Shown here: positions 1-64,000 of the stretch, piece after piece | Layout: every line of letters starts with the position of its first letter | Numbering within the stretch: position 1 is the first letter of the stretch | Source: Catenovulum maritimum | GTDB taxonomy: Bacteria > Pseudomonadota > Gammaproteobacteria > Enterobacterales > Alteromonadaceae | Reading direction: 5' to 3' | Length of the DNA: 64,000 bases | Assembly: GCF_001050375.1 (NCBI RefSeq) | Contig: NZ_KQ130485.1 | Span: 1 to 64,000, forward strand | Translations under genes and position numbers: made by a program | Notes under the pieces: generated by a model | Databases searched by the model: none | What the model saw: the letters and a program-made list of their open reading frames with translations, nothing else | Told to the model about the DNA's origin: nothing

Positions 1-18
1 CCAAAAAAAACTAGATTT

Positions 19-57
19 GATCATACTTTGGGGTTATTTAGCAACTAAAGTATGATC
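19..57 (-). terminator. Hairpin terminator after the Cys-rich membrane gene
   Basis: An 11-bp perfect inverted repeat (GATCATACTTT at 19-29, AAAGTATGATC at 47-57) with a 17-base loop overlaps the stop codon of the minus-strand gene. On that strand the stem is followed by a short gap and a run of eight T. This fits an intrinsic terminator. Confidence 0.6.
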
Positions 58-470
58 TTGCCCTGGTATGAGGTGTGCATTTTAATAAAATAATCAGGAA
101 AAATTTCGGGCAACTGGAACTGACTTTTGAGTTTCGATTTCCCCTTCCTATTACAAGCTGCGCATAAAAAATATGCACTCTTATATACCTCCCACTCTAG
201 TATCTTCATTCGAGCATTAAATTTCTTTCCGCAGCAATAGCAGTTTTGAGCAGGAAGAGACTCTTGTTTTTGGCGCTTCGTATAACATTTCCGACATAAA
301 GCACATTGCTCTTCGTTGACTGTAAGCGTGTACCTATTTTCCTTGTGGATACTTATTACGTCATGGCAATCGTAGCATTTAGACTTTTTAGGATTTAAGT
401 AGTAAATCAATACAGCTATAGAGAAAACCAAGGTAAATAAGGATGATATTAAAGTTTCTAGATTGTCCAT
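45..470 (-). CDS. Cys-rich, membrane-anchored zinc-ribbon-like protein, function unknown
   Basis: 141 residues. A single N-terminal hydrophobic segment (about residues 5-25) is followed by a soluble part with four Cys pairs (CYDC, CALC plus RKC, CYCC, CAAC). These pairs suggest two zinc ribbons, with the zinc domain in the cytoplasm if the helix acts as a plain anchor. I do not recognise the family. No Shine-Dalgarno is obvious ahead of the ATG. It stands alone, with a terminator hairpin at its stop codon and about 360 bases of non-coding DNA upstream. A nuclease-like zinc-finger fold is possible because of the CxxC spacing, but no HNH histidines are present. Confidence 0.6.
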   Translation of the reverse strand: MDNLETLISSLFTLVFSIAVLIYYLNPKKSKCYDCHDVISIHKENRYTLTVNEEQCALCRKCYTKRQKQESLPAQNCYCCGKKFNARMKILEWEVYKSAYFLCAACNRKGKSKLKSQFQLPEIFPDYFIKMHTSYQGKIIL

Positions 471-830
471 GCCATTAACCGATAATGAAAGAGTGCATTC
501 AATGAACCTACTTTGCTAAAAAGAAAGACAGCTCAAATAAATTGAACAGAACGAAGTAAATCCCAACAAAGTATAATTTGTCCTGAGCAGTCTATTTAAT
601 TCGATCTAATTTAATATATTTTTAAATATTTGAACATTCGAATAAAACGAGGTGACTGGGAGAAAGACATAGTGGCTAAAACAATACTGGAGTTTGCATA
701 GAAAATAGCGAGGGAACTTCGTTTGTCTTAGCAATATACTACTTGATGATTTTGATTAGGTTCAGAGCAAACTTTAGGCTGAAATATCAGCTTATTCAAG
801 GCAACTAATTTAGCTTTAACAAGATTTAAG
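471..830. other. Intergenic stretch, no gene seen
   Basis: Very AT-rich. No ORF with a convincing start, no RNA gene and no repeat array was seen. A weak 5-bp hairpin (GCTGA-aata-TCAGC, near 778-792) lies downstream of the protease stop on the minus strand and may help terminate it. Confidence 0.4.
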
Positions 831-2180
831 CTATTGGCTCAATAAGCCATAGCCATAGATTGAATCTTTCCCTGGGGGACCTAAATCGGTCACCTTTTGA
901 ATGAGTGTTTGATAAAAATTAGAGTTTCGTTGAGCTAATTTTTCGCAAGCAACATAAGCCGTTACAACCGGAGTTGCGATTGATGTACCGGATTCTGCGC
1001 CAAACTCCCCCTCTCCTCTTGCCGTTTTAACTGCAACGCCGACAGCAGCAAAGTCAACATACTCTCCTCGATTAGCCCAGCGGTAAATTCCAGCTTGTTT
1101 GTCTACTGCGGTTACCGCAATAACTTGCGGATAAGCGGCTGGATACATAGGTGGAGCGCTTGGACCTTGATTACCAACCGCAGCCACTATAGTCACCTGT
1201 TGGCTATGAGCCAATTTTACAGCCTGAGCAAGCACCGAATTGTCTGGCCCTGCTAAACTCATATTAATCACCTTAACATCTTGCTGAATTAACCAATCTA
1301 AACCTTTAATTAGATTAATCAGAGCCGCGCCTTGTGCATATTTACCTTGGGGGTGAAAAACCGCTGCCGAATATAACTGTGCATTTGGCGTCAGTGCTGG
1401 AATGACTGGAGAGGAACTCACCAGAAGCGCAGCAACAGCGGTACCGTGAGCCTGAGGTGTTTGAATATTCTCGGCCAAAAAGGATTGTTGAATAATTTGG
1501 CTCTGAGCTAAAGCTAGATGCTTAGTATTGATTGCTGTATCGACCATACCCAGCTTGATTCTATCATCGCATACCTGTCGATTCTGGTTTAAATTTTCTT
1601 GTGTCGAACTCGCTGTTGTTTCAGCATTTTGCGCTGTATAAACATGGTTACGGTCAATTTTATTCATTAAATGTGAGGGTAAGGTTTTGCTAAGTTTTTG
1701 GTAACTGTCATAACTAGCTGGCACCTGAAACTTAACCAGATTTAAACCTAAACTAGGAAAAGATTCTTGCGCCTGAATATGAATATTGAGTTCAGCTACG
1801 GCCCGATTAAATTGTCTTAATTCAGCTAGGGTAAACCAGGCAAGCCATTGCTGAGCAATCGCTCGCCAACCATTTTCGACTTCAACATCTTGGTATAGCA
1901 AGTTACCCTGGCGATCTCGAACATCCATTTTTTTAGCGAGTTCGGTCACTGGTGTAATTAACTCTAAGTTAATTATTTCACTCGCCAAGTTGTCTACTTT
2001 TATATGGGTTTGATTGGTTATAGGTTTGATTTTCTCGGTTTTTATATCCGAAACGCGTTCGCTAATAGTTTGATTCACATCTTCAATTTGAGAGGTAACC
2101 GACTCTAAATCGAGCAAGTTAGCAAAGCTAGGCTTTACAGCAAAGGCTAAAAGCAAAATCCCATGTTTAAAAAATGTCAT
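831..2180 (-). CDS. Secreted subtilisin-like (S8) serine protease
   Basis: 449 residues. A signal peptide (hydrophobic core to about residue 18, ending PSFA) and a roughly 180-residue N-terminal region without recognised motifs precede a peptidase S8 domain. The catalytic triad reads Asp214 (in GMVDTAIN), His245 (in AHGTAVA) and Ser400 (in GTSIATP), with the oxyanion Asn337 in AVGNQGP. The N-terminal region probably acts as a prodomain or interaction domain. The gene is divergent from an ECF sigma/anti-sigma operon with about 290 bases between them. That arrangement suggests a shared envelope-stress circuit, but this is inference. It is expected to act in the periplasm or outside the cell. 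Confidence 0.85.
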   Translation of the reverse strand: MTFFKHGILLLAFAVKPSFANLLDLESVTSQIEDVNQTISERVSDIKTEKIKPITNQTHIKVDNLASEIINLELITPVTELAKKMDVRDRQGNLLYQDVEVENGWRAIAQQWLAWFTLAELRQFNRAVAELNIHIQAQESFPSLGLNLVKFQVPASYDSYQKLSKTLPSHLMNKIDRNHVYTAQNAETTASSTQENLNQNRQVCDDRIKLGMVDTAINTKHLALAQSQIIQQSFLAENIQTPQAHGTAVAALLVSSSPVIPALTPNAQLYSAAVFHPQGKYAQGAALINLIKGLDWLIQQDVKVINMSLAGPDNSVLAQAVKLAHSQQVTIVAAVGNQGPSAPPMYPAAYPQVIAVTAVDKQAGIYRWANRGEYVDFAAVGVAVKTARGEGEFGAESGTSIATPVVTAYVACEKLAQRNSNFYQTLIQKVTDLGPPGKDSIYGYGLLSQ

Positions 2181-2472
2181 AATTTACCCCACAAAAATGA
2201 TTGTTAACCTGAACTCGGAAGAAGAAGCGACCTAAGGCATTGTAATAATTTAAAATTAAACACAATAATAAGGAAAAACTGCTCCTAGCAAGCAAGTTAT
2301 TATCCCGAATTCAAGTTTGTTACTCATGTACCCAACTACAAACCTAATGCTTGATAAAATTTAAGAGTAAGCTAGGACTATTAGTATAAAAACGTATTAA
2401 ATTAAAAAAAATTCCATTTTTTGGGAATAAATAAAATTCTAGTCCGTCTACCTAGTGTATAGGAGATATAAA

Positions 2473-2973
2473 ATGAAAACTGAATTAACCTTGTTAGTGC
2501 CAATGATACGACGTTTTGCGTTTTCGTTAACCGGAAACCAGCATGATGCAGATGATTTATTGCAAAATACAGTTGAACGAGTGCTGGCTAAAGGCGTACC
2601 AGAAGATGTCGACTTAAATAAATGGGTATTTAGAGTTTGCCGAAATTTATGGATTGACGAATACCGATCAAGAAAAGTACGCCAAACCGCGGCTGAGTCA
2701 CCTGAATTAAGCCAATACAGCGAAGTTAGCGCAGAACATGTTATGCAGCAAAAATTAAGTTTGCAGCAAATTAATACCGCTATGGATGTTTTACCAAACG
2801 ATCAAAGATCGATTATTTCTTTAGTCGCGATTCAAGGCATGTCGTACAAGGAAGTCGCAGAAACCTTAAGCGTACCTTTAGGTACAGTGATGAGTAGATT
2901 AGCAAGAGCGCGAGCTAGCTTAAGCCAGTGCTTAAAACACGAAATGGAGAGCTTATCTCATGAGCCAGCTTAA
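2473..2973 (+). CDS. ECF-type RNA polymerase sigma factor
   Basis: 166 residues from the ATG at 2473, which has AGGAG eight bases upstream; an in-frame GTG at 2455 lacks a ribosome site. Region 2 is visible (RRFAFSLTGNQHDADDLLQNT, then KWVFRVCRNLWIDEYRSRK). Region 4 carries a helix-turn-helix (QGMSYKEVAETLSVPLGTVMSRLARAR in two parts). It directs RNA polymerase to a small regulon, likely including its own operon. The next gene overlaps it by 14 bases and encodes a membrane protein with anti-sigma character, so the two are probably translationally coupled and functionally paired. Confidence 0.88.
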   Translation: MKTELTLLVPMIRRFAFSLTGNQHDADDLLQNTVERVLAKGVPEDVDLNKWVFRVCRNLWIDEYRSRKVRQTAAESPELSQYSEVSAEHVMQQKLSLQQINTAMDVLPNDQRSIISLVAIQGMSYKEVAETLSVPLGTVMSRLARARASLSQCLKHEMESLSHEPA

Positions 2974-3703
2974 TATTACCGACGAAATTTTATCTGCATT
3001 TTTAGATGCGGAATTAACTGAAACAGAAATGCAGCAAGTTAGAGAGCAACTGCTTATTGATGATGGTTTAGCAGAAAGGCTTGCCGACCTTGCGATGGTC
3101 GATGAAATTATCGCAAATCAGTACCAAGAAATTAACCATCAGCCTATACCTTCAGCTGTATCTGAGCTACTAGCAGAAGACAAGCAGCAAGCTGTGGAAT
3201 CAAAGCAAACGAATATAGTTCAGCTGAGTAAATGGCAAAAAATGCATAAATCAGTGCAACAACATGTGGCGATGGCGGCTTCTGTGGCTTTGGTTGCAGG
3301 CTTTAGTGTTGCGAGTTTACTCTCAACAAATGCTTCATTTGATAACGAACAACAATGGGCTCAAATAACGAATATGTTAGAGCAAAAAGCAAGTGGTGAA
3401 AGCGATATTTTAGCCAATGGCGATATGTTTAAACCTAAATTGAGCTTTAAAAACCAAGCGGGTCAATTTTGTCGCCACTACGAAATGACTAGCGAAATAC
3501 AGGCATCACAAAATATAGCTTGTCGAATGGCTGGTGAGTGGCAGTTAACTGCTAGCTTTTTTCAAGCCAAGCAAGACGAAAATCAGTACCAAACAGCCAC
3601 ATCAAACAGCCAAGTTAGAAATTATATTGAGCAGTCAGCTGTGGGCGATTTTCTAGATAGCCAAGCGGAACGAGCCGCGATAGCAGCTCAGTGGTCAAAA
3701 TAA
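2960..3703 (+). CDS. Membrane-bound anti-sigma factor
   Basis: 247 residues. The N-terminus (ITDEILSAFLDAELTETEMQQVREQL) is the short acidic helical region typical of anti-sigma factors of the RseA/zinc-less ASD type. One transmembrane helix follows at about residues 105-125 (VAMAASVALVAGFSVASLL). The rest is a periplasmic domain with two Cys. It should hold the upstream sigma factor at the membrane until an envelope signal releases it. The start overlaps the sigma gene by 14 bases. The divergent secreted protease might be part of the signal or the output. Confidence 0.82.
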   Translation: MSQLNITDEILSAFLDAELTETEMQQVREQLLIDDGLAERLADLAMVDEIIANQYQEINHQPIPSAVSELLAEDKQQAVESKQTNIVQLSKWQKMHKSVQQHVAMAASVALVAGFSVASLLSTNASFDNEQQWAQITNMLEQKASGESDILANGDMFKPKLSFKNQAGQFCRHYEMTSEIQASQNIACRMAGEWQLTASFFQAKQDENQYQTATSNSQVRNYIEQSAVGDFLDSQAERAAIAAQWSK

Positions 3704-3737
3704 CTTCAACATATTAGGGTTCGCCCAGGAGGTAGAT

Positions 3738-4286
3738 ATGAAAACTTCAGCCCATTTAAATGCAAAAATGATACTTGTGTTTAGCTTTATCTTGCTAGCA
3801 GGTTGCGCAGCTAAGTCAGAATACAAGCCAGCTAACAACTCAGGTTATGGCTACCAAGAAAGCTTAATTAACGCTGACAGATATAGAGTCCAGTTTAAAA
3901 CTCGTGGTGATGATAGAGCCAAAGTTGCAGACTTTGCTTTATTGAGAGCGGCAGAGTTAACGGTTCAGCAAGGTTATGACTGGTTCATTGTGGTATCAAA
4001 AGAAACCGTCGTCAATAAAGCAGAACAAAGACCTAATATCAGCGCCAGTAGAGGCGTAAACGCAACTAGAGAATGTGGTTTACTTGGCTGTAAAACCTCA
4101 TATCGACCATCCACCAGCATAGGTGTTGGCTTTACCTTTGGTGACCAATCTAACGACATTGAGTCTATTTTAGAGATAAAAATGGGTAAGGCTGTACGCC
4201 CAGACATTTTGGAAAGCTATAACGCACAAGAAATTGTGGATAATATGACGCAAAAATATAAATTAGCTAATACAGCTAAAGAATAA
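3738..4286 (+). CDS. CC0125/CC1285-type lipoprotein
   Basis: 182 residues. A lipoprotein signal peptide ends in a lipobox (LLAGC, Cys at about residue 23). The mature part has the pattern of the CC0125/CC1285 lipoproteins: a GYGY start, DRYRVQFKTRGDDR, then a helix reading LLRAAELTVQQGYDWFIVV. The molecular function of that family is unknown to me. It follows the anti-sigma gene by 34 bases with AGGAGG before the ATG, so it is probably the third gene of the ECF operon. Confidence 0.75.
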   Translation: MKTSAHLNAKMILVFSFILLAGCAAKSEYKPANNSGYGYQESLINADRYRVQFKTRGDDRAKVADFALLRAAELTVQQGYDWFIVVSKETVVNKAEQRPNISASRGVNATRECGLLGCKTSYRPSTSIGVGFTFGDQSNDIESILEIKMGKAVRPDILESYNAQEIVDNMTQKYKLANTAKE

Positions 4287-4308
4287 AATATGTTAGTGAA
4301 CATATTTT
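4285..4308. promoter_or_regulatory. Perfect inverted repeat (AAAATATGTT-agtg-AACATATTTT)
   Basis: Ten-base arms with a 4-base spacer lie just after the lipoprotein stop and 43 bases before a TetR-family gene. The arms are too AT-rich for a strong terminator. Size and symmetry fit a TetR-type operator for autoregulation of the next gene. Both readings are inference. Confidence 0.4.
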
Positions 4309-4351
4309 AAAATCAATTATGCTAAAGCCATAGTTTAATCTGGAGTTAACT

Positions 4352-4888
4352 ATGGCTTGGCAATCAACACACAAACTCAAAACAAAACAGAAGATTCTCA
4401 GTAGCGCTGCAACTTTATTTACTCATAATGGATTCGATAAAGTTTCAATCAACGATGTAATGAAACATGCTTCGTTAACCAGAGGTGCATTTTATGCACA
4501 CTTTAAATCGAAAGCGGATTTATATCAGCAAGCATTGCTATCTGCTTCAAGCTATGCCTCTAATAGTATGCAAGCACTTGCTACGCCAAAAGATTTAAAA
4601 TCTATCACCCAGCTATATCTTAGCAAGGGTCACAGAGATACCGAGCGAGCTGGTTGTCCACTGGCGTTTTTAATTACAGATATTAACCAACAAGATGAGC
4701 AGGTTAAACAAACCTACACTGAGATATTTAAAAGGTTTATCACGCATATTGAAAGCTATGGATTAGATCAACAACAGGCTTTGAAACATGCAAGCACTAT
4801 GATTGGGGGAATGGCGCTATCTAGAGCATTAACTGACCTTGAGATGAGTAATAAATTACTTGAAGCTTGTCAAACTAAAGAAGGTTAA
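4352..4888 (+). CDS. TetR/AcrR-family transcriptional regulator
   Basis: 178 residues. The N-terminal TetR helix-turn-helix is clear (LFTHNGFDKVSINDVMKHA, then LTRGAFYAHFKSKADLY, about residues 18-55). The C-terminal ligand/dimer region is short and contains RAGCPLAFL, a pattern common in TetR proteins for electrophile or xenobiotic sensing. No efflux or oxidoreductase target gene lies next to it. A palindrome at 4285-4308 could be its operator. It is convergent with a second TetR gene. Confidence 0.85.
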   Translation: MAWQSTHKLKTKQKILSSAATLFTHNGFDKVSINDVMKHASLTRGAFYAHFKSKADLYQQALLSASSYASNSMQALATPKDLKSITQLYLSKGHRDTERAGCPLAFLITDINQQDEQVKQTYTEIFKRFITHIESYGLDQQQALKHASTMIGGMALSRALTDLEMSNKLLEACQTKEG

Positions 4889-4912
4889 TTTGATTTAGCG
4901 AGGGTGAATATA

Positions 4913-4952
4913 AGCGTTAAAAACTCAAAACTAGAGCTGAATTTTTAACGCT
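4913..4952. terminator. Bidirectional terminator between convergent TetR genes
   Basis: An 11-bp perfect stem (AGCGTTAAAAA at 4913-4923, TTTTTAACGCT at 4942-4952) with an 18-base loop sits in the gap between two converging genes, with A/T runs inside the stem on both strands. Confidence 0.55.
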
Positions 4953-4983
4953 AATCTATCTAAAATATAAAGCTCACCAGCGC

Positions 4984-5691
4984 TTAATCGGCTTTGGCGA
5001 ATAAGTTGCCAATTTTCCAGAATCGACCTGTTGATTTTGAACCTTTCTGGCCTATGTAACCATGCCATAATTGAGCGAGTGCATCTCTGGCCTCTAAGCT
5101 AAACTCAGGCTGTATCAAGCTTAAGCTAGGATCTTGTAAGATTTCGGCATTTTTTTCTGGTGGATGACTAATTTGCCATAAGCCGATAAGCATAGCGTAA
5201 CTACGCATTAATAATTGGGCACAGGTTTCGTGCTCATCGAGCTCTAAACGACTGGCTAAATCTTGAGATGCTGAAGTGACAATTTGAACTAGTCTTTGCT
5301 TAAAGTTAAGTAAAATTTCTGAGTCAACATTCTGTTCAATAATAGAACTGCTTAAGCTAGCTAATTGGAAAAACTGAGGCTGGCTCTCAATATAATGGCA
5401 AATCGCATTGATAATTTCATCTGAGTCAGGCTTATCTGCTGTAATTGCTGAACGTATATCAGCAAACCAAGCTTGATAGTGTTCTTCTAACAGTGCGAGG
5501 AAGATCTCTTCTTTGCTCTTGAAATAAAGATAAACAGTGCCTTTAGCTATACCTGACTTACTGGCAATTGCGGCTGCGGTAGGTAAAGCATCAGGTTCAA
5601 TATCAAATAATTCTGCTGCTGTACTTAAAATTAATTCACGCTTTATCGACTTGTCTTCAGCTGATCTGGCTCTTTTTGCAGTTTTTAACAT
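4984..5691 (-). CDS. TetR/AcrR-family transcriptional regulator
   Basis: 235 residues. The helix-turn-helix lies at about residues 20-62 (ILSTAAELFDIEPDALPTAAAIASKSGIAKGTVYLYFKSKEEIF, read in pieces). The C-terminal domain is all helical, resembling TetR proteins of the TetR_C_7-like class, and the protein ends with a basic SKSTGRFWKIGNLF tail. The ligand and targets are unknown. It is transcribed away from the CBS gene, with a 273-base AT-rich gap. Confidence 0.82.
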   Translation of the reverse strand: MLKTAKRARSAEDKSIKRELILSTAAELFDIEPDALPTAAAIASKSGIAKGTVYLYFKSKEEIFLALLEEHYQAWFADIRSAITADKPDSDEIINAICHYIESQPQFFQLASLSSSIIEQNVDSEILLNFKQRLVQIVTSASQDLASRLELDEHETCAQLLMRSYAMLIGLWQISHPPEKNAEILQDPSLSLIQPEFSLEARDALAQLWHGYIGQKGSKSTGRFWKIGNLFAKAD

Positions 5692-5964
5692 ACTTGTTAT
5701 CCTTATCCATTAAACAGTATCAAGATACTTTTTTTATCGTCATTACCTATATAAGATTTAATAAATTAACTAACTTAACAATGCATTAGAATTAATTATT
5801 TATGACAAATTTAAGTATAACGAAATTATAAGTGACTTACTCAAACTGAAAGATCATTTTCAGTCAGTTAAACTCATTTTAGAACTTAATTTTACTTGCG
5901 GTCAATTAATGTACTAAATTAAAGTAATATAGGAATATACTTTTTAGTTATAGCAAGGGGAATT

Positions 5965-6387
5965 ATGTCGATCTCTAAGTTGATCAGTGCAAGGGTTATT
6001 TCTGTTGGTATGGATGACGCTTTATGGCTAGTTCAAGATTTAATGAACCAAGCCAAAATTCATCATTTACCTGTGGTTTCAGGCAAAAAATTAGTGGGGG
6101 TTATTTCAGATCGTGATTTACGTTCAGCTTTAAGCCCATTTATAGGGACAGCTGGTGAGTATCAAAGAGATAAATCCACCCTAGAAAAAAGAGCGCATCA
6201 AATCATGTCGCGCGATTTAATTACGATCACCCCAGAAACAGGCGTGGTTGCGGCAGCAGAGCTTATTTTAGCCAATGATATTAGTGCCCTACCCGTAGTA
6301 AATGAACACGCCGAATTGGTTGGTATTGTCACTTGGCGAGATATTTTACGTTATGCGATTGATAGAGGCCATCAGGGCACTCAATAA
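5965..6387 (+). CDS. Two-CBS-domain protein
   Basis: 140 residues made almost entirely of a CBS pair: the first repeat covers about 1-55 (ending GVISDRDLRSAL), the second about 75-135 (HQIMSRDLITITPETGVVAAAELI, then ALPVVNEHAELVGIVTWRDIL). CBS pairs bind adenine nucleotides and act as energy or ligand sensors. No catalytic domain is attached, so it probably works by binding a partner. It has AAGGGG before the ATG and is convergent with recG. Confidence 0.85.
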   Translation: MSISKLISARVISVGMDDALWLVQDLMNQAKIHHLPVVSGKKLVGVISDRDLRSALSPFIGTAGEYQRDKSTLEKRAHQIMSRDLITITPETGVVAAAELILANDISALPVVNEHAELVGIVTWRDILRYAIDRGHQGTQ

Positions 6388-6418
6388 CTCTTAATAAACG
6401 ACTAATACATTAAAAAAG

Positions 6419-8500
6419 TTAGGCTTGAGCATAGACCTGTTTGCTACCTATCCAGCGATTGACCAAGGGTAATAATAACTCTGTATGCTGCCTTTCTATT
6501 TTATTTGCCAAATTTCTCGCGGTAGGAATCAATTCAGAATCCCGCATTAAATCAGCAACTTTAAAAGTCATATCTCCAGTTTGCTTAGTCCCGAGTAATT
6601 CTCCTGGTCCTCGAATTTCAAGATCTTTTTGTGCAATATAAAAGCCATCCGTACTTTCACGCATCACACTTAAACGTTTAAAGCCATTATCAGAGAGTGG
6701 CGTCTTGTATAATAAAACACAATGACTGGCGACTGAGCCTCGCCCAACTCGTCCTCTCAGTTGATGCAACTGAGCTAAACCTAAACGTTCAGGGTTTTCT
6801 ATTATCATCAAGCTGGCATTAGGCACATCGACCCCAACCTCAATCACTGTAGTTGCAACCAATAAATCGAGTTCGCCATTTTTAAATGCGCTCATCACCT
6901 GTTGCTTTTCACCCGATTTCATTCGACCATGCACCAAACCTATCACTAAGTTCGGTAGCGCAGCTTGCAGTTGTTCACATGTATCCTCTGCCGCTTGGCA
7001 CTCTAAAACTTCAGACTCTTCAATTAAGGTACATACCCAGTAAACTTGTCGCTTTTCCGTTTTACAAGCATGCTCAACTCGACTGATGACTTCTGCTCTG
7101 CGCGTATCCGGTACTACGGCAGTCTGTATTGGTGTTCGTCCTGGCGGCAATTCATCTATGACAGAAGTGGTTAAATCTGCGTATGCTGTCATCGCCAATG
7201 TTCTAGGAATAGGCGTTGCCGTCATGATTAATTGGTGCGGTACAAAACCCGTTTTCAGCCCTTTTTCTCTTAAGCTTAATCTTTGATGGACACCAAACCT
7301 ATGTTGTTCATCAATAATCACTAAAGCCAGATTTTTAAATTCGACAGACTCCTGAAATAGCGCGTGAGTGCCTACAACCATCTGGCTTTCACCTGATAAA
7401 ATTCGGGCTGTGGTTTCTCGTTTTTGCTTCGCGGTTAGTTTTCCAGCCAGCCAATCGACCTTAAACCCTAAAGGTTCAAACCAGCGACTAAAATTGATTG
7501 CATGTTGCTCTGCTAAAATCTCAGTTGGCGCCATTAGCCCGACCTGTAATCCCTGCTTTAAAGCAGATAGTGCAGCTAATGCCGCAACGAGCGTTTTACC
7601 AGAACCAACGTCGCCTTGCACTAAACGCATCATAGGTATAGCTTGCTGCATGTCTTGTTGAATTTCAGCAACTACTCTTTGCTGGGCTTGAGTTGGTTCA
7701 AATGGTAAAGTCGCCAAAAAAGTATTAATTTGCGCGTGTTCAACCCTAATGGCTGCCGCTTTATGCTGTTGAGTTAACGCCCTTAATTGCAACATACTCA
7801 GGTTATGCGCCACTAGCTCTTCAAAAGCTAAACTTTGCTGCGCAGGATGCAAGCCTTGTTCTAATAACTCAAGTGCTACGTCTGGTGGCGGTCGATGTAA
7901 TATTTGTAAGGCCTGCTTTAAGCCAAAACGATTTAGCCGCATGGATTCAGGCAGCAACTCTTGTACTTCACTTCTTGCCAATAATGCGAGTGCTTGATCG
8001 GTTAAATTTCTTAATTGAGTTTGCTTTAAACCTTCTGTGGCATGATAAACAGGGGTTAAAGCCTCTTCAACTGGAGTGGGTTTATCTGCAGAAACTATCT
8101 TATATTCTGGATGAATAATTTCCCAGCCATGCCTTCCTCGCTTTATTTCACCAAAAGCATGAAGCGTTTTTCCAACACTGAGTTGGCTTTTCTGTCCGGC
8201 ATTAAAATGAAAAAATTTAAGGGTTAAGCTACCCGTACCATCATCAACTTTACAAGTCAGCATCCGGCGACGCGCAAATACCAGATCACAACTAAGGATC
8301 TCAGCTCTAATTCCAACTTGCATTTCAGGACGTAAATCGCCGATTGGACATACTCGAGTTCGATCTTCATAGCGATACGGTAAATGAAATAATAAGTCTT
8401 CAACCGAGTGAATATCTATATTTGCTAGCTTCTCAGCCAATTTGGGGCCAACACCAGCAAGAGTCTTTACGGCTTGATTCGCCAAACGGCTTATTTGCAT
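6419..8500 (-). CDS. recG: ATP-dependent DNA helicase RecG
   Basis: 693 residues from the ATG at 8500 (MQISRLANQ); an upstream in-frame ATG at 8518 would add six residues. The N-terminal wedge/OB domain starts with a helix-hairpin-helix (KTLAGVGPKLAEKLANI). The motor domain shows Walker A (GDVGSGKT), DEQH (VIIDEQHRFG), motif III (TATPIPRT) and motif VI (QLRGRVGRG). RecG remodels stalled forks and Holliday junctions in the cytoplasm. Length and motifs are normal. Confidence 0.97.
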   Translation of the reverse strand: MQISRLANQAVKTLAGVGPKLAEKLANIDIHSVEDLLFHLPYRYEDRTRVCPIGDLRPEMQVGIRAEILSCDLVFARRRMLTCKVDDGTGSLTLKFFHFNAGQKSQLSVGKTLHAFGEIKRGRHGWEIIHPEYKIVSADKPTPVEEALTPVYHATEGLKQTQLRNLTDQALALLARSEVQELLPESMRLNRFGLKQALQILHRPPPDVALELLEQGLHPAQQSLAFEELVAHNLSMLQLRALTQQHKAAAIRVEHAQINTFLATLPFEPTQAQQRVVAEIQQDMQQAIPMMRLVQGDVGSGKTLVAALAALSALKQGLQVGLMAPTEILAEQHAINFSRWFEPLGFKVDWLAGKLTAKQKRETTARILSGESQMVVGTHALFQESVEFKNLALVIIDEQHRFGVHQRLSLREKGLKTGFVPHQLIMTATPIPRTLAMTAYADLTTSVIDELPPGRTPIQTAVVPDTRRAEVISRVEHACKTEKRQVYWVCTLIEESEVLECQAAEDTCEQLQAALPNLVIGLVHGRMKSGEKQQVMSAFKNGELDLLVATTVIEVGVDVPNASLMIIENPERLGLAQLHQLRGRVGRGSVASHCVLLYKTPLSDNGFKRLSVMRESTDGFYIAQKDLEIRGPGELLGTKQTGDMTFKVADLMRDSELIPTARNLANKIERQHTELLLPLVNRWIGSKQVYAQA

Positions 8501-8633
8501 GAGATACAACTTAAACAACTGTTGAAATTAACAGTAGTTTAGCCGTTTAGTCGATTTTCGACAAGTTGAAAAAATATCAGCTAAAAAACGCGATTAACAG
8601 GCGAGACAGGTTTGTTTCAATAACTGTGAATAC

Positions 8634-8786
8634 TTACTTGCTTACTAAGCTAAATTTATCCGCTAGATCCTTAGGGTCATAATTTTGCTCAGCGGCCATA
8701 GATAACACTGAAAATAAAGCAACACTCAAACATACAATACAGGTGACACAAAGTCGGGCAAAGTTTCTTAACTTTATTGTTTTCAT
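8634..8786 (-). CDS. Small exported peptide, 50 residues, unknown
   Basis: A minus-strand ORF from the ATG at 8784-8786 to the TAA at 8634. The N-terminus has the form of a Sec signal peptide: basic MKTIKLRNFARL, a hydrophobic run of about 17 residues and a cleavage-like SMAA. The predicted mature part is about 18 residues (EQNYDPKDLADKFSLVSK). An AAAGG lies upstream at long spacing. It sits between recG and a NYN gene, where no other gene is present. It is too short for usual calling, so it is a candidate only. Confidence 0.45.
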   Translation of the reverse strand: MKTIKLRNFARLCVTCIVCLSVALFSVLSMAAEQNYDPKDLADKFSLVSK

Positions 8787-8951
8787 TATTTGTCATTAAC
8801 CTTTTGCTTATTCAACTAATTATCAGTTTATAAGCAAAAAGTGCATATAATGTGCAAAAACTGAGTAAATTAAACTTTAAATAAATAAGCGCTCGCTTTA
8901 ATCAAGCTAAAGCAATAAAGTGTTATACAGAGTTTTTAAAAATAAATCACA

Positions 8952-9425
8952 ATGACAAAGATAGCGATTTTTGTAGATGTGCAAAACATTTACTACACCA
9001 CAAAACAAGCCTATAACAGACAGTTTAACTACCGTGATTTTTGGAAAATTGTGAATTACCAAGGTGACATAGTCGAGGCGACCGCTTACGCGATTCAACG
9101 TAGTGATGATGGCCAACATAAGTTTCAAAGCGCATTAAAACATATAGGCTTTAATGTGAAACTAAAACCATTTATCCAAAGAGCAGATGGTTCCGCTAAA
9201 GGGGATTGGGATGTCGGTATTGCAATCGATGTGCTAGAAGCGGCAAAGCGAGTTGATAAGGTTATTTTACTATCTGGCGATGGCGATTTTGATTTATTAC
9301 TGCATAAGATCCGCCAAGCTTATGGTGTTACAGCAGAAGTTTACGGTGTGCCAAGTTTAACGGCGAATTCCTTAATTGAATCTGCCGATAGATTTCATCC
9401 TATAGTCGAAGATTTACTGCTTTAA
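8952..9425 (+). CDS. NYN-domain (LabA/DUF88-like) putative ribonuclease
   Basis: 157 residues, a single NYN/PIN-like domain. Acidic metal-binding positions are visible at the N-terminus (IAIFVDVQNIYY), in the middle (KGDWDVGIAIDVLEAA) and in the GDGDFDLLL strand. Family members are metal-dependent RNases or RNA-binding proteins of the LabA/DUF88 group. It is monocistronic and its start is close to the -10-like AT-rich DNA at 8880-8940. Confidence 0.85.
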   Translation: MTKIAIFVDVQNIYYTTKQAYNRQFNYRDFWKIVNYQGDIVEATAYAIQRSDDGQHKFQSALKHIGFNVKLKPFIQRADGSAKGDWDVGIAIDVLEAAKRVDKVILLSGDGDFDLLLHKIRQAYGVTAEVYGVPSLTANSLIESADRFHPIVEDLLL

Positions 9426-9436
9426 ACCGCTCAAAT

Positions 9437-9925
9437 CTAATCTCGGCATAGCTGATTTATATAGTCTTTATGCTGAGGAAAACGTTCGATTAAGGTTTTA
9501 CTATCTGCCATCTCGAAATCGGCAAAATCAAATCCAGGCGCAACAGTACAACCAACTAAACTATACAAACTTGTTGGTTTAGGCCGAGAAGCAAACCAGT
9601 GCCCCGCCTTAACAACATACTGAGGTTGTTCACCATTAGTAATATCTTGCCCAAGCAAGGTAACGCTTAGCGTCCCCGCTAAGTCAATTTCAATAATTTC
9701 TAATGTTTGACCCGAATAAAAATGCCACATTTCATCAGACTTAATTCGATGAAATGCTGAAAAATCACCTTGTTCAAGTAAAAAATAAATCCCCGTTGAA
9801 CATGCTCTTTCGGCATCAAACCCCATAGCTTGAATAGTTAACTCACTGCGATAGGTTTCTGTAAAATAGCCACCTTCTGGATGCGGTACTAAATTTAACT
9901 GCTGAACTAAATCTAAAGCCACCAT
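9437..9925 (-). CDS. DUF985 cupin-fold protein
   Basis: 162 residues with the sequence signature of the DUF985 cupins: LVPHPEGGYFTETYRS at the start, STGIYFLLEQGDFSAFHRIKSDEMWHFYSG in the middle (cited in part), and GCTVAPGFDFADFEMA near the end. The fold is a cupin barrel; the biochemical role is not established. Its start codon is directly next to the trkH stop (9925/9926), so it is probably co-transcribed with trkH. Confidence 0.85.
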   Translation of the reverse strand: MVALDLVQQLNLVPHPEGGYFTETYRSELTIQAMGFDAERACSTGIYFLLEQGDFSAFHRIKSDEMWHFYSGQTLEIIEIDLAGTLSVTLLGQDITNGEQPQYVVKAGHWFASRPKPTSLYSLVGCTVAPGFDFADFEMADSKTLIERFPQHKDYINQLCRD

Positions 9926-11377
9926 TTAAGAACGCCAAAAAGTAGGAGTGAATAAAACCAACAGGGTGAATACCTCTAATCGTCCAAATAGCATGGCAAC
10001 AACCAAAATACTTTTTGCAGTATCTGGAATGCTACCGAAATGACTTGCCACCTCACCTAAGCCAGGACCTAAGTTATTTAAACAAGCAACGGTTGCAGAA
10101 AACGCAGATAAATCATCCATACCAGTAGCAATTAAGGCAATCATAATCACAACAAAAACAACAGCGTAAGCTGAGAAGAATCCCCAAACGGCATCTATCA
10201 CTCTATCAGGTAAAGCTTTACGACCTAATTTAATAGAAAATACGGCTTTAGGATGAACCAATCGATTTAATTCTCTAAGACCTTGAAGATACAACAAGAT
10301 AACCCTAACCACTTTTAAACCACCACCAGTTGAGCCGGCGCAACCACCTATAAAACTAGAAAAAATAAGTAAGATAGGTAAAAACAATGGCCAATCGGCA
10401 AAGCTGTCTGTGGCGAAGCCAGCCGTTGTACTAATGGAAACTGCCTGAAATGCAGCTTGGTTGAATGCTGTTTCTGGTGTTTCAAAATAGTTATTATCTA
10501 GTAAGACTAAAAAACACAAAATGGTCAGACCAAGCTGAATACCCAAAAAGACTTTAAATTCAGGATCTTTTAAATAATTTAGAATAGATCGGGATTTGAC
10601 AACACCATAATGTAGTGCAAAGTTAACCCCAGAAATAAGTAAAAAGATAACACAAATCCAATTGATTAATGGGCTATCAAAATAGCCTAGACTGGCATCA
10701 TGGGTCGAGAAACCACCTATTGCTATAGTGGAGAAAGAGTGACAAATAGCATCAAACAAAGTCATACCCGCAGCCCAATAGGCCAAAGTACAACTAATGG
10801 TTAAAGCTAAATAAATAAACCAAAGATGTTTTGCTGTGTCCGCTATCCTTGGTGTCATTTTTGAGTCTTTAACCGGACCAGGCGTTTCCGCACGGTAAAG
10901 CTGTAAACCACCAATACCTAACATAGGTAAAATCGCAACAGCTAAAACAATGATCCCCATACCACCAAACCATTGTAGTTGCTGCCTATAAAATAGAATC
11001 GCTTTAGGGTATGTGTCTAAACCGGTTAGTACTGTCGCACCGGTTGTGGTTAAACCAGAAAAACTTTCAAATATAGCATCTGTAATACTGATTTCGGGTA
11101 CATCTAGAAAGGCAAATGGCATAGCCCCTGCTAAACCCAGAACTGTCCAGAATAACACGACGATCAGAAAACCTTCACGGGCTTTTAAATCGCCCATTTC
11201 AGCACGATTTGGGTACCACAAAATCATACCAATAATTAAACTAGCGACAAATGCTAAAACAAAAGCAAGACCACCACCGTCTTTATAAATGAGTGAAACA
11301 AGTGCAGGTGGAAGCATTGAAATGCTGAATATCCCAACCAAGATACCAAGTATTCTAATTATCGAACGATATTTCAT
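9926..11377 (-). CDS. trkH: Trk potassium uptake protein TrkH
   Basis: 483 residues, the normal TrkH size, with about ten membrane helices and the four selectivity-loop regions of the Trk/Ktr family (for example FSGLTTTGATVL, FSTIAIGGFSTHD, STTAGFATDS, ACLNNLGPGLG). It imports K+ with the peripheral NAD-binding subunit TrkA, which is not in this window. The yigZ-trkH order matches other gammaproteobacteria. yigZ ends five bases upstream, so both are likely in one transcript with the DUF985 gene. Confidence 0.95.
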   Translation of the reverse strand: MKYRSIIRILGILVGIFSISMLPPALVSLIYKDGGGLAFVLAFVASLIIGMILWYPNRAEMGDLKAREGFLIVVLFWTVLGLAGAMPFAFLDVPEISITDAIFESFSGLTTTGATVLTGLDTYPKAILFYRQQLQWFGGMGIIVLAVAILPMLGIGGLQLYRAETPGPVKDSKMTPRIADTAKHLWFIYLALTISCTLAYWAAGMTLFDAICHSFSTIAIGGFSTHDASLGYFDSPLINWICVIFLLISGVNFALHYGVVKSRSILNYLKDPEFKVFLGIQLGLTILCFLVLLDNNYFETPETAFNQAAFQAVSISTTAGFATDSFADWPLFLPILLIFSSFIGGCAGSTGGGLKVVRVILLYLQGLRELNRLVHPKAVFSIKLGRKALPDRVIDAVWGFFSAYAVVFVVIMIALIATGMDDLSAFSATVACLNNLGPGLGEVASHFGSIPDTAKSILVVAMLFGRLEVFTLLVLFTPTFWRS

Positions 11378-11382
11378 TTTAG

Positions 11383-11988
11383 TTATGCTTCCCTAGGTTC
11401 TAGCTGTAGTTGCATTTCGCCTAACTTACTCATTAATTCTTCTTTTTCATTATCTGCAATCGCAACCGTTAGCCAAACTTTATCAGTAAAGTCTGTTGTA
11501 ATTATGTCAGCCGATGCTTGTGCTAACCAATAATTAATTTGATCTAGGTGACGGTAATCGCAACCAATTTTATATTCGTCTTTGGGCACATATACTTGAG
11601 TAGCTAAACTAGCTAAAGCTAATTTAACACCACCCGCATAAGCTTTGACGAGTCCACCAGTACCTAATTTGGTACCGCCAAAGTAACGAATAGAAACCGC
11701 TAGAATATGCCCAATACCAGAACCTTGTAGTACAGCTAACATAGGTTTACCTGCTGTTCCGCTGGGTTCGCCATCATCAGAAAACCCCATCAAGCTATGT
11801 TGAGTTGGACTACCGGCAATAAAGGCGTAACAGTGATGTCTTGCATCTGGAAATTCTATTTTTTGTTGCTGTACTAGATTTTTTGCATCTTCAAAACTTG
11901 TCAATTTAAAGACACGAGTAATGAATCGGCTATTCTTAATCACTTCTTCGACTTGATGATCCGCTTCTGGGATTGGGTAAGCTTGCAT
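11383..11988 (-). CDS. yigZ: YigZ/IMPACT-family protein
   Basis: About 201 residues from the ATG at 11988 (MQAYPIPEADHQVEE), which aligns with the usual YigZ N-terminus; an in-frame ATG at 12039 would add 17 residues. The UPF0029/IMPACT N-terminal domain is clear (KNSRFITRVF, FPDARHHCYAF, GFSDDGEPSGTAGKPML, YFGGTKLGTGGLVKAY), followed by a DUF1949-type C-terminal domain. The family is linked to translation-related functions but the activity is unsettled. It is immediately upstream of trkH and divergent from dgkA. Confidence 0.92.
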   Translation of the reverse strand: MQAYPIPEADHQVEEVIKNSRFITRVFKLTSFEDAKNLVQQQKIEFPDARHHCYAFIAGSPTQHSLMGFSDDGEPSGTAGKPMLAVLQGSGIGHILAVSIRYFGGTKLGTGGLVKAYAGGVKLALASLATQVYVPKDEYKIGCDYRHLDQINYWLAQASADIITTDFTDKVWLTVAIADNEKEELMSKLGEMQLQLEPREA

Positions 11989-12102
11989 ACTAGGTTGTGC
12001 TTTCAAATTATCAATTGTCACGACAAATTCATCAAACAAGTATTGTAACCAAGCGCAAAATATTAAAGACTAGCTCGAAATTTAAATCCAACTGGATAAA
12101 TT

Positions 12103-12507
12103 ATGACAAGCGCAAGTTCACAAACTGAAAATCAAAAACCTAATGGTACAGGCATTACTCGAGTTATCAAAGCAGCAAGTTGCTCATTTAAAGGACTAAA
12201 AGCTGCTTTTGTTCATGAAGCAGCATTTAGACAAGAATTGTTATTAGTTCTATGTTTAATGCCTATCGCCTTTTTTACTAGCGAATCTTTAACCCGATTT
12301 ATGGCTTTAGTCTCGGTATTAATATTAGTTTTAATCGTCGAGCTATTAAATTCGGCAATAGAAGCAACAGTAGATAGAATTAGCTTAGACCATCATATTC
12401 TCGCCGGGCGAGCGAAAGACATGGGCTCAGCAGCGGTTGCACTTAGTTTATTGACTGCAGCAATTGTTTGGATAGGACATATCTATCTGTTAATTTTTAC
12501 GCCATAA
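12103..12507 (+). CDS. dgkA: Diacylglycerol kinase
   Basis: 134 residues, an integral membrane enzyme with three predicted helices. The active-site signature ELLNSAIEATVDRIS and the following AKDMGSAAV match bacterial DgkA. It phosphorylates diacylglycerol to phosphatidic acid with ATP in the inner membrane. The N-terminus is about 12 residues longer than in E. coli. It is followed 30 bases later by a metal exporter gene on the same strand. Confidence 0.93.
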   Translation: MTSASSQTENQKPNGTGITRVIKAASCSFKGLKAAFVHEAAFRQELLLVLCLMPIAFFTSESLTRFMALVSVLILVLIVELLNSAIEATVDRISLDHHILAGRAKDMGSAAVALSLLTAAIVWIGHIYLLIFTP

Positions 12508-12537
12508 TCTAAGTTATTTGGTTTTTTAGGTTTTTAT

Positions 12538-13458
12538 ATGGCGCATAATCATGGGCATCACGGACACCACCATGGGCATCATCACCACCATACAGGTTCA
12601 GAGAAAAACATAGCGATCGCTTTTTTTCTCAACCTTGGTTTTACGATAATAGAAATCATTGGCGGGTTATGGACAAACAGCACTGCAATCTTGGCAGACG
12701 CGATTCATGATTTGGGTGATTCACTCGCAATCGGCTTAGCCTGGGCGCTGCAAACCTTCTCCAAGAAAAAACCAAACGAGCAATTTACTTATGGTTATCG
12801 CCGCTTTTCTTTACTCGCGGCATTTATCAATGCATGTGTATTAGTTGTTGGGTCAATTTGGATCTTATTCGAATCTATCCCTAGGTTGTTTAACCCTGAA
12901 ATGCCACTTGCCGAAGGTATGGTGGGATTGGCGATACTGGGGATTATTGTTAATGGCGCTGCAGCTTGGCGTTTGAGTAAAGGCGAGAGCCAAAGCGAAA
13001 AAATCTTAAACTGGCATTTAATTGAAGATGTCATGGGTTGGGTTGCCGTATTAATTGTAAGCCTGATTTTATTGGTTTATCCGATCGCCATTTTGGATCC
13101 CATTTTATCAATCGCTTTTACTTTATTTATTGTGGTCAATGTCATTCGAAATCTAAAGCAGACTATTCTATTATTTTTGCAATCAGTACCAGATGAAACA
13201 TTAGTCGAAAGCCTCACTCAATATTTAAAGTCACTTCCGCAAATTGAAGATTTACATCACTTACATTTATGGTCTTTAGACGGTGAACGACATGTATTAA
13301 CTGTGCACTTAAAATTAGCGTCGCCACTGGATGCGGCCGAGCAACTCGCGTTGAAAAACACGCTGCACGAAAATTTGCACCAATTTGATTTAGCACACAC
13401 GACAATCGAGCTTGAACTACCAAACGAAACTTGCCGAGATCATAACATCCCGTATTAG
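12538..13458 (+). CDS. Cation diffusion facilitator (Zn/Co-type exporter)
   Basis: 306 residues. The N-terminus is extremely His-rich (14 His in the first 19 residues). Six membrane helices follow with CDF metal sites (AILADAIHDLGD in helix 2, HLIEDVMGW in helix 5) and a cytoplasmic C-terminal domain containing HHLHLWSLDGE. It should export Zn2+ or a similar ion in exchange for protons at the inner membrane. The closest named types are CzcD/ZitB; the ion cannot be fixed by eye. Confidence 0.93.
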   Translation: MAHNHGHHGHHHGHHHHHTGSEKNIAIAFFLNLGFTIIEIIGGLWTNSTAILADAIHDLGDSLAIGLAWALQTFSKKKPNEQFTYGYRRFSLLAAFINACVLVVGSIWILFESIPRLFNPEMPLAEGMVGLAILGIIVNGAAAWRLSKGESQSEKILNWHLIEDVMGWVAVLIVSLILLVYPIAILDPILSIAFTLFIVVNVIRNLKQTILLFLQSVPDETLVESLTQYLKSLPQIEDLHHLHLWSLDGERHVLTVHLKLASPLDAAEQLALKNTLHENLHQFDLAHTTIELELPNETCRDHNIPY

Positions 13459-13516
13459 CAATTTAGATTTATCCCGCTATATTCAGTGTTAAGAATCTTA
13501 ATAAATTGGATATGAT

Positions 13517-14209
13517 ATGCGCTGGTTTCCTCTGATTGCTTTGCTCCTTTTCCCAACCATATCTAACGCTCAAACCTTATTTAGCGATTTTAGTTTAAGC
13601 TACTTAAAAGGCAGTAACTATCAAGTTGGAGATCCAGAAAGGCAGTTACTAACGCTAGAATATGTCAATGCCAGTACTTGGGGAGATCTCTTTTTATTTA
13701 CAGACAGAAGTCATAGTAAAAATGGCAATAAAACCAGCTACTCAGAAATATCACCTAGGCTCAAAATTTGGCAATCAGAAACACATAGTTTAATCAATCA
13801 AATTAGTCTATCGACAACTGCCGAGCTCGGGGAAGACTTTGCAAATTATCTGTATGGTGTAGGTATAGATCTAAATATCCCAAAATTTAAATTTTTCAAA
13901 CTCAACCTACTAAAACGAAATAACGAGCAAATAGAAGACAACTGGCAACTAACCTATGTTTGGGCGATTCCTTTTCAATTTTCTGGCCATCAATTTATCT
14001 ACGATGGCTTTATCGATTGGAGTAGTAAAAACAACCAAACGTACGCCAGCGTAAATTTTACCTCGCAATTAAAGTATTCGATTTCGTCTTTATTCAATAC
14101 AGAAAACAAAGTTTACCTAGGTACTGAAATTGTTTATTGGAGAAACAAATACGGCATAGCGGACCTAACCGAGAAAAACCTAAACCTATTAATTAAATAC
14201 CACTTTTAA
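13517..14209 (+). CDS. Tsx-like nucleoside-channel outer-membrane protein
   Basis: 230 residues. A signal peptide (cleavage after ISNA) precedes an outer-membrane beta-barrel of the Tsx/OmpK group: LFSDFSLSYLKGSNYQVGDPERQ at the start (quoted for recognition), TLEYVNASTWGDLFLFTDRS, and a final strand ending in aromatic residues (LLIKYHF). It likely forms a nucleoside-permeable pore. Its last four bases overlap the convergent hybrid kinase gene. Confidence 0.85.
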   Translation: MRWFPLIALLLFPTISNAQTLFSDFSLSYLKGSNYQVGDPERQLLTLEYVNASTWGDLFLFTDRSHSKNGNKTSYSEISPRLKIWQSETHSLINQISLSTTAELGEDFANYLYGVGIDLNIPKFKFFKLNLLKRNNEQIEDNWQLTYVWAIPFQFSGHQFIYDGFIDWSSKNNQTYASVNFTSQLKYSISSLFNTENKVYLGTEIVYWRNKYGIADLTEKNLNLLIKYHF

Positions 14210-16992
14210 TTTAAGTTTGGGATATTCTCCATAATTACATTTTTGAGGTTTTCTTGATCGAATGGCTTGCCAACATGCGCATTCATACCTGCTGCAATAA
14301 ATGTATCCACCTCGGTTTGCATAACATGAGCTGTCATCGCAATAATAGGAAGCTGCTGTATATCATAATGCTGTCTTATAATTTTAGTTGCGGAAATACC
14401 ATCCATGACAGGCATTTGAATATCCATTAAAACTAAATCAAATTTTTGTTGGTTGATAACATCTATCGCGAGTTGACCATTCTCAGCACAAACCACATTA
14501 GCCCCTAAGTGATTTAATACCGTCATAGCGATTTCTCGATTAATGTCATTATCTTCCACAACCAATAAATTTAAGTTTGCTAATGGCTTACTTTCACTCT
14601 GCAAAGCTAATCCGGTAAGCTTTAAGTTAGGTCGAATAATTGCATCCAGTTTGCTATAGATATCATCAGAAATATAAGGTTTAGTTATGAAGTGGGATAT
14701 GCCCATACTGCTAAATAAATGCGTCGACTCGCCATAACCACTCGGGATTAACACAATTAATTTATTGGTATTAAGCAAGTTATTGTCTATCAGTTGTTTA
14801 AGCCTAACTTTGTCGACTTTATAATCTAAGATATATATGTCGGTACTTGGCTGAGGTTGCTGAATCTGACTTATATTCGCTAACCCCTGAGTGAAAGGTT
14901 CAACTCCCAAGGCTTTAAAGTAATTATTTAGTATCGCTTTTTCTTTTTCGCAATCTATGAATATGAAAGGTCTAATACCCGTACCCGCTAAACTATAGCT
15001 AGTGTCGTTATCAATTGCTGGCAAGACTAGCTCAAACGAGAAACAGCTACCATGCCCAACCCTCGACTCAAGTTTTAACTGGCTGCCCATTAAATGGATT
15101 AATTCTTGAGATATAGCTAAGCCTAAACCTGTGCCACCAAACTGTCGGCTAGATGAATTATCTAATTGTTCAAAAGGAAGAAATAACTTAGTTTGAGCGT
15201 CTTTTTCTATCCCAATCCCAGTGTCCAGAGTAGAAAAGCGAAGTTTAATCAGCGAAGGCGCTTGTTCTAAAACTTCGATTTTTAAAGTAACTGTACCGTA
15301 TTCAGTAAACTTAATCGCATTAGATAATAAATTGAGTAAAACTTGATTTAGCCTAACCCTATCAGCTTCAATTAATGGGTAAAGGCTATCTCCCAAGTCT
15401 ACTAATAAGTTCAAACCTTTATCAAAAGCACTATGAGCAATGGTTGAGTTAATCCCTTTAATTAGATCCGATAAGGTAAAGTAATCTGGGTGCAGTTCTA
15501 ATTTACCGGCTTCAATTTTGGAATAATCTAAAACATCATTGATCACATGCATTAAATTTTTCGCAGAAAGTAAGACTTTTTCAACATACTGCTGCTGTTG
15601 TAGGTTTAGGCCAGTGCCTAAACACAACTCAGACAAACCTATGATGCCATTCATAGGGGTTCTAATTTCATGCGACATATTCGCCAAAAATTGGGATTTT
15701 GCTTGGCTGGCTTCTTCAGCTTTTTTAACTGCCTGCTTTAACAATCCCTCACCTTCCAAACCATCTGTAATATCGTTTATCAAAGAAAATATTACTTTTT
15801 GTCCAGAAATAGAAATCACTGTTGCATGTATCTCAACTGTCCTAATCTCACCTGTAGCTAGTTTTTGTGGCGAAACACAATACCCACCAGAATGCCCCTC
15901 TTCAGATAAAGTAATTAAGGTTTGGGCCGAATCAGTTAAAGCATTCAAATCATCTAAACTCAACTGCAATAATTTAGCTTTTGGGTAACCATAAAACTGC
16001 TCAGCACCATCATTCGCATCAATAATAGCTCCAGTGTCACCATCAAGAAGTAACATAGCTGAGCGGTTAAGTTTAAAAATCATTCTAAATCGATTTTCGG
16101 ATTCGGTGAGCTGCTCCACAAATGCCTGCTTTTGAATCGCATTGAGACGACGCTGAAAAGTAATAAAACTAAAGATCAACAGTGCCGCTAACGTAAAGAA
16201 AATATGAAAAGCTGAATATTTAACGAGGGAAGTATGGTCACTTGGCGTTGCACCTAATACCCAAGAGCCATAGGGCAGCTTCAAATTAGCGAGTAAAACA
16301 TCAGGATTTCGAAATATTGCTTCATCTCCCCAAAAAACATCGCCAGCTTGTCCTTTCGCATCTTTACCTTTGAGCGCAATTTTAATGCCTTTAACTTTAT
16401 CTAACTGGGCCACTTTAATTAGCTTATCAAAATCAATAACAACAGAAACCAATCCCCACAAACTATTATCATAAGCTTTAAACACGGGTTGACGCGCAAT
16501 CAAACCAACGCCTCCTTGAATCAAATTCAATGGCCCAGCGAGTACAATTTTATTTTGTTTTACAGCCAGTAAAGCTGCGCTTCTTTGATTTGGGTTTTTA
16601 TTATAATTTAAGCCAACTGCCTTCTCGTTACCTTTCATCGGGAACATGTGCGTAATAATTAGATCTTTTGCGGCACCAATATTTTTAATTTGATGCTGCT
16701 GCATCAATAAATTTTGTGCATATAAAGTATATTCATCTTGAGTTAGTTCTGGGTGGATGGCGATGTAGGTTTTAATACTAGAAGTTAAAGCTAAATCTCG
16801 TGCAAGTGCGCTTTCTAAGTTTGCTCTATGAGTAGAAAGTTGTTCATATATATTTCGTCTTTCTTTTTCCTTAGCTGTTGCAATAAAAGAGCGAGCAAAT
16901 ATTTCAGATAAAAGTAAAATGAAGACAATGCCTACTAGGTATAAACAATAGAATTTTGTTGAGCTTATTGCTTTGAGTAAGCTTAATGGCAT
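14206..16992 (-). CDS. Hybrid sensor histidine kinase (CHASE-PAS-HisKA-HATPase-REC-REC)
   Basis: 928 residues. Order: transmembrane helix (about 13-32), periplasmic CHASE domain, second transmembrane helix (about 260-278), PAS domain (about 295-410), HisKA with phospho-acceptor His441 (SHEIRTPMNG), HATPase (DTGIGIEK, GGTGLGLAIS), a degenerate receiver-like domain (about 675-790), and a C-terminal receiver with Asp857 (VLMDIQMPVMDG). The first receiver lacks a standard Asp-Met/Lys set apart from FITKPY. The partner regulator is not adjacent. CHASE domains sense small extracellular molecules; the ligand is unknown. Confidence 0.93.
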   Translation of the reverse strand: MPLSLLKAISSTKFYCLYLVGIVFILLLSEIFARSFIATAKEKERRNIYEQLSTHRANLESALARDLALTSSIKTYIAIHPELTQDEYTLYAQNLLMQQHQIKNIGAAKDLIITHMFPMKGNEKAVGLNYNKNPNQRSAALLAVKQNKIVLAGPLNLIQGGVGLIARQPVFKAYDNSLWGLVSVVIDFDKLIKVAQLDKVKGIKIALKGKDAKGQAGDVFWGDEAIFRNPDVLLANLKLPYGSWVLGATPSDHTSLVKYSAFHIFFTLAALLIFSFITFQRRLNAIQKQAFVEQLTESENRFRMIFKLNRSAMLLLDGDTGAIIDANDGAEQFYGYPKAKLLQLSLDDLNALTDSAQTLITLSEEGHSGGYCVSPQKLATGEIRTVEIHATVISISGQKVIFSLINDITDGLEGEGLLKQAVKKAEEASQAKSQFLANMSHEIRTPMNGIIGLSELCLGTGLNLQQQQYVEKVLLSAKNLMHVINDVLDYSKIEAGKLELHPDYFTLSDLIKGINSTIAHSAFDKGLNLLVDLGDSLYPLIEADRVRLNQVLLNLLSNAIKFTEYGTVTLKIEVLEQAPSLIKLRFSTLDTGIGIEKDAQTKLFLPFEQLDNSSSRQFGGTGLGLAISQELIHLMGSQLKLESRVGHGSCFSFELVLPAIDNDTSYSLAGTGIRPFIFIDCEKEKAILNNYFKALGVEPFTQGLANISQIQQPQPSTDIYILDYKVDKVRLKQLIDNNLLNTNKLIVLIPSGYGESTHLFSSMGISHFITKPYISDDIYSKLDAIIRPNLKLTGLALQSESKPLANLNLLVVEDNDINREIAMTVLNHLGANVVCAENGQLAIDVINQQKFDLVLMDIQMPVMDGISATKIIRQHYDIQQLPIIAMTAHVMQTEVDTFIAAGMNAHVGKPFDQENLKNVIMENIPNLN

Positions 16993-17281
16993 GAATTATT
17001 ATTCTCTGGTTTTTTATTTGAGTTTAGCAGCCTTAATAAATATCGCTATAAGCTTAAGAAAATTTACCTAACCTTAGGCTTTTAGGTGACAAAATATCGA
17101 AATATAGCAGTTCAAATACAAAATTTTTGGATATTTTTGAGTAATATCAAAGGAAACTTGCCACCAAAGGTTTTTACTTCAAGTTATTCGTGTAAAATAG
17201 CCAAAATTTTGCGTATTTAGAACTACAATCAAATATTCAAACATAAATTGATCTACGATTTACACAAACGAGAACTGAACC

Positions 17282-17923
17282 ATGAAGAAAACAGCAATTG
17301 CATTAGCAATGTTTGTGGGACTTACAACGGTAAGTCAGGCATCAACAATTACAGGCAATGCCGAAGCAGGAAAAAATAAGTCAGCAACATGCGCAGCTTG
17401 TCATGGTGCAGATGGTAATAGCATGATCCCAGCTAACCCAACTTTAGCCGGACAATCTGCAGACTATTTGTTTAAACAATTAAAAGATTTTAAATCTGGC
17501 GACAGAAGTAACGCAATCATGTCAGGCATGGTCGCTGCACTTTCAGAGCAAGATATGAAAGATTTAGCAACCTACTTCTCGGCTCAAGAAGCGAAAGCGG
17601 GTTCAACACCTGAGTTTATCAAAAACAAAAAAGGTGAAGAAGTCGACGTAGTTAAAGTTGCAGGTCAGTTATATAAAGCGGGTAACGCAACAACAGGTTT
17701 AACTGCTTGTTCTGCTTGTCACTTACCTGACGGAAGTGGCTTACCTTTAGCGGGTTTCCCTAAACTTTCAGGGCAACATGCTGAGTATATTGCAAATCAA
17801 TTAAAAGCATTTAGAGAAGGCGATCGTGCCAATGACCTAAATGGTATGATGCAAAAAATTGCAGCTAAGCTTTCTGACAAAGAAATTACTCTGCTATCAA
17901 ACTATATTAGTGGTCTTCACTAA
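17282..17923 (+). CDS. Cytochrome c4 (di-haem)
   Basis: 213 residues. A signal peptide (to about residue 20) is followed by two class I cytochrome c domains, each with a haem motif: CAACH at 37-41 and CSACH at 143-147. Methionine ligands are probable in NAIMSGMV and LNGMMQKI. Cytochrome c4 carries electrons in the periplasm to terminal oxidases. The insertion point of the 18.6-kb Tn7-like element lies 132 bases after its stop codon. Confidence 0.95.
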   Translation: MKKTAIALAMFVGLTTVSQASTITGNAEAGKNKSATCAACHGADGNSMIPANPTLAGQSADYLFKQLKDFKSGDRSNAIMSGMVAALSEQDMKDLATYFSAQEAKAGSTPEFIKNKKGEEVDVVKVAGQLYKAGNATTGLTACSACHLPDGSGLPLAGFPKLSGQHAEYIANQLKAFREGDRANDLNGMMQKIAAKLSDKEITLLSNYISGLH

Positions 17924-17933
17924 TAACAGACTT

Positions 17934-17966
17934 ACCCAAATTTCCTAAACAGGAAATTTGGGTTTG
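17934..17966 (+). terminator. Intrinsic terminator of cytochrome c4
   Basis: A 13-bp perfect stem (ACCCAAATTTCCT at 17934-17946, AGGAAATTTGGGT at 17951-17963) with a 4-base loop, directly downstream of the stop codon and followed by T-rich DNA. Confidence 0.85.
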
Positions 17967-18055
17967 CTTCTCCCCCATCTCCTTTCATGTTAACTCACCT
18001 TAATACACCAAAATTTAGCTTTGCTACCTATTTTCAAACCAAGCTTCTAAAACAG

Positions 18056-18089
18056 TGGTAATTGACTTTCGGATTGAGAATCTCAGTCA
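18056..18089 (+). repeat. Left terminal inverted repeat of the Tn7-like element
   Basis: 34 bases starting TGGTA and ending TCTCAGTCA, matching the right end at 26/34 positions in reverse complement. It begins directly after ACAG. It lies about 90 bases beyond the cytochrome c4 terminator. Confidence 0.75.
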
Positions 18090-18708
18090 GTGGAATCTAG
18101 TAGCTTACTTAGTCGCACGTGAGCAGTGGAAAATTTGCTGCCGCTGCGGGTAAGAATTGTTTGCAAAAATCTCATAAAATAGCCCTGTATGTAACCCTAC
18201 CAGTGTACTGATTAGAGTTCGTTTACTACGCAATAACGTCAAACGTAATTGCCTCTGTATTAGTAACAAATATGAGCTATATGAGCAAACTATATTGGAG
18301 CTAGAGTAAAAATGGTGGGGGCGTGCATAGAAATAGAGAACCCAAGGCGGGTTTCAGCCTACCGGAAGAATGGTTACCTTCAAGTTGAATTAATCAACGC
18401 ATTCGACTTCACAAGGAATTACCTTGAATACTGATATTTGAAATAAATTACAAACCAGCTTGTTATCTTGAAGAAATGTCGAGAAATCAAACCAGTATCA
18501 TGGAGATTGCAGTTTCCTTATCCAGGTCGAACAACTTTTCAACAATCCACGAAAGTCATAATAGTGCTTTCTTACCCTATAGTGCCGGAAATTGTCACTA
18601 AAAGTGCTTTTTTCCACTATTACGGGTGCCCAATAAATGACCTGTCTAATTGTGCTTTTCTCATTGATGCTGATGATCACCTGAAATTCTAAAAGGCACT
18701 CTTTGGAG
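18090..18708. other. Non-coding left arm of the transposon
   Basis: No convincing gene in about 620 bases. It holds an imperfect long hairpin (18372-18424: GGTTACCTTCAAGTTGAAT pairs partly with ATTCGACTT...AAGGAATTACC) and a cluster of five GTGC-centred imperfect repeats (18555-18665). The ORF of 74 codons across it has no ribosome site and overlaps the repeats. Confidence 0.5.
18555..18665. repeat. Cluster of GTGC-centred imperfect repeats, possible transposase sites
   Basis: GTGC recurs at 18564, 18582, 18604, 18626 and 18652, spaced 18-26 bases, mostly in an (A/T)A(A/T)AGTGCYTTTTT context (for example AATAGTGCTTTC, AAAAGTGCTTTTTT, AATTGTGCTTTTC). One similar copy, ATAGTGCCGTTTTTT, lies at 23520-23534 upstream of tnsA. 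Arrays of about 20-bp sites are typical of TnsB binding, but the orientation and the lack of copies at the right end leave this open. Confidence 0.35.
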
Positions 18709-19695
18709 TTACATATCGGCCACAGAAATAGTGGTTCGATTAATTATTGCCGCAATATCTATTTGCTGATTTTGCGGTATAACTTTTTTAGCAGAGAGTT
18801 CAGGAAAAGTGTGAAATATCTGTTTTTTTGTAATGCCAAGAAGTTTAATCGCACTATCAAAAGTAACGATAAATGATTCTATATGTCGATTTGAGCTGGA
18901 GGATACTTGTGGTGTTTGGAGAAAGCTAACGTAGCAATTATTTATAGGCCATGCTGCATTGAGGTGTCGTATTAGTAGTGTTAACGGAAAGAATTGAAAT
19001 TTTTCTGGAAGTTGAGAAAAAGGGCTAATGGCGTCACCTAATCGCTCTATAAATTGGTCATATACTTCTTTGCCACTGAGGAAGTTGAAGCCCTGCTCTA
19101 ATGTACTGTTAAAGTCGCTTACCGATGGGTGATGGTAAATGGGTAAAACAGTTGTGTAAGGATTTTGAATAAACAAGCTAGCTAGCAAGCAATCGCAGAT
19201 TTCATCTATGAATAATTCGTTTATTTGGCTAGATATCGGATAGCTTTTTATTGGGCACAAACACAACTCGTTGGTACAAGTACCTTGTAATAATAAAGGT
19301 GACCAAATGAGTTGTTCACCACATTCTTGACAGCTATCGCAGAGCACACAACCGTGCAGCTCACATGATAAATTACCAATGTTTCGCCACTTTTCTTTTA
19401 GATATCCTTTGCCCTTTACACAATAGGGACAAATACGAGGCATATCAGTGTGACAATCTAGAAATAGTATGGAGTGCTTTGGTGCTAAGCTTAAGTCGCT
19501 AGTGCTCATAGCACAGGGTACGAGTTCACTTAATAGCTGTCGTTGTTTGATGCTAATTGTATTTTTTGTAACCGCACTCCACATTGGTTTATCAAGCCAT
19601 TCGAGCGGTGAGGTGAACCCATTTCGAAGGCTCAAGCGTAATAGATAGCTTGCTAGACTTTCATCTGCGATTCGTTTAGGCATTACCGATAACAT
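18709..19695 (-). CDS. tniQ: TniQ/TnsD-family target-selection protein
   Basis: 328 residues. The N-terminus has the TniQ pattern (MPKRIADESLASYLLRLS). A cysteine-rich zinc region follows (C89/C92, C111-x2-H114, C119/C122/C125, C140/C145/C147). The C-terminal part is short compared with Tn7 TnsD (about 500 residues), closer to TniQ-only elements. It should link the TnsC ATPase to the target site. It overlaps tnsC by one base. It is the gene nearest the left end of the element, about 650 bases away. Confidence 0.88.
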   Translation of the reverse strand: MLSVMPKRIADESLASYLLRLSLRNGFTSPLEWLDKPMWSAVTKNTISIKQRQLLSELVPCAMSTSDLSLAPKHSILFLDCHTDMPRICPYCVKGKGYLKEKWRNIGNLSCELHGCVLCDSCQECGEQLIWSPLLLQGTCTNELCLCPIKSYPISSQINELFIDEICDCLLASLFIQNPYTTVLPIYHHPSVSDFNSTLEQGFNFLSGKEVYDQFIERLGDAISPFSQLPEKFQFFPLTLLIRHLNAAWPINNCYVSFLQTPQVSSSSNRHIESFIVTFDSAIKLLGITKKQIFHTFPELSAKKVIPQNQQIDIAAIINRTTISVADM

Positions 19696-20573
19696 TAATC
19701 AAATTCCCTCGAATCTAAAATCCCAACGATGTCTTTATCAGTTAGGGCAAGTGTGTCAAAAGGATTGTAAGCAGATGAATTAATTCCCAACAGGTAAGCA
19801 TCTTCAAGCTTAGCCAACAGATTCTTATGCTCACTGGTTGAAGCTATAGCAAAAAGCTTCGTTAACAGCCCAATTCTGCCGTCGGTTGCGACATGCAAAC
19901 GATTAAGTATAGGTTTGTCGTCTAGAGTGAATGGCGGAAATCGAAATTCGGTGGCAAAGTAATTACAGCACAAAAGCCAGCACTCGCAGCGAGAAGGGAT
20001 TATGTAAAGCTTTTGTTCAGATAGGAAACGGCGGCTCAGTTGCTCCTCACCTTTTAATCTGTGCGTTGATTTGCCATATTTAAGCTTCAACAATCGGCTG
20101 GCGACTGGCGTTCCCATTAAAATAAGTGAAACTTTTGGGTTGTTATCTAGTAGCGCTGCTATTTGCTTAGCCATTCGCTGACTAGTGATTCCGTCGATAT
20201 CCGTCAAACATTCCTGTACTTCATCGATAATGATCAGTTGAACGCGATGCGCGGCAAGTAAAACGGCAAGCCTGTCTTGAACGATATGAGCTTTATTGGC
20301 ATTTTTACCTATGACTGAAGTGAGAGCTTTAACGACCTGTATAAGAAAATCAGTAGCTGTTTTAGTCTCCGTTAACTTTACATAAATGACCGGATAGTAG
20401 GTTACTTCGGGAGTACATAAAGTTGGAAAACGTGCTAGATATGTCTTGGCTAAACACGTTTTACCAACACCACTTAGACCTGTTAAAAGTAATCCATAAT
20501 TTTTACCAAAACTTTGCTGATGAACTTGGTCTATTAGTTCAAAGCACTTGCTCAGACTTGGGTGGCTAAACAT
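19695..20573 (-). CDS. tnsC: TnsC/TniB-family AAA+ ATPase, transposition regulator
   Basis: 292 residues. Walker A is TGLSGVGKT (Lys38) and Walker B is LIIIDEVQE (Asp117-Glu118), followed by an LMGTPVASRL sensor-1 segment and an arginine-rich ERRFLSEQ-type region (EEQLSRRFL). The size fits the TniB class rather than the 555-residue Tn7 TnsC. It assembles on target DNA and connects TniQ to the transposase. It starts three bases after the tnsB stop. Confidence 0.9.
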   Translation of the reverse strand: MFSHPSLSKCFELIDQVHQQSFGKNYGLLLTGLSGVGKTCLAKTYLARFPTLCTPEVTYYPVIYVKLTETKTATDFLIQVVKALTSVIGKNANKAHIVQDRLAVLLAAHRVQLIIIDEVQECLTDIDGITSQRMAKQIAALLDNNPKVSLILMGTPVASRLLKLKYGKSTHRLKGEEQLSRRFLSEQKLYIIPSRCECWLLCCNYFATEFRFPPFTLDDKPILNRLHVATDGRIGLLTKLFAIASTSEHKNLLAKLEDAYLLGINSSAYNPFDTLALTDKDIVGILDSREFD

Positions 20574-20576
20574 TGG

Positions 20577-22577
20577 CTAGTCCTGCCATAAACCAAGCTG
20601 AGCTTCGTTGCGATTAGGGCTTACTTTTCGTTTAATATTACCTTTATCTGAGGGTGTATTATCCTCTTTGGACTTCTTCGACTTTTTGATAGGTTTGTAT
20701 GCATAACTCTGGTTACTTCGCTTAATGCGCTCTGCCGTAGATAGTCCCTTAGATAAGTTTTCTTTTGCAGTAGCAACTGGCTTGCCACTGCCAAGTGATC
20801 TTGTCTTTTGCTTAACTAAATTTGCAATTTTACGACTGAATATATCTCGCCGTTCAGGCGTCCCAGATGTTGTGTTAAGTTCTTCAAATGACAGTGGGTA
20901 CTCCAATTCACTTCCAGATAGCTTTCGGTTTTCTACAAAATCGAATACTTTAGGGTGGTCATAACATGGGAAGTCTGCGATGACTGTTACCCAACGGCCA
21001 TCATCTGGGTCAGATTTCACAGTAACCGTCATATCTTGGTTTTTATCTAGAGTTTTTGCATCTAGATAGCATTGCTTTATACGGTCATCCGCAAAAACCT
21101 GTTTGTTGACCTGAACTGTACCTCGCTGGCTTAATGAAGGGTTGTGCTCTATATAATGGCAAGCAGCACTGAGCAGTTCTTTATTGACAGGAATGAGAGG
21201 CTTTAGAGCAACTGACTCGTTCCATACTTGTTGTGGTGTTTTGTTGTTGAGGCTTGAGTGCTTTGAGTTTACATAGTGAACGAGGTAATCATGCAGTAGC
21301 GAGGCAAACTCCTCGACAGGCAAGGAAGCGGCTTTTTTAATGGTTTCTTCAGACGACGGCTTACTTGTTTTGTGGGTGCGTTTGTCTTTATAACCTGGAA
21401 GACCTATGGTTATTGTTCCATCAGGTAATTTAAATTCGCCTCCTTTAAAGAATTCTTCCCGCAACGTATTGTTGAAAGACTCAACAAAAGGTTTTCGCCA
21501 AGGTTCATTCGATGGAGCTTTGATTAACTCACACCCTAAGCGTTGGGTTATTTGTTTGAATTGCTCAGCTTTATAGCCACTGCCATTATCCACAATAATT
21601 TTAAAAGGAATACCACAAGCGTTTAGCTGGTCACTGGTTGACTCAAAAATACGCTTAAATGATCGAACAACCCCTTCCGTATCCTCAGAGGTGCCCAGCT
21701 CGAATGTAACACTCAGCGGGTAGCGTGAGTGGCAGTCAATGGCAATATAGATGCTGACGTTGCCCGTTGGTTTACCTTCTTCGTCAATAAGAGCCAAGTT
21801 AAGTGACATCCGGTCCATTTCTACTCGCTCAAGCACATGAGTGGTTTTTATTTTCTTGGATAATGTACGTAGTGCTTTTTTAACTTCGCTGTAGTTTCCA
21901 GAGTTTAAAATGATATTAAATGCATTAAGTCCTTCAATGCGTCTGCTAAACGTTCGTTCGCTAACCTGTTCAATAGCGTCATTTTGCGTCTGAGCTTTTA
22001 AAACTGCTTTAGAATAACTTGAGTAGCCTCTCGCTATGTTTTCAATGTTGCCTTTTACCCAGGTGTCAGTAAAAAATCGGTTGAGGAAGTTTTCCGTGGC
22101 CGTATTGGTTCGCTTGGGTTGGCTCTTTCTCGGAGCAATTGACTTTTTGAGATTAAATTCTGCTTCTCGATATTGTTTCCACCAACGTGCAATAGTGCTA
22201 TTGCCGTGTTTTTCGGTGCCGATGTGGTACTTGCCATGAACAATCTGTTTGAGCTTATCGATGGTCTTGTCAACGGTAGGTTTATAGCCATCATGCACCA
22301 ATGTTGCTAACTCGGTAATGTAAGGCTCTCGCTTTTTCAGTTCTTTTTTTTGTGATGCTGTCAGCTCGTTATTGTCGTGTGTTATGGCGTATGCTGGTCG
22401 TAATTCACCGCTGTCTATTTTCGAGCGAAAGTCATCTTGGGTTAAGTGCAAGCCAGTTTCCGAACCTAACATCGGGTTAGGGTTTAGTAATGCTTGCAGC
22501 TCATCATAATATGCTAGATTAAATTTACGCTGTTCAATATCGATGAAGGTGTCACCGACCACAGGTGGCTGATACAT
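20577..22577 (-). CDS. tnsB: TnsB-type DDE transposase
   Basis: 666 residues. An N-terminal DNA-binding region with helix-turn-helix elements precedes an rve/Mu-type catalytic core with Asp255 (VEMDRM), Asp330 (IIVDNGSGY) and Glu366 (PFVESFNNTL). The D330-E366 spacing of 35 residues is the classic DD(35)E. AIDCHSRYP supports the fold. It cuts and joins the 3' ends of the element. The C-terminus is Lys-rich. Its start overlaps the tnsA stop. Confidence 0.95.
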   Translation of the reverse strand: MYQPPVVGDTFIDIEQRKFNLAYYDELQALLNPNPMLGSETGLHLTQDDFRSKIDSGELRPAYAITHDNNELTASQKKELKKREPYITELATLVHDGYKPTVDKTIDKLKQIVHGKYHIGTEKHGNSTIARWWKQYREAEFNLKKSIAPRKSQPKRTNTATENFLNRFFTDTWVKGNIENIARGYSSYSKAVLKAQTQNDAIEQVSERTFSRRIEGLNAFNIILNSGNYSEVKKALRTLSKKIKTTHVLERVEMDRMSLNLALIDEEGKPTGNVSIYIAIDCHSRYPLSVTFELGTSEDTEGVVRSFKRIFESTSDQLNACGIPFKIIVDNGSGYKAEQFKQITQRLGCELIKAPSNEPWRKPFVESFNNTLREEFFKGGEFKLPDGTITIGLPGYKDKRTHKTSKPSSEETIKKAASLPVEEFASLLHDYLVHYVNSKHSSLNNKTPQQVWNESVALKPLIPVNKELLSAACHYIEHNPSLSQRGTVQVNKQVFADDRIKQCYLDAKTLDKNQDMTVTVKSDPDDGRWVTVIADFPCYDHPKVFDFVENRKLSGSELEYPLSFEELNTTSGTPERRDIFSRKIANLVKQKTRSLGSGKPVATAKENLSKGLSTAERIKRSNQSYAYKPIKKSKKSKEDNTPSDKGNIKRKVSPNRNEAQLGLWQD

Positions 22578-23176
22578 TACTTCTTCCTCATCAATGTCGT
22601 TTCTGCGTTAAAAGGCTTTGACGTGTCAAAATAAAAGTGTTGTTGTGCGACGAGTGACCAAGCGTGCGCTCGTGAGCCACCAGGCAAATTAGATACTAAC
22701 TTTTCAAGTCGAGACAGTTTTGTTCTTTTTGGTAAGTTACAGATAACGGGCTGTAAATGATTGACGTCAAGAGTCTTGTAGCCCATGAGTAGTTCGTAGT
22801 TTTCTACCTCAATGCTGTCAACATCAAGCTCACTCCTTAGAACCAGTTCAAGCCCTGTTAACATATAAATGACTCGTTTCCTAAGCTGGTGACGTTCAAA
22901 GAATTCATCATTCATATAATGGGTGTGTTTGATTTCTACATATTCGGCATGGCCGGATTTATATTCAACCAAAAAGTCAGGAGTATAACGTCTTCCATAC
23001 ACACTAAATGATTCTGGTTGGGAAGCATATTGATGGATAGACTCTTCAAATTCGAGCGTTATCCCGTATTTGCGTTCGAGAAACGACTCACACCAGATAT
23101 GACAGCCATTTTTAACACTGTAAAAGTTAATGGTGTGTTTTGAACGGTGTTTGTTGAATTTTTTTTTACCCTTCAT
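22577..23176 (-). CDS. tnsA: TnsA-type endonuclease
   Basis: 199 residues. The restriction-like fold is visible: Glu30/Glu34 in WCESFLERKYG, Asp67 in RRYTPDFLVEY, and Glu81-x-Lys83 in YVEIKHT, followed by a small C-terminal helical domain. TnsA nicks the 5' strands, so with TnsB the element should move by cut-and-paste. It is first in the tnsA-tnsB-tnsC-tniQ operon. Unlike Tn7, its upstream side faces 13.5 kb of cargo, not the transposon end. Confidence 0.93.
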   Translation of the reverse strand: MKGKKKFNKHRSKHTINFYSVKNGCHIWCESFLERKYGITLEFEESIHQYASQPESFSVYGRRYTPDFLVEYKSGHAEYVEIKHTHYMNDEFFERHQLRKRVIYMLTGLELVLRSELDVDSIEVENYELLMGYKTLDVNHLQPVICNLPKRTKLSRLEKLVSNLPGGSRAHAWSLVAQQHFYFDTSKPFNAETTLMRKK

Positions 23177-23429
23177 GTTCGCCTCAAAAAAATTTAGTTG
23201 AAAATGCCCAAGATTTTTTGGCTAAAAATCAATCTTAGCTATAATTAAAGGTTGGGCTTGTATAAATATCAAGTTGATGAATGGATGAAATAGTCATCAA
23301 ACCTCTCTCTTTTTCAGCACTTTAAAAAAGGTATGAGCTACTTGTAAAGCTGTACAGTAAACACTCGGATGTAGTCTTATTTTTATACAGTAACTTTATG
23401 TAACTAATTGATAATAAAGAGGGGTAAAA

Positions 23430-23522
23430 ATGAGTTATGTTTTAAAAAGATTTTTTAAATGGTACTCTTTTGTCGTTTTAAATGTTTTTTTTACGGCTTA
23501 CCTACTTCGCTTTACGAAATAG
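23430..23522 (+). CDS. Possible 30-residue membrane peptide
   Basis: An ORF from the ATG at 23430 to the TAG at 23520-23522, preceded by AGAGGGG at good spacing. The product is basic at both ends with a hydrophobic centre (SFVVLNVFFTAYLL). It lies in the gap between tnsA and the ribbon-helix-helix gene. There is no homology evidence; the ribosome site and membrane-like composition are the only support. Confidence 0.35.
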   Translation: MSYVLKRFFKWYSFVVLNVFFTAYLLRFTK

Positions 23523-23550
23523 TGCCGTTTTTTCATGTTTGTTTGAAAAC

Positions 23551-23562
23551 TATTTCGAAATA
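23551..23562. promoter_or_regulatory. Palindrome with a match to the transposon right end
   Basis: TATTTCGAAATA is a perfect 12-bp palindrome. The ten bases TTCGAAATAA from 23555, followed shortly by AGTCA, also occur in the right terminal repeat (36662 reading inward: TTCGAAATAA ... AGTCA). It could be an internal transposase site that regulates the tns promoter. Confidence 0.35.
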
Positions 23563-23580
23563 ATTAGTCATAACAACTTT

Positions 23581-23598
23581 TTACGTCAATTGACGTAA
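23581..23598. promoter_or_regulatory. 18-bp perfect palindrome, probable operator
   Basis: TTACGTCAATTGACGTAA is fully symmetric and ends 14 bases before the ATG of the ribbon-helix-helix gene. This class of regulators binds palindromes and commonly represses its own gene, so an autoregulatory operator is the simplest reading. Confidence 0.6.
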
Positions 23599-23612
23599 GT
23601 GCTGGTATCTAT

Positions 23613-24149
23613 ATGTCAGAATCTTCAAGAAAATTTAAAATAAATAGAAAAACTACAGACAAATACACAGAAATAGCCAATATATTGTGTATTAAACATG
23701 CTGATTGGGGGGGCTTTTTAGTACAACATGAACTTGATTTCTTTAAACGTAACTATTACCAACTAAGGCCAAACTCACCAATGGTTGCCGCATGGTTTAA
23801 GCAGAAAAAGAAAACTTTAGACCAAGAGGGAGTGAACCAGCACTACTCAATTCGAATGCCGCAGAGTTTAGTTGATGACTTGGCTGGGTGGTGCAAACAA
23901 TATCGCGTTTCAAAAGAAATGATTGTTGAATACGCCCTTGAAGCCTTTATTCAAAGAGTTGGTGCAGGAAGAGCTGCTTATAAAAAGCTTAAACGCCATG
24001 AACTGATGCCACTCTTTTTGCTAGAGCATTCTTTTAAAGCTAGGCTCACTGAAACTGAAAAAATTAGCTTTATACGAGAAAACATACTGATACAGGAGCA
24101 CATGCTGCCAGGTGCTTTTCGCAAAGAGTTTAAAGAATCAAAAAAATAA
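23613..24149 (+). CDS. Ribbon-helix-helix-like regulator in the transposon
   Basis: 178 residues, not assigned to a named family. The middle (about residues 85-120) has the ribbon-helix-helix look: HYSIRMPQSLVDDLAGWC, then VSKEMIVEYALEAFIQRV, meaning one beta strand and two helices. Flanking regions are basic and helical. A perfect 18-bp palindrome lies just upstream and a strong terminator just downstream. It is divergent from tnsA with 436 bases between, so it may set tns expression. A transposition accessory factor is an alternative. Confidence 0.55.
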   Translation: MSESSRKFKINRKTTDKYTEIANILCIKHADWGGFLVQHELDFFKRNYYQLRPNSPMVAAWFKQKKKTLDQEGVNQHYSIRMPQSLVDDLAGWCKQYRVSKEMIVEYALEAFIQRVGAGRAAYKKLKRHELMPLFLLEHSFKARLTETEKISFIRENILIQEHMLPGAFRKEFKESKK

Positions 24150-24170
24150 GCACTGCATGGGCAGTGCTTA
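24147..24170. terminator. Bidirectional terminator
   Basis: A 10-bp perfect stem (TAAGCACTGC at 24147-24156, GCAGTGCTTA at 24161-24170) with the 4-base loop atgg overlaps the stop of the regulator and faces the converging small membrane gene. On the minus strand it is followed by TTTTTT. Confidence 0.75.
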
Positions 24171-24202
24171 ATATGTATAAGCTTAATATTTTAATGCGCA
24201 CG

Positions 24203-24454
24203 TTATAGATTTAGCGATTCAAACTTCTGTTTAAATAGCCAATGCTCCAATGCTATGCCAACTAACATCATTGCGCCACCAAATACTAGTGCCAATATTA
24301 TACGGAAGGTTGATAGCCCTTCTTGATTAACAAATGACAGTATAATTGCTGCGGTTGTCGCAAAGATAAATACGCGACCTAACTCGGTGAGCCAGTGACT
24401 GATCACGTGCAGCCCATAACTTACGCCAAATCGGTTTTGTTGAGTGTCTTTCAA
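24203..24454 (-). CDS. Small two-helix membrane protein, unknown
   Basis: 83 residues from a TTG at 24454 that has AAAGGAG six bases upstream, a strong reason for this non-ATG start. Two hydrophobic segments are predicted (VFIFATTAAIILSF and FRIILALVFGGAMMLVGIAL). I do not recognise it. It sits alone between the regulator terminator and a large unknown gene. Small membrane proteins are frequent in defence islands as effectors, but nothing here proves that. Confidence 0.55.
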   Translation of the reverse strand: MKDTQQNRFGVSYGLHVISHWLTELGRVFIFATTAAIILSFVNQEGLSTFRIILALVFGGAMMLVGIALEHWLFKQKFESLNL

Positions 24455-24599
24455 TTGCTTCTCCTTTTATGATGACCTCAACAATATTTAGAGACTCTGT
24501 AAGGGGAATTAATCGCTCTTTGCGGGTTTTAGTTTCACCAACCACAGACGTTTAGCAAAGTTTCTGCTATCACATATTGCAACGCTAGTTAAAAACGTT

Positions 24600-25946
24600 T
24601 CATCCACATTTTTCTGCTATTTCCTTAAGTTCAAGTTCTTCCATCCGCTTCATAAGTAATGACTTTCCTTCATCAAACCACCCCGATTTTGGAAAGCGCA
24701 TTACAAACCATAACTTCCAGTCTTCAATATCTTCATTGCCAATCTTTACTGGTAACTCTCTAAGGTGTGGATTTATAATCTTGGGGCAAAACGTCAATGC
24801 TCGGCTTTTTAGTTTTTTCATGGTTGTTTTGCGAGGTTTATGTTGGATTGCGGCAACGGCTAGCGCTTCTTTTAATAAATTATGAATGTTTTCACCTGAT
24901 TTATACAGTGATGACTCTACAGCACTAACGTAGTGTTCAAGTGCTTTTTCTATTTCACCACTTAGTACCAGTAATCGTCCCTTGAGCCAGTCTTGATGGT
25001 ATTGCAACTCATCATTCAGGTTATGCTCTTCAATAGATTTTTGTAAGGAAGCTAAGCGTGTTGAATAATCAACAAGGCTGCCCAGCGGTTTAATTGAAGA
25101 ACGCTTTAACAACTTGTGTAGCTTATTACCTTCAGCAGATAGTTTATATAGATTCGCTGAGCTTATCTCATTGATATAAAACTGATGAAATACTTGTCCA
25201 AAATCTAATGTAGGCTCTTGATTATGCTGCAACCGCCAAACGACAGCATCTTTTAAATCGTTTACAAATTGATGGTGTGTTTTTCTATGAAATGAATCTA
25301 TGAACCTTGTCAAAAACAAGGTTTCCTTATCTTCATCAATTGCATCTGAATTTGATAACGATGTCCACTGAGCCAGCAGAGTTAGGTTACCTATATTAGG
25401 AAGTTCTTCACCACTTCGCCATTTTCGAACTGTCCTGTCAGTGCCTTCAAAGAATCGCTTTATATCGTTTTCAGGAAGTGTTTGTTGGCTTTCATAAAAA
25501 GCGATTAGGGCTTTGATAGGGTAATTATCACAATAAAAGCTAGGCACTGTATTGGTTGGCATTTGATTAACACCTACTTTCCAAATGATACTGGCAAGTG
25601 TTTCAACTACTAGGTGCTTATTTAGCATATAAGCAACTTTTTCTTGTGCTACTCCTTCCATTGGCGCACGCTTAATGATCTCGACGTAGTTATTTAACCC
25701 CATCCAAATACTGTCGGAGAAAAACTGTGCGAAACTATCTGTAACAACTTTGGAGATTGGTTCATAAAATAAGTGTCGCACTGACTCTCCAATCAGTGTT
25801 GGATCTATAGACTTTCTAGATGCTAAGTCTTCTTCCTTGCGAAAACGGCTCTTTCCCTTAGTAGCCAATGACTTGGTGTCGGCAATATCAGCCAGACGAT
25901 TTAAAACATACCCAATGTTTGGATAAGACTCATTGATAGTCGTCAT
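24600..25946 (-). CDS. Unknown 448-residue protein with HTH-like segment
   Basis: 448 residues from the ATG at 25946 (MTTINESYPN); the longer reading frame to 26069 crosses a hairpin and the neighbouring small gene. It is mostly helical and soluble. Residues about 195-225 (EGTDRTVRKWRSGEELPNIGNLTLLAQ, in part) resemble a phage-repressor-type helix-turn-helix. The end has a conserved-looking DWKLWFVMRFPKSGWF. I recognise no family. It follows a 51-residue gene and a hairpin on the same strand, which suggests a two-gene unit. Confidence 0.6.
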   Translation of the reverse strand: MTTINESYPNIGYVLNRLADIADTKSLATKGKSRFRKEEDLASRKSIDPTLIGESVRHLFYEPISKVVTDSFAQFFSDSIWMGLNNYVEIIKRAPMEGVAQEKVAYMLNKHLVVETLASIIWKVGVNQMPTNTVPSFYCDNYPIKALIAFYESQQTLPENDIKRFFEGTDRTVRKWRSGEELPNIGNLTLLAQWTSLSNSDAIDEDKETLFLTRFIDSFHRKTHHQFVNDLKDAVVWRLQHNQEPTLDFGQVFHQFYINEISSANLYKLSAEGNKLHKLLKRSSIKPLGSLVDYSTRLASLQKSIEEHNLNDELQYHQDWLKGRLLVLSGEIEKALEHYVSAVESSLYKSGENIHNLLKEALAVAAIQHKPRKTTMKKLKSRALTFCPKIINPHLRELPVKIGNEDIEDWKLWFVMRFPKSGWFDEGKSLLMKRMEELELKEIAEKCG

Positions 25947-25977
25947 TAATTTAAACCCTAAAAAATTCCTTTTGAAA

Positions 25978-25994
25978 GAGGGGCAATGCCCCTC
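25978..25994 (-). terminator. Hairpin between the small gene and the large unknown gene
   Basis: GAGGGGC-aat-GCCCCTC, a 7-bp GC stem, lies just after the 51-residue ORF and 32 bases before the start of the 448-residue gene. On the minus strand it is followed by TTTCAAAAGG, so it may be a partial terminator that lowers expression of the second gene. Confidence 0.5.
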
Positions 25995-25998
25995 GCCA

Positions 25999-26154
25999 TT
26001 ATTTACTATTTTTTGCGGCGCTACTAGTTGCTCGTGCCGCAAAACTGCCTTTAGGCACACTGCCGCCATTTGCTCTAGCTGTAGCGCTTTGAATTCGTTG
26101 TGCCGCTTGTGGTGTTATTGGTGTTGATGGCTTTGCATTTACTTTTGAAGTCAT
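25999..26154 (-). CDS. 51-residue small protein, Ala/Ser-rich, unknown
   Basis: ATG at 26154 with AGGAGA ten bases upstream; stop at 25999. The product has an SMP-like (seed-maturation-type) repetitive look: ITPQAAQRIQSATARANGG, then VPKGSFAARATSSAAKN. Short bacterial proteins of this kind exist, but their function is not known to me. It is hydrophilic and probably disordered or helical. It is upstream of the 448-residue gene and divergent from the defence operon. Confidence 0.6.
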   Translation of the reverse strand: MTSKVNAKPSTPITPQAAQRIQSATARANGGSVPKGSFAARATSSAAKNSK

Positions 26155-26261
26155 AATGTTCTCCTAGTTAGTTGTGAATCAACTTCGTAGGCAATAATCG
26201 ATTAAACCTGAGTTTCGGAACAGGAATCAAGTGGCGCAATTTATTCAAAATCTAAATATTG

Positions 26262-26278
26262 AGGTTACACGTTAACCT
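26262..26278. promoter_or_regulatory. Inverted repeat AGGTTA-cacgt-TAACCT in a divergent promoter region
   Basis: Six-base perfect arms with a 5-base spacer lie in the 248-base gap between the small gene (minus) and the nuclease/restriction operon (plus). The position fits an operator controlling one or both. The regulator could be the HTH-like 448-residue protein; that is inference. Confidence 0.45.
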
Positions 26279-26402
26279 GTGTGTTAAAAACTTGGCAGTT
26301 TTTTAAAGCAAGATCAAATGAATAGTAATTTATTAGTGAATTTTATATCCATTTTATTTATATTAAGACTCTAATTTCTGAGAGTTTTTATGCAGGACGC
26401 AA

Positions 26403-27347
26403 ATGAGCGATATAAAGTTATTCAAACTAGACCAAGCAAAAGGAACTGCACTAGAATTAGTGCGAACACAAGCTAAGCTTGAGAAAGACTTGCAGCAGCT
26501 CGTTGAGTCACAAATGGAAACCTTCCTGAATGTAAAGTTCCTTGCTTCAGAATTTACTACCTCAAACGGTGGCAGAATAGATTCACTTGGTGTAGATGAA
26601 AATGGCTGTCCAGTCATCATAGAATACAAACGGCACACCAATGAAAATGTAATTAATCAAGGACTGTTTTATTATGATTGGCTTATTGATCATAAGGCTG
26701 AATTCAAGTTACTCGTAATGGACAAACTCAGCAGTGAAGCTGCTGACAATCTTGAATGGGAAGGTGCACGTTTAATTTGTATCGCTACTGACTTTACCAA
26801 GTATGATGAACACGCGATAAAACAAATTGATAAAAACATTGAGCTGATGAGATACAAATATTTCGGAGAAGATTTGTTTTTATTAGAATTGGTAAACAGC
26901 CACTCATCTAACCGTTACTTTTCTAACCCCGCAGCTGCCGCACTACAGGAAAAGACAGTTCAAGAAACTTCAAAAAAAGAACGGAAGGATTACCATCAGA
27001 ATCGAATCGCTGCCGCTAGTGAAGACCTTTTAAAGCTTTATGAGCATATTTGTGAATTTGGCTTATCACTCGGTGACGACGTGCAACGCAAGGAACTAAA
27101 GTTCTACACAGCACTGAAGAAAATCAAAAATTTCGCGAGCGTTCAAGTATGGGCACCTTTACAAGACCCTTCATTGAGAATTTATTTAAACTTAAATCCT
27201 GAATCGGTAGAGCTTAAAAATGGTATCGTCAGTGATGTTAGAGGTAAAGGGCATTGGGGAACTGGTGATCTAGAGGTTATCGTCCGAAATATTGAAGAGC
27301 TGGATATAGCAAAGCAATTAATAAAGCTAAGCTTCGAGCAAAACTAG
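26403..27347 (+). CDS. DUF5655-type protein with PD-(D/E)XK nuclease-like domain
   Basis: 314 residues. The N-terminal half has a restriction-endonuclease-like core: Asp60 (GGRIDSLGVD), then Glu74-x-Lys76 (VIIEYKR), followed by NQGLFYYDWLIDHKAEF. The C-terminal third (about 195-314) matches the DUF5655 pattern (LYEHICEFGLSLGDDVQRKELKFYTALK, in part), proposed as a nuclease-associated binding domain. It is 11 bases upstream of hsdR and probably heads the same operon. It could be an extra nuclease or a restriction accessory. Confidence 0.75.
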   Translation: MSDIKLFKLDQAKGTALELVRTQAKLEKDLQQLVESQMETFLNVKFLASEFTTSNGGRIDSLGVDENGCPVIIEYKRHTNENVINQGLFYYDWLIDHKAEFKLLVMDKLSSEAADNLEWEGARLICIATDFTKYDEHAIKQIDKNIELMRYKYFGEDLFLLELVNSHSSNRYFSNPAAAALQEKTVQETSKKERKDYHQNRIAAASEDLLKLYEHICEFGLSLGDDVQRKELKFYTALKKIKNFASVQVWAPLQDPSLRIYLNLNPESVELKNGIVSDVRGKGHWGTGDLEVIVRNIEELDIAKQLIKLSFEQN

Positions 27348-27358
27348 GGAGAGTAAAG

Positions 27359-30199
27359 TTGGTAAATCAAAACGCAGAACAAATAGCACGCGATAAAATC
27401 GATGAAATGCTAAAACTTGCAGGTTGGACTGTTCAAGATAAAACCAAAATTAACTTGAATGACGGTATCGGTCAAGCTATTCGTGAATACCAGACAGATG
27501 TAGGCCCCGCCGATTATGTTCTTTTTGTTGATAAAAAAGCCGTTGGGGTTATCGAAGCTAAACGAGAAGAAGCAGGTGAGAAAATCACTTCCGTTGAAGA
27601 CCAAACCGAAGGCTACGCTAACGCAAAGCTTAAATGGGTCAACAATAGTGAGCCACTACCTTTTTTATATGAAAGCACAGGTGTTATTACACGTTTTACG
27701 GATGGCAGAGATCCTAAGCCTCGCTCCCGTGAAGTTTTTAGTTTTCATCGACCTGAAACGCTAAAAGTATGGGTTGAACAAGGAAACTCTCTTCGTGCTC
27801 GTCTTCAAGATATTCCACCGTTAAATCCAGCAAAGCTACCTGCAAAAGATTTAGGGCTGCGTGATTGCCAAGAAACAGCAATAACAAACCTTGAAGACTC
27901 GCTTCAAAAAGCGAGGCCGAGAGCGCTTATCCAAATGGCAACTGGCGCTGGTAAAACTTATACCGCTATTACATCCATGTATCGCATTCTTAAACATGCC
28001 AAGGGTAAGCGTATTCTCTTTTTAGTAGATACTAAAAACTTGGGTGAGCAAGCTGAGCAAGAAATGCTTAACTTTACGCCAAGTGACGACACCCGTAAGT
28101 TTACCGAACTGCATGTCGTACAGCGCTTAAAGTCAAAGTTTGTGCCTAAAGATGCTGAGGTGTGTATCAGTACCATCCAGCGAATGTACTCCATTTTAAA
28201 AGACGAAGAATTAGACGAGACATTAGAAGAGCAAAACCCTGCTGAGCAACTTACCAAGCCTAAAGAGCCAGTTCCTGTTGTTTACAACCCTAAAGTACCT
28301 ATAGAGCATTTTGATTTCATTTTTATCGATGAATGCCACCGCTCAATCTATAACTTATGGCAACAAGTATTAGATTACTTTGATGCTTTCCTGATTGGCT
28401 TAACAGCAACCCCCGATAACCGCACTTATGGTTTCTTTAAGCAAAACATTGTCAGTGACTACAGTCACGAAAAAGCTGTTGCTGATGGTGTTAACGTAGG
28501 TAATGAAGTTTTTACCATTCAAACCAGAATTACCAAAGAAGGTGAAACGTTACAAGCTAAACAGCAAGTAGAGCACCGTGAACGTGTGACCCGTAAAAAG
28601 CGCTGGGAGCAACAAGATGAAGACGAAAAGTACAGTGCAAAACAGCTTGATAAAGATATCGTAAACCCTAGCCAAATTCGTACAGTCATAAAAACCTTCA
28701 AAGAGAGCTTACCTATCATTTTCCCTGATAGAGAGCATGTGCCTAAAACATTAATCTTTGCAAAAACCGACAGCCATGCTGACGATATTATTCAAACGGT
28801 TCGAGAAGAGTTTGACGAAGGTAATTCTTTTTGTAAAAAAATCACCTACCGTGTAAAGAAAGATAAAACAGATAAAGACGGTAATATTATCGAGCAAGGT
28901 GAAGATCCTAAATCGGTACTCTCTAGCTTTAGAAATTTATACGAACCTCGCATTGCAGTGACCGTGGATATGATAGCAACAGGTACAGATATAAAACCAC
29001 TTGAGTGCCTTGTGTTCATGAGAGATGTTAAAAGTCGAAACTATTTCGAGCAAATGAAAGGTCGCGGAACACGCACTTTTGACCATGATGAATTAATCAA
29101 GGTAACGCCAGATGCAAAGTCTGCAAAAACGCACTATGTTATTGTTGATGCAATTGGCGTTACTAAATCACTTAAAACAGCGAGTCAGCCTTTAATCACT
29201 AAACCATCTGTACCACTCAAAGATTTGGCTATGGGCATTATGATGGGGGCTAGTGATACTGACTCTGTAAGTTCACTTGCAGGCAGGTTAGCACGATTGA
29301 ACAAGCAGCTAGATGCCGATGATAAGAAGCGAATTGAAAAGGTATCGGGTGGTGTCTCAATTACTCAAATGGTAGTTGATTTATTCTCGGCCATTGATGG
29401 CGACAAAGTAGAAGAGCAAGCGATAATACTGGCAAAACAGCCAAAAGGCACAGACCCAGGCGAAGATAATCGCAACAAAGCTCAGGCTGAGATGGTAAGT
29501 AAAGCTGCCAATGTCTTTAACGGCGAGTTAATTGAGCTTATCGATACCATCCGCCGAGATAAAGACCAAAAGATCGATCATGACAACATTGATGAAGTAC
29601 AAATAGCCGATTGGGAAAAGGCGACCACTGAACAAGCATCAGATATTTGCAAAGAGTTCGTTGAATATCTAGAGCAAAACAAAGATGAGATTACCGCGTT
29701 GGAAATATTCTACGACCAACCACATCGTCGTCGTGAAATCACCTTTGATATGGTCAAAGAAGTGCTCGAAAAACTCAAATCAGATAAACCTAAACTAGCC
29801 CCACTAAATGTATGGCAAGCGTATGAATTACTCGAAGACCCTGACAATAAAAAAGAACAGGGTAATAAGCCAATTAATGAGTTAACCGCTTTAGTCGCAT
29901 TAATTCGCCGTGTAGTAGGCATTGATGATAAACTCTCGACCTTTAATACCACCGTCAGCAAGAATTTCCAAACGTGGATCATGAAGCACCACTCAGGTAG
30001 CAACCAAAAGTTCACTAAAGAACAAATGGCGTGGCTACATATGATCCGTGAACACTTTGTTAATTCATTCCATTTTGAATTAGATGATCTGGAAATGTCA
30101 CCATTTGATGCACAAGGTGGTTTAGGCAAGATGTATCAACTCTTTGGTGATGATATGAATAAAATTATAGATGAATTAAATAGTGAGTTAGTAGCTTAG
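27359..30199 (+). CDS. hsdR: Type I restriction enzyme R subunit (HsdR)
   Basis: 946 residues. The start is TTG, supported by AGGGAGAG eight bases upstream. An N-terminal PD-(D/E)XK nuclease (Asp52, Glu66-x-Lys68 in GVIEAKRE) precedes a two-lobed SF2 translocase with Walker A (MATGAGKT, Lys198) and DECH at about 324-327, TATP (GLTATPDN) and a motif VI region (QMKGRGTRT). The C-terminal helical part binds the methylase core. The N-terminal pattern is closest to EcoAI-like (type IB) subunits. It overlaps hsdS by one base. Confidence 0.95.
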   Translation: MVNQNAEQIARDKIDEMLKLAGWTVQDKTKINLNDGIGQAIREYQTDVGPADYVLFVDKKAVGVIEAKREEAGEKITSVEDQTEGYANAKLKWVNNSEPLPFLYESTGVITRFTDGRDPKPRSREVFSFHRPETLKVWVEQGNSLRARLQDIPPLNPAKLPAKDLGLRDCQETAITNLEDSLQKARPRALIQMATGAGKTYTAITSMYRILKHAKGKRILFLVDTKNLGEQAEQEMLNFTPSDDTRKFTELHVVQRLKSKFVPKDAEVCISTIQRMYSILKDEELDETLEEQNPAEQLTKPKEPVPVVYNPKVPIEHFDFIFIDECHRSIYNLWQQVLDYFDAFLIGLTATPDNRTYGFFKQNIVSDYSHEKAVADGVNVGNEVFTIQTRITKEGETLQAKQQVEHRERVTRKKRWEQQDEDEKYSAKQLDKDIVNPSQIRTVIKTFKESLPIIFPDREHVPKTLIFAKTDSHADDIIQTVREEFDEGNSFCKKITYRVKKDKTDKDGNIIEQGEDPKSVLSSFRNLYEPRIAVTVDMIATGTDIKPLECLVFMRDVKSRNYFEQMKGRGTRTFDHDELIKVTPDAKSAKTHYVIVDAIGVTKSLKTASQPLITKPSVPLKDLAMGIMMGASDTDSVSSLAGRLARLNKQLDADDKKRIEKVSGGVSITQMVVDLFSAIDGDKVEEQAIILAKQPKGTDPGEDNRNKAQAEMVSKAANVFNGELIELIDTIRRDKDQKIDHDNIDEVQIADWEKATTEQASDICKEFVEYLEQNKDEITALEIFYDQPHRRREITFDMVKEVLEKLKSDKPKLAPLNVWQAYELLEDPDNKKEQGNKPINELTALVALIRRVVGIDDKLSTFNTTVSKNFQTWIMKHHSGSNQKFTKEQMAWLHMIREHFVNSFHFELDDLEMSPFDAQGGLGKMYQLFGDDMNKIIDELNSELVA

Positions 30200-31749
30200 T
30201 GAGTGACTTAAATAAAAATAACTTACCTGTTGGTTGGGAGATAGATGACTATGCAAATATAGTTACAACTATTTCTACAAATGGGAAAAAAGTTAATCAG
30301 AAACAGTATGAAGTATCAGGGAAATATCCAGTTATAGATCAAGGTAAAGAAGATTGTAGTGGGTATTGTAACGATGAAGAAAAAGTCATAGATGCAAACT
30401 TCCCTATCTTGGTTTTTGGAGATCACACTAGGACTGTTAAATCAATCAATAATCCCTTTGTGGCCGGAGCTGATGGCGTAAAAGTTCTTCAGCCTAGTGG
30501 AGCAATTACACCGAAGCTTTTATTTTATTTCACCCAATATCTAGCGATATCAATCAAAGATAAAGGGTATGCACGACATTACCAGTGGGTTGCTAAAGAG
30601 CTTATTGGCATTCCACCAGAAAATGAACAAATCCGTATTGTTGAAAAAATAGAAGAGCTATTCTCTGAATTAGATAAAGGAATTGAATGTCTAAAAACCG
30701 CTAAGGCACAACTTGCTGTTTATCGCCAAGCGTTGTTAAAACATGCTTTTGAAGGCAAATTAACCGAAGAATGGCGTGCCAGTAATGCAGATAAGCTTGA
30801 ATCGCCGGAACAGCTTCTTATTCGCATTCAACAAGAACGAGAATCTCGTTATCAACGGCAGCTCAATGATTGGAAACAAGAAGTAGAACAATGGGAAGCT
30901 GACGGCAAAGAAGGCAAAAAGCCAACTAAACCTTCAAAGCCAAAAGATTTACCTGCAATAGAGTTTTCTGAGCTTGAATTGTTACCTGATATTCCTAAAG
31001 AGTGGGCTTATGAACGACTTGCGCACATATCTTTTGTAGGCTCAGGAATGTCAGTAAGTAAAAGCAGGAAACTGGAAGAGCCGATAGACGTTTCTTATCT
31101 TCGTGTCGCAAATGTTCAGCGAGGGCAATTGATTTTAGACGAAATAAAAGAAATGCCCGTTGAAAAAAGTAAACTTAAAGATCTAAGGCTCAAAAAGTGG
31201 GATGTGTTATTTAATGAGGGTGGGGATAGAGATAAATTAGGTAGAGGCTGGATTTGGGAAGACCAAGTATCCCCATGCATCACTCAGAATCATGTTTTCC
31301 GTGCATCTACATACATTCCAACAGAATACCACGCCAAGTTTATCTCTCACTGGGGTAATACCTTTGGAAGAGATTATTTTGAAAAGGGGGGGAAGCAGAC
31401 AACTAACTTAGCTTCTATCAATAAGACGGTATTGAGCATGTTTCCAGTGCCTGTTCCATGCTTTCAAGAGCAGAAAGAAATAATTTTGAAATTAGATGAC
31501 TGCTTCTCTTTTATTGACAAAATAGAAGCAGAACTTATTGAGTCTGAAAGAAAATCAGAAGCCTTAAGACAATCAATTCTAAAGAAAGCATTCTCAGGAC
31601 AACTAGTCTCTCAAGACCCCAATGATGAACCAGCTATCGAGCTATTGAAGAAAATAGCGATTGAAAAAGCAGAACTAGCTGAGAAAGAGAAAGCAGAAAA
31701 GGCGGCTGCCAGAAAAGCGAAAGCGGCAGCTAAAAAAGCGAAAACATAA
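30199..31749 (+). CDS. hsdS: Type I restriction specificity subunit (HsdS)
   Basis: 516 residues; GTG start inside TAGTG, one-base overlap with hsdR. It has two target-recognition domains (about 10-150 and 260-415), each followed by a helical spacer (NEQIRIVEKIEELFSELDKG; QEQKEIILKLDDCFSFIDK) that sets the gap between the two half-sites. A linker of about 100 residues carries KQEVEQWEADGKEGKKPTK. The tail is Lys/Ala-rich. It determines which DNA sequence is methylated or restricted. Confidence 0.94.
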   Translation: MSDLNKNNLPVGWEIDDYANIVTTISTNGKKVNQKQYEVSGKYPVIDQGKEDCSGYCNDEEKVIDANFPILVFGDHTRTVKSINNPFVAGADGVKVLQPSGAITPKLLFYFTQYLAISIKDKGYARHYQWVAKELIGIPPENEQIRIVEKIEELFSELDKGIECLKTAKAQLAVYRQALLKHAFEGKLTEEWRASNADKLESPEQLLIRIQQERESRYQRQLNDWKQEVEQWEADGKEGKKPTKPSKPKDLPAIEFSELELLPDIPKEWAYERLAHISFVGSGMSVSKSRKLEEPIDVSYLRVANVQRGQLILDEIKEMPVEKSKLKDLRLKKWDVLFNEGGDRDKLGRGWIWEDQVSPCITQNHVFRASTYIPTEYHAKFISHWGNTFGRDYFEKGGKQTTNLASINKTVLSMFPVPVPCFQEQKEIILKLDDCFSFIDKIEAELIESERKSEALRQSILKKAFSGQLVSQDPNDEPAIELLKKIAIEKAELAEKEKAEKAAARKAKAAAKKAKT

Positions 31750-31823
31750 TATTACGATAGGTCGCGTTAAACATGAGTATTCATAAATATGCGACTATCT
31801 CAAAAAAGAATTAAGTGAAAAGA

Positions 31824-33305
31824 ATGAACGCACAAAGTATAGTATCTAAAGTTTGGAGTTTTTGTACCACCTTACGTGATGATGGTGTCGGCTACGGTGA
31901 CTACCTTACTCAATTGACTTATCTGATCTTCCTTAAAATGGCAGATGAGTACAGCAAGCCACCTTATAGCCGAGATGTCGGTATCCCTGAAGAGTACAAT
32001 TGGCAGAGCCTTAAAAATGAAACTGGCTCGGATCTTGAGGTGCATTATGTAACTACATTGAGAGAGCTAGCTAAAAAACCTGGTATGTTAGGGCAGATAT
32101 TTACTAAGGCGCAAAACTACATCCAAGACCCTTCGAAACTGAAACGCTTAGTTGAAATGGTTGATGATGTAAATTGGGTGATGATGGGGTCTGACACTAA
32201 AGGCACCATCTATGAAGGCTTATTAGAAAAGAACGCCGAGGATACAAAGTCAGGCGCAGGACAATACTTTACTCCTCGCGACCTGATCAAAACGATAGTT
32301 TTATGTATGAGACCAGCACCAAATCAAACTATTGCTGATCCGGCATGTGGCACAGGCGGATTTTTCTTACATGCCTATGATTTTATTACTGACCCTAAAA
32401 ACTACAAGTTAGATAAACAGCAAAAAGCATTTCTTAAAAATGAAACATTCTTTGGCAACGAAATTGTCGCCAATACTCGCCGTCTATGTTTAATGAACAT
32501 GTTTTTACACAACATTGGTGAAATTGACGGTGACAGCCTTGTTAGTGGAGATGATTCATTAATATCGCAACCTTCACGCACAGTGGACATGGTTCTTGCT
32601 AACCCTCCGTTTGGTAAGAAAAGCAGCATGACGTTTACCAATGAAGAAGGTGAACAAGAAAAAGACGATCTAACCTACAACCGACAAGACTTCTGGGCGA
32701 CTACTTCAAACAAACAGGTAAACTTCGTTCAGCACATACGCAGCATGTTAAAAACAACTGGCCGTGCTGCTGTGGTTTTACCTGATAACGTATTGTTTGA
32801 AGGTGGTGCGGGTGAAACCGTTCGTAAGAAGTTGATGGAGAGCACTGAGCTTCATACGATTTTACGTCTACCAACGGGTATCTTCTACGCAAACGGTGTA
32901 AAGGCGAATGTCTTATTCTTCGACAACAAGCCTGCACAAAAAGACGCATGGACAAAAGACATCTGGTTCTTCGATTATCGTACCAATGTTCATCACACCT
33001 TGAAGAAAAAGCCAATGACAATGGTTGACCTTCAAGAATTTGTTGATTGTTATAACCCTGGGAACAGACATGACCGAACAGAAACATGGAACGAAGAAAC
33101 AAACCCTGAAGGTCGTTGGCGTAAATACACTCACGAAGAAATTTTAGCGCGTGATAAAACTAGCTTAGATATTTTCTGGCTAAAAGATAAATCGCTAACC
33201 GACTTAGAAAACCTGCCTGACCCGGAAGTATTAGCAGGAGAGATAATTGAAAACATGGAAGCAGGCTTAGACAGCTTCCGCCAAGTATTGGCCGCATTAC
33301 AATAA
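31824..33305 (+). CDS. hsdM: Type I restriction DNA methyltransferase (HsdM)
   Basis: 493 residues from the ATG at 31824 (MNAQSIVSKVW, the usual HsdM beginning); a GTG at 31815 would add three. N-terminal helical HsdM domain (DDGVGYGDYLTQLTYLIFLKMADE, in part), then the N6-adenine methylase motifs: motif I DPACGTGGFF (about 172-181) and motif IV NPPF (260-263). Two HsdM with one HsdS form the methylase. Gene order R-S-M with the methylase last is unusual, because M normally precedes R. Confidence 0.94.
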   Translation: MNAQSIVSKVWSFCTTLRDDGVGYGDYLTQLTYLIFLKMADEYSKPPYSRDVGIPEEYNWQSLKNETGSDLEVHYVTTLRELAKKPGMLGQIFTKAQNYIQDPSKLKRLVEMVDDVNWVMMGSDTKGTIYEGLLEKNAEDTKSGAGQYFTPRDLIKTIVLCMRPAPNQTIADPACGTGGFFLHAYDFITDPKNYKLDKQQKAFLKNETFFGNEIVANTRRLCLMNMFLHNIGEIDGDSLVSGDDSLISQPSRTVDMVLANPPFGKKSSMTFTNEEGEQEKDDLTYNRQDFWATTSNKQVNFVQHIRSMLKTTGRAAVVLPDNVLFEGGAGETVRKKLMESTELHTILRLPTGIFYANGVKANVLFFDNKPAQKDAWTKDIWFFDYRTNVHHTLKKKPMTMVDLQEFVDCYNPGNRHDRTETWNEETNPEGRWRKYTHEEILARDKTSLDIFWLKDKSLTDLENLPDPEVLAGEIIENMEAGLDSFRQVLAALQ

Positions 33306-33317
33306 TAAGGACATAAG

Positions 33318-34787
33318 ATGCAAATTGAGAACTTTTCAAACGACTGTGAAATAGTTATCGGGTTAGTTGCTCCCGTTGGTGTTAATTTAGATGATGTACA
33401 TAACCGCTTCGTTTCATATTTCAATCAATTCAGATACGAAGTTAACTATATTCACCTTTCTCAAGTTGCAAAGGAATTTCAAGGTATTGCGACAGGCCCT
33501 TACACTGAGCAAAGCCGTTTAGATACTGCCATGAATACGGGTAATGCCCTAAGACAAAAAAGTGAACGAGGGGATTTATTTGCGCTATTAGCAATAAATG
33601 AAATTAATAAAAAGCGCTTGGGTGAAACACCTGAACCATTGCCGAGACACGTTCATATTATTAGATCACTTAAGCATCCTGATGAAGTTGAAACGTTGAG
33701 GCAAGTCTACGGCCCAGGCTTCATCCTTTTAGGCATATCTTCTAGTATAGAAAGCAGGAAGCGCTACTTAAAAGATGAAAAAGGAGTTCCTGAAGAAGAG
33801 CTGGAAAGGTTAATTGAAAGGGACGATAAAGAATCCGATTCATTTGGACAAAGTACAAGAGATGTATTCCAAATAGCTGATGCCTTTGTGACATCAGATG
33901 ACGCACATTCATTATCGACACAAATAGGCAGAACGCTCGACTTATTATATTCCAAACCCGTAGTCCCACCGACAGCTGATGAATATGCGATGTTTATGGC
34001 ATATGCTGCATCTCTTCGCTCTGCCGATTTATCTAGACAAGTGGGAGCTGTTTTAACTAATCAAGAGTCAGATATTTTAGCTACAGGTGCTAATGATGTG
34101 CCCAAATCAGGAGGTGGCTTATATTGGCCTGTTGATGGTGAAGATAATAGAGACTATGAATTAGGTAAAGACTCAAACGAAGAGCAAAAAAATAAAATCA
34201 TATTAAACATCATGAAAAAGTTTAGTAACCCTGAAGAAACAACTGACGAGGAGTTATTAAAAGAAGGCAAAAAGAAGCTTAAAGACACGGGGCTATTAGA
34301 TATTACCGAGTATGGACGAGCTGTTCATGCTGAGATGGAAGCACTTTTATCCTCAGCAAGAAATGGAATTTCGACTAGAGATGCTAATTTATATACAACA
34401 ACTTACCCTTGTCATAATTGTGCTAAACACATTGTAGCTTCCGGCGTGAAAAGAGTTTTATATATAGAACCGTATCCAAAGAGCTTTGCGACTATACTTC
34501 ACAATGACTCTATCAATGCTGAAGGCAGCCCAGGTGAGTCAGAAAAAGTGATGTTTGAACCATTTGTTGGCATAGGGCCAAGAAGGTTTGTTGATTTATT
34601 TTCAATGAATTTGAGCAGTGGCAGGAAGTTGAAACGTAAGGAAAATGGTCTGTTAAAAGAATGGAACCGGAGAGACTCAGAGCTACGAGTTCCTATGACT
34701 CCCTTGTCTTATTTAGATGCAGAGGTTATGTTAATAGAGCAGCTTGATGAAATTAAAGAATCAGCGAAGGAAAATAAAAATGACTAG
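33318..34787 (+). CDS. avcD: AvcD-type anti-phage deoxycytidylate deaminase
   Basis: 489 residues. The N-terminal NTPase-like domain starts CEIVIGLVAPVGVNLDDVH and continues to about residue 210. The C-terminal zinc deaminase domain has the proton-shuttle motif HAE (His337-Glu339) and the zinc cysteines PCHNC (Cys365, Cys368). This layout matches AvcD/anti-phage dCTP-deaminase proteins, which deaminate deoxycytidine nucleotides on infection and starve phage replication. It follows hsdM by 12 bases, so it is probably in the restriction operon. No space exists upstream for an AvcI-type RNA. Confidence 0.88.
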   Translation: MQIENFSNDCEIVIGLVAPVGVNLDDVHNRFVSYFNQFRYEVNYIHLSQVAKEFQGIATGPYTEQSRLDTAMNTGNALRQKSERGDLFALLAINEINKKRLGETPEPLPRHVHIIRSLKHPDEVETLRQVYGPGFILLGISSSIESRKRYLKDEKGVPEEELERLIERDDKESDSFGQSTRDVFQIADAFVTSDDAHSLSTQIGRTLDLLYSKPVVPPTADEYAMFMAYAASLRSADLSRQVGAVLTNQESDILATGANDVPKSGGGLYWPVDGEDNRDYELGKDSNEEQKNKIILNIMKKFSNPEETTDEELLKEGKKKLKDTGLLDITEYGRAVHAEMEALLSSARNGISTRDANLYTTTYPCHNCAKHIVASGVKRVLYIEPYPKSFATILHNDSINAEGSPGESEKVMFEPFVGIGPRRFVDLFSMNLSSGRKLKRKENGLLKEWNRRDSELRVPMTPLSYLDAEVMLIEQLDEIKESAKENKND

Positions 34788-34932
34788 CACAGAGAAAAAC
34801 ATTACAAGAGCAAAACAAGTCGTTGATAGTTGGCCTACATGGAAGAAAAACATACAGCTAACCAAGTATAAATCTGCTTCAAAAGAAAACTCTCAAACCA
34901 CTCACAAGCAACCAGAGCTTCAATGTGGTTAA
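34780..34932 (+). CDS. 50-residue protein overlapping the deaminase gene
   Basis: The ATG at 34780 lies inside the end of avcD in another frame, overlapping it by eight bases, so translation is probably coupled. The product is basic and hydrophilic, with ARAKQVVDSWPTWKKNIQL-like core (written RAKQVVDSWPTWKKNI). I recall similar WPxWK small ORFs but cannot name a family. A role in controlling or assisting the deaminase is a guess from position. Confidence 0.6.
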   Translation: MTSTEKNITRAKQVVDSWPTWKKNIQLTKYKSASKENSQTTHKQPELQCG

Positions 34933-34947
34933 CTTTTTTAGCTAAAT

Positions 34948-34974
34948 ATTAGCGGCATACATTTTGCCGCTAAT
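34948..34974 (+). terminator. Intrinsic terminator after the deaminase unit
   Basis: A 10-bp perfect stem (ATTAGCGGCA at 34948-34957, TGCCGCTAAT at 34965-34974) with a 7-base loop, followed by TAATAGTTTTT. It ends the restriction/deaminase transcript. Confidence 0.65.
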
Positions 34975-35004
34975 TAATAATAGTTTTTAAGATATATTTG
35001 AAAG

Positions 35005-35090
35005 CACAGGAGCCGCTTAGCTCCCGTGATGAATTAGTCTCTTTTTCAAAGTTCAAACCTCCACTTAACAGAGTTGGCAATACTCTGTTA
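35005..35090. other. Two further stable hairpins, possible small RNA or terminators
   Basis: Hairpin A: CACAGGAGC (35005-35013) with GCTCCCGTG (35020-35028), 8 of 9 pairs. Hairpin B: TAACAGAGT (35066-35074) with ACTCTGTTA (35082-35090), 9 perfect pairs. With the terminator at 34948 this gives three stem-loops in 145 bases without an ORF, between the deaminase unit and the HNH gene. Confidence 0.4.
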
Positions 35091-35143
35091 CTTTCTGATG
35101 TATCTTTTCTTTTTTTGTCATAAAAATAAAGGGAATTAGAGTT

Positions 35144-35971
35144 TTGTCAGAGATTGATCTAGAAGAGTTAAGGCCAACATCACATAGAAAAATTATAGAG
35201 CTTGTTGAAGAGGCAGGTATTGATATTTCTGATTGGGCAAATTTCAAAGGTGGTGCAGAAAAAGCTTCAATGAACCCTAAATATTGTTATGAGTGGTCAT
35301 TTGAAGAACGAAAAAATAATATTTTTGTATTAAACCTTTGGTTTGATAATTGTGAAATTATTGATGGTATTGTAATTCAGCAACTTAATTTAAGAAGTGA
35401 AGCCGAAGAGTTCAAAGGGATACAGAAACGCCGCGCTTTTAATATGGACTTTTCATTGCAAAATGCTGCAAGGTTAAATGCTCCAATAAGGGTTATCATG
35501 TGTGATGAAAACCCAAAACTTAAAAAGCTTGATACCAAATCTAATGCGGATAGGAGATTCCTAGATCCCATTAATTGGTATATAAAAAAGTATGGAGATA
35601 ATGGCGACTGTCTACTTCAGCGAGGGAAATTAGTCCCTGCCTTTATTGACCAGTTTTCATTTCGAGAACTAGAACCCATTCAACCCGAAAAGCAAGAAAC
35701 AACCACTACAAGCTATTCTAGAAGTAAGGCCGTTAGAGAGCAAGTGTTGGTTCGTGCTGATGGTCATTGTGAGTATTGCGGCGTAAGAGGTTTCAAAACC
35801 AAAGTTGGTTCTCTTTACCTAGAAAGCCATCATATCACCCCTCTATCTGAAGGTGGTGTAGATCACCCTAATAATGTCATTGCTTTGTGCCCTAATCACC
35901 ATAGAGAAGCTCACTATAGTGAATCTGCACTGGAACTTAGAAGCGTATTTTTGGAAAAAATTGGACAATAA
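35144..35971 (+). CDS. HNH endonuclease, probable defence nuclease
   Basis: 275 residues from a TTG at 35144 with AAAGGGA nine bases upstream. The C-terminal HNH domain (about 200-265) shows CEYCG, LYLESHHITPLSEGG, HPNNVIALCPNHHREAHY (zinc Cys pair, catalytic His, Asn and His). The N-terminal 180 residues form an unrecognised domain (starting about DISDWANFKGG). Such fusions act on foreign or modified DNA. It lies after the terminator of the restriction operon and just ahead of the last cargo gene. Confidence 0.82.
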   Translation: MSEIDLEELRPTSHRKIIELVEEAGIDISDWANFKGGAEKASMNPKYCYEWSFEERKNNIFVLNLWFDNCEIIDGIVIQQLNLRSEAEEFKGIQKRRAFNMDFSLQNAARLNAPIRVIMCDENPKLKKLDTKSNADRRFLDPINWYIKKYGDNGDCLLQRGKLVPAFIDQFSFRELEPIQPEKQETTTTSYSRSKAVREQVLVRADGHCEYCGVRGFKTKVGSLYLESHHITPLSEGGVDHPNNVIALCPNHHREAHYSESALELRSVFLEKIGQ

Positions 35972-35978
35972 TACACTT

Positions 35979-36602
35979 ATGGAAAAGTTACTTATTGGTT
36001 CAGCTGCTCTTCTTGATGAACTAAACCCAATAATTTCTTTTGGCCCAAACCAGAGTATTAAAAGGTGGGCGGGCAGTTGGGTGATGTGTGATATTGCAAT
36101 TGAACATGCTCACTCTCTACAAAACTTAATGAAGATTGGTAACTGCACTTCAGCAATATCGTTGTTACGGCTTCAATTTGATGCTTTGACAAGGTCTGTA
36201 TGGCTACTCTGGGGAGCTTCTGAGAAAAAAGTTGAGCGAATCATGCAAAACTTATCTATAAATACGGCTAATGCTGATAATGGCCTACCATCGCATGTCG
36301 AAATGATTAAGCAGATTGATGGCAAAGCACCAGCTGAAGCTACTCGAATGCTGACTGAGTTTAGAGATGTTACTTGGAAAGCTTCAAGCTCTTACGTACA
36401 CGGTGGAATTCATGCGATGAAACGACACGGTGAAGGCTATCCGTTACAGTTGTTGGAACAAATACTAGTTAATTCAAATGGATTAGTAATGTTATCAGCT
36501 GTCCATTTGGCAACAATGACGGGTAACATGCATGTTTTAAATGATATTACCCGTATTCGAGATACATACCGAAATATCTTACCAAAGCTAAATTTTAAAT
36601 AA
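35979..36602 (+). CDS. Helical DUF6988/DUF5677-like protein, unknown
   Basis: 207 residues from the ATG at 35979, seven bases after the HNH stop, so probably co-transcribed. It is all-helical; the core SAISLLRLQFDALTRSVWLLWGAS followed by SSSYVHGGIHA resembles the DUF6988/DUF5677 proteins, thought to have a HEPN-like fold. A classic HEPN RxxxxH catalytic motif is not obvious. Its stop is 60 bases from the transposon right end, making it the last cargo gene. Confidence 0.6.
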   Translation: MEKLLIGSAALLDELNPIISFGPNQSIKRWAGSWVMCDIAIEHAHSLQNLMKIGNCTSAISLLRLQFDALTRSVWLLWGASEKKVERIMQNLSINTANADNGLPSHVEMIKQIDGKAPAEATRMLTEFRDVTWKASSSYVHGGIHAMKRHGEGYPLQLLEQILVNSNGLVMLSAVHLATMTGNMHVLNDITRIRDTYRNILPKLNFK

Positions 36603-36628
36603 GTGCTATGTAGAGCCTAGTTATCAAG

Positions 36629-36662
36629 TGACTGAGAATCTTATTTCGAATGACAGATACCA
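36629..36662 (-). repeat. Right terminal inverted repeat of the Tn7-like element
   Basis: 34 bases, in plus orientation beginning TGACTGAGA and ending GATACCA, matching the left end at 26/34 positions as reverse complement. ACAG follows at 36663-36666. Confidence 0.75.
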
Positions 36663-36746
36663 ACAGCCACAAAACTGTAACAAATATGAAATACCCACCA
36701 TGTAGGATATATCTCACATCGACGTAAGACATAAACCAACAAAACC

Positions 36747-36762
36747 TGTGAGATATTGCTCA
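36747..36762. promoter_or_regulatory. Possible UvrY/VarA-type response regulator site
   Basis: TGTGAGATATTGCTCA partly fits the imperfect palindrome (TGTAAG...CTTACA type) bound by UvrY/VarA/GacA regulators upstream of csrB/csrC genes. It lies about 115 bases before the -10 of the sRNA. The match is imperfect. Confidence 0.35.
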
Positions 36763-36863
36763 AAAATTTAAATGAAAAACTAAAAAACACAATAAATACA
36801 ATTAGATATCATATCTCTCAAATTTGATTGAAAAACCATTTAGGTTAATTAGTTGTTAAAAAA

Positions 36864-36869
36864 TATAAT
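36864..36869 (+). promoter_or_regulatory. -10 element of the csrC-like sRNA
   Basis: TATAAT, a perfect -10 hexamer, a few bases before the GGA-rich transcript; a -35 is weak, as expected for an activator-dependent promoter. Confidence 0.55.
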
Positions 36870-36875
36870 CGGAGT

Positions 36876-37204
36876 AAATTTGTCCGCGTTGTTAGGAAAA
36901 CAACGTCAACAGTTAAATTAAAAACAGGATAATTTTGGTAAGGAAACTCAGTAAGGAAGCGAAAATAACAAAGTGGAAATTTAGGTTTAACATGGATGGT
37001 TAATTTGAAGTCAAGGTTGGCTACTAACCAAACTAGGAAATTATAAAGCTAGGACAGCTAATAACAATAATATTGGATATAATAATAACATTAAGGCGAG
37101 ATTGACCGGGACAGTCTTATACCACTTGGAATGTGGACTCAGAATTATCAGATAGTCGAGAGACTATCTATATCGAAGCGGCTTGGGCCGCTTTTTGTTT
37201 TTAT
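36876..37204 (+). ncRNA. csrC: CsrB/CsrC-family regulatory sRNA
   Basis: About 330 nt without an ORF holding about a dozen GGA motifs (from 36895 to 37137; one more at 36871 by the promoter). Several sit in hairpin loops: CGTTGTT-agga-AACAACG near 36888, AGCT-aggac-AGCT near 37048, CCAC-ttggaat-GTGG near 37122. It ends in an intrinsic terminator (37176-37204). Such RNAs sequester the translational repressor CsrA. In E. coli csrC lies directly before yihI, as here, which supports the name. Exact 5' end is inferred from the TATAAT at 36864. Confidence 0.85.
37176..37204 (+). terminator. Terminator of the csrC-like sRNA
   Basis: AAGCGGC (37176-37182), loop ttgg, GCCGCTT (37187-37193), then TTTGTTTTT. 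A textbook intrinsic terminator. Confidence 0.88.
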
Positions 37205-37291
37205 AATCCCCTTCTTTGCAAAATCTAATTTAACCCTACTCCAAGCTCATGCTAAAATACCTCATAATTCCTTATTCTCTAGTTGCAATTT

Positions 37292-37828
37292 ATGACCCGT
37301 ATAAAAAAATCTCGTAAAGCTGGTTCAATTATTAACAGCAAAACAGTTAAAACCCCAAAAGTGTCTAATCATGTCGAGACTAAAGCACACGGTAAAGGTC
37401 ATAAGCCTGGTAGCCGCAACTCGATAACAGCATTAAAGTCAGAACAAACTAACTCGAATCAACCTAAAGATAAGCGATTAGGCAGCAAAAAGCCTATCTC
37501 TCTAGTTGTTAATGAAACTAAAACGAATATTCCAAAAACACAGCCTAAAGCCAAACTGGTTAATGAAAATAAAGCGCCAGATCAGACCGAAAAGTGGACC
37601 TTAGAATTAGACCAATTAGAGCAGGATGAGAAACTAGCCGATTTACTTTCACGCTTTGATGATGGCGAAACATTAAACGCGAATGAAATGGCCGAGTTAA
37701 ACAAGAAAACAGATCGTCACGCCTGGTTGTTAGAAAAACTAGGCCTAGCCGAAGAAGAGCTTTCAGAAGAAGACGCTTTATTAGCTGAATTTGAAAATGC
37801 AAAATTAGATAAAGGTGATTTTGAATAA
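37292..37828 (+). CDS. yihI: Der GTPase-activating protein YihI
   Basis: 178 residues from the ATG at 37292 (MTRIKKSRKAG); the longer frame begins at a TTG without support. The N-terminal half is basic and disordered with HKPGSRNS and KRLGSKKPI, both YihI landmarks. The acidic C-terminal part has LEQDEKLADLLSRFDDGETL and DRHAWLLEKLGL. YihI stimulates GTP hydrolysis by Der, slowing late 50S ribosome assembly. It overlaps the DUF2489 gene by one base (TAATG). Confidence 0.9.
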   Translation: MTRIKKSRKAGSIINSKTVKTPKVSNHVETKAHGKGHKPGSRNSITALKSEQTNSNQPKDKRLGSKKPISLVVNETKTNIPKTQPKAKLVNENKAPDQTEKWTLELDQLEQDEKLADLLSRFDDGETLNANEMAELNKKTDRHAWLLEKLGLAEEELSEEDALLAEFENAKLDKGDFE

Positions 37829-38304
37829 TGAGTAACAGCCTACTAATCACATTAGCAATATTAGCGGTTTTAATTATTGCGGGATTAGCCTTTTATGCTG
37901 GAAAATTACTTTTCCAGCTAAAACAACAAAATTTAAAAGTAAAAGAGCATCTAGCGCAGCAAGTAGAAGCCCAAATAAAAAAAGATAAAGATTTGGTTTT
38001 CAGTATACAAACCATAGCAAAAGCCGTTTGCCAACAGCAATGCGATGTAGGAGAAGCAGCGATTAGATTATCAGTCTTATTGTCTCACCTGTCGAACGCT
38101 ATGACTGAAGACTATCCAAAACAATATCCTTCCTTACATAATTTAAATGAAAAAATTAAACACCTAGCGATACTTGAAGCAAGGAAAAAGCTAGATAAAA
38201 AGGAAAGAATGAGACAAGACTATATTCGGGTTCAAGCCGAAGCCGAATATCAAGAGCTGGTAACTGATGAAGCAGAAAGATTGTCAGACTTTAAACTAGC
38301 CTAA
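37828..38304 (+). CDS. DUF2489-family membrane-anchored protein
   Basis: 158 residues. One N-terminal transmembrane helix (about 5-28) is followed by a charged helical domain with the family pattern IAKAVCQQQCDVGEAAIRLSVLL and LHNLNEKIKHL. Function unknown. It starts inside the yihI stop (TAATG), and this pairing with yihI is common in related marine bacteria, so they are probably one operon. Confidence 0.85.
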   Translation: MSNSLLITLAILAVLIIAGLAFYAGKLLFQLKQQNLKVKEHLAQQVEAQIKKDKDLVFSIQTIAKAVCQQQCDVGEAAIRLSVLLSHLSNAMTEDYPKQYPSLHNLNEKIKHLAILEARKKLDKKERMRQDYIRVQAEAEYQELVTDEAERLSDFKLA

Positions 38305-38310
38305 TATTTT

Positions 38311-38338
38311 TTAGGCATATCTAAACCGATATGCCTAA
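38311..38338 (+). terminator. Hairpin after the DUF2489 gene
   Basis: An 11-bp perfect stem (TTAGGCATATC at 38311-38321, GATATGCCTAA at 38328-38338) with a 6-base loop, seven bases after the stop codon. The T tail is interrupted, so termination may be partial. Confidence 0.6.
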
Positions 38339-38522
38339 TCTTCTTTCACCCTAGACTTCCCGCCTAAAAACTCAAATAATCAAACAAAGATCTTAGCAAG
38401 ATAACCAAGTACAAACTAAACTAAGTCCATAACAATTATTTTGGGAAAGGATAAATTACTCAACTCGGATTTAGGTTACTTTACCCCTGTATATAATCTA
38501 GCTTAGGCTTAATACTCATCAC

Positions 38523-40139
38523 ATGGACTCAGTTATGGCGAATTTAGATCACGATGTAATTCAACTTGGTTTGCAGTTAAGAGCTCAAGGTCAATTTGTT
38601 GATCGCCAAGTGTTATCAGAGCACTTCTCACCAGAAAAGGCACAGCAGTGCTTCCAGATTTGGCAACATCACTTAGAACAACTAAATATGAACCAAAGGG
38701 CTTTATTGCCAGATAGCCTTTCAAATAAATTATCTTCGACTTTTCAGAGCATTTTAACTGAGATAGAAAAGCAAAATACCGAGCTCACTCGGCAAGCAGA
38801 ATTAAAGTTAGAACAACTACACCAAAACATGGCAACTCAAACAAGCCAACAGTTTGCTAAACAAACCGAATTAACAATTGAGATAAAAAAGCTAAGGGCA
38901 GAGCTCAAGCAAAAGCAGAGTAACTTAACTGAAAATCAAAAGCAGTTAGACCAAACGTTTTCGCAAGCCGATCAAAGCCGTCATTTATTAGATCAAAAAG
39001 AAGAAGAAAACCGCAGCTTATGGCGCCAACTCGAAGGAGCTAAAAGTGAAATAGAAACTTATAAGATCCAATTAAGTGATGCACTAGTCGGTCAACAAGA
39101 GGCAAGCACGACAGAGAAACGTTTAGCACAAAAGAAAGAAGAGAACTTAACCGCTGAAATTGAAACTTATAAAGCAGAAACCCAAAATTTACAGCAGCAA
39201 GTGGCGCAATACAAACAACAAATTCAATTACTACAAGAAAGCCAAGATAAAGAAAAAAACAATGCCCTTGAAAGCGATCACAGGCTTCATTCAAGACTAA
39301 AAGAAAGCGAAGCTCAGCTAGCCAGACATATAGCGGAAAGTGCAAATTTAGAAGCGGAACTAGAAGCGTTTCAGCAAAACAAACACAAGGAAGTTTCTAA
39401 GCTGAAATCAGAGCTAAGTGCTGCTCACATAGAGATAATGGATAAAAATAAAAACTTAGAAAGCTTAACCATTCAACTTGCTGAGTTAAAAAATAAAACA
39501 GAAGAGCGCCAACATATAGATAAAGAGAAGTTAGAGACTCAAGCGGATAAGTTAGCGGAACAAAATAAAGAACTACAATTTAAAGATTCAACCATTGCTG
39601 AATTAGAGAGTAAGAATCAACAACTAACGAATGAATTTAGACTGCAAATAGACTTAAAATCAAGAGAAATAGACCAACTAAAACAAGAGCATAAACATCA
39701 AAAAAATGATTTCGCACAACAAACAGAGCAACTTAAAAGACAAATAACCCAACTTGAAACAGCTCATGAATACAAACAAAGAGATTCAGCAAGCTTAATT
39801 GAAAGTTACAAGCAAGAAGCTAAGAATAAACAAGAATTAATCAAACAAACTGAAATTCAAATTTCAGAATTAAAAGCTGAGTTAGCAAACCTCAGCAATA
39901 AGTTAGACAACCAAATAGATACGAGTAAAAAACTAAACGATAAACTGGAACAAGTTAAAGATAAAAATTTGAACGATGCCAGCATCGCGCGTCAAACCAT
40001 CAAAGTGCTTAGAGAAGACTTACAAAAAGTACAATCTGAATACGACAACTTTAAACAAAATAGCCAGCAGAATTTAATGGAATACAAACTCAAGTTTGAA
40101 TATGCCGAAAAACAATTAAGACAAACAGAGGAGAACTGA
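38523..40139 (+). CDS. Long coiled-coil protein, unknown
   Basis: 538 residues. The first 70 residues are globular (LGLQLRAQGQFVDRQVLSEHF). The remainder is almost uninterrupted coiled coil, rich in Glu, Gln, Lys and Leu, from about 80 to the end. No signal peptide or membrane helix is seen, so it is cytosolic. An internal ATG at 38535 is an alternative start. It may be a scaffold or a KfrA/SMC-like DNA-organising protein, but no signature is present. The stop overlaps the next gene (TGATG), indicating coupling. Confidence 0.7.
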   Translation: MDSVMANLDHDVIQLGLQLRAQGQFVDRQVLSEHFSPEKAQQCFQIWQHHLEQLNMNQRALLPDSLSNKLSSTFQSILTEIEKQNTELTRQAELKLEQLHQNMATQTSQQFAKQTELTIEIKKLRAELKQKQSNLTENQKQLDQTFSQADQSRHLLDQKEEENRSLWRQLEGAKSEIETYKIQLSDALVGQQEASTTEKRLAQKKEENLTAEIETYKAETQNLQQQVAQYKQQIQLLQESQDKEKNNALESDHRLHSRLKESEAQLARHIAESANLEAELEAFQQNKHKEVSKLKSELSAAHIEIMDKNKNLESLTIQLAELKNKTEERQHIDKEKLETQADKLAEQNKELQFKDSTIAELESKNQQLTNEFRLQIDLKSREIDQLKQEHKHQKNDFAQQTEQLKRQITQLETAHEYKQRDSASLIESYKQEAKNKQELIKQTEIQISELKAELANLSNKLDNQIDTSKKLNDKLEQVKDKNLNDASIARQTIKVLREDLQKVQSEYDNFKQNSQQNLMEYKLKFEYAEKQLRQTEEN

Positions 40140-40462
40140 TGCAAGAATTAGATGAGTGGCCATGTGTTTATACAGACTATAATTCGATTACTATCCATTG
40201 TATAAAAGGCTTGCTCACTCAACAAGGCATTGAAACCAAGCTAATAGGAGAAGCCCTTTCAGGTGCTAGTGGTGAAATACCTATAACAGAAACAGAAATA
40301 AAATTACTCGTCTTCCATACAAAATTTACTCAAGCGAAAGATTTAGTTCATAAATTTGAGACGAATGCAGAATCTAGCTGGTTTTGTCGTCAATGTGACG
40401 AAGAAAACTCTGGAACATTTGAAATTTGTTGGCAATGCGGTCATGATCCAGCAACTGAATAG
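40139..40462 (+). CDS. DUF2007-type protein with C-terminal zinc ribbon
   Basis: 107 residues. The N-terminal part resembles DUF2007 (putative signal-transducing) with VYTDYNSITIHCIKGLLTQQGI and LLVFHTKFTQAKDLV. The C-terminus is a RanBP2-like zinc finger: WFCRQCDEENSGTFEICWQCGHD, which I cite in part (WFCRQC ... ICWQCG). The partner is unknown. It is translationally coupled to the coiled-coil gene. Confidence 0.75.
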   Translation: MQELDEWPCVYTDYNSITIHCIKGLLTQQGIETKLIGEALSGASGEIPITETEIKLLVFHTKFTQAKDLVHKFETNAESSWFCRQCDEENSGTFEICWQCGHDPATE

Positions 40463-40477
40463 AATATAAAGAATAAT

Positions 40478-41065
40478 ATGAATAAACCCTCTACCTTTGC
40501 ACGAATTAGAGCATTAAATGCTCGCCAACAAATCGCTTTCAATTTAATGCTAATTGAACGCATGTTGCCAAATTATCAGCTGTTTTCCGAATTGAGCCAA
40601 CAAGGCGATCCTAAAGTCCTCAAGAATATTACAGAGCTACTTTGGCAATGGTTGTACACGCCCAAATTTAAAATAGATGTAAATCTACAACAGCAAAAAA
40701 TTGAAGAAGTTATACCTGCAACTCAAGACTCGGATGGTATAGGAGCATTTGCGGCCGTTGATGCGGCAATGGCGCTAGTGTCTAACTTAGCTTTGTTAGA
40801 GGAGTCTGAATTTAAACACAAAGAAGCCGTTTACATCTCAATCATATCTCAGGGCACAATTGAGCGAATGTTGATCATGTCAGGTGAAGCTGAACATAGT
40901 AAAGAAGCGCTAGAAAATCCTCATATGATATGGGAAATAGATACGCAGAATGAATTTTTAGATAGCGTAGAGAAAATAAAAAAATTCGAGAAACATCATC
41001 ACAAAGAGTTGAAAAGCCAAGCGCTAGCTGATGGTGTAACCAACTTAGGCGTCGAAATAGAATAA
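40478..41065 (+). CDS. yjaG: YjaG-family (DUF416) protein
   Basis: 195 residues, all helical. The N-terminus ARIRALNARQQIAFNLMLIERMLPNY and the centre GIGAFAAVDAAMALVSNLALL match the DUF416/YjaG family. The function is not established. It lies 15 bases after the DUF2007 gene and ends in a palindromic terminator, so it closes this small operon. Confidence 0.85.
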   Translation: MNKPSTFARIRALNARQQIAFNLMLIERMLPNYQLFSELSQQGDPKVLKNITELLWQWLYTPKFKIDVNLQQQKIEEVIPATQDSDGIGAFAAVDAAMALVSNLALLEESEFKHKEAVYISIISQGTIERMLIMSGEAEHSKEALENPHMIWEIDTQNEFLDSVEKIKKFEKHHHKELKSQALADGVTNLGVEIE

Positions 41066-41100
41066 ACTCCCAGATATAAACTCAAGCCAAAACAAAATAA

Positions 41101-41128
41101 AAAATGTGAATTAATTCACATTTTTTAT
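41101..41128. terminator. Palindromic terminator after yjaG
   Basis: A 24-base perfect palindrome (AAAATGTGAATT, AATTCACATTTT; 41101-41124) followed by TTATTTATT. Functional in the plus direction, with an A run on the other side. Confidence 0.7.
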
Positions 41129-41217
41129 TTATTCTGGTTAAATTCAGTGCAATAAATTAACTTAAGTATAATACTGGACACCACCAAGACATAATATGTC
41201 ATCAATAAGGAATCAAA

Positions 41218-42159
41218 ATGGAATTAATATTTGAATACATCTTTACTATCCCATTTGCAGCATTTGCATTTGCGATTATCACATTAAAATCATCAATTAA
41301 ATTTGTCCCACAAAATAGAGCTTGGATAATTGAACGATTTGGTAAATATCAATCAACCAAAGAAGCCGGCTTAAACTTTATTATCCCTTTTATCGATCAA
41401 ATATCTGCCGATAGATCATTAAAAGAGCAAGCCTTTGATGTCCCTAGTCAAGCGGCTATCACTAAAGACAATATCTCTTTGACTGTAGATGGCGTTTTAT
41501 ATTTTAGAGTGCTAGACCCATATAAAGCGACTTACGGCGTTGAAGATTATGTATTTGCTGTCACCCAATTAGCCCAAACTACAATGCGTTCAGAAATCGG
41601 TAAAATAGATCTGGATAAAACCTTTGAAGAAAGAGACATGCTTAACTCAAAAATTGTAACTTCAATAAACGAAGCGGCAGAGTCTTGGGGCGTAGCTGTA
41701 CTCAGATATGAAATTAAAGATATTACACCGCCGCATTCTATTATGAACTCGATGGAATCTCAGATGAAAGCTGAGCGAGAACGTAGAGCCAAAATTTTAG
41801 AATCTGAAGGTGAAAAGCAAGCTGCAATCAACATAGCAGAAGGTGAAAAACAAGCCCGAGTTTTAGCCGCCGAAGCAGAAAAGCAAGAGCAAGTATTAGC
41901 CGCTGAAGGTGAAGCAAAAGCGATAGTCTCAGTCGCAGATGCGCAAGCGCAAGCACTAAAAGTTGTTGGTGATGCAGCTGCAACAGACGAAGGCCAAAAA
42001 GCGATTCAACTCGACTTAGCAAGTAAAGCAATTGCCGCTAAACACGCCATTGCTAAAGAGTCTAGTGTTGTTTTATTACCTGACAGTGCAACAGACGCTG
42101 GCTCTATCGTTGCTCAAGCAACAACTATTATAAATGCATTAAACCACGGTAAAGGCTAA
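41218..42159 (+). CDS. Slipin/stomatin-like SPFH membrane protein
   Basis: 313 residues. An N-terminal membrane segment is followed by the SPFH/band-7 domain (VPQNRAWIIERFGKYQ, LTVDGVLYFRVLDP) and an Ala/Glu-rich coiled coil (about 190-245). The pattern fits the paraslipin type. It organises membrane microdomains and is nearly always paired with an NfeD-type partner, which is the next gene, overlapping by one base. Confidence 0.92.
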   Translation: MELIFEYIFTIPFAAFAFAIITLKSSIKFVPQNRAWIIERFGKYQSTKEAGLNFIIPFIDQISADRSLKEQAFDVPSQAAITKDNISLTVDGVLYFRVLDPYKATYGVEDYVFAVTQLAQTTMRSEIGKIDLDKTFEERDMLNSKIVTSINEAAESWGVAVLRYEIKDITPPHSIMNSMESQMKAERERRAKILESEGEKQAAINIAEGEKQARVLAAEAEKQEQVLAAEGEAKAIVSVADAQAQALKVVGDAAATDEGQKAIQLDLASKAIAAKHAIAKESSVVLLPDSATDAGSIVAQATTIINALNHGKG

Positions 42160-42623
42160 TGATAGATTTAATCTCAAACCATTTAGCAGAATCTCTCATA
42201 GCATTAGGGATTCTATTCCTAACGATTGAAGTTGTGATTCTCGGCTTTTCGACTTTTATATTATTTTTCTTAGGTTTGTCTTTAGTATTAACAGGCAGCG
42301 CTATCTGGATCGGGCTATTGCCAGAGACTTTAGCCAGCATATTATTATCGAACGCGATAATCACAACGTTAATGACATTCTTGTTATGGCAGCCGTTGAA
42401 AAATATGCAAAACCGAACCGAGAAAAAGGAAGTGAAAAGCGACTTTGTTGGGGTTAAATTTTTTGTTGACCAAGAAGTAAACCTAGAAGGCAATTGCCAG
42501 CACAAATATTCTGGTATTACTTGGAAAGTAAAAAGCCAAACACCAATTTCAGCAGGTAACGAAGTAGAAGTTATCAAAGCTGAGGTTGGCACACTTTGGG
42601 TACAAACAGTCAATCAAGCATAA
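42159..42623 (+). CDS. NfeD-like membrane protein, slipin partner
   Basis: 154 residues. Two or three N-terminal membrane helices (about 8-80) precede a C-terminal OB-fold (SPISAGNEVEVIKAEVGTLWVQ-like end, read QTPISAGNEVEVIKAEVGTL). This is the short NfeD1b form without the protease domain. It starts in the slipin stop codon (TAATG). Confidence 0.88.
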   Translation: MIDLISNHLAESLIALGILFLTIEVVILGFSTFILFFLGLSLVLTGSAIWIGLLPETLASILLSNAIITTLMTFLLWQPLKNMQNRTEKKEVKSDFVGVKFFVDQEVNLEGNCQHKYSGITWKVKSQTPISAGNEVEVIKAEVGTLWVQTVNQA

Positions 42624-42633
42624 GGATATAAAT

Positions 42634-43458
42634 ATGTTTAAAAAATTAAAATTAATTTGCTTAGCATCAATACTTTTACCAACTTTAAGCATTGCTGCGA
42701 CAACAGACAAATCAGCACTAATCGAAAAAGTAATTCAAGTTTCGGGCATAGAACGTAGTATTTCAAGCTTACCTGAACAACTTCAAGCGCAAGCTTTACA
42801 ACAAAAGCCTTACGCCAAAAATCCGAAAATAGTCGATACGGTGACGCAAATTTTAGTCGCTTCATTTGATCAACATAAAGCGAAACAAACTATCGTTGAA
42901 ACCTTCAATAATGGGATGAGTTTAGCTGAATTACAAAAAATTGAAGGATGGATCGAGTCAGATCTAGGTTCGCGCATTGCAAAAGCAGAAACCAAATCAT
43001 CCAACCCAGCGGCAATCCAAGATATGCAAATGTTTGCTATGGGGTTTCAATCTAACCCACCAGCGGCAGACAGGATTCAAGCGGTACAAAACTTTGTCCA
43101 AACTTCAAAATTAACTGAAGCCGCTATGGGCATGGTAGAGCAAATATTACGTGCAACCTTATCTGGTTTAGACGCATTTAATGAGCAGCCAAATTCTCAG
43201 AATGTTGAAAAAGCCATTAGCCAAATGAAAGGCATGATGCAACAGATGGTTTGGCAACAAATGATTTTAATGTCTCATTACACTTATCAAGATTTTTCTG
43301 TGACGGAAATAAATCAATATTCACAATATTTAGCGACGCCGGAAGGTGAAAAATACCTTAAAACAGGCATACAAGCCGTTACTAACAGCATTGCTGAAAT
43401 GATGGCTACAGCGGTTCCGTTAATCAAAGAAGCAGCTGAAAACGCTAAGAATAGCTAA
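42634..43458 (+). CDS. Periplasmic helical protein, DUF2059-like, unknown
   Basis: 274 residues from the ATG at 42634, with AAGGA upstream; the longer frame into the nfeD-like gene is unlikely. A signal peptide ends SIAA at about residue 21. The rest is helical with a repeated arrangement, each part containing a (L/S)xAELQKIEGW or YQDFSVTEINQY element, similar to two DUF2059-like repeats. Role unknown. It follows the slipin operon and is closed by a strong terminator. Confidence 0.75.
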   Translation: MFKKLKLICLASILLPTLSIAATTDKSALIEKVIQVSGIERSISSLPEQLQAQALQQKPYAKNPKIVDTVTQILVASFDQHKAKQTIVETFNNGMSLAELQKIEGWIESDLGSRIAKAETKSSNPAAIQDMQMFAMGFQSNPPAADRIQAVQNFVQTSKLTEAAMGMVEQILRATLSGLDAFNEQPNSQNVEKAISQMKGMMQQMVWQQMILMSHYTYQDFSVTEINQYSQYLATPEGEKYLKTGIQAVTNSIAEMMATAVPLIKEAAENAKNS

Positions 43459-43488
43459 TAAGCTTATTTTTCAGTTTAGCTTTTTACC

Positions 43489-43528
43489 AACGACGATTAA
43501 ACTATGAGTTTAATCGTCGTTTTATTTT
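43489..43528 (+). terminator. Intrinsic terminator
   Basis: A 14-bp perfect stem (AACGACGATTAAAC at 43489-43502, GTTTAATCGTCGTT at 43508-43521), 5-base loop, then TTATTTT. Confidence 0.88.
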
Positions 43529-43542
43529 AGGTGTTTAATTAA

Positions 43543-44730
43543 GTGCAATTTCTACAATCTCTTCTCAATAATTCAGAACTCAATTTAATGGCACAAATCA
43601 CCATTATTATCTGTTTAATTTTATTGCTCAGCATTATCACTTTTAAGCTACTGCTGCCCCTGCTATATAAAGCAATAGAAAGAACTAAACACGATTGGGA
43701 TGATTTACTAATGGATAACCACTTCATTAGTCGCATTTTGATGATAGTTCCGATTATCTTCACTGATAAACTCGTCAAGCTTCAGTTCAATATGCCAGAA
43801 GAAGTAGAAAGCATATTTAGCCGTGCGATCAGTATTCTCATAACCTTAGTCGCAGCATCTGTAATTTTAAGTGTAATCAATACGATTAGAGATGCCTTTT
43901 CTAAAATATCATCTTTAAAAACGTTACCTATCGATAATATACGTCAGCTCGCAGTATTGTCTGTTTACCTAGTCTCAATTATTTTTATTGTCTCAATCAT
44001 ATTTAACAAGTCGCCGCTCGCTCTCCTAACCGGTATTTCAGCTGCTATGGCCTTGGTAATGTTAATCTTTAAGGATGTCATTTTAGGCTTTGTTGCAGGC
44101 GTTCAACTTTCATTAAACCGCTTAGTCAGGGTAGGCGATTGGATAGAATTTAAAAAAGGTAGCGCTGACGGTGATGTTATTTCTGTTGGCTTAACCGTAG
44201 TTAAAGTTAGAAATTTCGATAAAACCATCACCTCTATTCCAGTATATGACTTAGTCTCGAATAGCTTTACGAACTGGCGCGGAATGGAAGAAACTGGCGC
44301 GCGACGAATTAAACGAGCCATCTATTTAGACCAAGCTAGCATAGGGCACTTAAGCCAAGAGAACTATGACAAAATAAAAGATCACCCTTTATTGGCTGAT
44401 TACTTAAAAAACAAACTAGATTCAGGTGTTTCTATCGCCAAACCAAATGAGCTCCCCGCGACTAGAGTATTATCTAATTTGGGTACCTTTAGAGCCTATA
44501 TTGAAGCTTACTTAAATAGCAAAGCTGAAATTAGAAGCGACATGTTAATTATGTGCCGCCAGTTAGCACCGTCATCGGCAGGTCTACCGCTTGAAATATA
44601 TTGCTTTAGTGACACTAATTGGAAGAAGTATGAAGCAATCCAAGCCGATGTATTTGATCACATACTTTGTGCCGCTAACTACTTCGATTTAAAGATTTAT
44701 CAATTTAACTTAGCTGAACAAAATAAATGA
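43543..44730 (+). CDS. MscS-family mechanosensitive channel (YbdG-like)
   Basis: 395 residues, GTG start. About four or five membrane helices lead to the MscS pore helix region (LTGISAAMALVMLIFKDVILGFVAGVQL) and the beta domain (RVGDWIEFKKGSADGDVISVGLTVVKVRNFDKT, in part). The C-terminal part follows the YbdG form (NWRGMEETGARRIKRAIYLD). It opens on membrane tension to release solutes. It overlaps the next gene by four bases (ATGA). Confidence 0.92.
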   Translation: MQFLQSLLNNSELNLMAQITIIICLILLLSIITFKLLLPLLYKAIERTKHDWDDLLMDNHFISRILMIVPIIFTDKLVKLQFNMPEEVESIFSRAISILITLVAASVILSVINTIRDAFSKISSLKTLPIDNIRQLAVLSVYLVSIIFIVSIIFNKSPLALLTGISAAMALVMLIFKDVILGFVAGVQLSLNRLVRVGDWIEFKKGSADGDVISVGLTVVKVRNFDKTITSIPVYDLVSNSFTNWRGMEETGARRIKRAIYLDQASIGHLSQENYDKIKDHPLLADYLKNKLDSGVSIAKPNELPATRVLSNLGTFRAYIEAYLNSKAEIRSDMLIMCRQLAPSSAGLPLEIYCFSDTNWKKYEAIQADVFDHILCAANYFDLKIYQFNLAEQNK

Positions 44731-45176
44731 AAATGATCCCTGTTACTTGGTTAGCTTTAATCGCTCTAATTATGTTGATAGCTAATCAATTAAACATTTT
44801 GGAGCTGGGCTTAAGCCAAAGCATAAAATACAGCTTAGGCTTAGTAGGCTTGATATTAAGCTTAATTATTATAGCTATCTCAGGGATACAATTTAGACGT
44901 CATAAAACCACAGTTAACCCACTATCGCCTGAATCAACGAGCAAAATAGTCAAATCAGGCATCTATGCCTATAGTCGAAATCCTATGTACTTAGCTATGT
45001 TAATCAGTTTATTGAGTTGGGGGATCATTTTAAATAACCTAGCCTCATTACTTATCGCATTTGGCTTTGTGCCTTTAATGAATAAATTGCAAATAAGTAA
45101 AGAAGAGGCTGCTTTATCTCAATTATTTGGTAAAGAGTATCTAGTTTATTTACAGCAAGTTAGAAGATGGCTGTAG
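44727..45176 (+). CDS. Isoprenylcysteine carboxyl methyltransferase-like membrane protein
   Basis: 149 residues with four membrane helices. The C-terminal half carries the ICMT/PEMT pattern: GIYAYSRNPMYLAM, then RxxxEE-like KEEAALSQLFGKEYLVYLQQVRRW. The family methylates carboxyl or phospholipid head groups; the bacterial substrate is unknown. It starts in the MscS gene stop (ATGA). Confidence 0.85.
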   Translation: MKMIPVTWLALIALIMLIANQLNILELGLSQSIKYSLGLVGLILSLIIIAISGIQFRRHKTTVNPLSPESTSKIVKSGIYAYSRNPMYLAMLISLLSWGIILNNLASLLIAFGFVPLMNKLQISKEEAALSQLFGKEYLVYLQQVRRWL

Positions 45177-45255
45177 CTGAACTAACAGGCAAAGTTAAAC
45201 TACAGCGATAACAATTATCTCAAAACGTAATATATAAAGCGAATAGCTGAATCAC

Positions 45256-46566
45256 TTATTGATATAAAGGTAGTTCAGCGATTCTCATATCAATTCTTCT
45301 TTCAAGCAATTTGTATTTTGATGATTCAGTGTCACCATATACTTTCTTGAACGTAGCTTCAGGTAAACCTTCTGGTAAATCATGAATCATAGGGAAGAAG
45401 ACAATACCATCGGTTATATTGGCCAAACGATTTTGAGCTTGTCTAGGCTGTTCGAGCACGTATCTAGCAAAAGCTAAACCGGCTTTATCAGCTGCTAAGT
45501 CAGGAAAACTAAAACCACTGCCGCCTTTATTTGTATCGAGTAACTCTTTTAGCTCACCTATTTTTAATCCCATTTCTTGTCGCATTAAACGCTCTAATAC
45601 AGCAGAGAATAAAAAGTGTAATGGTAAATCGCCACGCCCTTCTATTTGTAACCTAGCATTAGATAATTTATCCAGCTCAACCCTTGGCACTCCAATTAAA
45701 TGGCCAAAACGGCGGCTACCATAAGAAATCGCCAGCGCCCAAAGCGCAGCTTGGTTTTCAAGTGTTGGATCATTATCTTGCGAACGAATTTTAGCGAGCT
45801 GGAAAGCTTTACCGATAAAGAAAGGTAAAGACTTTTTATCTCGGCTAGATAGGTTTAATTGCTCAATTTGGTTCAGTTCAGACATATAAGTCGCTACTAA
45901 CTCAGGTGAAATTTGTAAATCAGCCACCTGACCAGTAAGCGCATTTATTGGTGAGTTTTGCTGAATAGCCGAAATCACTTCACTCTTAAGGTTATCGCTT
46001 AGTAATAAGGTGATATTTAACCCCTTACTCGAAACCTTAGCAGTTTGGACCAGTCCCAAAATATTATTTGCCACTTCGCCTTTAAAATAGTGTGTGATAG
46101 CTTGGGTAATCCCCCACTCGACTAACCAATTTGGTAAAACAAGTTCACCTAGGCTGCAATAATCTATCGCCAGCTTTTCACCTTTGGGTAATAAAATACA
46201 TTTTAAATTAATATATTGCGTTAACTTAGGCGTTTTAATTTCTGTTGTTGCAGATAAGCTAAAGCCGTGTTCTGTCACATTACTTCTGAATTTAGTTAAA
46301 GGCACAGTGTAAGATGCGACAGCTGAAATTGCATCAATATCGCCTTGCGAGAAATAAAAATTTACCGCACCGACACTGTTATTAATTTGATGAGCAACAT
46401 CTCTAAGCGATACCTTTGCTTGTTCTATTCTTGATGCGTCGACTTTATCGACCTCAGCAACAACAGCAACATCAGAACGAATTAAATAAATAGCATAACC
46501 CACAGCCAGTAAACTCAATACAAAGAGCCAAAAAGTTAATTTAATAAGCTTGAAAATATATTTCAT
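45256..46566 (-). CDS. Membrane-anchored periplasmic protein, unknown
   Basis: 436 residues. A single N-terminal transmembrane helix (about 8-28) precedes a large periplasmic part without recognised motifs. The middle alternates beta-like segments (LTQYINLKCILLPKGEKLAIDYCSLGELVLP, in part), and the C-terminal half is helical (GGSGFSFPDLAADKAGLAFARYVLE). The last region resembles polysaccharide- or peptidoglycan-associated alpha/beta folds only loosely. No neighbour hints at a role. Confidence 0.65.
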   Translation of the reverse strand: MKYIFKLIKLTFWLFVLSLLAVGYAIYLIRSDVAVVAEVDKVDASRIEQAKVSLRDVAHQINNSVGAVNFYFSQGDIDAISAVASYTVPLTKFRSNVTEHGFSLSATTEIKTPKLTQYINLKCILLPKGEKLAIDYCSLGELVLPNWLVEWGITQAITHYFKGEVANNILGLVQTAKVSSKGLNITLLLSDNLKSEVISAIQQNSPINALTGQVADLQISPELVATYMSELNQIEQLNLSSRDKKSLPFFIGKAFQLAKIRSQDNDPTLENQAALWALAISYGSRRFGHLIGVPRVELDKLSNARLQIEGRGDLPLHFLFSAVLERLMRQEMGLKIGELKELLDTNKGGSGFSFPDLAADKAGLAFARYVLEQPRQAQNRLANITDGIVFFPMIHDLPEGLPEATFKKVYGDTESSKYKLLERRIDMRIAELPLYQ

Positions 46567-46805
46567 TTACGGGTTATCCATCTGAGTAATGCTTACGCGT
46601 CTATTAATGTCAGTAAAGGGGAGCAATAAAACGCTTTTATTTAATAGTTTTACAGCTGCTAACTAAAAAAACAGCCTAACTGCTAGAGTAGCTTTATGTC
46701 GGTATAATAACAAAGCTGCAATCAAGATACTGATAATTATTAATAAAAATAGCAAGAAGTCAGCATTTTTAATATCTGAACAAGATACTCTGGCACTAAC
46801 AACAA

Positions 46806-46941
46806 GGGCGTTCAAAAATCTGTGTCAGGTAAATACGGTCTAAACTTGTAAATACTCGTTTAACCGCCCTTCAAAGTGTATTGTAAATTGCGACAATGCT
46901 AAGTGTTCTGCACAACTAATACGTAAGGGTCCGTACTTCCT
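46806..46941 (-). pseudogene. Relic of an IS256-type transposase end
   Basis: On the minus strand, 33 codons ending at the TAG at 46840-46842 read ...LRISCAEHLALSQF, TIHFEGRLNEYLQV, like the C-terminus of IS256-family transposases (QFxIxFEGR). An in-frame stop lies just upstream and no further transposase is recognisable. About 15 bases beyond the stop is GGGCGTTCAAAAATCTGTGT, which looks like an IS256-type end. It is a small decayed fragment. Confidence 0.45.
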
Positions 46942-47037
46942 TCAACCCTGTCTCCTTTTCTTTTTCAGACAATGCAAAAATTTCATCCGGTAAGGTTTGC
47001 TGGCAGCATCTTGTCGCAGCAGGAGCATTTAATTAAT

Positions 47038-47553
47038 TCATTCATGTTTTTCTTTCAATTTTGTTTCTATGTTTTCAGCAATACACCTTTCTAAGAAAAG
47101 TTTTTGAGCTAGAGGGGACAGGTTTTCAGCTTCTATTTCTTTAAGCCTTCTTTTACCTATTCTCTTATCAATAACTGCCAATGTTTGAATAAGCGGGTCT
47201 TCTGAGTTTAAGGCCTGCTCAATACTTAAGTCATGAACAAACTCCCAACAAGCTTGATATGCATCTTGACGACTAAGCTCTCCGTAATTACTTAGTTCGT
47301 CACTATTCGCAGAAGCTATTCCATTTGTTAAATCAGGATCTTTGGATACCCACTTTTTGTTGGACTCATCAAACTTTCTAGGAATGTTCCAAAATGCTCT
47401 AGTGCAAAAATTGGCAACAACTTTTTTGTCAATAGTGATCCATGCATGCCCGCATGAACAGGCACCATATGCGGCACTGTTAATAGCGAATCTAGGCCGG
47501 ATAGATGAAGCAATCCTTTGTTCTACAAGATGTTTTAACTTAGTCCATTTCAT
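47038..47553 (-). CDS. SF0329-family protein
   Basis: 171 residues from the ATG at 47553 (MKWTKLKHLVEQRIA), which matches the family start; an ATG at 47589 is less likely. The landmark segment is FAINSAAYGACSCGHAWITID, followed by VVANFCTRAFWN. The family is widespread, small and uncharacterised. It is bordered by an IS256 relic and by tandem repeats, which fits an accessory region. Confidence 0.78.
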   Translation of the reverse strand: MKWTKLKHLVEQRIASSIRPRFAINSAAYGACSCGHAWITIDKKVVANFCTRAFWNIPRKFDESNKKWVSKDPDLTNGIASANSDELSNYGELSRQDAYQACWEFVHDLSIEQALNSEDPLIQTLAVIDKRIGKRRLKEIEAENLSPLAQKLFLERCIAENIETKLKEKHE

Positions 47554-47605
47554 AGTGGTTATTAACGCAGAAGTATAAATATTTATCAATTATTTATTGA
47601 TTTGT

Positions 47606-47649
47606 GATTATTGGTTGATTATTGGTTGATTATTGGTTGATTATTGGTT
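47606..47649. repeat. Four tandem 11-bp repeats (GATTATTGGTT)
   Basis: Four exact copies of GATTATTGGTT, followed by a partial GATTATTA. The array is just upstream of the SF0329-type gene and 50 bases before the leader ORF of the RtcB2 operon. Confidence 0.9.
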
Positions 47650-47704
47650 GATTATTATTCGCCAGCTTAATTAATCATCAACTAACTGTAAAGGAGTAAA
47701 AATC

Positions 47705-47746
47705 ATGACAAATACATCATTACCCTTTGCAGGTCTTGTCCGATAA
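47705..47746 (+). CDS. 13-codon leader ORF upstream of rtcB2
   Basis: ATG at 47705 with a strong AAAGGAG nine bases upstream, encoding MTNTSLPFAGLVR and then TAA. The SD quality makes translation likely. It lies 125 bases before rtcB2, followed by a 7-bp hairpin (47774-47792). It may be a regulatory leader or the start of a decayed gene. Confidence 0.4.
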   Translation: MTNTSLPFAGLVR

Positions 47747-47773
47747 GTAGCAGGAAGCTATCCAATAATTCTT

Positions 47774-47810
47774 TAGCTTTCTGATAAAGCTACGCCCCGG
47801 TCAATTGACC
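47774..47810. promoter_or_regulatory. Hairpin and palindrome in the rtcB2 leader
   Basis: TAGCTTT-ctgat-AAAGCTA (47774-47792) is a 7-bp stem, and GGTCAATTGACC (47799-47810) a perfect 12-bp palindrome. Both lie between the leader ORF and rtcB2. They could be an attenuator and an operator. Confidence 0.4.
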
Positions 47811-47871
47811 TGCCAATACGTTTTTCGTTTTAAATCCTTGTTTTCGAAATAAAGAGAAAGGAATTGGTACT

Positions 47872-49053
47872 ATGGGCAAATCCGTCCAAAAGATTACTGA
47901 ATACGTTAGCCTAATTGCGTCTACTGATACGTGGATTGAAGGGCTAGCAGTACAACAACTGATCAAAACATCAGAATTACAAGGTATGCAGCGAGTAGCT
48001 GGCATGCCGGACTTGCACCCAGGAAGAGGTTATCCAATTGGTGCAGCATTTTTTACAACTAACAAAATTTATCCTGCGTTAGTGGGAAACGATATTGGCT
48101 GTGGTATGTCACTTTGGCAAACATCAGCAAAAGTATCCAAGGTTAACTTAGATAAGTTAGCGAAGAAGTTTGAGCATGTAGAACAACCCTTAGATGAAAG
48201 CTGGACAGAGCATGTTGAAACTAGGAAGTCCGAAAAAGGCATTACAACCGATGCATATGACCATGCATTAGGCACAATCGGTGGGGGTAATCATTTTTCT
48301 GAGTTTCAGGCGATTGATGAAGTTTACGACCAAGATGCTTTGGAAGAACTTGGATTAAACAAAAAGCACCTACAACTTCTTGTGCATTCTGGTTCAAGAG
48401 GTTTAGGGCAATCGATTTTAGTGAACCATGTGACGACACATAATCATGACGGAATCGAAATTGGAGAATCGAGCGGCGAAGCTGATGATTTCGAAGATTA
48501 CATGGAAAAGCATGATGAAGCCGTTCGTTGGGCAGAGCTAAATCGAGAGTTCATTGCTAAACGATTTCTTGAAGCTATTCGAGCTAAAGGAGAGTGTGCT
48601 CTAGATGTAAATCACAATCTAGTTTCACCGAAAGAAATAGAAGGTCAGCAAGGTTGGTTACATAGGAAAGGTGCTACGCCAAGCGATAAAGGGTATGTCG
48701 TTATTCCAGGTTCGCGTGGTGATTACAGCTATTTAGTCAAGCCAGTTGAAGGTGCAGATCAAAGTATGGTGACTAGCCTCTATTCACTAGCACATGGTGC
48801 TGGCAGAAAATGGAAACGCGGTGAATGTCATGGACGATTAGGTCATAAATATAAGCGCGAGGACTTGTATCGTACAGCACTTGGTAGCCGAGTGGTGTGT
48901 GGTAACAAAGAGCTTCTGTATGACGAAGTACCGCAAGCTTATAAAAAGTGCGAAACCGTGATTAGCGATATGGTTGATGCAGGGTTAATCGAAGTCGTTG
49001 CTAAATTGCGGCCAGTATTAACGTTTAAAACCAATGGAGATTGTTCGTCATGA
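47872..49053 (+). CDS. rtcB2: RtcB2-type RNA ligase
   Basis: 393 residues, shorter than classic RtcB. Metal and guanylylation sites are present: NDIGCGMS (Cys metal ligand), [30 protein letters not shown] and SLAHGAGR with the His that takes GMP. RtcB joins 2',3'-cyclic phosphate and 5'-OH RNA ends. The next gene is prfH, overlapping by four bases. In that pairing RtcB2 is known to reseal 16S rRNA cut in the decoding centre. AAAGGA precedes the ATG. Confidence 0.93.
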
Positions 49054-49688
49054 TATTACTGCAATTATCATCAGGGCAAGGTCCAATTGAATGTTGTAAG
49101 GCCATTGGTTTAGCACTAAAAGCAATTGAAAAAGACTGCCGAGCTGAAAATATAAAGTTTGATGTCGTTGATAAAGTTTCTGCCAATGAAAAAGATTGTT
49201 TCAAATCGGCAGTGTTAAAACTGGATTCAAAGTTTGAGGAGAAAGCCAAGCAATTGGCTCTCTCTTGGCAAGGAGCTATGTTGTGGGTCTGTCAAAGTAG
49301 CTTTCGACCTAAACATAAGCGTAAGAATTGGTTTTTCAGTGGGCAAATGTTCGAGATCGATGAGTCGAAACTAGATAGTGGTGTAACGTTTCAAACGTGC
49401 AGAGCGTCGGGAGCAGGTGGCCAGCATGTGAATACAACCGATTCGGCTGTACGTGCTACTCACTCTGAAACAGGCATTTCAGTGCGTGTAGAAAGTGAAC
49501 GCAGTCAGCACGCCAACAAGCGACTAGCCAAAGCCCTCTTGTTTCAGAAGTTGGAAATGATGAAGCAAGAGCAAATGACTTCTCAAGAGAAAGCTCGTTG
49601 GCAACAACACTGGGAACTCGAACGAGGCAATCCAGTTAAAATATTTAAAGGAGAAAAATTTGCCCTTATGACTAGAAAAAGTTGCTAG
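49050..49688 (+). CDS. prfH: Peptide release factor homologue PrfH
   Basis: 212 residues from the ATG at 49050, which overlaps the rtcB2 stop (ATGA). The GGQ peptidyl-hydrolase motif is intact ([18 protein letters not shown]), but the stop-codon recognition domain of RF1/RF2 is missing. PrfH is thought to free the nascent chain from ribosomes with damaged decoding centres so that RtcB2 can repair them. The N-terminal 90 residues are specific to PrfH. The next gene follows by 23 bases. Confidence 0.93.
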
Positions 49689-49711
49689 AGCAAAATCAAC
49701 AAGGATTGAAT

Positions 49712-50047
49712 ATGAAAAACCTACTTTTTATATGCAGCCGAAACCAATGGCGCAGTCCAACGGGAGAACAGGTTTGGAGAACCCATCCAGAAGTATCTGT
49801 AAGGTCGGCTGGTACGAGCCCTAAAGCGCGTAGGACTGCAACAGCCAAAGATATTCAATGGGCTGACGTCATTTTTGTTATGGAAGAAAAACATAAAAAT
49901 CGCTTAAAGGCTCAGTTTACTCGACTTTTAGATTACAAGGATATTTATGTGCTCGATATACCAGACGAGTATCAGTATATGGATGAAGAATTAATTGAAA
50001 TTATGAAGCAATCGGTTGGCGGCTATTTAGGAATAGCGGCAATCTAA
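49712..50047 (+). CDS. Low-molecular-weight phosphotyrosine-phosphatase-like protein
   Basis: 111 residues from the ATG at 49712 (MKNLLFICSRNQWRS). The P-loop CxxxxxR is CSRNQWR (Cys8, Arg14 counting from this start), with the later acidic region IYVLDIPDEYQYMD in place of the usual DP loop. Third gene after rtcB2 and prfH and likely co-transcribed. Substrate unknown; an RNA- or phosphate-end processing role is a guess. Such phosphatases recur next to this gene pair as far as I recall. Confidence 0.8.
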   Translation: MKNLLFICSRNQWRSPTGEQVWRTHPEVSVRSAGTSPKARRTATAKDIQWADVIFVMEEKHKNRLKAQFTRLLDYKDIYVLDIPDEYQYMDEELIEIMKQSVGGYLGIAAI

Positions 50048-50181
50048 AGCCAAAAAACTTACTAGAGGGTAGAACGATGAATTGTGGAATAAAAATTTTC
50101 GCAATGAAGAGGTAGGCCGCTGTTTCTATCGAACAATACTGCAGCTAATACTCCGGGTACAAGATATTTAAAAATAAAAAA

Positions 50182-50199
50182 CCCTGTTAAGAAACAGGG
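50182..50199 (-). terminator. Terminator of ssb
   Basis: CCCTGTT-aaga-AACAGGG, a 7-bp stem. On the minus strand it is followed by TTTTTTATTTTT, so it mainly serves ssb; the plus side has a shorter T run and may also end the phosphatase transcript. Confidence 0.8.
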
Positions 50200-50239
50200 C
50201 TTTGTAAAGAATTAAGTATGTACTTAAAAAGTTGGAACT

Positions 50240-50833
50240 TTAGAACGGAATATCGTCATCAAAATCTAAATTAGGCTCTGTTGGTGGCGCTGCTTGTGGT
50301 GCAGGTGCTGCCGCTGGACGACCTTGTGGTTGCTGATAACCACCGCCTTGAGGTTGCTGAGCAGGCGGCTGTTGGTAACCACCAGGGTTAGCCTGAGGCG
50401 CTTGATTATATTGAGGCTGCGCAGCAGGTTTTTGGTAACCACCTTGGCCTTGAGGAGCGTATCCACCTTGACCTTGGTTGTCAGATTTTTTATCCAACAT
50501 TTGCATTACGCCATTCATATCAACCACAATTTCTGTGCTGTATCTATCTTGGCCTTGTTGATCTTGCCATTTACGAGTTTGCAATTTACCTTCTAAGTAA
50601 ACTTGCGAACCTTTACGTAAATATTCACCTGCGATTTCAGCTAATTTGCCAAAAATAACCACTCTGTGCCATTCTGTTTTTTCTTGTAATTGGCCAGAAT
50701 TACGATCTTTCCAACTTTCAGATGTCGCAATTGTTAAGTTAGCGACTGCGTTGCCATTTGGCATGTAACGCACTTCAGGATCTTGTCCTAAGTTACCCAC
50801 TAGAATAACTTTATTAATACCACGAGCTGCCAT
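50240..50833 (-). CDS. ssb: Single-stranded DNA-binding protein
   Basis: 197 residues. The OB-fold fills the first 110 ([47 protein letters not shown]). A long Gln/Pro/Gly-rich linker follows with repeated GGYQQP units, then the acidic tip DFDDDIPF that binds partner proteins. It protects single-stranded DNA in replication and repair. It starts ten bases after the upstream MFS gene and shares the region with uvrA, as in related species. Confidence 0.97.
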
Positions 50834-50843
50834 TTCGGTTCTC

Positions 50844-52220
50844 CTAATTTTGTTTTACATGTTGAGCAAGCCAAGTCTGCAACTTAGCTTCGTCCAACTG
50901 CGCGGGTAATGTTTTTAAGTATGCCAGTTGTTCTTCAACAATGACAACAGCTTCTTCAATACCAGTAATTTCAATTAATTCTTGTGCCATCACTTCAGCA
51001 GCGGCTTGGTTTTCAACACTTACCGAGACTACTTTAGGTTTGGTCTTAATAGGTAAGCTTAATTTATTACTAATTATTAACCAAGGAAAAGCTAATAAAC
51101 TAGCGCCAATTAGCACACCTGCTACAGTAAAGTTTTGCAGTAATACGCCGCCTAAGAGGCCACCGCAAAATGCACCGGCAAACTGACAGCTAGAAAACAC
51201 GCCCATTGCAGAGCCTTTCTGTCCAACTGGTGCTAACCGACTTACCCAAGCCGGTAAGTTGGCTTCTAGATAGTTAAACGCAGCAAAAAAGATAATCAAA
51301 GCAGCGAGTAAGCCGCCTGCTGATTGGCCCATAAACAACATAAGTAACATAGCCGCTGAGATTAAACCAATCGAAATCTTAAACATTAGCGTTTCTTTTT
51401 GCTTTTTCATTGCCCACATCAGCATAGGTGCCATAACTAAAAATGAAGCGAGCAAGGCTGGAAAATATAGCATCCAATGACTTTTAGAGCTAAAGCCAGC
51501 ATCGACTAGTAATCCAGGCACAACCACAAATAAGCAAGTTAGCTGTAAATGTAAAAAGAACACACCTAAATTTAATTTGCGTAAATTAGGATGCTTGATT
51601 AGTTGTTTAATTTGAGCTGGGACAGGTATAGCGTCGCGATTTGAGCCTTTGGTGACCGAATGTGGTAATTGAGTTAGCACTAGTAAAATACCAATTCCGG
51701 CTAGAACAGCTGTGACATAAAAAATACCAGATAAACCAGCTTTATCAGCGATAATAGGACCCACCACCATAGCGGCTGCAAAAGATAAACCTATGCACAT
51801 GCCGATCACGGCCATGACTTTAGATCTTTGTTCTTCTCTGGTTAAATCTGCCGCGAGCGCCAACACGGCACTAGCAATTGCGCCGGTTCCTTGCATAAAA
51901 CGACCAACGGCAACCCCAAAAATATTATCGGCAGTGGCGGCAACTAAGCTACCAATCGCAAATAGGGTTAAACCGATTAAAATAACAGGGCGACGACCAA
52001 TTTTGTCTGATAGCAAACCCATAGGTATTTGCAATAAGGCTTGAGTCAGGCCGTAAGCACCTATCACTATGCCAATCCATAACGGTGAAAAGCCTTCAAT
52101 TTGCTGACCATATACTGCCATTACAGGCATGATCATAAACAAACCTAACATGCGTAAACTAAAGATACTCGCTAGGATTGCTGCAATTTTCTTTTCGTAT
52201 TTAGTTAAACCGTTTGACAT
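50844..52220 (-). CDS. MFS transporter, YajR-like with C-terminal domain
   Basis: 458 residues from the ATG at 52220 ([12 protein letters not shown]). Twelve membrane helices with the MFS A motif ([11 protein letters not shown]) and WVSRLAP/GxxxSxxQ patterns. A soluble C-terminal domain of about 60 residues ([33 protein letters not shown]) resembles the YAM domain of E. coli YajR. The substrate is unknown. It lies between ssb and uvrA, as in several relatives. Confidence 0.88.
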
Positions 52221-52328
52221 AAATTTTCGGGTATTGAGAACATTATTTTGAGCGCACCAGTATAACATGAGTCTGGGGCTAGAATTTAAAATTATTTTAC
52301 CCTGTATCTCTAAATTTGTAAAAAACTA

Positions 52329-52344
52329 CTGTATAGTTAACCAG
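52329..52344. promoter_or_regulatory. LexA (SOS) box upstream of uvrA
   Basis: CTGTATAGTTAACCAG fits CTGT-N8-ACAG with one mismatch (CCAG) and is preceded by TA, as in the TACTGT consensus. It lies 62 bases before the uvrA start and on the divergent side of the MFS/ssb genes, where LexA control is expected. Confidence 0.7.
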
Positions 52345-52405
52345 ATTAATTTCTGCTTATAAAAACATATAAGCTCACTTTATTTATTGTTCGGTTTAAT
52401 TTGTC

Positions 52406-55234
52406 ATGGAAAATATAGAAGTTCGTGGTGCACGTACCCATAATTTAAAAAACATAAGTTGTACCTTGCCAAGAGACAAACTAATTGTGGTAACTGGTTT
52501 ATCTGGTTCTGGGAAATCTTCTCTCGCTTTCGATACCTTGTATGCAGAAGGTCAACGCCGTTATGTTGAATCTTTATCTGCCTATGCGCGTCAATTTTTG
52601 TCTTTAATGGAAAAGCCAGATGTTGATCATATTGAAGGCTTGTCACCTGCCATTTCAATTGAACAAAAGTCCACGTCGCATAATCCAAGATCAACCGTTG
52701 GTACCATAACCGAAGTTTATGATTACCTTAGGCTGTTATTTGCCAGAGTCGGTGAGCCTAGGTGTCCTACACATAATTTACCGCTCAATGCGCAAACCGT
52801 GAGCCAAATGGTCGATCAAGTTTTAGCACTGCCTGAATCAAGTAAGCTCATGTTACTCGCCCCCATTGTAAAAGGCAGAAAAGGCGAACATGTCAAAACT
52901 TTTGAAAGCTTAGCCGCTCAAGGTTTTATTCGTGCACGGGTTAATGGTGAAGTATGTGATTTATCCGATCCACCAACGCTGGATTTACACAAGAAACATA
53001 CTATAGAAGTTGTAGTCGACAGATTTAAAGTAAGGGATGATTTACAAACCCGCTTAGCCGAGTCATTTGAAACTGCACTAGAGCTAACCAGCGGTGTTGC
53101 CACCATAGCTTGGATGGACGAGCCGGATAAAGAAGAAACAATCTTCTCTGCCAATTATGCATGCTCACATTGTGGTTATAGCATGTCTGAAGTCGAACCA
53201 AGAATATTTTCATTTAATAGCCCTGCTGGGGCTTGCCAAACTTGTGATGGCTTAGGCGTAAAACAATACTTTGATCCTTCCAGAGTGGTTAGCAATAAAG
53301 AAATTAGCGTTTCTGGCGGCGCAATAAAAGGCTGGGATAAACGCAGCTTCTACTATTTCCAAATGCTACAAGCCGTTGCTGATCATTACCAAATAGATTT
53401 AAACCTTGCTTGGGAAAAGATACCTAAGAAGCAGCAAGATATTATTTTATACGGTAGTGGTAAAACCGAAATAGACTTTAATTACATGAATGATCGTGGT
53501 GATATCATTCAAAGAAAGCATGTATTTGAAGGTATAATCCCGAATATGGAGCGCAGGTACAGAGATACTGAATCTAGCTCTGTACGCGAAGAAATGGCTA
53601 AATTTTTAAATAGCCAAGCCTGCCCTAGTTGTGATGGCAGTCGATTAAGACTCGAAGCTAGAAATGTCTTTATTGAGCAAACAACTCTACCTGAAGTGAC
53701 CAATTTATCTATAGGTCAAACAGCTGAATTTTTTAACAGCCTAGAGCTGACTGGACAAAAAGCTCAAATCGCTGAGAAAATCCTGAAAGAAATAAATGAC
53801 AGGCTCGGCTTTTTAGTTAATGTCGGCCTCAATTATTTAACTCTCTCAAGAAGTGCAGACACCTTGTCTGGCGGTGAAGCTCAAAGAATCAGACTTGCTA
53901 GCCAAATTGGCGCAGGTTTAGTGGGTGTTATGTATGTGTTAGACGAGCCATCTATAGGCTTACACCAGAGAGACAACGAAAGGCTGCTTAAAACCCTAAC
54001 TCACCTAAGAGATTTAGGTAATACAGTTATTGTGGTTGAACATGATGAAGATGCAATTAGAGCAGCAGATCATATTTTAGATATAGGGCCAGGTGCGGGT
54101 GTTCACGGTGGTGAAATAGTCGCACAAGGTAATTTAAACGATATAAAGAATAATCCTAACTCGCTCACAGCAAAATATCTCACGGGCGAGCGTGGAATTA
54201 GGGTACCTAAACAAAGGCATCAACATCAAGATAAGTGGCTTAGTATTTATGCCGCAACGGGTAATAATTTAAAATCCGTCGATATTAGTTTACCGATAGG
54301 CTTAATGACATGTGTGACAGGTGTGTCTGGCTCTGGTAAATCAACTTTAATCAATGACACCTTATATCCACTGGCACAAACAGCATTAAATAAAGCAACA
54401 ACCAAAGAAGCCGCGCCGCATGACAAAATCGAAGGACTAGAGCATTTAGATAAAGTGGTCGATATTGATCAAAGTCCAATTGGTCGCACACCAAGATCAA
54501 ACCCTGCGACTTATACTGGCATTTTCACACCAATTAGAGATTTGTTTGCAGGCACACAAGAGGCAAGGTCTAGAGGTTATAAAGCGGGTCGATTTAGTTT
54601 TAACGTAAAAGGTGGCCGTTGTGAAGCCTGCCAAGGTGACGGTCTAATCAAAGTAGAGATGCACTTTTTACCTGATGTTTATGTTCCTTGCGATGTCTGT
54701 AAAAGCCAAAGATATAATCGAGAAACGCTCGAAATCAAATACAAGGGTAAAAACATCCACGAAGTACTTGAGCAAACAGTTGAAGACGCGCGTGAATTTT
54801 TTGATGCTGTACCTGCCATAGCAAGAAAACTGCAAACCTTAATGGATGTCGGCTTAAGCTACATACGTTTAGGCCAAGCAGCGACAACGCTTTCAGGTGG
54901 TGAAGCACAAAGAGTAAAACTTGCTCGAGAGCTATCTAAACGCGACACAGGCCAGACCTTGTACATTCTAGATGAGCCAACTACAGGCTTGCATTTTTAT
55001 GATATTGAGCAATTACTTGCTGTAATCCATAGATTAAGAGATCACGGTAATACAGTTGTTATCATAGAGCATAATTTAGATGTTATTAAAACTGCAGATT
55101 GGATTGTCGATTTAGGACCTGAAGGCGGTAGTGGTGGTGGTGAAATATTATTTAGCGGTGTGCCAGAAGACTTAGCCAAGGTTAAAAAATCACATACAGC
55201 TAGATTTTTAACGCCTTTGCTTGAAAATAAATAG
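52406..55234 (+). CDS. uvrA: Excinuclease ABC subunit A
   Basis: 942 residues. Two ABC modules with Walker A ([24 protein letters not shown]), signature motifs ([20 protein letters not shown]) and two structural zinc modules (CSHCGYSM...[14 protein letters not shown]...[10 protein letters not shown]). It scans DNA for bulky damage with UvrB. Length is standard. A LexA box lies upstream. Confidence 0.98.
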
Positions 55235-55273
55235 CTTGTTATTAATCTATTTAGCCTAATTTAAATGCACGGA

Positions 55274-55299
55274 GTCAGTCAGGAACTGTCCTGACTGAC
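55274..55299. terminator. Bidirectional terminator between uvrA and rpe
   Basis: An 11-bp perfect stem (GTCAGTCAGGA at 55274-55284, TCCTGACTGAC at 55289-55299) with a 4-base loop in the gap between converging genes; the T run after it is weak. Confidence 0.65.
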
Positions 55300-55313
55300 A
55301 TCAATTTATTAAA

Positions 55314-55985
55314 CTATCTAACTTTAGCGAGTTCAGAACGCATCTCATTAATCGCAACAGTGTAGTCATCTGCGCCGAAAATGGCGGTACCAGCAACAAA
55401 CATATCAGCTCCGGCAGCTGCGACTTCCGCAATATTATTGGTTTTAACGCCACCATCCACTTCGATTCGAGTATCTAAACCTAATTCATCAATACGTGCT
55501 TTAAGCGTTTTAATTTTATCGAGTGTATGTGGGATAAACGACTGGCCACCAAAGCCAGGGTTAACCGACATAAATAAAACAAAGTCGAGTTTATGTAAAA
55601 CATGGTCTAATACAGTTAACGGCGTTGCAGGATTTAAAACTAATCCAGCTTTAATGCCTTTATCTTTGATTAAGCTAATTGAGCGATCAACATGCTTGCT
55701 CGCTTCTGGATGAAAACTAATATAGCTAGCGCCAGCATCCGCAAACTGATTAATTAAATCATCAACTGGCTCAACCATTAAATGCACGTCAAACTCAGCT
55801 TTAATGCCATATTTAATTAAAGCTTCTAAAATGGCAGGGCCAAAAGTTAAGTTAGGAACGTAGTGATTATCCATTACATCAAAATGAATAATATCAGCTC
55901 CAGCTGCAGCGACATTTTCAACTTCTTCGCCCAGTCTTGCTAAATCAGCAGCTAAAATTGAAGGTGCAATTAAATATGGTTTCAT
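55314..55985 (-). CDS. rpe: Ribulose-phosphate 3-epimerase
   Basis: 223 residues, a TIM barrel with the catalytic metal site: [48 protein letters not shown] and VAGTAIFG. It interconverts ribulose-5-phosphate and xylulose-5-phosphate. In most relatives rpe directly follows dam; here a porin-like gene and a DUF2970 gene separate the two. Confidence 0.97.
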
Positions 55986-56399
55986 AAATTACCTATTTTT
56001 TGTTTTCCTGCAGCAGGCAGTCATCTAAATGAAAAGTTATGTCGCTATTCTACACTAGCTTTTGCAAACCCCCAATTTTGAGGCATGAATTTGGTTTTAC
56101 ACGCTTTTTATTTGTGCAATTCATGAAAAAGAGGCATGAATCAATCCAAATTGAGAACAATGCACCAAAATAAAACGATTTTTATATTTTTTGCATAATA
56201 ATATGGCATAAGAATCTAGTTTTTTAAGCATTTAAGTGCTATAAAATGGCGCAGTAACATATAAAAAGGGTGTTATATCCAATGTTTATACTGGAAATAG
56301 CACTTTTTAATGGAAGATATAAAACATGGCATAGCGGTTGCTACTATGTCATCAGCACATTTTTAATTTAGTTAAAAAATTCCAATTGGGAGAATTAGC
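55986..56399. other. Long AT-rich intergenic region upstream of the TorF-type porin
   Basis: About 410 bases without a supported ORF. GAGGCATGAAT occurs twice (56081 and 56131), 50 bases apart, with AATTCATG between. A -10-like TATAAAATGG lies near 56239. It is probably the promoter and leader region of the strongly translated porin gene (GGGAG before its ATG). Confidence 0.4.
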
Positions 56400-57074
56400 A
56401 TGAAAAAAACGTTACTTGTAGCTTCTATCTTAGGCGCAGTTTCAGCAATGTCTTCAACTTCAGCTATGGCTGTTGAAGGTTTATCAGCAAATGCAGCAGT
56501 TACTTCTAACTACTACTGGCGTGGTATGACACAGGCTGACGATGGCGCAGCTGTTTCTGGTGGTATTGATTACGAAGATAAATCAGGTTTTTACGCTGGT
56601 GTTTGGACTTCAAACGTTGTCTACGATAGCGCAGCTTCTGAAGTTGATTTTTACGCTGGTTTTGCAGGCGAAGCTGAAGGCTTCTCTTACGATGTAGGTT
56701 ATGTTTACTTTGCTTACCCTAAAAAATCAAGCATTCCAGCTGGCGCTTCTACAGAATTAGATTTCGGTGAAATCTATGCAAATGTTTCTTTTGATTCATT
56801 AACTTTAGGTGTAGCTGTATTAGCTAATGCTGAAGCTTCTGGTGCAAGCTTTGGTGATTCAACTTATATCTCAGCTGACTATGGTTTTGAATTAGCTGAA
56901 GGTTTAGAAGCTAACTTACACATAGGTTCTTACGACGGTGATTTCGCAAGCGAAGGTATCGATATCGGTGCTAGTGTTTCTAAAGATGGTTTCACTTTCG
57001 GCTTAGTTGATTCAGATCGTGACGGTCAAACTTTAGGTTACTATGTATCTTACGCTGTAGACTTCGATCTATAA
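56400..57074 (+). CDS. TorF-family putative porin (TIGR02001)
   Basis: 224 residues. A signal peptide ends at about residue 24 (SAMA). The mature protein has the TIGR02001/Gcw_chp pattern: AAVTSNYYWRGMTQADDGAAVSGGIDYE (in part), GFYAGVWTSNV, then amphipathic strands up to a final SYAVDFDL. It is an outer-membrane barrel of about 12 strands, probably a small-solute pore. Codon use is biased to GCT/GGT/TCT, suggesting high expression. A strong terminator follows. Confidence 0.88.
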   Translation: MKKTLLVASILGAVSAMSSTSAMAVEGLSANAAVTSNYYWRGMTQADDGAAVSGGIDYEDKSGFYAGVWTSNVVYDSAASEVDFYAGFAGEAEGFSYDVGYVYFAYPKKSSIPAGASTELDFGEIYANVSFDSLTLGVAVLANAEASGASFGDSTYISADYGFELAEGLEANLHIGSYDGDFASEGIDIGASVSKDGFTFGLVDSDRDGQTLGYYVSYAVDFDL

Positions 57075-57100
57075 GCTGATAGCAACATAAAACCTTGAAA

Positions 57101-57127
57101 AACCCGCTTTTTAGCGGGTTTTTTATT
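57101..57127 (+). terminator. Intrinsic terminator of the porin gene
   Basis: AACCCGCT-tttt-AGCGGGTT (57101-57120) followed by TTTTATTTCT. Textbook hairpin with T run. Confidence 0.9.
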
Positions 57128-57187
57128 TCTCCTAAACTAGCGTCTATACTCTCATTTTCTTATTATTTTGTTGTTATAGGAGTTAGG

Positions 57188-57367
57188 TTGAAATATATAG
57201 ATTATTTCAAATCTGCTTTATTGGCTTTGTTAGGAATTCAAAGTGATAAAAATAGAGTCAAGGATTTTAATCAGAATAAAATTGCTGGATTTATTGCGGC
57301 AGGTATTATCTTAACACTTGTATTCGTTACGAGCTTAATTTTGCTTGTTAGCCTAATTACCGCTTAA
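57188..57367 (+). CDS. DUF2970-family small membrane protein
   Basis: 59 residues from a TTG at 57188 with AGGAG five bases upstream. The longer reading frame starts inside the porin terminator and is not credible. The pattern is that of DUF2970: SALLALLGIQSDKNRVKDFNQ, then a C-terminal membrane helix (FIAAGIILTLVFVTSLILLVSLI). Function unknown. Its end overlaps the convergent dam gene by 11 bases. Confidence 0.82.
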   Translation: MKYIDYFKSALLALLGIQSDKNRVKDFNQNKIAGFIAAGIILTLVFVTSLILLVSLITA

Positions 57368-58181
57368 CTTTATAAAGCGCTAGTACTTCATTTACCGCAT
57401 TTCTTTTTAATGTATCCCTACTGATCATACGAGCTACTTTATGCTTACTAACTTTTGCATGTCTGTAAAGCTGCTGGCTTTGTGGCGTGTCATGGTTACT
57501 AATTAACACATTATTGAGTTGTTTATCGGCAAGGTGATGAGCTGTATCCGCTAGCCTCTGCTGATCGGCAGCAGAAAAGCCTTTGGCGGCGTATTGGGTA
57601 AACTTAGCAGTATCACTTAAACTAACATAAGGCGGGTCACAGTAAATCACAGCCCCTTTTGGCGCGCTCGACATACAAGTTTCAAAATCAACGCAGGTAA
57701 ACTCAGCATTTTGAGATTTTTGAGAAAAGAAACGCATTTCCTCTTCAGGGAAGTAAGCTTTAACATAACGCCCGAATGGCACATTAAAACCGCCTGATAA
57801 ATTATATCGACATAGTCCGTTGTAACCATGACGATTCAAATAAATAAACAAAATAGAGCGGTTAAAGCTGTTTTTTTCTTGATTGAAACTCTTTCTGATT
57901 TCGTAGTACGCATCTTCCTGATTATATTTCTCTGTAAAAAGCTTCTGCGTTTCTGCAATTAAATTTTCAGGCTGCTGTTGAAGATGCTGGTACAAAGCAA
58001 TTAAATCTGGATTTATATCGTTTAAAATGAATTTTTTATAATGGCTATTAAGGAAAACAGATCCAGCACCAACAAAGGGCTCAACTAACACATCAGCTCT
58101 TTTAGGTAATAAAGATAAGATAGGCTCTACTAGACTATATTTGCCTCCCGCCCACTTTAAAAATGCTCTTTGTTTTTTCAA
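57357..58181 (-). CDS. dam: DNA adenine methyltransferase (GATC)
   Basis: 274 residues. Motifs: LKWAGGKYSL (X), FVGAGSVFLN (I, 32-45), and DPPY (IV, 182-185), as in Dam/DpnM-type enzymes; NRHGYNGLCRYN is the target-related loop. It methylates adenine in GATC and so guides mismatch repair and replication timing. It lies two bases after damX in the aroK-aroB-damX-dam operon. Confidence 0.96.
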   Translation of the reverse strand: MKKQRAFLKWAGGKYSLVEPILSLLPKRADVLVEPFVGAGSVFLNSHYKKFILNDINPDLIALYQHLQQQPENLIAETQKLFTEKYNQEDAYYEIRKSFNQEKNSFNRSILFIYLNRHGYNGLCRYNLSGGFNVPFGRYVKAYFPEEEMRFFSQKSQNAEFTCVDFETCMSSAPKGAVIYCDPPYVSLSDTAKFTQYAAKGFSAADQQRLADTAHHLADKQLNNVLISNHDTPQSQQLYRHAKVSKHKVARMISRDTLKRNAVNEVLALYKVKR

Positions 58182-58183
58182 AA

Positions 58184-59470
58184 TTATTTTTCAGAAATTT
58201 GTTTTTGGATTATGGATATCTTTTTAGCAAAAGCACCTGAATTAGATAATTTTTCAGGCAAGCTTTTAAGCCCTTTTTGCGCGTCGGCAATACTAGCATA
58301 AAGACCCGTAGTAACACCAAATCTTACGCCTAACTGATAGATTTTTATTTTGCCAGTTAAGTTATTGTCTAGAATGTATTCATTTAATAACTTTTTATCT
58401 GAAATTAAACTGAGCTGGATTACAAAACTATTTTTTTCTTGAGCCAGAAACCAAGCGTTATCCGAGATATTAGATGATTCAGCTTTCTCTAACTTAGGCT
58501 CAGTGCTTGATTGTTCATTTATTTTTTCTTGTATCTGGGCTGTGGGCTCTGCTTTTGGTTCTGTATTGCCTTTAGCTTGAGTGTCGAGTTTACGAGCAAC
58601 TGGCTCGTTTAGTTTAACCAACTGACTCTCTTGATCTACAAGCGTTTCTGTCACTTTTACCGTTTCGAGTGCTGAGGAGCTGGGATTAGCCTTAGCTTTA
58701 GACTTAAAGTACTCTGCCGCTGTCATATTTGGGTTATATTCAATCTTTGAGTCTGACGCTAACTCTTTAGTTTTATCTATTTCTAGAGCGGCTGATAAGC
58801 CTTCATCACGACGATTAACTTTTGTTTCAACTATAGATTTTTCAGGTAAAACGACTTTAGTTTCTGTTTCCCCAATAGATCTGTAAATAAAAAATCCACT
58901 AATAGCGGCTGCTAGTAAACTTGAAACGAGTACCAAAAAAACTGTCGGACTGAATTTCCGGAGAGGTTTAGTCAATTTAGCACGGCCTAGTTTAACTGAG
59001 GATTCAGAATAACTCGTTGGTTTAATGTTTTGAATGATTAAGCTGACAGAACAGGCCAAACTTTCTAACTTAGCAATAAACTTATCGCATTGATTTGCTT
59101 CTGGTTCAAAAACCAGTTTTACATTGTCAGGCGTCGCTTGATTCGCTTCTAATAACTCAACTAATATTTTTTCTGGTAGCCAACCTTTAATTGCGATGAC
59201 AATAGGCTTAGTTTTAGATTCCAACTGAAGCAGTTTAGTTAAACTAAAATTACCAAATTCAGGCAAAGCGCCGGTGATGTGCTGGGCGAGTTTTCGCTTA
59301 AACTCGGTTTCGGAAAAATCTTGAGTGGTTACTTGGTAGCTAATTGAAAAGCTTTCTTGTAATTCGGGAAGAAAACGACCTAGAGGTTGGTCAGGCTGGC
59401 AATATACTATGATATTGCCAGAGTATGTTAAATTATGAGCCAGACGCTCCCAAACTGACGACTGAATCAT
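58184..59470 (-). CDS. damX: DamX-like SPOR-domain protein
   Basis: 428 residues. An N-terminal AAA-like remnant (residues 1-160) precedes one transmembrane helix (about 180-198). A long Glu/Lys/Thr-rich linker follows, then a C-terminal SPOR domain (about 340-425: WFLAQEKNSFVIQLSL, VRFGVTTGLYASIADAQKGLKSL). SPOR binds denuded peptidoglycan at the septum. Position between aroB and dam is the standard one. Confidence 0.9.
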   Translation of the reverse strand: MIQSSVWERLAHNLTYSGNIIVYCQPDQPLGRFLPELQESFSISYQVTTQDFSETEFKRKLAQHITGALPEFGNFSLTKLLQLESKTKPIVIAIKGWLPEKILVELLEANQATPDNVKLVFEPEANQCDKFIAKLESLACSVSLIIQNIKPTSYSESSVKLGRAKLTKPLRKFSPTVFLVLVSSLLAAAISGFFIYRSIGETETKVVLPEKSIVETKVNRRDEGLSAALEIDKTKELASDSKIEYNPNMTAAEYFKSKAKANPSSSALETVKVTETLVDQESQLVKLNEPVARKLDTQAKGNTEPKAEPTAQIQEKINEQSSTEPKLEKAESSNISDNAWFLAQEKNSFVIQLSLISDKKLLNEYILDNNLTGKIKIYQLGVRFGVTTGLYASIADAQKGLKSLPEKLSNSGAFAKKISIIQKQISEK

Positions 59471-59478
59471 ATATTCAT

Positions 59479-60558
59479 TTAGGATAAAACTTTTTCAAGT
59501 TCGGCTTCTGTGACATCTGACATAATTTCACAAGCGCCTATCTTAGTTGGGATAATAAAGCGCATTACATTTTCGAGCACTTTCTTATCACGTTTCATAT
59601 GCTTAACAAAATCAGCCGTGGTCATAGTATCTGGTTTAGCTATTGGTAAATCATAAAGCGCTATTGTATCTCGAATCTCTTGATAGTCCGCACTTGAGAT
59701 ATAACCTCTAATCTCAGCTAATTTAGCAGCTAAAACCATACCAGCAGCAACAGCTTCGCCATGTAGCCAAACGCCATAACCCATTTCAGCTTCAATCGCA
59801 TGGCCAAAAGTATGACCTAAATTAAGCAAGGCTCTCATCCCCTGCTCTGTCTCATCTTTTGCCACTATCTCTGCTTTAATTTCGCAGCAGCGTCTCACAA
59901 TTTCAATTAGCGATTGATCGTCTAAGTTCGAAATTTTTTGATGATCTGAAATTAAACCATCCCAAAACACTTTATCGAAAATGATGCCGTATTTCAGCAC
60001 TTCAGCAATACCTGCTGCAAACTCTCGTTGCGGCAAAGTTTTTAAAGTGTCGATATCAATGACAACAGCTTCAGGTTGCTTAAACGCACCTATCATGTTT
60101 TTACCCAAGGGATGATTTACCGCGGTTTTTCCACCAACTGAAGAATCAACCTGAGACAATAAAGTAGTAGGTACTTGCACAAAAGGAACACCGCGCTGAT
60201 AGCAAGCAGCAACGAATCCAACTAAGTCCCCAATAACACCACCGCCTAATGCAACTAAAGTTGTACTACGACCGCAATTATGCTGAAGCAAAAAGCTATT
60301 TACTTTATCAAACGATTCTAGGGTTTTGTATTGTTCGCCATCAGGCAATTGGAAGGTTAAAACATCAAACTCAGCTAAAGATACTTCTAACTGAGCAAGA
60401 TATAAAGGCGCTACAGTCTCATTAGTGACAATAACAACTTGTTTCGTTTTAATGCATGATTTAAAAAGGTCTGCCTGTTTTATTAGACCATTACCTATTG
60501 TAATTGGGTAGCTACGAGCTCCCAGATCGACATTTATTTCTGAAATACTCATAGCCAA
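59479..60558 (-). CDS. aroB: 3-dehydroquinate synthase
   Basis: 359 residues. The NAD-binding and active-site landmarks are present: LPDGEQYKTLE, ALGGGVIGDLVGFVAACYQRGV (partly), GGKTAVNHPLGKNMIGAFKQP, LNLGHTFGHAIE and HGEAVAAGM. It catalyses step two of the shikimate pathway. It starts seven bases after aroK. Confidence 0.97.
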   Translation of the reverse strand: MAMSISEINVDLGARSYPITIGNGLIKQADLFKSCIKTKQVVIVTNETVAPLYLAQLEVSLAEFDVLTFQLPDGEQYKTLESFDKVNSFLLQHNCGRSTTLVALGGGVIGDLVGFVAACYQRGVPFVQVPTTLLSQVDSSVGGKTAVNHPLGKNMIGAFKQPEAVVIDIDTLKTLPQREFAAGIAEVLKYGIIFDKVFWDGLISDHQKISNLDDQSLIEIVRRCCEIKAEIVAKDETEQGMRALLNLGHTFGHAIEAEMGYGVWLHGEAVAAGMVLAAKLAEIRGYISSADYQEIRDTIALYDLPIAKPDTMTTADFVKHMKRDKKVLENVMRFIIPTKIGACEIMSDVTEAELEKVLS

Positions 60559-60565
60559 CTCTTTT

Positions 60566-61084
60566 TTAGAAACCTAAGCGTTCAATTATCTCTCGTGCAA
60601 CTACTTTTGCACTTTGGTTATCTGTTTTTACGACAAGATCAGCAATCTCTTCATACAAAGGATTACGTGAATCAGCTAAGTTTTCTAAGATGTCTCTTGG
60701 TTCTTCACCGGTTTGTAACAATGGTCGACGTTTATCTTTAGCCGTACGAGCAACTTGCTTGTCTATGGTCGTTTCTAAATAAACAACAAAACCACGAGCC
60801 GAAAGACGGTTACGAGTTTCCTTGCTGATAATAGAACCACCACCAGTAGCAAGTACAATGCCTTGCTTTTCGGTTAGGTCAAAAATTACTTTTTCTTCTC
60901 GAACACGGAAACCAGCTTCGCCTTCCACATCAAATACCCATGCGATATCTGCGCCTGTACGACGTTCGATTTCAGAATCCGAATCAAAAAACTCCAAATG
61001 AAGCTCTTGTGCTAGTTGTCTACCAATTGTACTTTTACCAGCCCCCATTGGGCCAACGAGGAATATATTGCGTTTCTCGGTCAT
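60566..61084 (-). CDS. aroK: Shikimate kinase
   Basis: 172 residues. P-loop [15 protein letters not shown], substrate site [18 protein letters not shown] and lid/adenine loop RRPLL. It phosphorylates shikimate in aromatic amino-acid synthesis. First gene of the aroK-aroB-damX-dam run; separated from pilQ by 190 bases, which probably hold its own promoter. Confidence 0.97.
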
Positions 61085-61274
61085 TTTATTTCTTACACGT
61101 TAAGGTTAACTTGCTCCGAAAGTATTCAGTTACTCCTGAAAAGAGCGGTGATTATCCCAGCTTTTCTATAGAAAAGGCAAGCTTAGGACAAGAATATGCA
61201 CTAACTAGCCATTTTAATAGCTAGTACGCACATAATCTACTCATTTATTTATCTAATATTATTCTACACTGAAT

Positions 61275-63326
61275 TTAAAGTTTTTCAGTAACGATTCTTG
61301 GAGTAACAAAAATCAATAACTCTTTCTTTTCATTGAACTCTGTTGAACTTCTAAATAGCCAACCTAGATAAGGAACATCGCCTAATATTGGCACTTTTTT
61401 CTCACTACTAACTGTTTGTTGTTGGTATATGCCACCTAAAACAATCGTTTCACCGTTATCGACTAAAACTTGGGTGCCTATCTCCTGCGTATTAATAGCA
61501 ACAGCAGATCCAGTCGGGGTTGATACATTATCACCTCGAGTATCTTGCGTAATCACTAAATCTAAAATAATTTTATTATCCGGTGTGATTTGAGGTGTCA
61601 CTTGTAAACTTAATACGGCTTTTTTAAAGGTTACCGCGGTTGCACCACTAGAAGATGCTTGGACGAAAGGAATTTCTGTACCTTGTTCTATATATGCTGT
61701 TTTTTGATTGGCTGTAGTAATTCTTGGGCTTGCTATGATTTCACCTTGGTTTTCAGTTTCCAAAGCGGTTAATTCTAAGTCAAGAATAGTACCGTCATTT
61801 AATTTAGCGACACTAAAGCCAATGCTGCCGGCAGGGGATGCTATTGGTAGGTTTACATTCAGTCGATCACCTAAGGAAGGAACTGTACCACCCGCAATAG
61901 TATTAGCTCCAGATAAAGAGCCGGATACGCCATTGTTGTTTTGCTGGTCACTAAAGCCCCATCGAATACCTAGCTCTTCTGATAAATTATCATTCACAGT
62001 TACGATTCTAGATTCAATCGTGACCTGTTTAACCGGAATATCTAAAATATCGATTAATTTTCTAACGTTCGCAATACTCTCTTGGGTATCTTTTATTAAT
62101 AAGGTATTGGTTCTTTCATCAACAGAGATAGCGCCTCTTGAAGAAACCATGTTCGTATCTTGGCTTTTAAGCATGTCAGCAATTTGAGTCGCTTTGGCAT
62201 AGTTAATTTGAATAAATTCAGAATATAGAGGTGATAGCTCAGAAACTTGTTTTTTGGATTCAAGCTCTCTTGCTTCTCGAGCAGCTATCTCATCACTTGG
62301 CGCAACTAATAAGATGCTACCATCCATTCGTTTATCTAAGCCTTTAATCTTCAATATAATATCTAATGCTTGATCCCAAGGCACACCATCTAGTCTAAGG
62401 GTTACATTACCGCTAACTGAATCACTCGTCACTAAGTTGAAGCCGTTATAATCCGCAATAATCTGCAATACAGTGCGAACCGAAATGTCTTGAAAGTTAA
62501 GCGATATTGGAGAGCCAACATATTTTTCAGACTCTAATGGATTCGATTTTGCTTTGGCTTTATTGATTTCAATTGAGAAAATATTATCAATTTGTTGGTA
62601 CTGATAGCTGAAATCCTTCTGAATGTTAATTTCAACTCTGGTTTGGTTGGTGTCTTTAAAAGTTTCAACACTTTGTACAAGGGTACCGAAGTCAGTGACA
62701 TCCATGTGATATAAAAGATCATCTAATATATCTGTATCATGGAAGGATATTATTAATTTTTTCTGCTTTTCAATGACATTAACTGCAGCGGTTTTGGTTT
62801 TTAAGAAGACTAAAACTCGACCAGATTTATCTACACCTTGGCGAAAGTCAATTGCTTGAATCTTATTGAGGTAAGCAGCTTGGTTTTTATTATTTTTAAC
62901 AACCTCAGTAAATCCAGCATTGTCAGATATGTGAATATAAAATTTATTTCCAGTAAAACGGGTTTGATAAATTTTTAATGAATCTAATAAAATATCAATT
63001 TGAACATTATTACCAATTTGCTTAGTTTCAATTGATTCGACACCCGCTAACTCGACCGGAATCGATTTTAAATACTGCTCGAAGCTAATATTTGGGATAT
63101 CAATTTGGATACGCGCAGGCTTATTTAATACCTGGACAACTGGCTCATTTCGTAAAGTTTGGTCAAATACAAACTCAATTTCGGTTTCTCCAGCCATAAT
63201 TGGGTTATATCGGATCTCGTACAACATGGTATTGGCAAATGCTAATTTAGAGCCAATACCCCACAGAAAAACCAGAGCTAATAAGTATTTCCATACTGTT
63301 ATTAAATTCACTGTACATCTTTTCAT
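61275..63326 (-). CDS. pilQ: Type IV pilus secretin PilQ
   Basis: 683 residues. Signal peptide, an AMIN domain (about 35-130) that binds peptidoglycan, a second N-terminal domain, an STN/secretin N0 domain (ISLNFQDISVRTVLQIIADYNGFN), an N1 domain (INYAKATQIADMLK) and the secretin barrel (IASPRITTANQKTAYIEQGTEIPF, VPILGDVPYLGWLF). It forms the outer-membrane pore for the pilus. One AMIN set fewer than the largest PilQ forms. Confidence 0.96.
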   Translation of the reverse strand: MKRCTVNLITVWKYLLALVFLWGIGSKLAFANTMLYEIRYNPIMAGETEIEFVFDQTLRNEPVVQVLNKPARIQIDIPNISFEQYLKSIPVELAGVESIETKQIGNNVQIDILLDSLKIYQTRFTGNKFYIHISDNAGFTEVVKNNKNQAAYLNKIQAIDFRQGVDKSGRVLVFLKTKTAAVNVIEKQKKLIISFHDTDILDDLLYHMDVTDFGTLVQSVETFKDTNQTRVEINIQKDFSYQYQQIDNIFSIEINKAKAKSNPLESEKYVGSPISLNFQDISVRTVLQIIADYNGFNLVTSDSVSGNVTLRLDGVPWDQALDIILKIKGLDKRMDGSILLVAPSDEIAAREARELESKKQVSELSPLYSEFIQINYAKATQIADMLKSQDTNMVSSRGAISVDERTNTLLIKDTQESIANVRKLIDILDIPVKQVTIESRIVTVNDNLSEELGIRWGFSDQQNNNGVSGSLSGANTIAGGTVPSLGDRLNVNLPIASPAGSIGFSVAKLNDGTILDLELTALETENQGEIIASPRITTANQKTAYIEQGTEIPFVQASSSGATAVTFKKAVLSLQVTPQITPDNKIILDLVITQDTRGDNVSTPTGSAVAINTQEIGTQVLVDNGETIVLGGIYQQQTVSSEKKVPILGDVPYLGWLFRSSTEFNEKKELLIFVTPRIVTEKL

Positions 63327-63327
63327 A

Positions 63328-63867
63328 TTAATTATTTCCCGAACGAGGATCTGTTGCCAAGATCGTCAACTCAGCTTTCCTATAAGCCCAACAACCAGTG
63401 CCATCGGGTACCATCTCTTTTATATATATCGCATCTGTTGTGATGCGCTCAATTTTTCCATGAAATAAACCAAGGAAATCTCCAGCTTTAACTCTAAACA
63501 AACGACCATCATTGGCAACAGCTAAAGCATATAAGTTGGATTCGTTACCCAAAGTTCCCTGCATCTTAATGCTATCCAGAGGATATTGCTCTAAAGGGTG
63601 TTTGGTACGAGCATAATCAGGTTGTAAGCAATTTAAGTTTTCAACCGCTTGCTCTTGCAACAATTCTGGTTCAGGTTCAATAAATGGGCTACGTAACCCA
63701 CTAACCGAATACTCAAAGCTGGCAAACTCTTCAATCGTCGGCATATCTTCAATATTAGGTTGAGTCGTTGCTTTCACCTGATCGGTAAATACTTGTAAAT
63801 CAGAAATATCCTTACCACAACCCGTAATAAACAAGCATAGCATTAATATATAGATTAAGGTCTTCAT
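63328..63867 (-). CDS. pilP: Type IV pilus assembly lipoprotein PilP
   Basis: 179 residues. Lipobox LFITGCGKD (Cys17). The C-terminal PilP beta-sandwich has LEQYPLDSIKMQGTLG, VANDGRLFRVKAGDFLG and IYIKEMVPDGTGCWAYR. It connects PilO/PilN in the inner membrane to the PilQ pore. Two bases separate it from pilQ, and its start overlaps pilO (ATGA). Confidence 0.96.
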   Translation of the reverse strand: MKTLIYILMLCLFITGCGKDISDLQVFTDQVKATTQPNIEDMPTIEEFASFEYSVSGLRSPFIEPEPELLQEQAVENLNCLQPDYARTKHPLEQYPLDSIKMQGTLGNESNLYALAVANDGRLFRVKAGDFLGLFHGKIERITTDAIYIKEMVPDGTGCWAYRKAELTILATDPRSGNN

Positions 63868-64000
63868 TTTGCGACCACCTCTTTATACCTATATGTTTTT
63901 GCCAATAATTTTAAAATGAGTACGTCATTTCCGGTGTTGTCGATGGTAAAGTCATGTAGGGTAACAATTCTAGGTAGCGCAGCTACTCGACTTAAAAACT
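63864..64000 (-). CDS. pilO: Type IV pilus protein PilO, C-terminal part
   Basis: Only the last 44 codons plus stop are inside the window; the gene continues past the edge. The frame reads FLSRVAALPRIVTLHDF, then NDVLILKLLAKTYRY and a short tail, the typical PilO end. The stop overlaps the pilP start. PilO forms a heterodimer with PilN in the inner membrane. Confidence 0.9.
   Translation of the reverse strand, partial: FLSRVAALPRIVTLHDFTIDNTGNDVLILKLLAKTYRYKEVVAK

What the first reader, a model, noticed from the sequence alone, without database searches (positions are those of the whole stretch)
33318..34932. AvcD-type deaminase without room for an upstream AvcI RNA, but with a coupled 50-residue ORF
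Known: in Vibrio, AvcD is held inactive by the AvcI RNA encoded just upstream. Seen: only 12 bases separate hsdM from this gene. Instead, a 50-codon ORF overlaps its end by 8 bases. Inferred: control here may come from the small protein, from RNA downstream, or from the restriction operon itself.
Basis: partly seen in the sequence, partly recalled or inferred. Interest (0 to 1): 0.6.

Follow-up and report, generated by a model that had tools for sequence, protein, structure and literature searches.

The report
Tiny protein partner of phage-defence deaminase
A phage-defence enzyme that destroys DNA building blocks, known in other bacteria to be held in check by an RNA, is here followed by a gene for a tiny conserved protein that accompanies this branch of the enzyme across many bacterial phyla and may be its controller.

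Summary
In detail: 12 bases separate hsdM from avcD (33318-34787), and a 50-codon ORF (34780-34932) overlaps avcD by 8 bases. The ORF is a real gene. A short ORF with a WPxWK-like core follows avcD in 62 of the 80 closest genome-contig loci. Scored by profiles that leave out the whole cluster of relatives, it beats all 3,125 control ORFs in 63 of 81 loci, in 12 of 20 clusters. 60 of 69 have a Shine-Dalgarno-like site, against 12% of control ATGs; dN/dS falls to 0.06 in Pseudomonas. It marks one avcD branch with members from eight phyla. Pfam, NCBIfam and PADLOC do not know it; unnamed PHROG 38465 matches some copies.

I found no AvcI-like RNA here. Most likely the small protein binds and restrains AvcD, as a protein antitoxin. 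Pairing and coding are well supported; binding and inhibition are inferred. 18 of 80 loci lack a clear copy.

Unexpected: 12 AvcI-type loci have a different upstream ORF of 55-68 codons, where the AvcI RNA is reported; a close copy with a premature stop argues against its being essential.

The parts
33318..34787 (+). avcD: anti-phage dCMP/dCTP deaminase, 489 aa, adenylate-kinase-like N domain and zinc deaminase C domain (HAE 337-339, PCHNC 364-368)
   Evidence: PADLOC dCTPase 3e-170, Pfam PF00383 3e-17, invariant zinc-site columns in 56 rows, fold matches to dCMP deaminases and to adenylate-kinase-related proteins
34780..34932 (+). small ORF, 50 aa, VVDSWPTWKK core, overlaps avcD by 8 bases
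   Evidence: conserved in position and sequence in avcD loci of eight phyla; protein-coding selection in relatives
34767..34771 (+). AAGGA ribosome-binding-like site of the small ORF, inside the avcD end
   Evidence: 60 of 69 small ORFs have an SD-like site at this place
33307..33311 (+). AAGGA ribosome-binding-like site of avcD, in the 12-base gap after hsdM
34948..34974 (+). hairpin just after the small ORF (10 pairs), probable transcript end
   Evidence: fold of 34925-35000 has z-score -3.1; not reported by the strict terminator scan, since the T run starts about ten bases later
31815..33305 (+). hsdM, type I methyltransferase, ends 12 bases before avcD
27359..31749 (+). hsdR (27359-30199) and hsdS (30199-31749), upstream genes of the same array

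Best explanation
avcD and the small ORF form a two-gene, translationally coupled module. AvcD is a two-domain dCMP/dCTP deaminase that, by family, drains deoxycytidine nucleotides during phage infection. The 50-aa protein (an N-terminal helix, a WPxWK turn, and a variable tail of low model confidence) is made from the same message straight after AvcD, binds it and keeps it inactive until infection, for example host transcription shut-off, removes the labile partner. It would do as a protein what AvcI does as RNA in the other branch. Shown here: the ORF is a real protein-coding gene, positioned for coupling, and tied to one avcD branch. Inferred: binding, inhibition, lability and release by phage.
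For: Position: of 69 small ORFs 51 overlap the avcD stop, 23 by exactly 4 bases, and 65 start within -35..+20 of it. Pairing: 62 of the 80 closest loci; 63 of 81 loci and 12 of 20 clusters above all 3,125 controls with whole clusters left out (a milder version gave the same 63). All 12 of 5,426 E. coli genomes with this avcD type keep it, but these are near-identical copies. Coding: Pseudomonas set dN/dS 0.059, core 0.031, differences by codon position 45/24/203; other sets 0.13-0.41 where computable. Translation: SD-like site in 60 of 69 vs 233 of 1,963 control ATGs inside avcD. Specificity: profile search of 397 other genomes gave no match better than 3e-4, against 5e-12 for the window copy. 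No AvcI-like RNA found: Rfam none; Photorhabdus upstream consensus energy -0.9 kcal/mol with 0 covarying pairs; covariation term of the Pseudomonas ORF region unfavourable. Fold: helix 3-16, pLDDT about 90.
Against: No binding or inhibition evidence. 18 of 80 loci have no clear copy, including eight Acidobacteria rows and a group with an E. coli chromosomal avcD; L109 of these scores above the controls as a degenerate copy, while L100 and L120 look degenerate only by eye and score below them, as does L087, which I had counted as positive by a looser motif. The antitoxin would be translated after the toxin, with no separate promoter seen. The tail evolves fast (Photorhabdus tail dN/dS 0.73). 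The fused-chain model says nothing on docking: it ran AvcD and the small protein together as one helix, and I had no coordinates. The specificity evidence is limited: it is unknown how many of the 397 genomes have an avcD of this branch, and tblastn on plasmids missed a copy that is there.
Confidence: 0.48

Rival explanations
1. The small protein is a positive partner: a subunit or activator that AvcD needs for folding, oligomer assembly, substrate supply or phage sensing. Translation right after AvcD loads it onto the new enzyme.
For: Fixed gene order, enzyme then small ORF with overlap, suits a co-assembling subunit; absence from some branches is easier for an accessory than for an essential antitoxin.
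Against: No known domain in about 50 residues; no direct test.
Confidence: 0.3
2. An RNA restrains AvcD here as in AvcID: the small-ORF message itself, a 3' processed RNA ending at the hairpin, or an RNA inside hsdM. The ORF is incidental or only helps RNA turnover.
For: The related AvcID branch is controlled by an RNA (PMC10511110, introduction and passages); a strong hairpin follows the ORF; AvcI-type loci also hold RNA and ORF in one place.
Against: Near-saturated synonymous change with a conserved peptide core; ORF RNA no more stable than shuffles (z -0.4) and hsdM end likewise (z 0.2); no conserved upstream fold in eight Photorhabdus loci; no Rfam match. A hairpin also follows the ORF in V. 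nigripulchritudo (z -3.8), as a terminator would.
Confidence: 0.12
3. The small protein is a passenger: a regulator of another process or a peptide that only travels with avcD.
For: No interaction evidence; the tail varies freely.
Against: Association with one avcD branch over eight phyla and no convincing copy seen elsewhere are hard to explain for a passenger.
Confidence: 0.1

Closest known systems
AvcID (V. cholerae, V. parahaemolyticus, ETEC), described as a type III toxin-antitoxin system
   Same: Same enzyme family (PADLOC dCTPase for the window and for ETEC H10407 p58); a small element next to avcD
   Different: Separate avcD branch (AvcI-type branch support 98); AvcI lies upstream and is reported as RNA; here the element lies downstream and is selected as protein
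Type II toxin-antitoxin modules with toxin first (HigBA-like order, recalled)
   Same: Toxic enzyme followed by a small protein gene with overlapping ends, if AvcD is the toxin
   Different: No similarity to a known antitoxin in Pfam, NCBIfam or PADLOC; neutralisation not shown
Rpn nucleases inhibited by their own small C-terminal products (PMC10327210; only the search listing and the start of the abstract seen)
   Same: A defence enzyme restrained by a small protein encoded at its 3' end
   Different: There the small protein is the enzyme's own C-terminal domain, translated separately; here a separate overlapping frame
PHROG 38465 (unknown function)
   Same: Matches the Pseudomonas-type small ORF (4e-13) and four others weakly (0.001-0.03)
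   Different: No function or partner is named; the window copy reaches only E 0.08

Membership tests
Anti-phage dCTP deaminase (AvcD, PADLOC dCTPase) | Sequence match to the family model | tested here: met
   PDLC02373 3.1e-170 over residues 7-487
Anti-phage dCTP deaminase (AvcD, PADLOC dCTPase) | Intact zinc deaminase site HAE and PCxxC | tested here: met
   H337, E339, C365, C368 invariant in 56 rows
Anti-phage dCTP deaminase (AvcD, PADLOC dCTPase) | Deamination of dCTP/dCMP and phage protection | not testable with these tools
   needs enzyme assay and plaque assay
AvcID type III toxin-antitoxin | avcD lies in the branch of AvcD with upstream AvcI | tested here: not met
   window lies outside the AvcI-type branch, which has support 98
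AvcID type III toxin-antitoxin | Separate upstream RNA gene of about 171-300 nt | tested here: not met
   12 bases to hsdM; no Rfam match; hsdM end folds like shuffles. An RNA inside hsdM is not strictly excluded
AvcID type III toxin-antitoxin | RNA binds and inhibits AvcD | not testable with these tools
   needs binding and activity assays
Type II (protein) toxin-antitoxin | Adjacent small protein gene placed for co-translation | tested here: met
   8-base overlap and AAGGA site; coding selection in relatives
Type II (protein) toxin-antitoxin | Similarity to a known antitoxin family | tested here: not met
   no match above a curated cut-off in Pfam or NCBIfam and none in PADLOC below 0.02, for the window copy and relatives
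Type II (protein) toxin-antitoxin | Small protein binds and neutralises the toxin | not testable with these tools
   needs co-expression and pull-down

The most novel reading that the evidence does not exclude
Both large branches of AvcD work with a tiny dedicated protein: a WPxWK protein encoded downstream in the branch of this window, acting as a protein antitoxin in place of the RNA, and an unrelated protein, often ending LxW, encoded upstream inside the region described as the AvcI RNA. The type III label of AvcID would then be incomplete.
Probability: 0.22. Interest if true: 0.8.

Novelty: new variant of a known kind. Interest (0 to 1): 0.62.

Why it matters
AvcD-type deaminases are phage-defence enzymes that harm the cell if left on. 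How the enzyme is held off has, as far as I could read, been shown only for the AvcI branch. A conserved second gene in the other branch gives a directly testable answer, suggests that one-gene models in defence catalogues miss a part, and offers a small inhibitor or partner of a nucleotide-depleting enzyme. The ORF in the AvcI position of the known branch makes the RNA-only view testable too.

Tried and rejected
Small-ORF searches. tblastn on plasmids with the window copy and an Enterobacter copy gave nothing, but it also missed the copy on the V. nigripulchritudo plasmid (L030), so it says little. Phages: one true hit beside an avcD (MT838710) and two weak ones in Xanthomonas and Erwinia phages of about 367 kb, not followed. 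The profile search of 398 genomes gave 18 weak hits in 17 genomes besides the window; of 10 loci that I printed (output partly cut), those I could see lay in chance frames against longer ORFs; eight hit loci were not opened. Viral-contig scans with two copies find close relatives only: one chance frame and nothing. PDB has no relative of the small protein and only deaminase-domain relatives of AvcD. The two branches' small proteins show no profile similarity.

The N-terminal extension of some AvcD was considered as a substitute for the small ORF and rejected: it occurs with and without it. Docking by a fused chain failed: small rows aligned to the wrong AvcD columns, so the model had no relatives for the tail.

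Choices and dropped rows. The 80 loci are the best of 324 found, so they favour this branch. The tree left out L048, L052, L106, L153, L160 and L164 (broken, truncated or fragments) and duplicate L124; near-copies such as L031/L188 and L136/L197 stayed. L136 matched the motif by chance and was counted as negative. L003, L087 and L126 were counted as positives by a looser motif. L095 starts 102 bases after the stop. L123 and L124 were left out of the 69. Labels of the AvcI-type rows were set by hand: L157 without any upstream sequence, L159 and L161 by nearness to L158; one search then showed that L161 has the ORF cut at 44 codons and L159 has no ORF with that start. The first leave-out test removed whole clades for five groups only, so I repeated it with all clusters removed.

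The two 2022 Nature Microbiology papers on AvcID and on dCTP deaminase defence are not held, so I cannot exclude that either mentions these ORFs. I recall that the AvcI work judged ORFs in the region dispensable; recalled, not read.

Full report
What is there. The window holds an array of a PDC-S18 gene, hsdR, hsdS, hsdM, avcD and a 50-codon ORF on the + strand. hsdM ends at 33305 and avcD starts at 33318, so 12 bases separate them; the ORF 34780-34932 overlaps avcD by 8 bases. Both avcD and the ORF have an AAGGA site before the start codon. avcD matches the PADLOC dCTPase model at 3e-170 and keeps zinc-site residues that are invariant in 56 aligned rows. The predicted fold joins an adenylate-kinase-like part to a dCMP deaminase part. 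The genome has one avcD and one copy of the ORF.

The ORF is a conserved gene. A scan of 84,980 species genomes with a five-row AvcD alignment found 324 relatives and kept the best 80, so the sample favours this branch. A short ORF with a WPxWK-like core follows avcD in 62 of these 80. The motif occurs 62 times in the downstream windows, where the rate in the rest of the same loci predicts 0.29. Because that pick used the motif, I repeated the test without it. I scored every short ORF near the avcD stop with a profile from which the whole cluster of the locus (AvcD identity 55% or more, single linkage) had been removed: 63 of 81 loci (80 plus the window) and 12 of 20 clusters beat the best of 3,125 control ORFs; the window ORF scored 26.0 bits, the best control 9.3. 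A milder version gave the same 63. Over 69 small ORFs, viral, plasmid and whole-genome loci included, 51 overlap the avcD stop, 23 by exactly 4 bases. In the 66 with strict WPxW, V stands three residues before the first W in 52 and F fourteen before in 37, positions that the search pattern did not demand.

It is selected as a protein. In five Pseudomonas-type copies dN/dS is 0.059, and 0.031 in the core, with 45, 24 and 203 differences at codon positions 1, 2 and 3 over all pairs. A second Pseudomonas set gives 0.13, a Marinobacter-window set 0.19, Acinetobacter 0.34, and Photorhabdus 0.41 overall but 0.20 in the core; a Zoogloea set was too diverged to compute. A conserved RNA would not leave synonymous sites this free. 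A Shine-Dalgarno-like site precedes 60 of 69 starts, against 233 of 1,963 ATGs inside avcD. RefSeq annotates the copy in an E. coli satellite at tRNA-Sec, P4-like by my reading, as a hypothetical protein; all 12 of 5,426 E. coli genomes with this avcD type keep it, as near-identical copies.

It belongs to one branch of AvcD. A tree of 146 AvcD proteins puts 68 of 70 positives into a branch of 89 rows (support 91) with positives from Pseudomonadota, Myxococcota, Acidobacteriota, Planctomycetota, Bacillota, Bacteroidota, Fibrobacterota and Omnitrophota, some from single metagenome bins. The AvcI-type branch is separate (25 rows, support 98) and has no WPxWK ORF. A third part of the tree, 32 rows mostly from viral contigs and plasmids, has two positives with looser motifs (L003, L126) and 30 rows without. 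Of the 18 negatives among the 80, eight are one Acidobacteria group, four belong to a seven-row group that also holds an E. coli chromosomal avcD, and six are others (L052, L053, L100, L103, L104, L120). The contigs of L052 and L071 end within 100 bases of the stop. L109 of the Acidobacteria group scores above the controls; L100 and L120 look degenerate by eye but score below them; L087, a loose-motif positive, also scores below. L053 has a zinc-ribbon-like C-terminal extension instead (by eye). So the partner is frequent but not universal.

It was not seen elsewhere, within limits. A profile search of 398 genomes of the phylum found the window copy at 5e-12; matches in 17 other genomes were 3e-4 or worse, and those I could inspect were chance frames. 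How many of those genomes carry an avcD of this branch is unknown. Plasmid, phage and viral-contig searches found it only with avcD, apart from two weak phage matches not followed, but they reach close relatives only and missed one known copy. No Pfam, NCBIfam or PADLOC family covers it; PHROG 38465, of unknown function, covers the Pseudomonas type.

RNA alternatives. No Rfam family matches 33000-35500. The ORF RNA, its antisense and the hsdM end fold no better than shuffles (z -0.4, +1.7 and 0.2). In eight Photorhabdus loci with room upstream the consensus fold has -0.9 kcal/mol and no covarying pair, and the covariation term for the ORF region in five Pseudomonas-type copies is unfavourable although four of 38 pairs show a double change. 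The hairpin after the ORF (z -3.1) has the place of a terminator. Restriction genes are not a general neighbour: weak hsdM-like hits in 2 of 84 loci; two relatives (L034, L119) seem by eye to lie beside type I genes. The short upstream gap is not general either: by crude ORF calling many relatives have 100-500 bases upstream.

Most likely mechanism. The small protein is made next to fresh AvcD and binds it. By analogy with AvcID, where a labile RNA antitoxin is lost after transcription stops and AvcD is released (PMC10511110; introduction and passages read), I think it most likely restrains AvcD and is lost during infection. Structure prediction gives a confident N-terminal helix, a turn at WPxW and a low-confidence tail (mean pLDDT 73). 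Binding, inhibition and lability are inferred. An activator or subunit role is the main rival.

An unexpected parallel. Nine of the 12 end in [LI]xW, three in -D. Ten of 12 have an SD-like site. Two of six pairs compared show third-position excess (p 0.005 and 0.017); the other four are more diverged and show no clear excess. Against a needed protein: in L161 a close copy stops at 44 codons and in L159 that start is absent, with avcD kept; eight further rows of the branch have no such ORF that I saw, and four rows cannot be judged. Pfam and PADLOC know none of six tested. There is no profile similarity to the WPxWK protein. This is where the AvcI RNA of about 171-300 nt is reported; the RNA work is experimental, so the ORF may be a second layer or dispensable. 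That p58 is the ETEC locus tested in the literature was not verified.

Literature. Nine searches listed no paper on a small protein partner of AvcD, judged by titles, abstract starts and the passages I opened. The two primary 2022 papers are not held, so the absence claim is limited to that library.

Noticed in passing
L195:1143-1328, L188:2713-2898, L189:705-887, L193:1195-1377, L192:2651-2821, L191:2671-2844, L038:1177-1344, L039:1156-1362, L158:3736-3921, L163:3706-3891, and upstream of avcD in L213 and L222: Twelve AvcI-type avcD loci carry an upstream 55-68-codon ORF, nine ending LxW or IxW, ten with an SD-like site, in the region described as the AvcI RNA; in L161 a close copy is cut at 44 codons.
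   Followed up: partly
L034, L035, L055, L058, L060, L063, L072, L110, L115, L116, L187: Some AvcD have an extra N-terminal part of about 100 aa with an NWYxSTGxIxFQG-like signature; Pfam reported no domain there for L034 and L035.
   Followed up: partly
L053:4001-5566: A Pseudoalteromonas AvcD without the small ORF has a C-terminal extension with cysteine pairs like a zinc ribbon, by eye.
   Followed up: no
L186:3128-7525: An E. coli P4-like satellite at tRNA-Sec carries avcD and an annotated 57-aa WPEWK protein, WP_000021256.1; 12 of 5,426 genomes have it.
   Followed up: partly
L037 just after avcD stop at 2964: A relative in the host's family has a different 74-aa ORF overlapping the avcD end, perhaps another kind of partner.
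   Followed up: no
window 26403-27347 and 35144-35971: A PADLOC candidate PDC-S18 gene at the head of the array and an HNH-nuclease gene after it, similar to type IV restriction models: the region is a defence island.
   Followed up: no
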